30,064 nt of DNA from a virus. The position numbers and the translations under genes are program-made. Positions 1 to 30,064 of the stretch are shown here, in pieces. The notes below the pieces were generated by a model. It was not told where the DNA came from, made no database searches, and worked only from the letters and a program-made list of their open reading frames with translations. How positions within the stretch are numbered: position 1 is the first letter of the stretch; each line of letters begins with the position of its first letter. The stretch covers positions 1-30,064 of the IMG/VR virus record IMGVR_UViG_3300047557_002762; one strand, written 5' to 3'.

Positions 1-127
1 GAAACAGCCACAGGTGGTGCCAATCTACGACTCACAGGTGCTGACGCATCTACGGATGATGTAAAGTTTGCTGAAGGCACCAATATCAATATCACAAGAA
101 CAGATGCCAATGTTATAACCATTGGCA
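1..127. repeat. Terminal direct repeat, left copy (circular overlap)
   Basis: These 127 bases are identical to 29938-30064. The reading frame of the fibre gene that begins at 29779 continues without a break from base 1. The simplest reading is a circular assembly whose ends overlap by 127 bases, an odd number that suits a de Bruijn k-mer. A real short terminal repeat is less likely because it would cut through a fibre gene. Confidence 0.95.
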
Positions 128-756
128 CCACGGCCACAGTGGCCAACTCATTTTCTACTGTCAGTGCCAATGGCACAGCCATCGTGGCAGACAGTGAAAG
201 CGACACACTTACCCTATCACCTGGCACAGGTATCGCCATCGCTGGCAATGCTTCGTCAGATTCAATAACAATAACAAACTCTGGAGTCACTGGTCTCACA
301 GCAGGTTCTGGCATTACCATTAGCGGTGCTACTGGCAATGTCACCATAACGGCCACAGCCAACTTGGCAAACTATGTGACGACGGACACTACACAGACCA
401 TCACAGGTGATAAAACTTTTTCAGGCACTACCAGTCTTGAAACCTACAAAGAACAGGTCTATGCGGCTGGCAATCAAACCAACTACACCCCTGCGGCCAG
501 CGATGGTCCTGTCCATACACTCACAGCCACTGGCACGCTGACACTCAACGCACCCAGTGGAATGAGCACAGGTGGTAGCATAGTGTTGATCATACGCCAA
601 GATGGCACAGGTGGTCGCACATTGAGTGCCAACTCTGCTTACAAGTTTGCTGGTGGTCTCAAAACATTATCCACAGCAGCCAATGCCATTGATGTCGTCA
701 CTGTGTTCTATGATGGCACTAACTACCTGGCCAGCCTGACCAAAGGATACCAATAA
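1..756 (+). CDS. Tail fibre-like structural protein, 3' part (gene spans the contig junction)
   Basis: This is the 3' portion of a gene whose ATG is at 29779. Joined through the 127-base overlap it encodes about 304 residues. The frame is open from base 1, so a GTG start at 139 would be artificial. The sequence is rich in Thr, Ser, Gly and Ala with short alternating beta-type repeats (such as SGITISGATGNVTI), typical of phage fibres. A segment reading YVTTDTTQTITGDKTFSG precedes a C-terminal beta domain ending in KGYQ; this motif is common in phage fibre shafts. About 45 residues closely resemble part of the large fibre at 7189. The stop overlaps the start of the LamG gene by one base (TAATG). 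A virion adhesin role is inferred from composition and neighbours. Confidence 0.85.
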   Translation, partial: ETATGGANLRLTGADASTDDVKFAEGTNINITRTDANVITIGTTATVANSFSTVSANGTAIVADSESDTLTLSPGTGIAIAGNASSDSITITNSGVTGLTAGSGITISGATGNVTITATANLANYVTTDTTQTITGDKTFSGTTSLETYKEQVYAAGNQTNYTPAASDGPVHTLTATGTLTLNAPSGMSTGGSIVLIIRQDGTGGRTLSANSAYKFAGGLKTLSTAANAIDVVTVFYDGTNYLASLTKGYQ

Positions 757-1424
757 TGCCTTTTTTCCATTGGCATCAATCTCCAGGCGTAGAAGTGATA
801 GAGCCAGTGGGTGGTCCTACCATTGACACAGGCATATTCAAGTTTGGTGGTGGCAGCCTCAAGATAGACAGTGGTGAAAGCGTGATCTACACTATGACGG
901 ATCGTTCCTGGGGTGATTTTACCATTGAATGTTGGTTCTATCCTGTGTATAACACCAACTACACATCAAACTGGATAGTGCGTGTGGGCGAGTTAGGACT
1001 CAAACACTATGCCATCAACTCAACTTCTGGACAGTTCAGTATGGATGCTGATACCTTGGGCAGTGGCGAGCGTGTGATGGATGCTACCAACAATGGCCCT
1101 GACAGTTTTGCCTACGATACCTGGCATCACATCGCGATGAGTCGTCAAGGCAGTCAATGGCGATTATGGGTCAATGGCACAGGTGATGGACAAAACTATC
1201 TACCTGCCATCAGCAACAGCAGTGATTTTGACAGCACAGAAATAACCATTGGTGCCTTGGCAGATGGCACAGATGGAATAAATGGTTATATTGACGAGGT
1301 GCGAGTGAGCACCACTGCCAGATACACCAATGACAGTTTTATCACGGTGCCTACAGCGGCTTTCGTAAGAGACAGCACGACCTGGTTCCTGGCACACTAT
1401 GATACCAGTTTTAGAGAGGATTAG
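756..1424 (+). CDS. LamG / concanavalin A-like lectin protein (putative receptor-binding)
   Basis: This 222-residue protein has the hallmarks of the LamG/ConA-like jelly roll. They are FTIECWFYP at residues 55-63, WHHIAMSR at 123-130, WRLWVNGT at 135-142, ITIGA at 163-167 and GYIDEVRVS at 177-185. Such domains bind carbohydrates and in phages usually sit at fibre tips or on the capsid. The start codon overlaps the stop of the fibre gene, so translation is probably coupled. No signal peptide or catalytic glycosidase residues are evident. Recognition of a host surface glycan is the likely role. The fold is well supported; the ligand is unknown. Confidence 0.85.
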   Translation: MPFFHWHQSPGVEVIEPVGGPTIDTGIFKFGGGSLKIDSGESVIYTMTDRSWGDFTIECWFYPVYNTNYTSNWIVRVGELGLKHYAINSTSGQFSMDADTLGSGERVMDATNNGPDSFAYDTWHHIAMSRQGSQWRLWVNGTGDGQNYLPAISNSSDFDSTEITIGALADGTDGINGYIDEVRVSTTARYTNDSFITVPTAAFVRDSTTWFLAHYDTSFRED

Positions 1425-1427
1425 AAT

Positions 1428-1853
1428 ATGGCGTGGCCATCAACATTATCAAATACCTATGTAGGAAACTCATCCGCTTCAGTGGCGTCAAGCCGTTCTG
1501 AACTGGATGCGGCCATCGTGGCCATCAATGACATCATTGGCAGCAGAGGTGCTGTGAGTGGTGTAGCCAGTTTGGATTCCACCAGCAAAATACCCACCAA
1601 TCAGATACCCACAGAACTCATAACCAGTGGCAGCCAAGATCTCACATTGAGTCCAGGCAGCACCAGGGTAGCCATCAATGATATCTTGAATCTGGAACCA
1701 AGAACAGTGAGCCAACTCACAGCATTGAGCACACCTGTCACAGGTGACATAGCCTATTGTTCCAATGGCAATGCGGGCAATGCCTGTGTAGCGGTGTATT
1801 CAGTGGATGCGTGGAAGATAGTGAGCCTGGGAGGCAACATCAGTGCTACTTGA
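1428..1853 (+). CDS. Short fibre-like structural protein
   Basis: This 141-residue protein contains SRSELDAAIVAINDII at residues 21-36. The same pattern (SRPELYKIAVAINDIAN) occurs near the N-terminus of the fibre that starts at 29779, so it is probably a shared attachment module. The middle (DLTLSPGSTRVAINDILNLEPRT) and the C-terminal segment resemble small phage structural beta domains. It follows the LamG gene by three bases, and its end overlaps the GTG start of the next gene by 11 bases. A minor fibre or fibre-tip protein is the best guess. Confidence 0.6.
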   Translation: MAWPSTLSNTYVGNSSASVASSRSELDAAIVAINDIIGSRGAVSGVASLDSTSKIPTNQIPTELITSGSQDLTLSPGSTRVAINDILNLEPRTVSQLTALSTPVTGDIAYCSNGNAGNACVAVYSVDAWKIVSLGGNISAT

Positions 1854-2064
1854 TAGACTGGGTTTTTGTATAGAACCCATAAATCGTGTGGATAATCGCT
1901 GGCGTCTAATAGTCAGCACCCAGGACGGGGCAAAAACCATAGGTATTTTTAGCCGCGAAGAAATAAAGGCTTTTGCTGCCAAGTTAGAGGCAGAAGCCAC
2001 CACTTTACGGGTGACTTCGTGTGCGTTATTACACAAAACAAAAATGACCATAAACAATGAGTGA
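1843..2064 (+). CDS. Small hypothetical protein (GTG start)
   Basis: The 73-residue product starts at GTG 1843, inside the end of the previous gene. A Shine-Dalgarno sequence GGGAGG at 1829-1834 lies 8 bases upstream and decides the start. The protein has a beta-like N-terminal half (RWRLIVSTQDG) and a short amphipathic helix (SREEIKAFAAKLEAEATTL). No family is recognised. Its stop overlaps the holin-like gene by 8 bases, which suggests it is translated with the lysis module. Function unknown. Confidence 0.55.
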   Translation: MLLDRLGFCIEPINRVDNRWRLIVSTQDGAKTIGIFSREEIKAFAAKLEAEATTLRVTSCALLHKTKMTINNE

Positions 2065-2308
2065 TCTTGAACGCACAAACCTTGAAGCACACGCAGATCT
2101 CTGTGCTGAACGCTACAAACAACTGGCACAGGCCCTGGATTCAATGGATCAACGGCTGACCAAACTGGAAAACTCCATCCAGGACATACACACTATGCTG
2201 ATACAGCACCAGAATCAAAATCAGGATCGTTATCTGGGCTGGGCCGCAGTGATCATCACTGTGCTGTTGGGCACCACTGGCTGGTTGATCAATCGTTTAT
2301 TGGCGTGA
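2057..2308 (+). CDS. Holin-like membrane protein (XhlA-like architecture)
   Basis: The 83-residue protein has a charged, heptad-rich helix at about residues 15-55 and a single C-terminal membrane segment at about 60-78, starting LGWAAVIITVLLG. It ends with a short polar tail (NRLLA). This coiled-coil plus C-terminal membrane layout matches XhlA-type holin accessory proteins of many phages, which act in the cytoplasmic membrane during lysis. It is the last protein gene of the late transcript before the structured RNA and terminator, a usual place for lysis genes. No endolysin lies beside it. A spanin or other membrane role is possible. Confidence 0.6.
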   Translation: MSDLERTNLEAHADLCAERYKQLAQALDSMDQRLTKLENSIQDIHTMLIQHQNQNQDRYLGWAAVIITVLLGTTGWLINRLLA

Positions 2309-2328
2309 TCGCAGGTGCCTGATAAATA
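2300..2328 (+). promoter_or_regulatory. Candidate promoter for the structured RNA
   Basis: TTGGCG (2300-2305) and TAAATA (2323-2328) are separated by 17 bases. A start near 2335 would fall at the beginning of the closing helix of the structured RNA. The -35 box is weak, so the RNA may instead be made by processing of the late transcript. Confidence 0.35.
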
Positions 2329-2332
2329 CTTT

Positions 2333-2528
2333 GTGTGCGAGGCGGCCCCAATCCCCTAAAGTGCGAGGCTAAACGCAGTCTGGAGTAGGCAGACCACTCA
2401 TCGCTCCGCTTGAGCAAATGAGTTCTTCCAAAGTGTCTATGTGCCATAGATGTCCCTTTTACCTACTCGCTTCGCACACTCCTTCCTTCCGCAAAGTCAA
2501 ACGAGCCCTGCTGTAACAGGGCTTTTTT
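2333..2528 (+). ncRNA. Structured non-coding RNA with pseudoknot, ending in an intrinsic terminator
   Basis: No good reading frame fills this gap, but it folds strongly. Helix P1 pairs 2333-2343 with 2469-2479 (11 bp, one G-U). Hairpin A (2378-2382 with 2390-2394) has the 7-nt loop GAGUAGG, all of which can pair with CCUACUC at 2462-2468, directly adjacent to P1, giving a pseudoknot that could stack on P1. Hairpin B pairs 2396-2401 with 2418-2423 and, inside it, 2403-2406 with 2412-2415. Hairpin C pairs 2436-2441 with 2445-2450. The 9-nt word GUGCGAGGC occurs twice (2335-2343, 2361-2369), and either copy can pair with the same 3' strand. A pyrimidine-rich segment with CUCCUU (2479-2484) leads to the terminator. 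I do not recognise it as tRNA, tmRNA, RNase P RNA, 6S RNA or a hammerhead. Confidence 0.7.
2504..2528 (+). terminator. Rho-independent terminator (end of late transcript / ncRNA)
   Basis: A 7-bp stem, AGCCCTG (2504-2510) with CAGGGCT (2517-2523), has a 6-nt loop and a run of six T from 2523. It ends the late transcript that passes through the contig junction and forms the 3' end of the structured RNA. It also insulates the polymerase promoter that begins 14 bases later. Confidence 0.92.
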
Positions 2529-2541
2529 GTTGGCTAAACTG

Positions 2542-2570
2542 TTGCTATTCGCACGACTTGGCTATATAAT
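2542..2570 (+). promoter_or_regulatory. Sigma70-like promoter P1 (polymerase-like gene)
   Basis: TTGCTA (2542-2547), a 17-bp spacer and a perfect TATAAT (2565-2570) predict a start near 2577. That leaves a leader of about 26 bases before the ATG at 2603. It lies just after the terminator at 2504-2528. Confidence 0.85.
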
Positions 2571-2602
2571 GCTACACATTGGCACATCACAAAGGAAGAA
2601 CT

Positions 2603-3652
2603 ATGAACTATCAACCCGTATTCACTGACCCCAGGGTCCTGCGACGAGCCCAGGCTGTTTTGGATTTCCTCAACACCTGGATGGCCGCCACCGCCACACG
2701 ACGCATCAGCAGATCAGTGCTGTATCAGGCCTTTGGCAACACAGCAAGACCGCAGGGCCGTTGGTTCCTGGATCTGTGCTTGGAAAACACTGATCCACAC
2801 TGGAACTATCTCACTGGCAAATGTAAAGAGTATCGTGTGCGTGAAGGAGCCCGCCAACGCCTGTGCGAATTGCTGTGCCAGGATGCCCGCACCGTGACGG
2901 TAAGCACAGCACTACAGCAACAGATGGCGTCAGGTGAGTTTGAATACCAGCACAAGAACAACAGAGATTTCACTCCAGCACAGTTCCTACCGCGTGAAGT
3001 GCGTGAAAGCACCCTGGCCAATCACGGCTACCTATATCACTATGATATCAGATGTGCCGCACCCAGCCTGTTGCTCCAGCGAGCACAGCAACTTGAGCCA
3101 GGATTTACAGCACCGCACATACAGGCATTCTTGGACCAGCGTCACGCATTTAGAACACAGTTGGCTGCTCGTTGCGGTATCACTCACAGCGAGAGCAAAC
3201 GCATCATAACCGCGGTGTTCCTGGGAGCCAGGATCTTGCCGCACTGGCATCAAAATGCCATACTCACGCTGTTGGGCCACGACTATCAACGCTGTGTCGC
3301 TGTGGCACAGGATCCAGAATTCTGTGCCCTACGCACAGACATACGGCGTATGTGGAGTGTGCTGGCACAAGAGATACCCAGACACTGGATCACGGACCGT
3401 CGCGGACATCAACGACGACTGCCAGTGAGTGCTCGTGCCAAAGCCAAAAGGTATTTTGAACTGGAGCATCAGGTGGCACAGGTCATACGCAGGCACCTGC
3501 GTAAGGCCGCGGTGAGATGTCTGTGGCTACACGACGGATGGAGTTCAGATCAGGTCTGTGATCTGCGTGCGATCACACAGCGAGTGAGCACACGCACGGG
3601 TTTTGATTTGGTCATTGAGTGGAACAAGTATCACACGGAGGAGATCTCCTGA
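2603..3652 (+). CDS. Miniature palm-domain polymerase-like protein (T7 RNAP / Pol A superfamily motifs)
   Basis: The product has 349 residues. The ATG at 2603 is chosen because AAGGAAG lies 6-12 bases upstream; an in-frame TTG at 2579 lies at the predicted transcription start. Candidate palm motifs appear in the right order. Motif A is YDIRCAAPSLL with D148; motif B is THSESKRIITAVFLG at 194-208 with K199 and G208; motif C is LWLHDGWSSD at 307-316 with H310 and D311. Motif B resembles the T7 RNA polymerase segment around K631 (TRSVTKRSVMTLAYG), with Leu in place of the sugar-discriminating Tyr and His in place of the upstream Arg. No exonuclease, primase or helicase domain is visible, and it is far shorter than T7 RNAP (883 aa). 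It has its own promoter and terminator. It could be an RNA polymerase, DNA polymerase or primer synthase. The motif reading is fairly secure; the activity is inferred. Confidence 0.6.
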   Translation: MNYQPVFTDPRVLRRAQAVLDFLNTWMAATATRRISRSVLYQAFGNTARPQGRWFLDLCLENTDPHWNYLTGKCKEYRVREGARQRLCELLCQDARTVTVSTALQQQMASGEFEYQHKNNRDFTPAQFLPREVRESTLANHGYLYHYDIRCAAPSLLLQRAQQLEPGFTAPHIQAFLDQRHAFRTQLAARCGITHSESKRIITAVFLGARILPHWHQNAILTLLGHDYQRCVAVAQDPEFCALRTDIRRMWSVLAQEIPRHWITDRRGHQRRLPVSARAKAKRYFELEHQVAQVIRRHLRKAAVRCLWLHDGWSSDQVCDLRAITQRVSTRTGFDLVIEWNKYHTEEIS

Positions 3653-3661
3653 CGGAGATCT

Positions 3662-3697
3662 ATTGGACTCCGCTGACGCAGAGTCCAATGTGTTTTT
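3662..3697 (+). terminator. Rho-independent terminator after the polymerase-like gene
   Basis: A 9-bp stem, ATTGGACTC (3662-3670) with GAGTCCAAT (3681-3689), has a 10-nt loop and is followed by TTTTT at 3693-3697. It makes the polymerase-like gene a single-gene unit. A 10-bp palindrome GGAGATCTCC (3640-3649) lies just before the stop codon. Confidence 0.88.
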
Positions 3698-3793
3698 CAT
3701 CGTGATTATTAGATATTTTTCTTATTATCCATTATATTGCTACACAAGTCACCCTGACCCTGCGTTTTGGGCAAAAAAATCCACCAAATGCCC
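3698..3793. other. Non-coding AT-rich intergenic stretch
   Basis: No gene is supported here. The first 45 bases are strongly AT-rich (ATTATTAGATATTTTTC and similar), which could suit an unwinding region. A short inverted repeat, GGGCA (3769-3773) with TGCCC (3789-3793), abuts the -35 box of the next promoter and might be an operator. Both roles are guesses. Confidence 0.3.
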
Positions 3794-3822
3794 TTGATCT
3801 GTGTGCGAAGCATAAGTATAAT
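3794..3822 (+). promoter_or_regulatory. Sigma70-like promoter P2 (early three-gene cluster)
   Basis: TTGATC (3794-3799), a 17-bp spacer and a perfect TATAAT (3817-3822) give a start near 3829. The Shine-Dalgarno GGAGG at 3831-3835 and the ATG at 3844 follow. Confidence 0.85.
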
Positions 3823-3843
3823 AAAGCAATGGAGGAACTCACT

Positions 3844-4236
3844 ATGCCAAAGTTTGGCTATACAGAAATCATACCAATGGAACCCAGACCAGGACGCCGC
3901 TATGCCACGGACTACTATCGCCAGAATCCACAACAGCGTCGCAAAGTGGTCCAGCACATTGAACGGTCAATACGCACCGTGGAACAGCACGCCAGCGGAG
4001 AACCAGGCCTGCTGGACCAGCCGCTCAAGGACTTCCCCAAAGAAAATCGCCGCCAGCACTACAGCACCAGAGAGATTATGACCAATCTGCGTGACCAACT
4101 GGCCAAGGGACACGATGTGTGTAGTGGTATGCTGGGCCGCTGGAACCGTTTGCTCACTGAAGCAGGGCTGGAGATAGAAATGGTGCCAGAAGATGAACTG
4201 CCACCGCCCAATCAGTTTGGGAATCTTTTTTCGTGA
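3844..4236 (+). CDS. Early hypothetical protein, 130 aa
   Basis: The start is set at ATG 3844, with GGAGG at 3831-3835. The in-frame ATG at 3829 lies upstream of that Shine-Dalgarno and at the predicted transcription start. The protein is hydrophilic and mostly helical by eye, with Arg-rich segments (YYRQNPQQRRKVVQHIERS) and an acidic, proline-rich end (PEDELPPPNQFGNLFS). No family is recognised. It is first in a cluster of three overlapping genes under a strong early promoter, a usual place for host-takeover or replication accessory proteins. Nucleic-acid or protein binding is possible but unproven. Confidence 0.7.
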   Translation: MPKFGYTEIIPMEPRPGRRYATDYYRQNPQQRRKVVQHIERSIRTVEQHASGEPGLLDQPLKDFPKENRRQHYSTREIMTNLRDQLAKGHDVCSGMLGRWNRLLTEAGLEIEMVPEDELPPPNQFGNLFS

Positions 4237-4547
4237 CTGTGCCACGCCGTGGCGGGCGAGCCAAGGGACCATTTCCTGCTATGTGGAAGTCAGGGCCTGA
4301 TCCTGTGCGACACCAACAGCACATAGCCTGGCACAAGGCCCGTGCCCAAGCACATTTCCGTGGTGAGATCTGGAATCTCACTTTTGAGCAATGGGTAGAA
4401 CTCTGGGGGGACCGTTGGGACCTACGCGGCAGGCAAAGAGGTTGCCTGTGTATAGGCCGCCGTGACCCCACCCTGCCCTGGGACACCACCAACACCCAGT
4501 TGGTCACCCGTGAAGAGCACAACCGTAAGAACTGGAGAAAACTATGA
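4233..4547 (+). CDS. Early small protein, possibly a degenerate HNH-like DNA-binding protein
   Basis: The 104-residue product starts at GTG 4233 in a GTGA overlap with the previous stop; a GTG at 4239 is an alternative. The basic, tryptophan-rich sequence includes WNLTFEQWVELWGDRW and a C-terminal part reading RRDPTLPWDTTNTQLVTREE followed by HNRKNW. The pattern R-x-D, then P-W, N, L-V-T and E-H-N, is reminiscent of the C-terminal half of phage HNH or AP2-like modules. The first catalytic His and a zinc-binding Cys set are not visible. DNA binding is plausible; nuclease activity is doubtful. It overlaps the next gene by four bases. Confidence 0.6.
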   Translation: MTVPRRGGRAKGPFPAMWKSGPDPVRHQQHIAWHKARAQAHFRGEIWNLTFEQWVELWGDRWDLRGRQRGCLCIGRRDPTLPWDTTNTQLVTREEHNRKNWRKL

Positions 4548-4975
4548 CAAGCACCTGCCCTTGGCACAGCATCACACACAGCCTGGATCTTTGGCAACAC
4601 ATAGCAGAAATACAGAATCACTGGCAACGCACCACTGGTCAGCCCATAGAACGCAACAACCACGCCCTGTGGGCCGTGCTACACGGTATGAGCAATGAGG
4701 ACTGGGCAGGAGTATTGGCCACATTCCCCACCATCTGCGATCACTATGGTATTGATCTCACACCCAGCCAAGCAGAAGGTTATGAACTGGCCTTGACCAC
4801 ATTTGAAACTTACTGCGATGAACTGCGTCGTGCCTTGGATACCAACCGCGGCAAGATCAGGAACAAGCCCATACAGTGGCGTATGATTATGATCCTGCGT
4901 GAAGTGTATAACCAAATCTCTGGCACTTCAGACCGTGAGATCCAGCGTGAGTTTGAACGCAGACCCCTGTTGTAA
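4544..4975 (+). CDS. Early hypothetical protein, 143 aa
   Basis: The start overlaps the previous stop (ATGA at 4544-4547), and GGAG lies just upstream, so the gene is translationally coupled. The protein looks all-helical with many Trp, Glu and Arg residues, such as LWQHIAEIQNHWQRTTGQ near the N-terminus and EVYNQISGTSDREIQREFER near the C-terminus. No family, signal or membrane segment is recognised. It is last in the P2 cluster; the next promoter starts 26 bases after its stop. Function unknown. Confidence 0.7.
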   Translation: MTSTCPWHSITHSLDLWQHIAEIQNHWQRTTGQPIERNNHALWAVLHGMSNEDWAGVLATFPTICDHYGIDLTPSQAEGYELALTTFETYCDELRRALDTNRGKIRNKPIQWRMIMILREVYNQISGTSDREIQREFERRPLL

Positions 4976-4981
4976 AAACGC

Positions 4982-5024
4982 AACACCCTACGACCAGCAC
5001 TTGACAACAAATACACAGGGTGTT
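4982..5024 (+). promoter_or_regulatory. Inverted repeat overlapping promoter P3 (possible operator)
   Basis: AACACCCT (4982-4989) and AGGGTGTT (5017-5024) are perfect inverted copies 27 bases apart. They bracket the -35 box, and the right arm touches the first base of the -10 box. This suits an operator or a DNA loop. There is no T-run after it, so it is not a terminator. Confidence 0.5.
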
Positions 5025-5029
5025 ATACT
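5001..5029 (+). promoter_or_regulatory. Sigma70-like promoter P3
   Basis: A perfect TTGACA (5001-5006), a 17-bp spacer and TATACT (5024-5029) predict a start near 5036. The ATG at 5065 has GAAGGGA at 5051-5057 as its ribosome site. It is the strongest promoter by consensus in the window. Confidence 0.88.
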
Positions 5030-5064
5030 ACAACGACTATCAACAACGCTGAAGGGACAGCAAG

Positions 5065-5877
5065 ATGGCAAGCACACAACAACGACAGATCGTGGCCCGT
5101 TTGCGGCGTCAAACACAACAGGTCCAACAGGCCTGGCAACAGATCCAAAACACACCAGGACGAGTGCCTGACCGTTTGAGCAAGGTAGGCGTGTTCAATG
5201 TGGTGCTGGAAGCAGACCATTTGGGCAATGCCACACGCCTGCGTAGGCACAAAATACCAGTGGAGTTTGGTGACCATTGGTTGTATTGGTCAAGCCCCAG
5301 CCTGGGCACAGAATATCTGGCATTCCAACGCGAACACTACACACAAACACGCATCGTGTTGGAGCAGGACAGCATCAATCTCACTTACCACGCCTTTGAG
5401 CGATTGTGGCAACGCACAGGACGCGGTATTCCAGTCACGGAATACAAGATGAACCTGGGTCTGGGCAACATTGATCCTTGGTTGCGGCTGTGGTTGGGTG
5501 CGGTTGATTCGCCCCTGGCCAACCCTGGTGAGCAGGCCTGGCGTAGCGACATACCTTTGCCGTATCGTGGTGGCCTGTTGTTGGGTGATGTGAGGTTGGG
5601 TGAAGGCAATCTGGTTATGGACACCCAGGGCATCCAGTTCCATCACCGCTGTTTGAAGTTCTGTGCCAACACTTTTGTCAGTGAAGATCTACTCACTGAC
5701 AGCCAACGCCAGATCTATACAGCCGTGGTCCAGCGAGATTGGGACACAGCACAGGCCTTGGTCGCACGGCAGACTTGGGTGATCCAGTGCCAGGATCTTG
5801 TGACAGCACACCAAACCTATCAGCAAGAAATAGATGAACTGGCACAAAGCCTGGACCGTAGCGTGGAAAGGATCTGA
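5065..5877 (+). CDS. Early hypothetical protein, 270 aa
   Basis: The ATG at 5065 has GAAGGGA 7 bases upstream. The N-terminus is a basic, Gln-rich helix (residues 1-35). A mixed alpha/beta core contains YHAFERLWQRTG at 108-119, where H109, E112, R113 and R117 recall the His-x3-Arg-x3-Arg signature of some RNA-acting and toxin-like folds. The later part has a conserved-looking LPYRGGLLLGDVRLGEG segment and a Cys-containing stretch (CLKFCANTFVSEDLLTDSQ). The C-terminus is a long charged helix. No family is recognised with confidence. The strong promoter implies high early expression. RNase, inhibitor or host-takeover roles are possible, none proven. Confidence 0.75.
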   Translation: MASTQQRQIVARLRRQTQQVQQAWQQIQNTPGRVPDRLSKVGVFNVVLEADHLGNATRLRRHKIPVEFGDHWLYWSSPSLGTEYLAFQREHYTQTRIVLEQDSINLTYHAFERLWQRTGRGIPVTEYKMNLGLGNIDPWLRLWLGAVDSPLANPGEQAWRSDIPLPYRGGLLLGDVRLGEGNLVMDTQGIQFHHRCLKFCANTFVSEDLLTDSQRQIYTAVVQRDWDTAQALVARQTWVIQCQDLVTAHQTYQQEIDELAQSLDRSVERI

Positions 5878-5878
5878 T

Positions 5879-6010
5879 ATGGGACGCAATCGCAAAACAA
5901 TCACAGATTATATCCTGGAACAAGAGGATACAGATCAACAACAGCAACAGCAACAAGATGAATACCAACAATGGGAGGAAGAGTATGAATACCCAGAAGA
6001 CATTCAATAA
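5879..6010 (+). CDS. Small acidic protein with a poly-glutamine run, 43 aa
   Basis: The ATG at 5879 follows the previous stop by one base, and AAAGG lies just upstream. The translation has a basic start (MGRNRKTITDYILEQ), a run of seven Gln encoded by mixed CAA and CAG, and a very acidic aromatic end (YQQWEEEYEYPEDIQ). The start of the next gene lies inside it in another frame. The charge and low complexity suggest an unstructured partner-binding peptide or DNA mimic. No homologue is recognised. Confidence 0.55.
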   Translation: MGRNRKTITDYILEQEDTDQQQQQQQDEYQQWEEEYEYPEDIQ

Positions 6011-6152
6011 GTTATTTGCCCGCCTACAACTACAGGCACGCCTGCGTGAGATAGCAGAACAATATGGTGAATCTGTGATGCTGGAGATTTTGAGCCAGGC
6101 CATTGACACAGAGTTCCGCAGATTGGACAAGATTGACCAGAAAATCACATAA
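5985..6152 (+). CDS. Small helical early protein, 55 aa
   Basis: The ATG at 5985 is chosen because GGGAGG (5973-5978) lies 6 bases upstream; an in-frame ATG at 5958 has no ribosome site. The protein is a single charged helix (QLQARLREIAEQYGESVMLE) with further amphipathic segments, compatible with a small dimer. It overlaps the end of the poly-Gln gene in a different frame. Function unknown. Confidence 0.55.
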   Translation: MNTQKTFNKLFARLQLQARLREIAEQYGESVMLEILSQAIDTEFRRLDKIDQKIT

Positions 6153-6161
6153 TGTTATACT
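6133..6161 (+). promoter_or_regulatory. Sigma70-like promoter P4 (lipoprotein gene)
   Basis: TTGACC (6133-6138), a 17-bp spacer and TATACT (6156-6161) predict a start near 6168. The -35 box lies in the end of the upstream gene. The transcript start excludes the in-frame ATG codons at 6162 and 6168. Confidence 0.85.
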
Positions 6162-6191
6162 ATGTGTATGCTAACAACTGGAGTCATACGA

Positions 6192-6497
6192 ATGTCACAT
6201 AAAAAAGTCTTGATCGCAGTGATCACTGCTGTGTCAATCACAGGCTGTGCCACATCAGGCACCGCACAGCAACAGAGTGATGCTTGCTGGTCAGCGGGAC
6301 ACACATCAGCCCTGGGTGCCATTGCTTTGGCACCATTCAAACCCTTGGTGTGTATCCCACAGGACATAGCACTAAACCGCACACAGACTTCTGATCAACC
6401 GCAGAGTCGCCACACCATCATATCTCCCGTTGGCACTTACCAGGTCTATACCGCAGGATCTCGCACAGTGATCACACAGACCGCAAAAGGTAGATAA
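6192..6497 (+). CDS. Phage lipoprotein
   Basis: The start is ATG 6192, with GGAG at 6180-6183 and a promoter whose start is near 6168. The N-terminus is a lipoprotein signal: basic MSHKK, a hydrophobic core and lipobox ITGC with C19. The mature 83-residue part is polar, has a hydrophobic patch (SALGAIALAPFKPLVC) and ends in a basic tail. Lipidation would anchor it in the cell envelope of a Gram-negative host. Its own early-type promoter, away from the lysis gene, suits superinfection exclusion or envelope protection better than an outer-membrane spanin. The exact role is unknown. Confidence 0.8.
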   Translation: MSHKKVLIAVITAVSITGCATSGTAQQQSDACWSAGHTSALGAIALAPFKPLVCIPQDIALNRTQTSDQPQSRHTIISPVGTYQVYTAGSRTVITQTAKGR

Positions 6498-6525
6498 CGG
6501 CTAACATAATCCGTAAATATCCACT

Positions 6526-7089
6526 ATGAACCATCGTGCTATCATAGTGGGCAATGGCATCAGTCTTGACAACTGGTGCCATCCTGCGGAAAAACCCGCC
6601 AACACAGACATCATCGCTACTGGAGCAAGTTGGCCGTGGTTACCACCTGACTGGATCGTCACACGCTATCCACAGATACCACACACCTTGCCCCAGGCTC
6701 TACACAGTCGTGTGATCCTGGATGAAACACAGGAGTCATCAGGTGCCTGGGCTACCCTGTGGGCCCTGGACCAAGGCTATGAAGAAATATGGTTGTTGGG
6801 CCTGGATAGTGCCACAAACCTGGATTATACCAGTGGCCGCACTTACACACACGATTGGATGCCACACAACAGCCAACCCAAGCGTTGGCACAGAGATTTT
6901 CAGAGAGTGTGGTATTATCGTGATGCTATCTTCAAGTTGAGACCACTGATCACCAGGACTCAACGAGAGATCTTTGAAAACACACTGGGTTTTCGCTGGA
7001 GACACACAGAATCTCGTGGCAGAGGCAGGTTGAGTTGGTGGGAAATGTGGGAATCATCTGGGGTGGAAGATCACAGACTGGAACCGTGA
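6526..7089 (+). CDS. Glycosyltransferase-like protein (DUF115 / GT42-like fold)
   Basis: This 187-residue protein begins with a nucleotide-binding-like strand and loop (RAIIVGNGISLDNW, residues 4-17). It continues with IIATGASWPWLPPDWIVT at 29-46 and has GYEEIWLLGLD at 84-94 after a small-residue helix. That order (GNG-S-L, then a G-x-x-A helix and an I-x-L-L-G-x-D strand) resembles DUF115/MptE-like and CST-type sialyltransferase-like proteins. A sugar-nucleotide enzyme acting on host surface glycan or virion is likely. No Shine-Dalgarno is visible; TAAATA ends 6 bases before the ATG, so a leaderless transcript is possible. Its 3' end lies in a long inverted repeat. Confidence 0.6.
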   Translation: MNHRAIIVGNGISLDNWCHPAEKPANTDIIATGASWPWLPPDWIVTRYPQIPHTLPQALHSRVILDETQESSGAWATLWALDQGYEEIWLLGLDSATNLDYTSGRTYTHDWMPHNSQPKRWHRDFQRVWYYRDAIFKLRPLITRTQREIFENTLGFRWRHTESRGRGRLSWWEMWESSGVEDHRLEP

Positions 7090-7096
7090 TCTTCCA
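7064..7096 (+). repeat. 11-bp inverted repeat at the end of the early block
   Basis: TGGAAGATCAC (7064-7074) and GTGATCTTCCA (7086-7096) form a perfect 11-bp stem with an 11-nt loop, and the stop codon of the previous gene lies in the right arm. No T-run follows, so a classical intrinsic terminator is unlikely. A processing site, a 3'-end stabiliser or a factor-assisted terminator would fit. Confidence 0.7.
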
Positions 7097-7119
7097 GGAT
7101 TCCAACCACTTCAGAATCC

Positions 7120-7163
7120 GCCTCAATGAGGCCATTGTATTTAGAACGGCAATAAATAAATCC
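7120..7163 (+). promoter_or_regulatory. Candidate late control region before the fibre operon
   Basis: The 99-bp gap between the early and late blocks holds a perfect 13-bp palindrome, GCCTCAATGAGGC (7120-7132), and an AT-rich AATAAATAAAT (7151-7161). No matching -35 box is seen 17 bases upstream of TAAATA. A late promoter with an operator is plausible by position only. Confidence 0.35.
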
Positions 7164-7188
7164 AAGCCGCCATCAAAGGAATCCCAGG

Positions 7189-9420
7189 ATGACCACCATT
7201 ACAACGAGAGCGGGCAAAGGTTCCGCCCTTACCCACACAGAGTTAGACGATAACTTTACCAATCTAAACACCGCTAAACTTGAAGCGGGCAATGTAGCCA
7301 ATGTAGCCATTTCAGGCTCCTACACAGATCTCACAAACAAACCTACCATACCCACGCACACTTCAAACCTGACCAATGATTCAGGTTTTATTACCTCCGC
7401 TGTGACAGGTAATCTTTCTGCCACTGGCAACATTTCAGGCAACAATATCACTGCTACCACAGCAGTTTATACGCCACAGATTGAAAGTGCTACCAGTCTT
7501 GACATCAACTCACCCAATGAAGTCAATGTCAATGCCAATGTGCGTGTGGGTGACAACAACACAGACACCCAGATCGCCACACACGGCACAGGCGATCTCA
7601 TCCTACGCACACATCAAGGTGATGCCAATCAGGGCAACATACGCTTGTATGATGGTGCGTCAGGCAATATTGATGTCAATCCCAATGGCACAGGCAAGAT
7701 CAACCTAAATGGTGGCGTGTTTTCAGCGGATGGCATCACGGCCACAGGCAATGTCACAGGATCATACATTGTGGGCAATGGTTCATTGCTTTCCAATATC
7801 ACAGGTGCCAATGTCACAGGCACAGTGGCCAATGCTACCTATGCTACTTCAGCAGGTTCAGCCACAACTGCTACATCTGCCACAACTGCTGGCACAGTGA
7901 CAGGCAACGCACAGGCCAACATCACCAGTGTTGGCACGCTGTCATCATTGACTGTAAGTGGCAACATTGGCACAGGTGGTATCCTAACAGATGGTTATTA
8001 TTACGCCAATGGCACACCAGTGACCTTTGGCAGCAACTCGTTTTCAACTATAGATGCCAATGGCACATCAATCGTCGCTGATTCTACATCTGACACGCTG
8101 ACCTTGGCAGCAGGTTCTGGTATCACCATAACTGGCAATGCTGCCACAGACACCATAACTATCACCGCAACAGGTGGTGGTGGTGGCACACCAGGTGGTG
8201 CTGACACACAGATCCAGTTCAATGATGCGTCAGCATTTGCTGGCAACGCACAGATGACTTTTTCAAAGACCACAGGCAATGCGGCCTTTGGTAACCTGGT
8301 GATAAAATCTACATCGCCAAACTCTGCGGCAGTGATAACCAATGTCAATGCCATCAATGCTTCAGCCCGCCCACTGTTGGGTCGCATCGCCATAGGATCA
8401 GGATTTGATGGTGATTGGGGTAGCACAGGCGATTATTTGGCAACCACACGCAACTCTGCTGTGACATCAATGAATCGTTTCAGCCAATCCAGTGCCTCTA
8501 ACACAGCCGCAATGATTGGCACATCCGTGGCGACCTGGTTTGATAACTCATCTGGTGCTACCATAACAGGTGCTGGCAACACACGCGGTCTCACTATTGA
8601 CACATTCTACACAGGTGCCAATCGCTGGGGCACACAGAATAGCACTGGTGCCATTACCAATATTGGTCTGCGTGTGAATACAGTGGCTGGCAATGGCACA
8701 TCAGGTGGTTCAGTGGGAACTCTGATAGGTTCCTCTTTACAGGTAGGCACAGCCAGCAACAACGCCGTAGTTGGTGACTGCGTCTCAACCCTGGTAGGTC
8801 AGATTGGAGCCGTGTCAGGCGGCAACAACGGTAATGTGTATGGTATCACTTTCAGTATGTCTGGCACTAACCCCACAGTTGGTAACTGTTATCTTATACA
8901 TAACCAGGCCACTGGATCAGGCACACACTCCACTTCAGGTTGGGGTATGGGCGGAAACTTCCGTTCAGCCTCACGCTACTTCTTCATCCGCAATGATGAT
9001 GATGCGGCACAGGTCAAACTGGGTTCATTGAGAACATACCACGAGTTTCTGGGCACACCCACAGCCACTTCAGGTGCTGTGACATTGAGTCCAAGCAGTG
9101 GATCACCTGCTGGTCAGGTATTGAAAACTGTGCCCACAGGCAACATAACTTCTGTAACATTCAGTGGTTTTACTACCACAGCATCTGATGGTGTGAATAC
9201 AGACAATCAGATAACCACTCTGACCTGGATTGTTGAGCAAGGTGCCACACCTTATACCATCACGATGCCCACAGGCAACACACAGATCAAATATGCGGGT
9301 GGAACATCAACAGTGGGAGCCACTGCCAACACAACAACAATGATCAGTGTCAGTGCCTATGACAAGAGTGGAACCACAGCGTATCTCGTGACCATATCAC
9401 CAGAATTCAGTCAGGTCTAA
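7189..9420 (+). CDS. Large tail fibre protein
   Basis: This 743-residue protein starts with a typical phage fibre N-terminal pattern (ITTRAGKGSALTHTELDDNF, then TNLN), thought to attach fibres to the virion. A long Gly/Thr/Ser/Ala-rich beta shaft follows, with repeats such as VTGSYIVGNGSLLSN and SATTATSATTAGTVTG. A module at about 284-328 closely matches one in the fibre gene that crosses the contig junction. The C-terminal third is less repetitive and probably forms the receptor-binding head. AAAGGA upstream supports ATG 7189. It opens the late transcript. The fibre role is secure; the receptor is unknown. Confidence 0.88.
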   Translation: MTTITTRAGKGSALTHTELDDNFTNLNTAKLEAGNVANVAISGSYTDLTNKPTIPTHTSNLTNDSGFITSAVTGNLSATGNISGNNITATTAVYTPQIESATSLDINSPNEVNVNANVRVGDNNTDTQIATHGTGDLILRTHQGDANQGNIRLYDGASGNIDVNPNGTGKINLNGGVFSADGITATGNVTGSYIVGNGSLLSNITGANVTGTVANATYATSAGSATTATSATTAGTVTGNAQANITSVGTLSSLTVSGNIGTGGILTDGYYYANGTPVTFGSNSFSTIDANGTSIVADSTSDTLTLAAGSGITITGNAATDTITITATGGGGGTPGGADTQIQFNDASAFAGNAQMTFSKTTGNAAFGNLVIKSTSPNSAAVITNVNAINASARPLLGRIAIGSGFDGDWGSTGDYLATTRNSAVTSMNRFSQSSASNTAAMIGTSVATWFDNSSGATITGAGNTRGLTIDTFYTGANRWGTQNSTGAITNIGLRVNTVAGNGTSGGSVGTLIGSSLQVGTASNNAVVGDCVSTLVGQIGAVSGGNNGNVYGITFSMSGTNPTVGNCYLIHNQATGSGTHSTSGWGMGGNFRSASRYFFIRNDDDAAQVKLGSLRTYHEFLGTPTATSGAVTLSPSSGSPAGQVLKTVPTGNITSVTFSGFTTTASDGVNTDNQITTLTWIVEQGATPYTITMPTGNTQIKYAGGTSTVGATANTTTMISVSAYDKSGTTAYLVTISPEFSQV

Positions 9421-9421
9421 T

Positions 9422-10501
9422 ATGCCATTAGGAGCCGCACTTGCCGCACAAAGGTCCAACTTTTGGAATCAGGGACCCAACTATTTCAACTCACGCACAT
9501 TTGCGATGACTATGGTATTGGATCCTACGCCACAGCCATTTGTAAGTTATAGTCTTCAGAACAACAACTCACCCTCCCAGACCACAGGTCAATGGAGCAA
9601 CTTGAACTACGCCTGGACAGCAGGCACAGTGGATACCACAAATCGTGCTGACTGGGACCAGGAAGAATGGACCATAATCCATACCTATAGATTTCCGCAG
9701 GCAATGATTGATGATCTCTATCCCGCAGGCAGTGGCAATCAATACACAACATTCTGGGGATTGGATGTTGATGCCAACGCCGCAGGAACACATAGTTTCA
9801 ATCACAAACTGGGAGCAGATACCAATAGAGATATGTTATGGGAAACCACGGAAAGTGGCGGAACATATGAATCAGGTGTGTATTTTTATGTGCCTGGCAC
9901 CACGACCAAAGTCAATGTAGTGACTGCCTTACAAGATCGTTGGGTCAGTTGGTGTATGAGTCGTGGGCCAATATCTGGCTTTAGCAACTGGACAGGCAAC
10001 AGCACATATACCTATGGTGTGCGTATCGTCATAGCAGATGCTGTCACAGGCGAGATCTTGGGCAAAGCAGATGTGGGCAGTCTCAATGTGTTGGGCACCA
10101 TACCTGATTATACTGCTTACGCAACGATGAAATCAGGACCTTCTTCAGCACCTGCTGGTGAAGCCACATTCCGTTACACAGCCTTGCTGTCAATGTATGG
10201 CGACGGTTGGACAGGTGCCATAGATGTTTCAGCCAGTTGGATAGCATTGGGCACTCAAACTGATGGCCTGACCACACCTGCTGTATGGATTGGCAGCCAG
10301 ATACCGCTGACCATCAGTGGAGCACCTGCTTGGTTGTTCTTTGATGGTCGCACATCACCTGTGAGTTCTGGCACTTTTGGAGAGACCACAGTGGCCACAG
10401 CCACAGGCAGTCTTGTGAGCCAGACCAATAGCAAAGAATGGTTGGGTGGCATCAGCGGCGGACAGTTTGGATTTACCAACACCATTTATCCAGGATCATA
10501 A
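9422..10501 (+). CDS. Structural protein with lectin-like beta fold, 359 aa
   Basis: The start follows the large fibre stop by one base. The protein is aromatic-rich and beta-rich, with WTIIHTYRFP, DRWVSWCMSRG and TYGVRIVIADAVTGEILG, which recall ConA-like jelly-roll strands. No catalytic motif for a depolymerase or endolysin is clear, although such an activity cannot be excluded. A receptor-binding or virion-decorating role is inferred from its place between fibre genes. Confidence 0.6.
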   Translation: MPLGAALAAQRSNFWNQGPNYFNSRTFAMTMVLDPTPQPFVSYSLQNNNSPSQTTGQWSNLNYAWTAGTVDTTNRADWDQEEWTIIHTYRFPQAMIDDLYPAGSGNQYTTFWGLDVDANAAGTHSFNHKLGADTNRDMLWETTESGGTYESGVYFYVPGTTTKVNVVTALQDRWVSWCMSRGPISGFSNWTGNSTYTYGVRIVIADAVTGEILGKADVGSLNVLGTIPDYTAYATMKSGPSSAPAGEATFRYTALLSMYGDGWTGAIDVSASWIALGTQTDGLTTPAVWIGSQIPLTISGAPAWLFFDGRTSPVSSGTFGETTVATATGSLVSQTNSKEWLGGISGGQFGFTNTIYPGS

Positions 10502-10510
10502 GGACGAGAT

Positions 10511-10900
10511 ATGTCATCAGCAACTAATACATTTGAAAACAAGATTTTAGATGCCGCTTTTGGAAGCGGAACACTCACCAAACCAGCCAATGTGTATGTG
10601 GCTCTGTATTCAACAGCACCCACAGATTCAACCTCTGGCACTGAACTCACAGGCAATGGTTATGCCCGCCAGATAGTGAGTTTTGGTTCAGCCAGTTCAG
10701 GACAGATTGCCAGTTCAGGCAATGTCACATTCACTGCCAATGCCTCCAGCACCTGGAGCACCGCAGTGGCAGTGGCCTTGGTTGATGCTGCCACAGCAGG
10801 CAACATTATGGTGTATGGAGCCTTGGCACCCGCACGCACTATCAAAAACAGTGAAACCATAAACTTCACTGTTGGTAATCTCATAGTCACACAGGATTGA
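10511..10900 (+). CDS. Tail fibre-associated protein (Gp80-like family), copy 1
   Basis: The 129-residue protein has a helical start (TNTFENKILDAAFG), then ANVYVALYSTAPTDS and a NGYARQIVSFGSASSG segment, followed by beta strands. The pattern L-Y-V-A-L-x-T-x-x-P, then G-x-x-Y-A-R, is typical of small phage tail proteins often called Gp80-like. A paralogue lies at 12296. AAGGACGAG upstream serves as ribosome site. It is probably a baseplate or fibre-base component. Confidence 0.7.
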   Translation: MSSATNTFENKILDAAFGSGTLTKPANVYVALYSTAPTDSTSGTELTGNGYARQIVSFGSASSGQIASSGNVTFTANASSTWSTAVAVALVDAATAGNIMVYGALAPARTIKNSETINFTVGNLIVTQD

Positions 10901-10904
10901 TACA

Positions 10905-11576
10905 ATGACCTGGCCCACAACACCCGTTTCTACCACACATCTTGACGCTGCCACGGACAATCCCGCAGATGCTCGTGCTGACATCAAACAAATGGCAGAC
11001 AATGTCAATGCCATCACAGACACATTTTCAATAACATCACCTTCCACAGGTGATCTCCTGGTGTATAACAACTCCACGCAGAAGTTTGAAAACAAAGCAC
11101 AGACCACAGCCCTGGGCTATCTCACACAGGTAGCAGTGATTGATTTCAGTTACAATGGAACACAGATACAAGATTGGAACAATCCACTCAATACTCTGGA
11201 CAAATGGTATAGAGTAGATCCCACAGAGATCACGGATCCCAACAGTTTTGTCACAGTGGGCACAGGCTATTTCAGTCTGGGCACAGGCACTTACCTGTTT
11301 ATGAATTCAGGACACGCCGTGGGCACACCTGGTGTAGGATCCTGGGGATTTCCTGTGTATTGGTGTAATCGTCAGACACCTACCTCTGCCAGTGACATCA
11401 TCAAGACTATGCCTTCCAACTTCACAGGTGTCAGTGGAGGCACATCCTACTATCTTTCACCAGATTATTATCTGTTTCGCACAGTGACGGGATCAGAGAC
11501 CTACAGTTGGTGGATGGATTCAGTGGGATCTGGCAGTTATGATTATCCTGCTTTGGTGATTGTGAAACTGTTATGA
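10905..11576 (+). CDS. Receptor-binding-like protein with C1q/TNF-like head, copy 1
   Basis: The 223-residue protein begins MTWPTTPVSTTHLDAATDNP and DARADIKQMADNVNAI, an attachment module found in many phage tail proteins. After a short linker, the C-terminal 140 residues form a beta domain with a GTYLFMNSGH strand and a final YPALVIVKLL, resembling the last strand of C1q/TNF-like jelly rolls. The next gene is a paralogue whose ATG overlaps this stop (ATGA). A trimeric receptor-binding protein is inferred. Confidence 0.7.
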   Translation: MTWPTTPVSTTHLDAATDNPADARADIKQMADNVNAITDTFSITSPSTGDLLVYNNSTQKFENKAQTTALGYLTQVAVIDFSYNGTQIQDWNNPLNTLDKWYRVDPTEITDPNSFVTVGTGYFSLGTGTYLFMNSGHAVGTPGVGSWGFPVYWCNRQTPTSASDIIKTMPSNFTGVSGGTSYYLSPDYYLFRTVTGSETYSWWMDSVGSGSYDYPALVIVKLL

Positions 11577-12226
11577 CCTGGCCCACAGCAGATATACCTA
11601 CCACGCACCTGGATTCTGGTTCAGATGTGCCTACCTTGGCTCGTAGTGCCATAAAAACAATGGCTGATTCAGTGAATTCAATGGCCACGGCCATAGATCC
11701 TACAGGTGCCACGCAAGGTCAAGCACTCTACTACAATGGCACCAAGATCGTGCCCATTGGTGTGGCATCTATCATAGGCACTTATCCTGTGATGACAGCA
11801 GTTCTGGGCGTGGGCAATCCCAGTTCTGAACAAAACACCAACTTCAAGTTTGGATCAGACACCTACAGCCTCAAAGTCAATATATCAGAAGTCAGTGATC
11901 CCAATGGTATCATTGCTGTGGCCAGCAACAATGTCACACTCACAGCAGGAACCTATGTGTTCCGCCAAGCCAGCCAGTATGGATATCAAGGCACAGGTCT
12001 CACAGTGAGGACAGCCAACAAAGGCACACCCACTGATCCTGTAGCAGATCTGATATCAACCACGGCATCTACCTTTACAGGCACCTTGGGAGGCAACTCA
12101 TATTGGCTAACACCTAACTTGAGTTTTGTAAGGGTCGTAAATACTACAGAAACATTATCGTTCTGGTCAGGTCAAACTGGTCAGAATCTTGATATTGGTG
12201 ACCTATTAGTGATAAAGGTCGCATAA
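11573..12226 (+). CDS. Receptor-binding-like protein with C1q/TNF-like head, copy 2
   Basis: The 217-residue paralogue of the preceding gene shares the MTWPT-x-TTHLD start, the R-x-x-IK-x-MAD helix, and the GTYVF strand and DLLVIKVA end of the C-terminal domain. The central head has diverged strongly, as expected for receptor recognition. The 69-bp gap after it holds no gene, only two copies of GACTCAAA and the AAAGGAG ribosome site of the next gene. Confidence 0.7.
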   Translation: MTWPTADIPTTHLDSGSDVPTLARSAIKTMADSVNSMATAIDPTGATQGQALYYNGTKIVPIGVASIIGTYPVMTAVLGVGNPSSEQNTNFKFGSDTYSLKVNISEVSDPNGIIAVASNNVTLTAGTYVFRQASQYGYQGTGLTVRTANKGTPTDPVADLISTTASTFTGTLGGNSYWLTPNLSFVRVVNTTETLSFWSGQTGQNLDIGDLLVIKVA

Positions 12227-12295
12227 GTCCAGAACTGCTCGCACACGGACTCAAAACGCGAGAGTTATTAGAAATCTGACTCAAAGGAGAAAACT

Positions 12296-12721
12296 ATGTC
12301 AGCCGCATCAAACTATTTAGAAAACAAAGCCTTGGATCACATCCTGGGCAAAGGTAGCCGCAACTACACACCAGCCAGCAACTTGTATGTTGCTCTCTTC
12401 ACAGGCACAGCAGCCACTACCAAGTCTAACTTGGAAGCAGGCACGCTCACTGATGAAGTAGGCAATGCCTACAGTTACAGTCGCACAGCAGTGACTTTTG
12501 GTAGTGCTTCCAGTGGTAGTGCTTCCAACTCCAGTGCTGTTGAATTCGCAGCCGCTTCTGGTGGTAACTGGGGCACAGTGACCTGTGCCGCTGTGATGGA
12601 TAGTGCCACTCACGGTGCTGGTAATGTGTTGTTCTATGGCGAACTTGCTGTGAGCAAGACCGTCACAGATGGCGACACCTTCCGTATTGATTCCAGCCAA
12701 CTGACAATCAGCCTGGCCTAA
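12296..12721 (+). CDS. Tail fibre-associated protein (Gp80-like family), copy 2
   Basis: The 141-residue paralogue of the gene at 10511 has the same SNYLENKALDHILG helix, the NLYVALFTGTA strand, a Y-S-R-x-x-V-x-F-GSASSG segment and a closing LTISLA strand. AAAGGAG is 7 bases before the ATG and is a strong ribosome site. Together the two copies flank the two receptor-binding-like paralogues. Confidence 0.7.
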   Translation: MSAASNYLENKALDHILGKGSRNYTPASNLYVALFTGTAATTKSNLEAGTLTDEVGNAYSYSRTAVTFGSASSGSASNSSAVEFAAASGGNWGTVTCAAVMDSATHGAGNVLFYGELAVSKTVTDGDTFRIDSSQLTISLA

Positions 12722-12737
12722 TCAAGGAACCACAGCG

Positions 12738-14498
12738 ATGGCTATTTTGGATTCCTATTTTGGTGATTATGTAGTCGCAGACTACATCATTGATCAAGAT
12801 TCCTATGTGGTAGGCTTACCTAAAGCCATCGCCTCTGCCTCATTCACTCTGGAAAGAGTGATAGATGGGGCAGTGACCTCTGCGAGTTCATACAGTTGGA
12901 CAGCCAGAGCCAGTCCAACTGTATCAGCCACGACCACAGCGTTGTCAGAGTTCGCACAGGTCACTGCGGCACAGAGATTTGCCAAAACCACCATATCTGC
13001 CAGCACCGCTGCCACGACCACAACCACTGCTAAAAATGTCATAGGTGCGGCCACAGTCAGCACCAGTCAATCCAGTCAGACCACATCAGGTTCTAATACC
13101 GCAAACGCAAACCAAACACTGACCGCACAGATCACAGTGACGGCAAGAACTGGTGTGATACTTCAGCATAGTGCTGTTATGTCAGCACAGGCCACGCAGG
13201 CCACAACAGCACAGAACCGTATCACGGGTGTTCTTACCATATCAGATGCTTTCACTGCCACACAAACTGCCAGAGGAACCTTACAGGGTGACATCTACAG
13301 CGATGTAGTCACTGCTGCCAGTATCACTGCCGCAGTCACACAGTCCGCACAGGCTTCTGCCACAGCAGAATCCACAGTGGCAGTGGATGGCATACCTTAT
13401 GTGTTTGCTTCTGCTGATTGGACTGTGACAGCCACACAAGACTGCCGCCTCAATGTAGATTTCACTGGCACTACCACAGCAGATTCTGTATTCACTGATG
13501 ATGTAGAAGGCAAGATCCTACAGATCTTCTCCGCAGAAGTTGCTGCCACGGCCACTGCCACGATGACCACGGTGGGTAAAAATACTATAACCCTGGCAGG
13601 AGAATATGAATTCTATACCTGGGACAGCACCGCTCCTGCTTGGCCACAATGGCCTTATGAACGCTGGGGCTTTGTAGGAACCAATGTCCAGAGAGTAGAT
13701 ACCAATCAATCTGCCACAGCAGTGATAGCCCGTGGTGTAGATGGTGGTATCTCAATGACTTCTGCGTTTGGTATCGCTATTGGCAGCGTGAATATCAAAC
13801 CATTTGCTCTCGCAGTAGCATCTGAATTCACGGCCAACATCCAGGGCAATGAAACATTTGATGGTGGATTTGCTGTTTCATCAGCATTTACCGTTACCAT
13901 CATCAATACCAATATCTTGCTGGCACAGATCACGCCCCAGGCAGTGGTCACGCAACAAACATCTGGACTGGTAGCACACACAGCACGCCAAGACATCACA
14001 GGTGTAGCCACAGCCGCCATTAGATTAGGGCAGATCAGCCTAAATCCTTGGTCCGCAGACATTGTCAGCACAGCGTTGATCTTGCCTGAAGTGGTCAAGA
14101 GCACAGCGATCTCAATGCCTGCTGTGTCATCAGTGGCCGCTATCACTGCTACCAATGTCATCAGCGGCCAACAAAATATCACAGGTCAGTTTGCCAATAT
14201 CAATAACTTCCGCTACATCGCTGGCAGCAGACCCACATTCACAGGTGTGGCCACATACTATACATTTGCGGAAAATGATCAAAATCTCACTGACATCTTC
14301 TTTGACACCGTGGTTTCTACCATCATCATTGGCAGAGAACTACAGCCTGATCCTTATAGGATCGTGGCAGCCACCAGTGAAAATAGATCATTGAGAGTAT
14401 ATGAAGAAAACAGGGTCTTGGTCATACCTTGCCAATCACGCATCGTGCGTGTGGAGCAACCACCTTATGACCCAGTATTAGATAGGAGAGTAGCATAA
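12738..14498 (+). CDS. Large Thr/Ala/Ser-rich structural protein, 586 aa
   Basis: The start ATG 12738 follows CAAGGAAC. The N-terminus (MAILDSYFGDYVVADYI) is compact, and a long, low-complexity beta-type region full of Thr, Ala, Ser and Val follows. A non-repetitive C-terminal domain of about 70 residues (ENRSLRVYEENRVLVIPCQS onward) is probably the functional end. No family is recognised with certainty. The position just before the fibre-tail adaptor gene suggests a fibre shaft or tail decoration. Confidence 0.7.
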   Translation: MAILDSYFGDYVVADYIIDQDSYVVGLPKAIASASFTLERVIDGAVTSASSYSWTARASPTVSATTTALSEFAQVTAAQRFAKTTISASTAATTTTTAKNVIGAATVSTSQSSQTTSGSNTANANQTLTAQITVTARTGVILQHSAVMSAQATQATTAQNRITGVLTISDAFTATQTARGTLQGDIYSDVVTAASITAAVTQSAQASATAESTVAVDGIPYVFASADWTVTATQDCRLNVDFTGTTTADSVFTDDVEGKILQIFSAEVAATATATMTTVGKNTITLAGEYEFYTWDSTAPAWPQWPYERWGFVGTNVQRVDTNQSATAVIARGVDGGISMTSAFGIAIGSVNIKPFALAVASEFTANIQGNETFDGGFAVSSAFTVTIINTNILLAQITPQAVVTQQTSGLVAHTARQDITGVATAAIRLGQISLNPWSADIVSTALILPEVVKSTAISMPAVSSVAAITATNVISGQQNITGQFANINNFRYIAGSRPTFTGVATYYTFAENDQNLTDIFFDTVVSTIIIGRELQPDPYRIVAATSENRSLRVYEENRVLVIPCQSRIVRVEQPPYDPVLDRRVA

Positions 14499-14833
14499 TG
14501 ACACAACTAACAGGATTCAGAACAGATAGAGAAGGTGCCTACATCGTCAAAGATCCACAAGCAGAGTTAGATTACAGCATTGACTGGAGCGATTGGATTG
14601 ACAGCGGTGACGCCATCAACTCCAGCGTCTGGACCGTAGAAACTGTCACAGGTGATACCAATAATCTTGACAACTACCAAGACAGTTATAGTGCTGGCAC
14701 ATCAATCACCACAGTTTGGCTACGGCGTGGCACATTGGGGAATAACTATCGTGTGACCAATCGTATAACCACGGCCAACGGACTCAAGGATGAGCGTTAT
14801 TTCCGTGTGTTTGTAAAAGACAGGACAGTATGA
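14498..14833 (+). CDS. Phage fibre-tail adaptor-like protein
   Basis: The 111-residue protein has KDPQAELDYSIDWSDWI near the N-terminus, SSVWTVETVTG in the middle, and VWLRRGTLGNNYRVTNRIT followed by ERYFRVFVKD at the end. This matches small phage proteins annotated as fibre-tail adaptors, with an Ig-like beta sandwich. The start overlaps the previous stop by one base, and the stop overlaps the terminase start. It probably links fibres to the tail. Confidence 0.75.
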   Translation: MTQLTGFRTDREGAYIVKDPQAELDYSIDWSDWIDSGDAINSSVWTVETVTGDTNNLDNYQDSYSAGTSITTVWLRRGTLGNNYRVTNRITTANGLKDERYFRVFVKDRTV

Positions 14834-15222
14834 CAGATATAGATCTGGCCAGCCATACCTATCGTCGTGAAAATCCTCCACAAGATAAAAATGTGGATGG
14901 ATCTGAACGCAAGCACGGCTCGCCACCTCGCAAAGACCTTGACCCAGCACAGGTATTCAAACTGGCTGCTTTGGGTGCCAACAATGTTGAAATAGCCAAC
15001 TTTTTTGGCGTCAGCGAAGGTCTCATACGGAAACGCTACCAAGATGTAGTGGATGCGGGACGCAACAACATCAAACTGCGATTGAGGCAAGCACAGGTGC
15101 GTGAAGCCCTGGGTGGCAATATCACTATGTTGATCTGGCTTGGTAAGAATATGCTCAATCAGAGCGACACAGGGGCTCGTGACGATGCTGAAACACAGCC
15201 TTTGCCCTGGAGTGAAGACTGA
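14830..15222 (+). CDS. terS: Terminase small subunit
   Basis: This 130-residue protein recognises viral DNA for packaging. A helix-turn-helix at about residues 40-70 (ANNVEIANFFGVSEGLIRKR) is the DNA-binding part. The oligomerising helices include LRLRQAQVREALGG and LIWLGKNMLNQ (101-111), typical of small terminases. It overlaps the adaptor gene by four bases, and its stop overlaps the large subunit start by one base. The neighbourhood makes the call secure. Confidence 0.88.
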   Translation: MTDIDLASHTYRRENPPQDKNVDGSERKHGSPPRKDLDPAQVFKLAALGANNVEIANFFGVSEGLIRKRYQDVVDAGRNNIKLRLRQAQVREALGGNITMLIWLGKNMLNQSDTGARDDAETQPLPWSED

Positions 15223-16463
15223 TGCCATTGAGTGCGGCACAACAAAATATCATTGACAGTCTGGCTCGTTTCAGAGTAGCCATTTGTGGTCGTCGTTTTG
15301 GCAAGACCCATTTGAGTATGACCGCTGTGGCCAAGGTAGCAAGACATCCCAATCGCAAGATCTTTATGGTCTATCCAACCTATCGTCAGGCCAAACAAAC
15401 GGTATGGAAACAACTGAAACAAAGATTAGAACGCATCCGTTGGATCTCCAAGATCAATGAAAGCGATCTCACCATAGAGTTGGTCAATGGTTCTACCATC
15501 AGCCTACGAGGAGCAGACAACTTTGACAGCCTACGAGGAGTAGGTCTGGATTTCATAGTTTTGGATGAGTTCGCTTTCATTGATGAAGAAGCCTGGACAG
15601 AAGTGCTACGACCCACATTGAGTGATAGGAACGGTAGTGCTTTGTTTATTTCTACACCTTGTGGTCGTGGAAACTGGGCTTTTGATCTCTATCAACGAGG
15701 CCAATCTCCTGAAGAGCATCAATGGGAGAGTTGGCAATACACCACTCTGGATGGTGGCCGTGTGCCACAGGCTGAAATAGATGCCGCTCGCAAAGATCTT
15801 GACCAGAAAACATTCAATCAAGAATACCTGGCCACATTTGAGATGTTTGCTGGGGCCATCTATTATGGTTTTGACCCTGCTCGTAACATCAAGACCTGGG
15901 ATAGGACCAGAGAAATCACGGAAATCTTGCTGATGTGCGATTTCAATACCAATCCAATGAGTGCTTGTGTGGGTGTATGGGACAAAGATCGCATACACAT
16001 CATTGATGAAATAGTGATCTATGGTTCAAACACAGATGAACTGGTCCAGGAAGTTCGCAATCGCTACCATCGTGCTCGTGTCAAGGCCTATCCAGATCCT
16101 GCTGGAGTCCAAAGGAAGACATCAGCAGGTGGTCGCACAGATATAACCATATTGGAAAACGCAGGTTTTCGTGTGTTTTACCATAGACAGCATCCACAGG
16201 TGCGTGATCGCATCAATGCTGTGAATAGTGCCCTGGCTCCAGCACAAGGTGAGCCCAAGTTAGTGATAGATCCTGCTTGTCACAAGGTCATAGAATGCCT
16301 GACCAAGCAGACCTACAAAGAAGGAACACAGATTCCTGACAAAGATTCTGGCTTTGATCATATGAATGACGCCTTGGGTTATGGTATCCAATACCTAATG
16401 CCCATTGTGCGAGATCGTGAGCCCCCGCCACAACCACAGACCTGGCGAGTCCAAACCGCGTAA
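15222..16463 (+). CDS. terL: Terminase large subunit (ATPase-nuclease)
   Basis: This 413-residue packaging motor has Walker A GRRFGKT at residues 23-29, Walker B FIVLDE at 111-116 and the coupling motif SALFISTP at 139-146. The C-terminal RNase H-like nuclease begins with MCDFNTNP, where D240 is the first catalytic Asp; the last Asp lies in DHMNDALGY. The length is typical of a short siphovirus terminase. Overlap with terS indicates co-translation. The stop codon is the start of a TAAATA motif before the portal gene. Confidence 0.95.
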   Translation: MPLSAAQQNIIDSLARFRVAICGRRFGKTHLSMTAVAKVARHPNRKIFMVYPTYRQAKQTVWKQLKQRLERIRWISKINESDLTIELVNGSTISLRGADNFDSLRGVGLDFIVLDEFAFIDEEAWTEVLRPTLSDRNGSALFISTPCGRGNWAFDLYQRGQSPEEHQWESWQYTTLDGGRVPQAEIDAARKDLDQKTFNQEYLATFEMFAGAIYYGFDPARNIKTWDRTREITEILLMCDFNTNPMSACVGVWDKDRIHIIDEIVIYGSNTDELVQEVRNRYHRARVKAYPDPAGVQRKTSAGGRTDITILENAGFRVFYHRQHPQVRDRINAVNSALAPAQGEPKLVIDPACHKVIECLTKQTYKEGTQIPDKDSGFDHMNDALGYGIQYLMPIVRDREPPPQPQTWRVQTA

Positions 16464-16483
16464 ATAAGAGATGAGGATTTGAT

Positions 16484-18088
16484 ATGATAACCACTTTCGC
16501 AGAACTACAGGAAACACATCCTGATTATGGAAAAAACCAGGAGGAATGGAAGTTCCTTTATGACGCCTATATGGGCGGTAAAGATTGGGAAGCCGCAGGC
16601 TATCTCACTCGCTATGTATTTGAAAGTGATGCTGACTACTATGATAGAGTAGCACAGACACCCTATGACAATCATTGTCGTAGCATAGTCCATCTCTATA
16701 ACTCATTCATTTACTCAACTCCTCCCACAAGAGATCTTGTGGATCTCGCCCAAGACCCTGCGATGATAGACTTCCTGGAAGACGCGGACCTGGAAGGTCG
16801 CAGTTTTGATCAGTTTATGCGACAAGTGGATATCACTTCCAGTGTGTTTGGTAGTGCCTGGGTCATAGTTGATAAACCTGCTGTGGTCCTCAACACAGCG
16901 GCTGAAGAACAGGCTCTGGGTGTAAGACCTTATGTGGCTTTGTTTAGTCCTCTCAATGTATTGGATTGGAAGTTTGAGCGACAAATCAATGGTCGTTATG
17001 AGTTGGTGTATCTCAAAGTATTAGAAAATCAAGACCAAGACGAAGTCATCGTCAAAGAGTTTGATCGTGAAATGATCACAACCTATCGTGGTCTCAAAAG
17101 CAAAAAAGACATTGAAATAATCAGTGCCGTGCCTAACTCTCTTGGCAAGGTTCCTGCTGTGATCGCATACAATGCCAGATCTGGCAGCAGAGGCATTGGC
17201 ATTAGCGAAATACAAGATGTGGCCCGTGTGAATCGTTCAATCTATGATGAACACAGCGAAATAGTCCAAATCATCCGTTTGAGCAATCATCCCAGCCTTG
17301 TGAAAACATCAGGCACACAGGCAGCCGCAGGTGCGGGTGCCATCATACAGATTGAAGACAATCTTGATCCAGGACTCAAACCCTATCTCTTACAGCCTGA
17401 TGCTGCCAGCCTGGATGGTGTGCGTGCTTCAATCAAAGACAAGGTAGAAGCCATCAATCGTATGGCAGCCGTGGGATCAGTGCGTGCCACAGAAACTCGC
17501 ACAATGAGTGGCGTGGCCATTGAAACAGAAATGCGGACACTCAATGCCAAGTTGAGTGAAAAAGCAGACGAGATGGAGTTGGCTGAAGAAAAGATCCTGG
17601 AACTGTGGTGTGAATGGCAGGCCACTGTCTGGCAAGGCACGATCAAATATCCTGATTCATTCAATGCTCGTGATCGCAAAAATGATCTCAACTTGTTACA
17701 GCAAGCACTGACTATGGTTGGAGAGAATGCTGACCTCAAGATGGAGATACATCGCCAAGTAGCAGAAATCGTCATTGAAGATCCAGAAAAACTGGCAGAA
17801 GTGCTGGAAAGCATTGATGAATATGATGCCCTGGAAGATCAAGCAGAAGCCATCAGAGATGACAGCACAGAATCAGATGATCAGGAGAGATTATATCCAG
17901 ATGGACAACCTATTCCAGAAGATTTACCACCTGCTTATCAAAGTAGTGCCAGTGATGGGGTGCCTGAAGGACAAGCCTGTGGTAACTGCGAACATAATGT
18001 AAATCAAATGTGTAGTCTGTTCAACAACGCACCTATTCGTGAAAGTTGGTGGTGTCTCAAGTGGGAACCCAAGGCAAGCAATGAATGA
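16484..18088 (+). CDS. Portal protein (DUF4055-like) with C-terminal four-cysteine domain
   Basis: This 534-residue protein forms the dodecameric channel of the procapsid vertex. The N-terminal half (YDRVAQTPYDNHCRSIVHLY, then an aromatic S-P-P stretch) and the central VPAVIAYNARSG and ATETRTMSGVAIETEMRTL segments fit DUF4055-type portals. Unusually, the last 40 residues carry C499, C502, C510 and C524, spaced C-x2-C-x7-C-x13-C around Trp residues, resembling small HiPIP-like or zinc-ribbon modules. GAGGAT provides the ribosome site. Position after terL makes the portal call firm. Confidence 0.9.
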   Translation: MITTFAELQETHPDYGKNQEEWKFLYDAYMGGKDWEAAGYLTRYVFESDADYYDRVAQTPYDNHCRSIVHLYNSFIYSTPPTRDLVDLAQDPAMIDFLEDADLEGRSFDQFMRQVDITSSVFGSAWVIVDKPAVVLNTAAEEQALGVRPYVALFSPLNVLDWKFERQINGRYELVYLKVLENQDQDEVIVKEFDREMITTYRGLKSKKDIEIISAVPNSLGKVPAVIAYNARSGSRGIGISEIQDVARVNRSIYDEHSEIVQIIRLSNHPSLVKTSGTQAAAGAGAIIQIEDNLDPGLKPYLLQPDAASLDGVRASIKDKVEAINRMAAVGSVRATETRTMSGVAIETEMRTLNAKLSEKADEMELAEEKILELWCEWQATVWQGTIKYPDSFNARDRKNDLNLLQQALTMVGENADLKMEIHRQVAEIVIEDPEKLAEVLESIDEYDALEDQAEAIRDDSTESDDQERLYPDGQPIPEDLPPAYQSSASDGVPEGQACGNCEHNVNQMCSLFNNAPIRESWWCLKWEPKASNE

Positions 18089-18737
18089 TAGAAGATTGCT
18101 CCAGTTGGAGACACTGGCAGATCGCAAAAGATGGTGGCCCAGAGGCGGTGATGGTGCTGTATGGCCTTGGCCTTGCCTGGTCCAGCAAGCACACAGCACA
18201 AGGTTTTATCAACAGATGATTGAAGAAATGAAACAACGCAGTCCCATAGCACCATTCAGAAAAGTTTTAGACATAGGTCAAGACCGTGGTGAATCAATGA
18301 TGTGGATCAGCACTATCAGTGAAAAGATCATTGGCATTGATATTGATACTCGTATGATAGAAGTCAGCCAGGCCAACTTGCGTATGAGTGGTCATTACTG
18401 TGCTGACCGTCACAGTTGGTTTGTGCTACCAGAAAAGAGTCTGGTAGATATAGATGATGCTCGTTGGCAAGACATAGATTTGGTCAAGGTAGATGCGGGT
18501 GCTCGCACTCTGTTTGTGTTGGAAGCCCTGGCAGAAGTGCTGGAACGCAATCATCCTGTGCTGTTTGTGATTCACAATGACAGCGTGGCCAATGAAGAAA
18601 TCTGGGATTATCTCATCAAAACACACGGTTATATCGCTGATGTGTTGGACCCAGATCGTTGCCCCCACATAGGGCCTGGCAGCGTGATGATAGGTTATGC
18701 CCATCCCAAAGGAAAAAACTATGAAAACCGCATATAA
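18081..18737 (+). CDS. FkbM-family-like SAM methyltransferase
   Basis: The start is ATG 18081, overlapping the portal stop by 8 bases; an upstream in-frame GTG lies deep in the portal gene. The 218-residue protein has motif I VLDIGQDRGE at 62-71, an acidic GIDID at the end of strand 2, and DLVKVDAGAR at 133-142. The latter recalls the FkbM hallmark D-L-x-K-I-D-V-E-G with the Glu replaced. FkbM enzymes O-methylate sugars and other hydroxyls. In a capsid operon it may modify a virion glycan or host polysaccharide. Substrate unknown. Confidence 0.7.
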   Translation: MNDRRLLQLETLADRKRWWPRGGDGAVWPWPCLVQQAHSTRFYQQMIEEMKQRSPIAPFRKVLDIGQDRGESMMWISTISEKIIGIDIDTRMIEVSQANLRMSGHYCADRHSWFVLPEKSLVDIDDARWQDIDLVKVDAGARTLFVLEALAEVLERNHPVLFVIHNDSVANEEIWDYLIKTHGYIADVLDPDRCPHIGPGSVMIGYAHPKGKNYENRI

Positions 18738-18777
18738 GAAAAAGAAAAAGATGCCTAAACCTGGTCGTTCGCGTTAG
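18721..18777 (+). CDS. Possible 18-aa basic peptide
   Basis: An ATG at 18721 follows AAAGGAAA and overlaps the end of the methyltransferase gene. It encodes MKTAYKKKKKMPKPGRSR and stops at 18775-18777. The charge is extreme. A ribosome site supports it, but the length is so short that chance cannot be excluded. Confidence 0.3.
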   Translation: MKTAYKKKKKMPKPGRSR

Positions 18778-18843
18778 GCACAATAAATAATCAACCCACT
18801 CACATCAGGTGAGGTCACACTCAAAGAAAGAGGTCAAAAAACT

Positions 18844-19530
18844 ATGGAAACTGAAATCCAAACAAATCAGGCAGCAAGCGAGGCAACTGGCGTCTCCAAC
18901 GATCAAGGCCAGGCAACTGAAGCAAAGATGCTTTCACAAGATGAAGTGAATCGTATCGTTGCTGAACGAGTAGAGCGAGAGCGTAAAAAGTTTGAGAAAC
19001 GCTTTGAAGGCGTGGATCTTGATCGCTACCGCACTCTCACAGAGGCTGAAGAAGCCCGCAAGTTGGAAGATCAGAAGCGTCGTGGCGAGTTTGAGTCAAT
19101 ACTCAAAGAAACCGTCAGTAAAAAAGACAACACTATCGTCCAACTCAAGCAGGAGTTAGAAACTATAAAAGTTGATGGAGCGATGATCACTGCCGCAAGC
19201 CAAGCCCGTGCTGTAAATCCACAGCAAGTGGTATCGTTGTTGAAAAACCAAGTTCGCTTGAGCGAAACTGGCGAAGTTGAAGTGTTAGACACCAAGACTG
19301 GTCAGATACGCTACACGGACAAAGGTGATCCAATGACGATGACTGATCTTGTGTCAGAATTCTTGACATCAAACCCCCATTTTGTAGTTGCTACTCCTTC
19401 AGGATCAGGCACTCAATCCAACACACGCTCTAACAGCGTGACCAAGATTGATCTGTCTAAACTGGATATGAGAAATCCAGAACACCGTAAGGTCTATGCG
19501 GATTTCCGCAAGGCCAACGGTTTAGCCTAA
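18844..19530 (+). CDS. Capsid scaffold protein (DUF4355-like)
   Basis: This 228-residue protein is a highly charged helix from about residue 30 to 115 (EVNRIVAERVERERKKFEKR is typical of the family). A C-terminal basic segment ends KVYADFRKANGLA, probably the capsid-binding end. It lies immediately before the major capsid gene, as scaffolds do. The 106-bp gap before it holds the 18-aa peptide and a TAAATA motif; AAAGAGGT serves as ribosome site. No protease motif is seen. Confidence 0.85.
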   Translation: METEIQTNQAASEATGVSNDQGQATEAKMLSQDEVNRIVAERVERERKKFEKRFEGVDLDRYRTLTEAEEARKLEDQKRRGEFESILKETVSKKDNTIVQLKQELETIKVDGAMITAASQARAVNPQQVVSLLKNQVRLSETGEVEVLDTKTGQIRYTDKGDPMTMTDLVSEFLTSNPHFVVATPSGSGTQSNTRSNSVTKIDLSKLDMRNPEHRKVYADFRKANGLA

Positions 19531-19547
19531 ATCAAAGGAGATTATAA

Positions 19548-20402
19548 ATGGCTGGTTCAACAACTACTACCCTAAACGACCTGCTACCTGCTATCACAGC
19601 AGAAGCAATGTTCGTTGCCAACGAGCGTTCCATTATGCGTGGCCTCGTGAAAAACTTCAACTTGCCTGCTCAACAAGGCAAGACTGTTACAGTTCCTATC
19701 TACCCTGTCCAATCAGCAGCCGCATTGACAGAAGGTGATGAGGTTTCTAACACAGCAGTAAGCACTGATGGTGCTACATTGACAATCTCTACGGTTGCCA
19801 TCCGCACTATCGTAACAGACTTGGCCAAGGCTTCGTCTGCTTCCAATGTGGTCAGCGACTTGGGACGCCTTTTTGGTGAAGCCATTGCTCGCAAAATGGA
19901 CACAGACCTTTTGGCCTTGTTCAGCGGTTTTGCCACTGGTGTTGGCGGTGCTTCTACAGCATTGTCTGCCGCAGTGATCGCACAAGCAGTTGCTCGTTTG
20001 CGTGCCAACGCTGTGCCTGCTGACGCATTGGCTTGCGTGGTCAATCCATATGTGGCCTATGACCTCAAAGCAAACTTGACCAACACTTTTGCTAACCCCA
20101 ACGCTGGCATCATCCAAAATGAAGCAATGTCAGTTGGCTATGTTGGAACGCTGTTTGGCGTGCCCGTGTTTGAATCTTCAAACATTGCCAACACTGGCAC
20201 AGCAGGTGACTATGTTGGTGCGGTATTCCACCGTGACGCATTGGGTCTTGCTATGATTGGTGACATCACTGTTGAAACACAGCGTCGTGCTTCTTATGTT
20301 GGCGATGATGTTGTTGCTTACGCACACTACGGTGTTGGTGAGATTTATGATGGCTACGGCGTGAAAATCACTGCTGATTCAAGCCTGGTAGATCCAGCCT
20401 AA
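19548..20402 (+). CDS. Major capsid protein (HK97 fold)
   Basis: This 284-residue protein forms the head shell. It starts TTTLNDLLPAITAEAMFV with RSIMRGLVKNFNLP, has the TVTVPIYPVQSAAALTEGDE strand-loop, and ends with the beta-rich RASYVGDDVVAYAHYGVGEI stretch, all usual for short HK97-fold coat proteins. The Shine-Dalgarno AAAGGAG is near-perfect, as for a very abundant protein, and codon use is smoother than in neighbouring genes. No N-terminal delta domain is seen; the separate scaffold replaces it. Confidence 0.92.
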   Translation: MAGSTTTTLNDLLPAITAEAMFVANERSIMRGLVKNFNLPAQQGKTVTVPIYPVQSAAALTEGDEVSNTAVSTDGATLTISTVAIRTIVTDLAKASSASNVVSDLGRLFGEAIARKMDTDLLALFSGFATGVGGASTALSAAVIAQAVARLRANAVPADALACVVNPYVAYDLKANLTNTFANPNAGIIQNEAMSVGYVGTLFGVPVFESSNIANTGTAGDYVGAVFHRDALGLAMIGDITVETQRRASYVGDDVVAYAHYGVGEIYDGYGVKITADSSLVDPA

Positions 20403-20418
20403 TAGGGAGTGATAGCAT

Positions 20419-20868
20419 ATGACAATGAGCACTGACGCAGATATCCAGGAATACTTTCCTGATCTATATGATTATGGCATCCAGGACTTTAGTGATTACC
20501 ACGAAAAGACCAGACAGGATATCTTCCGTCGTCTGCGTATTGAATGGTGGCCTACCAAAAGCAGGGCACTGAAATACAATATCGCGGTTGTAGCCACTGA
20601 TCCAGAAATGGACGAAACTCTCCTCACAGAGAGTCAGTTCAAGCGTGCGGCGGTGTTTCATTGTCTTGCCTACTATATCCTGCCCCAACTCAACAAGTTT
20701 GAGCCTGACGGCGATAGATTTGGAGAGATGATGAAATATTACAAGGCACGCTTTGAAGAAGAGTTTGATCTTGTGGTCAGAGACGGAGTTGAATACGATT
20801 CCAACAATGACAATGTTTTATCAGATGGTGAAAAGGCAACTACGGCATATTTGAGGCTGGTTAGATGA
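20419..20868 (+). CDS. Head-tail connector / adaptor protein
   Basis: The 149-residue mostly helical protein follows the capsid gene with GGGAG upstream; ATG 20419 or 20425 may be used. It starts STDADIQEYFPDLYDYGIQD, has an AAVFHCLAYYILPQL helix, and ends with TAYLRLVR. The size, helical content and location suit the adaptor ring that binds the portal. It overlaps the next gene by four bases. Family assignment rests mainly on position. Confidence 0.65.
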   Translation: MTMSTDADIQEYFPDLYDYGIQDFSDYHEKTRQDIFRRLRIEWWPTKSRALKYNIAVVATDPEMDETLLTESQFKRAAVFHCLAYYILPQLNKFEPDGDRFGEMMKYYKARFEEEFDLVVRDGVEYDSNNDNVLSDGEKATTAYLRLVR

Positions 20869-21302
20869 GCGTTCGTGAAGACATAGTTGAGGATGTGGTC
20901 ACCACATTGAAAGATGCGGATGATCCTCGCTTTGGTCTTGTGACCCGTAATCATTTTGATGTGGTCAAGTTGAGTCGTCAGCAGTTTCCTGCTATCTGGG
21001 TCCAGACAGCAGACGAAAACCGTGTGGATGAGTCAAAAACTGGTAGTGCCAGTGGTATGACTCGCAGTTCTACTTTGCTGTTACGCTTGGCTGGCTATGT
21101 CCAGGGCACAGATATTGATAAGTTGAGGAATGATCTCATTGAGCGTGTGGAGGAAGCCTTGGAAGCAGATCGCACTCGCGGTGGAAAGGCACGCATCACA
21201 AGACTCACTGAAATCACGGTAGATTTCAATCAACCAGAACACATAGGTCGTGTGGATATGACAGTAGAAATATATTACACCTATAGGAGAGCAACGGTAT
21301 GA
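20865..21302 (+). CDS. Tail terminator / completion-like protein
   Basis: The 145-residue alpha/beta protein starts with a helix (VREDIVEDVVTTLKDADDPR), then FPAIWVQTADE, and has a STLLLRLAGYVQG strand and a C-terminal VDMTVEIYYTYRRA strand. This is the layout of gpU-like tail terminators (alpha-beta sandwich) that cap the tail tube. It overlaps both neighbours by four bases. The role is inferred from layout and order. Confidence 0.65.
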   Translation: MSVREDIVEDVVTTLKDADDPRFGLVTRNHFDVVKLSRQQFPAIWVQTADENRVDESKTGSASGMTRSSTLLLRLAGYVQGTDIDKLRNDLIERVEEALEADRTRGGKARITRLTEITVDFNQPEHIGRVDMTVEIYYTYRRATV

Positions 21303-21484
21303 TAGATACCACAGGTAAAATAGAGATGACCAATGGTCGTAAGACTCGTTGGGTCTCTCCAGATTCTGTAGAGGATCTGAAACAACAAGGCTTCGTGGCG
21401 GTCAATCAACCCGTGATCTCTATGAAACCAACTCGTGCTCGTCAGCAGACCGCTGATGACACAAAGCCAACATTGGAGGAATAA
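21299..21484 (+). CDS. Small hypothetical protein in the tail module, 61 aa
   Basis: The ATG lies in an ATGA overlap with the previous stop. The N-terminal half (IDTTGKIEMTNGRKTRWVSP) is beta-like, then DSVEDLKQQGFVAVNQP, and the end is a disordered, charged tail. The combination of W-V-S-P and L-K-x-x-G-F recalls short peptidoglycan- or head-completion-type modules, but no family is assigned. It lies between tail terminator and tail tube. Confidence 0.6.
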   Translation: MIDTTGKIEMTNGRKTRWVSPDSVEDLKQQGFVAVNQPVISMKPTRARQQTADDTKPTLEE

Positions 21485-21487
21485 CAA

Positions 21488-21925
21488 ATGGCAACTTACA
21501 CAGGTCAAAACGGCGTGTTGAAGATGGACAACAACAGCGGCAGCATCACTGCTGTGGCTGAAGTCACATCATTCACCGTTGATCACACCGTGAATACGAT
21601 TGAAGATACCGCTATGGGCGATCAGTATCGCACCTATCGTATTGGCGTAAATGAGTGGAGTGGATCAGCAGATATCTATTTTGATTCAACACACATTTCA
21701 AGTTTTGGTAATGTTTTGGTAGGCAATGCGTCAGGTGGTTTAGCCAGCGATGCTTCTGCTTCTATTGAACTTTATCCAGGTGGTGACACAGCCACTTACC
21801 CAAAACTTTCAGGCGAGATCATCGTCACAGGCTTTTCCGTCGCATCAGAGATGGAAGGTATGGTAACAGCAACTATTTCTTTCCAAGGAACAGGTGCTTT
21901 GACAATGGCAGCCGTGTCAGCGTAA
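21488..21925 (+). CDS. Major tail tube protein
   Basis: The 145-residue beta protein begins ATYTGQNGVLKMDNNSGSIT, continues with VAEVTSFTVDHTVNTIEDTA and has the EWSGSADIYFD strand and a GEIIVTGFSVASEMEGMVTA strand. These match short tube proteins of siphoviruses and phage-like injection systems (VxxFTxxxxxxxIExTxMG pattern). It lies before the chaperones and tape measure. The ring protein polymerises around the tape measure. Confidence 0.88.
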   Translation: MATYTGQNGVLKMDNNSGSITAVAEVTSFTVDHTVNTIEDTAMGDQYRTYRIGVNEWSGSADIYFDSTHISSFGNVLVGNASGGLASDASASIELYPGGDTATYPKLSGEIIVTGFSVASEMEGMVTATISFQGTGALTMAAVSA

Positions 21926-22230
21926 TGAAGATAGGGGCGAGCGTAACAGTTAGCCCCTCTCTCCAACGCAAGTTAGCAGGAGAGTTGGGTGATTACACAC
22001 AGGCCATCATTGAGGAAACTCGTGATGTGGCCCGCAAATACACACCCAAACGCAGTGGTAGTGCCCGTAAGGCCTGGCGTGTAGAAGGTCGCGGCACACA
22101 AGCAGTAGCAGTAAATGACAAACCCTATATTGAGAGGCTGGATGCTGGGTCGTCAAGACAAGCACCTCAAGGTATAGTCAAACCAACCATTAGAGAAATC
22201 AGAAGCCAATCAAGGAGGATCAAACGATGA
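21925..22230 (+). CDS. HK97 gp10-like neck / tail completion protein
   Basis: The 101-residue basic protein has IIEETRDVARKYTPKRSGSA and RKAWRVEGRG, then NDKPYIERLDAGSSRQAPQG. The pattern A-x-x-x-T-P-x-x-S-G followed by P-Y-x-x-x-L-x-x-G-S-S-x-Q-A is the hallmark of HK97 gp10-like neck proteins. It normally comes before the tube gene; here it follows it, a small rearrangement. ATGA-type overlap with the next gene. Confidence 0.8.
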   Translation: MKIGASVTVSPSLQRKLAGELGDYTQAIIEETRDVARKYTPKRSGSARKAWRVEGRGTQAVAVNDKPYIERLDAGSSRQAPQGIVKPTIREIRSQSRRIKR

Positions 22231-22568
22231 GCGTATTACAAAAAGCAACACAGCATTTTAGAACCAAACTGGATGGTAGTTTGGAAAAAGTAGAAGTTCC
22301 TGAATGGGAAACGGCTGTTTATTTTTATCCAACCACACCACTCAAGGATGAAGCAAGCATACTCAAACTACAACAAGAAGGCAAGATGGTAGAGGCTCTG
22401 GTCCAGAGTCTCATAGTCAAAGCCCGCAACGCAGATGGTTCCAAAATGTTCGCACCCGCTGACAAAGTCACATTGATGAATGAGGTTGATCCCAAAGTGA
22501 TCATCCGCATCGCCAGTAAGATCAACGGAGTAGATACTGAAGACATTGAAGAAGTAGAAAAAAACTAA
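22227..22568 (+). CDS. Tail assembly chaperone, short form (gpG-like)
   Basis: The 113-residue protein (VPEWETAVYFYPTTPLKDEA, then LKLQQEGKMVEALVQSLIVK and DEVDPKVI-type helices) is the soluble chaperone that holds the tape measure during tube assembly, analogous to lambda gpG. The frame ends GAA AAA AAC TAA, with the slippery heptamer A_AAA_AAC immediately before the stop. A fraction of ribosomes should slip to make the longer form. Confidence 0.82.
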   Translation: MSVLQKATQHFRTKLDGSLEKVEVPEWETAVYFYPTTPLKDEASILKLQQEGKMVEALVQSLIVKARNADGSKMFAPADKVTLMNEVDPKVIIRIASKINGVDTEDIEEVEKN

Positions 22569-22747
22569 AAGCGGATACTGACCTCTACTTCCTGATGTCA
22601 GTATGCCGCGAGTTGGGAAAGACCGTCAAGGAAGGTATGGAGATGACGGTATTTGAACTAAAACTTTGGGCTGCCTTTTTCAAGTTAGAAAATGACCGCA
22701 ACAAAGAACAGATGGACAAGATGAAAGCCCGTAGAGGGCGGAGATAG
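22227..22747 (+). CDS. Tail assembly chaperone, long frameshifted form (gpGT-like)
   Basis: After the slippery site the -1 frame is open from 22565 to TAG 22745-22747. It adds 60 residues, LKADTDLYFLMSVCRELGK onward, including MTVFELKLWAAFFKLE and a basic end, which look like the T domain that recruits the tape measure. The joined product is about 173 residues. The extension has no good start of its own. It must be annotated as a join with one base read twice (22565). Confidence 0.85.
22559..22609 (+). promoter_or_regulatory. Programmed -1 ribosomal frameshift signal
   Basis: The heptamer A_AAA_AAC (22559-22565) is in the correct phase. After a 5-nt spacer a hairpin pairs GCGGATACTGAC (22571-22582) with GTCAGTAT (22597-22604) and CCGC (22606-22609), with one bulged G and a 14-nt loop. 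Slippery site, spacer and stem all have the canonical sizes. Confidence 0.9.
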
Positions 22748-22758
22748 GAGCAGACAAA

Positions 22759-25149
22759 GTGGCCAATGACGCAACACTAAAGATAGGTGCTGATACCCGT
22801 GACGCAGAACGGGCATTAGGTAATCTACAAAGAAGCCTCCAGGCCTTGGCGGTGGGTTTTGCTACCAAGGAACTGGTAGCATTGGCTGACGCTGGCACCA
22901 ATCTACAAAACAAACTGCGTAGTGTCACTGGTAGCATTGAAGGAGCAGAAAAGGCTCTGGCTGCGGTGGGTCGTATCGCTACTACCACTGGCACCAACAT
23001 TGATGCCGTGGGCGATCTCTATCAGAAGATAGCGTTACAGAGCCAGAATCTTGGTTTGAGTCAATCAGAAGTTGCTCGCATCACAGAAAACTTCAGCAAG
23101 GCCTTGATCACCACAGGCACCACAGGTGCTGCCGCATCCAGTGCGATCTATCAGTTCGCACAGGCCCTGGGTCGTGGCAAAGTGGCCTATGAAGACATAC
23201 GCCAACTACAAGAATCATCCAGTGCCACAGTGGCATTGATCGCTCGCCAGTTCAACTTGAGTGGTCAGGACTTTGTAGAAGCAGTCCAAAAGGGCAAAAT
23301 ATCCAGCCAACAGTTGGCTTTGGCAGTGAATAGTCTGGGACCAGAAGTTGATAAAACTTTTGGTGGTATGAACAAAACCATTGGCCAATCAATGGAGAAT
23401 ATCCGCACCAACTTTATCCTGGTGCTGGTAGAGTTTGAGAAGAGCACAGGTATTTTCGCAGGCACGGCTAAACTGCTTGAGATAGTGGCTAAAAATATGG
23501 ACAAACTGTCTATAGCGGCTGCTGTGTTTCTAACTGTGTTTGCTGCCAAGAAGATCTATGACATCGCTCGTGCTATGAGCACATTGAATGATGTGGTGGC
23601 CAAGAACAAACTGCTGTTGATAGCCAGTTTGTTGGCCAGTGCTGGTGTGGCCATATATGATCTGATCAAAGGCAGTGAAGAATACAAACAGGCCACAGAT
23701 GAAGTGGTCAAATCAGAAGAAAAACTGCGTGGAGTCAAAGACGCACAGGTTGATCTGGCCAAACAACAACTCAAAGACCTTGAAGAATATCTGACCAAAG
23801 CACAGAATCAAGCCAAACTCAATGGTCTCTGGGGCGAAGAGTTAGAAATACGCAGAGCCATCATTGACGCTGCCAATGCTCTCAAGATACCAGAAGAACA
23901 ACTCACACAATCTATAAGAAATCGTGTGACTGCCATTGCTCAAGAAGGCATTGCTCGCAGAGGTTTGGCTGAAACACAACAATATCTCATAGCATTGGGA
24001 CAAGAAATCTCTTTGTTAGCAGTGAGAGATACCAAAGAACAAGAAATACAAAAAGGTCTTTTAGATTACAAGCGTCGTGTGGGAGAACAAGTATTTGAAC
24101 AACAACGCAAGAATGTAGAAGCATTGTTGAGAGAAAAACAGGTCAGAGAAGAAATAAGAAATCTTGAAAAAGATCTGATTGATTCCTATACTAAACGAGT
24201 TTTTGCCATTGATAAACTGTTTATTGATCTCAAGAAACTGCGTGCCAGTGAAACTGCTGATAGAGATGCCATATATGAACAAGAACGCAGGATCTACGAT
24301 GTCCTAAACAATCTCATCCCAGATGCTCTGGGCAAACAGGCTCAACTCACATCAGAACATCTGGCCAGGGTAGCAGATCTCAACAAGGCTTATTTCGCTC
24401 TCACAGCCAACATCAATGAGTTAGAAAATGCTCGCGAATATTTGGCTGCGGTAGAACAACAGTTTATACTCAATCAACAGAAACTGGAATATGATCGCCA
24501 TAATCTCCGTATGGCACAGGAAGATGAATATTTCCAAAAAATCCAGATGAACTATGAGATGATGTTCAAAGCACAAGGTCTCAACAATGACAGGGCCAGA
24601 GAATATGCCCGCGAACGAGTGGCTTTTGAAAAGAAGAGCGAAATGGAAAAAGCCCAGTTTGCCATAGAACAAGGTGCCAGTGTGTTTGACAGTTTGGGCA
24701 AATACAATCGCCAGGCCTTTGAAGCGGCCAAAGCATTCAACATTGCCAATGCTATAATGAACACCTATACAGGTGCTACCAAGGCCTTGGCGATGTATCC
24801 ACCACCATTCAACTTCATTGCTGCCGCCGCAGTGGTAGCAGGTGGTATGGCACAGATAGCACAGATCAGAGCACAACAATATTCAGGTCGTGCCCTGGGT
24901 GGTCCTGTTATGGCAGGTGAATCATATATCGTTGGTGAGCGAGGTCCAGAACTATTCACGCCTGCTACATCAGGTGGCATCACCCCTAACAATCAACTGT
25001 CAGATATGGCCGCACCTGTGAATATCAACTTCAACATCCAGGCCAATGACGCCAGAGGTTTTGATCAACTCTTGGCAGAACGCAAGCCAATGATCATCAA
25101 TATGATCAGAACCGCAATGAATGACCGCGGAAACAAGGCGAATCTATAA
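22759..25149 (+). CDS. Tape measure protein
   Basis: The GTG start at 22759 has AGGAG upstream. The 796-residue product begins ANDATLKIGADTRDAERALG, is largely helical, and has hydrophobic segments at about 250-270 (AAAVFLTVFAAKKI), 285-305 and 685-705 (FIAAAAVVAGGMAQIAQI). The C-terminal GGPVMAGESYIVGERGPELF is the common tape-measure end motif. The length predicts a tail of about 120 nm (0.15 nm per residue). No lytic transglycosylase or peptidase domain is visible. It sets tail length and enters the host envelope with DNA. Confidence 0.92.
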   Translation: MANDATLKIGADTRDAERALGNLQRSLQALAVGFATKELVALADAGTNLQNKLRSVTGSIEGAEKALAAVGRIATTTGTNIDAVGDLYQKIALQSQNLGLSQSEVARITENFSKALITTGTTGAAASSAIYQFAQALGRGKVAYEDIRQLQESSSATVALIARQFNLSGQDFVEAVQKGKISSQQLALAVNSLGPEVDKTFGGMNKTIGQSMENIRTNFILVLVEFEKSTGIFAGTAKLLEIVAKNMDKLSIAAAVFLTVFAAKKIYDIARAMSTLNDVVAKNKLLLIASLLASAGVAIYDLIKGSEEYKQATDEVVKSEEKLRGVKDAQVDLAKQQLKDLEEYLTKAQNQAKLNGLWGEELEIRRAIIDAANALKIPEEQLTQSIRNRVTAIAQEGIARRGLAETQQYLIALGQEISLLAVRDTKEQEIQKGLLDYKRRVGEQVFEQQRKNVEALLREKQVREEIRNLEKDLIDSYTKRVFAIDKLFIDLKKLRASETADRDAIYEQERRIYDVLNNLIPDALGKQAQLTSEHLARVADLNKAYFALTANINELENAREYLAAVEQQFILNQQKLEYDRHNLRMAQEDEYFQKIQMNYEMMFKAQGLNNDRAREYARERVAFEKKSEMEKAQFAIEQGASVFDSLGKYNRQAFEAAKAFNIANAIMNTYTGATKALAMYPPPFNFIAAAAVVAGGMAQIAQIRAQQYSGRALGGPVMAGESYIVGERGPELFTPATSGGITPNNQLSDMAAPVNINFNIQANDARGFDQLLAERKPMIINMIRTAMNDRGNKANL

Positions 25150-25167
25150 AAACGGGTAAATAATGCT

Positions 25168-25821
25168 ATGCCAGGATCACTACCAATCACAGATTTCAAA
25201 AATGTCACGATCAAATCCGTGGCACCTACCATCACCACAGTGGCCATCAGTGGCCAGAGACAAAGCAAACAAGTAGCAGGTCAGTATTGGCAGATAGACG
25301 CAGATTTGGTCAGTCTGACTCGTGCGGATTTTGCTGCCGTTATGGGATTTATATCCAAACAACGCAATGGACTGTATAGTTTCACTGCTGTGATACCTGT
25401 GATATCTGAACCCGCAGGTGATGTCAAAGCAGTGGCAGAAGCCAATCCTGCTGTGAGCCAAACAATGTCTATCACTGCCAATGCCGCTACTGGATCCAGT
25501 TCTGTGTCATTTGATACTGCTTACAACAGCAGTCTATTCACAGGATCATTGAGTGCCTCAAAAGGTCTGCGTGCTGGTGATTTTATCAAGTTTTCAAATC
25601 ACGATAAAGTATATCAGATCACTGATGATGTGACCTTTTCAGCATCAGGAGGAGGAACTATAAACTTTTTCCCCAATCTTACAGATGCTGTGACAACCAG
25701 CCATACCATCACTTATAGATCAGTGCCTTTCACTGTATTCAACAAAAATGACACGCAGGAATATGAATATGCCATAGGTGGTGACAATCAAATAACTTTA
25801 CAACTCCAGGAGGCTTTGTAA
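25168..25821 (+). CDS. Distal / minor tail protein (gpM-like position)
   Basis: The 217-residue beta protein follows the tape measure. It begins LPITDFKNVTIKSVAPTITT, has QRQSKQVAGQYWQIDADLVS near the N-terminus and a duplicated-looking beta domain. These fit distal tail ring proteins or lambda gpM-like minor tail proteins. The ATG lies only 5 bases after TAAATA (25157-25162) and no clear Shine-Dalgarno is seen. The function is inferred mainly from gene order. Confidence 0.7.
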   Translation: MPGSLPITDFKNVTIKSVAPTITTVAISGQRQSKQVAGQYWQIDADLVSLTRADFAAVMGFISKQRNGLYSFTAVIPVISEPAGDVKAVAEANPAVSQTMSITANAATGSSSVSFDTAYNSSLFTGSLSASKGLRAGDFIKFSNHDKVYQITDDVTFSASGGGTINFFPNLTDAVTTSHTITYRSVPFTVFNKNDTQEYEYAIGGDNQITLQLQEAL

Positions 25822-25822
25822 A

Positions 25823-26401
25823 ATGGCCCGCACCCTTCCTACGGGTGCCGTAGGTATTTTACAAAGCAAGGCTTTTATTACTTGCGAACTGATAGAGTTA
25901 GATCTGGATACACCTTTGTATCTCACCACTGCCCAGTTTGATATCGCCACATCAACTACCACATCAGGTGGCACACAACAGTATGTGGCACAAGGCCAGT
26001 TTTTGGCCTACAGTGGAGTGCGTGAAATAGATGAAGTGCGTATCAACAACATCAATGTTACATTCAGTGGTGCTACCAATACTTTTATCAATATTGCCTT
26101 GAATGGCAACTATCTACATCGTGCTTTCCGTATCTACAAAGTGTTTCTAAACAACGCAGATATGGCCTTGCTGACCACACCTATAATGATTTATGATGGC
26201 ACCATAGTAGGTGCTTCAGTTGAAGAATCTGAAACAGACAGCACAGTTACATTCCAAACCAGCAATGAATTCTATGATTTTGAGCGTATAGCAGGTCGCA
26301 AAACCAACTCTGGCAGTCAGCAGAGATTTTACGCAGGTGATAGAGGTATGGAATATTCAACTGTGAGCATCAGCGATATTCGTTGGGGGAGAAAAAGTTG
26401 A
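25823..26401 (+). CDS. Minor tail protein (gpL-like position)
   Basis: This 192-residue beta-rich protein has a start supported by AGGAGG. It begins with a short hydrophobic helix (TGAVGILQSKAFITCELIEL), then LDTPLYLTTAQFDIATST, and has repeated strands up to YSTVSISDIRWGRKS. The pattern resembles tail-tip proteins of the DUF1833/DUF2163 type and lambda gpL. Cys residues of the gpL iron-sulphur site are not present beyond a single Cys. The stop lies in a TTGA overlap with the next gene. Confidence 0.68.
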   Translation: MARTLPTGAVGILQSKAFITCELIELDLDTPLYLTTAQFDIATSTTTSGGTQQYVAQGQFLAYSGVREIDEVRINNINVTFSGATNTFINIALNGNYLHRAFRIYKVFLNNADMALLTTPIMIYDGTIVGASVEESETDSTVTFQTSNEFYDFERIAGRKTNSGSQQRFYAGDRGMEYSTVSISDIRWGRKS

Positions 26402-26844
26402 TAGTTACAGCAGGTCCGCATCATCTCAAAGATCTTGTGCGTTTAGGCGAACTTTATTACAAAGAAAGCCCATATGCCACAACACACAAGTTTGAATCTC
26501 ACACGCTGTTAGATTATCTACGCCGTGCTATGATTGTGGCCACTTCTGAAGTGGCTGTGTGTGAATGGGAAGGCAAAATCATTGGTGGAGCAGTGGCATA
26601 TCTCGCTGATTATGCTTGGTGTAGTGATGTGCGAGTGAATATGGAGTTTATCTATGTGTTACCAGAATATCGCAATCTGGGTCATACAGAACAACTTATA
26701 GATCATATGCTGGATTGGAGCCGTCGTTGTCAGGCCAGAGAACTCACAGCAGGCGACATTGGCTTTCGTCCTCGTGTGACACAAGAGTTTTACCAACAGC
26801 AGGGTTTTGTTGATCCTGGTGTTATGTTGAGAAAGGTCCTATAA
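26398..26844 (+). CDS. GNAT-type N-acetyltransferase in the tail-tip operon (TTG start)
   Basis: The start is placed at TTG 26398, in a TTGA overlap with the previous stop; GGGGGAG at 26385-26391 is the ribosome site, which excludes the TTG at 26383. The 148-residue protein has a helical start, the strand EGKIIGGAVAYL at 58-69, then NMEFIYVLPEYRNLGHTEQL with the acetyl-CoA loop RNLGHT at 92-97 (canonical R-x-x-G-x-G/A, here Thr at the last place). It ends FYQQQGFVD, typical of GNAT. Substrate may be a virion protein, a host factor or a sugar amine. It occupies the slot of the gpK peptidase in lambda-like phages. Confidence 0.82.
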   Translation: MIVTAGPHHLKDLVRLGELYYKESPYATTHKFESHTLLDYLRRAMIVATSEVAVCEWEGKIIGGAVAYLADYAWCSDVRVNMEFIYVLPEYRNLGHTEQLIDHMLDWSRRCQARELTAGDIGFRPRVTQEFYQQQGFVDPGVMLRKVL

Positions 26845-28979
26845 TGGGTGGTGCGGTCAAAGCCATAACAGCCGTAGTTGGTGCCGTAGTTGGTTTCATC
26901 ATTGGTGGTCCAGTGGGAGCCATCATTGGTGCTGGCCTGGGTTATGCGTCTGGTGATTTGGTCAATGCCATCATCAATCCAGGTTTCAATGTGCCCAACA
27001 CAGGATTTGATGGAGCCATCCAACAGAATCAAGGCGTATTGGTCAATAAGCAAGGAACCAATATCAGCCTACCTGTGGTTTATGGCAAAAGACGCATAGG
27101 TGGGGCTCGTGTTTTTGTCAGCACAGAAGGAGAAACCAACGAATATCTCCATATTGTTTTGGCGTTGGCTGAAGGTGAGATCAATGCTATCAAAGAGATC
27201 TATATGGATGATGTATTGTGTTGGTCAGGCACCAGCAGTCACAGCCAAAGATACGAAAGCAGTATAGGCAAATTCACGGGTTTGGTCACATTTGAAACCT
27301 ATCACGGCACAGCCAATCAAACAGCCGCACCATTGACGCTGGGCGTGGGGGGTTGGGGTAATGATCATAGATTGCGTGGTCTTGCCTATATCAGTTTTCG
27401 CCTCAAATGGCTAAAAGTAGAAAAAACAGAAGACCAAGACAAAACACCCTGGGCCAACATACCCAATATTACCGTGGTGATAGAAGGTAAAAAGATCGCA
27501 GATGCCACTGCTTTCGCAGATAGCATCAGTCGTGCCACTGCCTATGGTAGTGAGACAGTGACTTATAATGTCAATCCCATCAACTGCCTATTAGATTACC
27601 TACGCAATCCCATCTATGGCAAAGGTTTGAGCAATGACAAAATAAACTTCAAATCTTTTAGAGATGAAGCCACTCGTTGGAGCAAACTCGCAGATGGTTC
27701 CACAGCCACTGGAGATCAGTTCCACGAATGTAATGCTGTGATTTTCACAGAAAGATCTCTAATGGACAATGTCAAAACATTTTTATTCAACTGCCGTGCG
27801 GCATTGCCCTATCAAGATGGTAGATTTAGTGTGCGAGTAGAAGACAATAGAAATGATACTTCTACATATGGTGCCACATCTACTCCTGTGATGACAGTAG
27901 GCGAAGATTCTATCATTGGATCTATCAACATAGAAAGTGAAAACGCACAAGGCAAATACAATCGTGTGGTAGTGACTTATATGGGTGGTCGCCAGGGCGA
28001 GCAACTCACAAATGAAGCAGTAGAATATACCTATCCAGAAGCAGGCAGCAGTTTGGAAGCACAATACCTGGCTCAAGACAATGATCGTCTCAATGAACTC
28101 AAATATACATTAGAACACATCACACAAGATAGTATAGCAAAAAAATACGCAGAAGTCAGCCTCAAGAAAAGCCGTTTCCGTGGCAAGGTATTGAGTTTTA
28201 CTGGTGATGCTTCTTTACATCAACTACAAGTCAATGATGTCTTTACTATGAACTACACAGGATTAGGCATCAATGGTGCTTTCCGTGTAAAGAGCATACA
28301 GTTCAATGCTGATTATACATTTTCAATCATAGCAGAAGAACACAATGATCTCATTTATGGTGGCAATGTTACTCCATATCGTCGTAGATCTCCCACAGTG
28401 ATCTATGCTGGAACTACCTATCCTATCTACATTGATCAAAACACAGGTAATGTGGTCCATATTGGAGATAAGAGCAACGCACCATTGCCAGACAACTGGG
28501 TGCCACCTGCTGATGTGCCTCCACAATACACTACCATACCTGAAAAATACACAGCCGCGGAGATTGAGGCTGCCATCGCCACTGGCAATGTGGTAGCAAT
28601 CATTGATGGAGATATAATCTGGGCCGCACCAGAATATCTACCAAAACCAGTGATCAAATCAGCCACTGTCACACCCACTGCCAATGGATATGTTGATGTG
28701 CGAGTGAATATTGAGCCTCGCACAGAACCCAACATTGAAGCCACTTACTATTTGCGATATGATGCGGCAACCAAACAGTATTGGCAACAGAATCCTGCCA
28801 ATCCATCTACAGCAGCCAAAGATGGCTATGTGTTGATACCAGGTATCAATCCCAACAGGACCTTGAATCTCAAAATACAGTTCCAAGGCAAAGGCGGACA
28901 ACTACGAGAAACCAGTGCCGCGGTCACAGTGGATTTCACTGGCACCAAAACCAACAATATATTGTTCCAGGAGTTATAA
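26844..28979 (+). CDS. Tail tip / host-specificity protein (gpJ-like)
   Basis: This 711-residue protein is the central tail-tip hub. Residues 1-45 form a Gly-rich hydrophobic zipper (AITAVVGAVVGFIIGGPVGA). A tip-attachment core follows, with SLPVVYGKRRIGGARVFV and LHIVLALAEGEINAIKEIYM, typical of the gpJ/phage-tail_3 family, then a FNCRAALPYQDGRFSV segment and fibronectin-like C-terminal strands. The start overlaps the GNAT stop by one base. It probably carries host recognition or the membrane contact step. Confidence 0.85.
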   Translation: MGGAVKAITAVVGAVVGFIIGGPVGAIIGAGLGYASGDLVNAIINPGFNVPNTGFDGAIQQNQGVLVNKQGTNISLPVVYGKRRIGGARVFVSTEGETNEYLHIVLALAEGEINAIKEIYMDDVLCWSGTSSHSQRYESSIGKFTGLVTFETYHGTANQTAAPLTLGVGGWGNDHRLRGLAYISFRLKWLKVEKTEDQDKTPWANIPNITVVIEGKKIADATAFADSISRATAYGSETVTYNVNPINCLLDYLRNPIYGKGLSNDKINFKSFRDEATRWSKLADGSTATGDQFHECNAVIFTERSLMDNVKTFLFNCRAALPYQDGRFSVRVEDNRNDTSTYGATSTPVMTVGEDSIIGSINIESENAQGKYNRVVVTYMGGRQGEQLTNEAVEYTYPEAGSSLEAQYLAQDNDRLNELKYTLEHITQDSIAKKYAEVSLKKSRFRGKVLSFTGDASLHQLQVNDVFTMNYTGLGINGAFRVKSIQFNADYTFSIIAEEHNDLIYGGNVTPYRRRSPTVIYAGTTYPIYIDQNTGNVVHIGDKSNAPLPDNWVPPADVPPQYTTIPEKYTAAEIEAAIATGNVVAIIDGDIIWAAPEYLPKPVIKSATVTPTANGYVDVRVNIEPRTEPNIEATYYLRYDAATKQYWQQNPANPSTAAKDGYVLIPGINPNRTLNLKIQFQGKGGQLRETSAAVTVDFTGTKTNNILFQEL

Positions 28980-28982
28980 TCA

Positions 28983-29642
28983 ATGCCATTGTATAGAACA
29001 GGAACAGGAACTTGGTCAAGTCTTACCAATGCTTGGAGCACATACACAGGCGGTTGGAGCGATCCTGCGGGAACATCCACAGGCAATATATCACTGACTT
29101 CCAATGTCACTGATATTGGTGAAATAGTTTGGGTATGGCCCACTACAGAAGTTGGCAGCGTTGGTGTTGGCAATGCTGGCATAACCATTACCTATGCTAC
29201 CAGCACTGACAATGTGACCTTTAGCACACAAAGCGTTGGCACCTTGTATGGTCGTTATTTCAAGACCATAGTAGAAGCAGATGCTGATGAACTCACATAT
29301 ATCTTTACAGAATATCATCAAGAGATTTCAACCAAAACTTATCAAAATCTTGATACCACCACATTGAGCGGCAATACTGCTGCCAGGACTATTGATGTCA
29401 GTGGTGATTTCAGTAAAATATTTGGTCAAGTGGTCAATGCCGCATCAACAGAAAACAAGATCTTGTTGGTAGATGTAGGCAACATACAACCAGCCAATCT
29501 CACATTTACCCTACGAGATGTAGATACCTATGGCAAGGTCGCTGTAGATGGCAATGTAAATATTACCATCACTGGCTACCCCAGCCTGGAGTTAGTGAGT
29601 TCAACAGGACAAGTAAGGAGATCAGACAATGCCGCTCCGTAA
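28983..29642 (+). CDS. Structural protein downstream of the tail tip, 219 aa
   Basis: The 219-residue protein follows the tail tip by three bases. It starts PLYRTGTGTWSSLTNAWSTY, is Thr/Ser/Gly-rich and has beta repeats with Trp at the N-terminus (GGWSDPAG). No family is recognised. It is probably a tail-tip or fibre-associated component. Its end overlaps the 48-aa gene by 14 bases. Confidence 0.65.
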   Translation: MPLYRTGTGTWSSLTNAWSTYTGGWSDPAGTSTGNISLTSNVTDIGEIVWVWPTTEVGSVGVGNAGITITYATSTDNVTFSTQSVGTLYGRYFKTIVEADADELTYIFTEYHQEISTKTYQNLDTTTLSGNTAARTIDVSGDFSKIFGQVVNAASTENKILLVDVGNIQPANLTFTLRDVDTYGKVAVDGNVNITITGYPSLELVSSTGQVRRSDNAAP

Positions 29643-29775
29643 AATCACACAAAACAATCGCACTGGTTACCAATGGGGTGAATCAGGAAAAAGATATTTT
29701 GGCCGTGGTGCCAGAATGCGTGCTCTACGACAAGCCCGTGCTATCTATGCGTCTGGATACAAAAAGAAACGATAA
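29629..29775 (+). CDS. Small basic protein, 48 aa
   Basis: The ATG at 29629 has AAGGAG at 29615-29620. The translation MPLRKITQNNRTGYQWGESG, then KRYFGRGARMRALRQARAIY and ASGYKKKR, has a GYQWGESGK core and an A-x-x-Q-A-R-A-I-x-A-S-G tail seen in small phage proteins of unknown role. It is very basic and may bind nucleic acid or stay in the virion. It overlaps the previous gene and ends three bases before the fibre start. Confidence 0.7.
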   Translation: MPLRKITQNNRTGYQWGESGKRYFGRGARMRALRQARAIYASGYKKKR

Positions 29776-29778
29776 ACT

Positions 29779-30064
29779 ATGCCTTGGATAACAGGAAACA
29801 TTGATGTCTCAAAGTTTGACGCTGACAGCGACAGCATCAGTGCCAGCCGTCCTGAACTTTATAAAATCGCTGTGGCCATCAATGACATAGCCAACAACTC
29901 TCCTTCTATCACAGGCAATACCTACACTATTTCAGCAGAAACAGCCACAGGTGGTGCCAATCTACGACTCACAGGTGCTGACGCATCTACGGATGATGTA
30001 AAGTTTGCTGAAGGCACCAATATCAATATCACAAGAACAGATGCCAATGTTATAACCATTGGCA
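29779..30064 (+). CDS. Tail fibre-like structural protein, 5' part (continues at base 1)
   Basis: The ATG at 29779 opens a frame that runs through the right edge of the window and continues as 1-756 through the 127-base overlap. The N-terminus reads MPWITGNIDVSKFDADSDSI, then SRPELYKIAVAINDIANN, which matches the attachment motif of the short fibre at 1428 (SRSELDAAIVAINDII). It lies three bases after the 48-aa gene. The complete gene has about 304 codons. Confidence 0.88.
   Translation, partial: MPWITGNIDVSKFDADSDSISASRPELYKIAVAINDIANNSPSITGNTYTISAETATGGANLRLTGADASTDDVKFAEGTNINITRTDANVITIG
29938..30064. repeat. Terminal direct repeat, right copy (circular overlap)
   Basis: Identical to bases 1-127. 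It should be counted once, giving a unit genome of 29,937 bp. Confidence 0.95.

Follow-up and report, generated by a model that had tools for sequence, protein, structure and literature searches.

Does the stretch at positions 2333-2528 of this viral DNA encode a discrete RNA and, if so, what might such an RNA do? The DNA analysed (the window) is an IMG/VR virus record of 30,064 bases with genes for terminase, portal, scaffold, major head, tape measure and tail. The terminase shares about 50-63 % identity with its counterparts in HTVC026P/HTVC111P-type pelagiphages, in phage DSL-LC06 and in numerous metagenomic phages. A block of small ORFs, for which relatives are few or absent, extends from approximately 2.6 to 7 kb. 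The element is located between the gene for an 83-aa protein (end 2308) and an ORF starting at 2603 (Table 1). The single ORF of at least 50 aa across it (52 aa) is on the minus strand; otherwise the stretch is non-coding and has a terminator at its end, in agreement with the initial annotation, in which it had been described as a non-coding, structured RNA ending in a strong terminator.

The fold and its chance level

All helices proposed in the initial annotation are present in the sequence: (i) an 11-bp closing helix (P1) that includes one G.U pair, (ii) a hairpin whose complete 7-nt loop is complementary to a strand directly abutting P1 (the proposed pseudoknot), and (iii) further hairpins inside P1. 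Two additional pairs could lengthen P1, in competition with the pseudoknot strand. The claim that such mutual agreement is unlikely by chance is borne out by dinucleotide shuffling of the whole window (both strands), since the arrangement, defined as a 5-bp Watson-Crick hairpin with its full 7-nt loop complementary to a strand abutting a helix of at least 8 bp (at most one G.U), occurred in 0 of 60 shuffles. With the helix requirement relaxed to 6 bp, 0.03 arrangements were obtained per shuffled window, and a looser descriptor, applied to both strands of the window and of 1.39 Mb of related phage DNA, yielded three unrelated matches besides the element. The fold z-score of 2325-2530 against shuffles is -3.3.

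Nested folding favours GAGUAG/CUACUC as an extension of P1, opening the GUCUG/CAGAC stem (minimum free energy of -50.0 kcal/mol versus -45.9 kcal/mol for the annotated helices without the pseudoknot; about -9.3 kcal/mol for the loop duplex alone). In these models, pairing between loop and strand is favourable either way and a true pseudoknot is not required. The contact is plausible and its pseudoknotted form uncertain, since the nested fold pairs the loop with CCTACTC as P1 extension.

Table 1. Features of the element, its surroundings and related loci
Feature	Position	Strand	Basis
Gene for 83-aa membrane-anchored protein (LERTxLEAHxDLCAxRY family), upstream neighbour of the RNA	2057..2308	+	ORF call
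ATAAATA, putative phage late promoter	2322..2328	+	promoter function presumed
TAAATA, candidate phage late promoter	2323, 6514, 7153, 18784, 25157	+	intergenic enrichment
P1 closing helix, 5' strand GTGTGCGAGGC	2333..2343	+	
P1 closing helix, 3' strand GCTTCGCACAC	2469..2479	+	
Small hairpin TGCG/CGCA, arms 2362-2365/2374-2377	2362..2377	+	single-sequence prediction only
Hairpin GTCTG (2378-2382)/CAGAC (2390-2394), 7-nt loop GAGTAGG (2383-2389)	2378..2394	+	
Hairpin ACTCAT/ATGAGT, arms 2396-2401/2418-2423	2396..2423	+	single-sequence prediction
Inner GCTC/GAGC within hairpin 2396-2423	2403-2406/2412-2415	+	single-sequence prediction
Predicted anti-Shine-Dalgarno segment AGTTCTTCC, complementary to 2594-2602	2421..2429	+	p=0.021
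Second complementary block: GTG 2433-2435 to CAC 2588-2590; ATGTGCCA 2439-2446 to TGGCACAT 2580-2587	2433..2446	+	duplex prediction
Hairpin GTCTATG/CATAGAT, arms 2435-2441/2445-2451, loop TGC	2435..2451	+	single-sequence prediction
CCTACTC, complement of the whole loop 2383-2389 (putative pseudoknot), abuts P1	2462..2468	+	
Intrinsic terminator followed by U's, presumed RNA 3' end	2503..2524	+	sequence scan
Sigma-70-type early promoter TTGCTA-17-TATAAT	2542..2570	+	sequence scan
Early transcript leader with Shine-Dalgarno AAGGAAG and start codon 2603; putative antisense target 2580-2602	2571..2605	+	
First early ORF (349 aa), presumed target gene	2603..3652	+	ORF call
GTGCGARGC copies	2335-2343, 2361-2369, 2469-2477 (inverted), 3803-3811		
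RNA2-type stretches	L091:2307-2960 (G006), L188:18713-19330 (G013), L311:4774-5182, L239:2205-2627, L184:573-1327		

Syntenic relatives and covariation of the closing helix

The initial annotation had assigned the element to no known RNA class, and indeed no family of Rfam 15 reached its gathering threshold anywhere in the window, the best sub-threshold matches being terminator look-alikes. A search for tRNA and tmRNA yielded none. Blastn against phage records and related loci matched the element only to itself, as did a covariance model of the window copy run over the whole relatives and loci. The exact pattern ACCTACTCGCTTCGC had 22 matches in IMG/VR, none of them with the element, and bacterial genomes searched by terminase provided no additional copy. 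A near-match of the hairpin in locus L105 was discarded for its position in a coding gene.

Relatives were sought by synteny rather than by sequence, which led to five phages (G019, G008, G013, G006 and G042) holding an RNA of different sequence at the same slot, i.e., between small membrane/Zn-ribbon genes of the late end and a sigma-70 early promoter. These elements are likewise without Rfam match at gathering and permissive thresholds. G008, G013 and G019 have related terminases and an 83-aa homologue, with the element just 3' of a further small ORF (Zn-ribbon) and inner hairpins within its closing helix; a search with the Zn-ribbon gene retrieved only G019 and G008, and G019 was also the sole relevant IMG/VR match of the pattern TAAGGCTGTCA...GGNNTTCC. 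G042 (locus L311) was reached via the 83-aa protein, the other matches of which were mostly loci without the element. G006 (locus L091), found by scanning the loci for TAAATA plus helix, has its genes in this order, including a Zn-ribbon gene and, as counterpart of the 83-aa gene, an analogue of 97 aa; homologues of the 83-aa gene occupy the same place in the other four relatives, and the window itself has no Zn-ribbon gene. A match of TAAATA plus helix in locus L093 falls inside coding sequence and was rejected.

The common order comprises TAAATA, 10-12 nt, a closing helix of 10-14 bp, a terminator (or terminator-like end) and a sigma-70 early promoter. The spacing of 10-12 nt between TAAATA and P1 holds for all six phages (10 nt past the T of TAAATA at 2323 in the window). 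Helices of at least 10 bp at such spacing accompany 0.8 % of the 2,484 TAAATA sites in the DNA examined, true cases included. When the loci collected by then were scanned automatically with a strict descriptor, which required TAAATA, an appropriately spaced helix of 8 bp or more and a terminator, exactly three elements were returned (window, G008 and G019); G006, G013 and G042 were missed due to terminator shape or spacing and were added via a looser scan and inspection. In intergenic gaps of the window upstream of plus-strand genes, TAAATA is enriched (5 versus 1.0 expected, P=0.0045). The motif resembles the core of T4 late promoters and would place the transcription start at about the first base of P1. 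A possible further element of this layout, without terminator, is present between two genes of phage DSL-LC06 (L184:1633-1732), where TAAATA is followed by a closing helix AGGGCGTT...AACGCCCT.

The P1 sequences of the six phages are unrelated. Two pairs of relatives could be aligned when anchored on inner motifs (CATAACGCCATTTG for G013/G006, TAAGGCTGTCA for G019/G008) and P1 was compared from its inner end. Double-sided compensatory changes affect 6 of 11 base pairs in G013/G006 and 8 of 10 in G019/G008, with none broken in either pair. These changes support P1 for the family, the window copy having no alignable homologue among the sequences examined. Within P1, the pattern CATAACGCCATTTG..A..CCTT.ATC.GATTAC is retained between domain 1 of this RNA (RNA1) in G013 (L188) and G006 (L091), though P1 has changed.

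The pseudoknot fared differently: pairing of at least 6 bp between a loop and a strand abutting P1 is absent from all five relatives, and the GTCTG/CAGAC hairpin was not seen in them. Covariation had been named in the initial annotation as one means of checking the fold, and it speaks for the closing helix, whereas the pseudoknot has no counterpart among the relatives and no comparative support. What stands of that annotation is a structured, non-coding RNA outside the Rfam families with an important closing helix; the proposed pseudoknot is a feature of the window only. That annotation suggested no function, and the antisense pairing described below involves leader positions (2580-2602) outside its coordinates.

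Complementarity to the early leader

In all six phages, 9-13 nt of the RNA are perfectly complementary to part of the leader of the early transcript that follows. One statistic was used throughout, namely the length of the longest uninterrupted complementarity of the RNA to the 50 nt past the early -10 box, and was compared to windows of the same contig. It amounts to 9 nt in the window under study (p=.021) and to 10, 10, 12, 13 and 9 nt in the relatives (p=.007,.014,.0011, <.0006 and.011, same order), as compared to mostly 5-8 nt for non-cognate RNA-leader pairs. Fisher combination over the six phages gives about 5e-9, a value to be read with the related pairs not being fully independent, and about 2.5e-5 without G006/G013, the pair where the antisense idea arose. 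By RNAduplex energy, the cognate pair is the best in every row and column. When intramolecular folding is counted, no other gene start outranks the leader in G019, G013 and G042, and in G006 a single one does, an artefactual start of the opposite strand. In the window, the leader ranks 6 of 38 gene starts (p=0.09); the gapped local score gives p=0.07, and plain genome-wide duplex energies do not pick out the leader there. Complementarity beyond chance and kept in evolution is found for the six-phage family, and the antisense signal for the window taken alone is modest.

In the window, AGUUCUUCC (2421-2429) of the RNA pairs perfectly with GGAAGAACU (2594-2602), i.e., from the Shine-Dalgarno sequence up to the AUG at 2603; the RNA segment is predicted to be partly single-stranded (2427-2429 unpaired with p 0.85-0.91). 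In addition, GUG and AUGUGCCA of the second block face a contiguous stretch of the leader (2580-2590). In G006 and G013, GCGGCAATG in the RNA is matched by CATTGCCGC/TTTGCCGC in the next leader with flanking bases changed on both sides, the two partners of the antisense pairing having changed jointly (GCGGCAATGTATT/AATACATTGCCGC versus GCGGCAATGCTA/TAGCTTTGCCGC). In the window, G019 and G008, the putative target belongs to an ORF, as its leader or its translation start region; in G006, G013 and G042, it is the 5' terminus of RNA2, a long non-coding stretch. All six cases would be covered by describing the RNA as antisense to the first early transcript at its 5' end. Together with this complementarity, the window and its relatives share the layout of a late/early junction, i.e., gene context, TAAATA spacing, a helix of at least 10 bp, terminator and promoter.

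In G008, an RNA segment GTGACATTTT is also perfectly complementary to AAAATGTCAC at two early-gene start codons (L095:1818-1827 and 2625-2634), hinting that this RNA could have more than one target.

For the presumed target gene of the window, ORF 2603, neither relatives nor a family match were detected. Its product carries the segments YDIRCAAPSLL, SKRIITAVFLGA and LHDGW, reminiscent of polymerase motifs, and the AlphaFold model is uninformative (pLDDT 39). The idea of a retron or DRT system formed by the RNA and this polymerase-like ORF was dropped, given an ORF without relatives and the low pLDDT.

Proposed function, alternatives and known systems

Structure, synteny, P1 covariation and leader complementarity, as computed for the six phages, probably indicate a discrete, late-transcribed phage sRNA that is antisense to the first early transcript and represses it, a reading that we hold with moderate confidence. 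An RNA of about 190 nt would start at P1 (~2333) from the TAAATA-type late promoter and end at the terminator (~2528). The long closing helix would hold a presentation domain displaying the segment complementary to the following unit's 5' leader, the presumed target in the window being the stretch from Shine-Dalgarno to AUG of ORF 2603. Being formed late, the RNA would act in trans by pairing with the first early mRNA, whose translation would stop; we infer repression here rather than activation. In relatives with an early unit beginning in a long non-coding RNA, it would mask the 5' end of that RNA, and ribosome-binding site masking cannot explain everything, since the target leader precedes non-coding RNA in three relatives. 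The outcome would be to help the phage switch from early to late expression. The unique pseudoknot of the window is left unexplained by this model.

In each of the six phages, RNA and target are neighbours on one strand, a condition of intramolecular pairing though not of action in trans. Late read-through might join the RNA and the leader of the early unit in a single transcript, the complementarity serving as a cis-acting insulator: with the ribosome-binding site of the early unit masked, late read-through mRNA would not yield early proteins. We regard this as unlikely, though not far-fetched: a strong terminator and the early unit's own sigma-70 promoter stand between RNA and target, and three relatives (G006, G013 and G042) have the 5' terminus of a non-coding RNA as their target. 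The terminator, the separate promoter and the geometry with a long P1 at the start of the transcript favour a discrete RNA.

It appears clearly improbable that the pseudoknot serves as a core for catalysis or for the binding of a ligand or protein, as in a riboswitch, a ribozyme or an RNA for packaging or host-factor binding, with the complementarity to the leader being fortuitous in this phage. The failure of shuffling to reproduce the pseudoknot/helix arrangement and the fold z-score speak for such a core, but the element has no Rfam match, the pseudoknot is missing from all syntenic relatives, and leader complementarity recurs throughout the six phages. Four exact copies of GTGCGARGC within 1.5 kb, one of them in the spacer of the promoter at 3794-3822, could in turn be taken for operator, origin or packaging sites in the DNA with the helix as a by-product. 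This can hardly be expected to hold, since copies counted with one mismatch do not exceed chance, the repeat was not seen in the relatives, whose unrelated P1 sequences still pair, and the context is that of a terminator and a promoter.

Compared to known systems, the repressing sRNA favoured here differs in the placement of its gene. In ColE1, RNA I and RNA II overlap, being on opposite strands. Likeness to this pair consists in an antisense RNA, small and folded, that is directed at the 5' region of a long structured RNA (G006, G013), whereas the present genes are separate and on the same strand; the arrangement is what is likened, with no replication role implied. T4 RegA is a protein repressing early mRNAs at ribosome-binding sites, and the RNA of the window would perform a similar task of early shut-off as RNA. 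Post-transcriptional control in T4 has been reviewed (PMC3014915). The small antisense RNA sar of phage P22 base-pairs with a phage mRNA, on which it prevents translation initiation, and the OOP RNA of lambda is a short phage RNA antisense to the cII gene (PMC12197685). The sRNA proposed here resembles sar in being small, phage-encoded and antisense, with unrelated sequence. While sar is cis-encoded, RNA and target are here same-strand neighbours, with short segments displayed by a folded domain; the RNA (2333-2528) and the leader (2571-2605) do not overlap and so fall outside the cis-encoded class of sar and OOP. PreS of lambda and VpdS are base-pairing phage sRNAs described together with the chaperone Hfq (PMC12197685), a mode of action predicted here as far as base pairing is concerned. 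However, PreS acts on host dnaN, whereas the pairing evidence here involves the phage's own adjacent early transcript. New with respect to known phage antisense sRNAs would be the adjacent, same-strand, non-overlapping genes and the full sequence turnover with pairing kept.

Phage regulatory RNAs are known mostly from few enterobacterial phages, and the present family stems from uncultured ones. It is invisible to sequence search, its copies being mostly unalignable, and was revealed by synteny, the compensated closing helix and the conserved antisense relation. If confirmed, it would provide small phages with an RNA-based early shut-off, make phage sRNA genes findable by position and pairing instead of homology, and point to a second, larger RNA (RNA2) in the same phages.

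Such a second non-coding stretch (400-750 nt) follows or adjoins the early promoter in relatives. The RNA2 copies of G006 and G013 share 68 % identity over 580 nt and contain no long ORF and no Rfam match; parts of RNA2 reach fold z-scores down to about -6.9, and it appears to be a large structured RNA that has not been described. One may speculate, tentatively and as a rather unlikely case, that the early-to-late switch is run by an adjacent, fast-evolving RNA pair, with the late sRNA (RNA1) silencing the 5' end of the early unit, which is RNA2 in relatives (400-660 nt). If true, this would constitute a tandem RNA-RNA control module following a logic like that of ColE1 RNA I/RNA II, with pairing kept through complete sequence turnover.

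Further repeats were observed around the element. The GTGCGARGC copy at 2361-2369 is an alternative partner for the 3' strand of P1. The intergenic gap at 3653-3828 contains the inverted repeats GGAGATCTCCTGACGGAGATC and TTGGACTCCGCTGACGCAGAGTCCAA (fold z about -2.5) and a sigma-70-type promoter at 3794-3822; in the spacer of this promoter of ORF 3829, positions 3801-3811 form an 11-nt perfect complement of 2469-2479.
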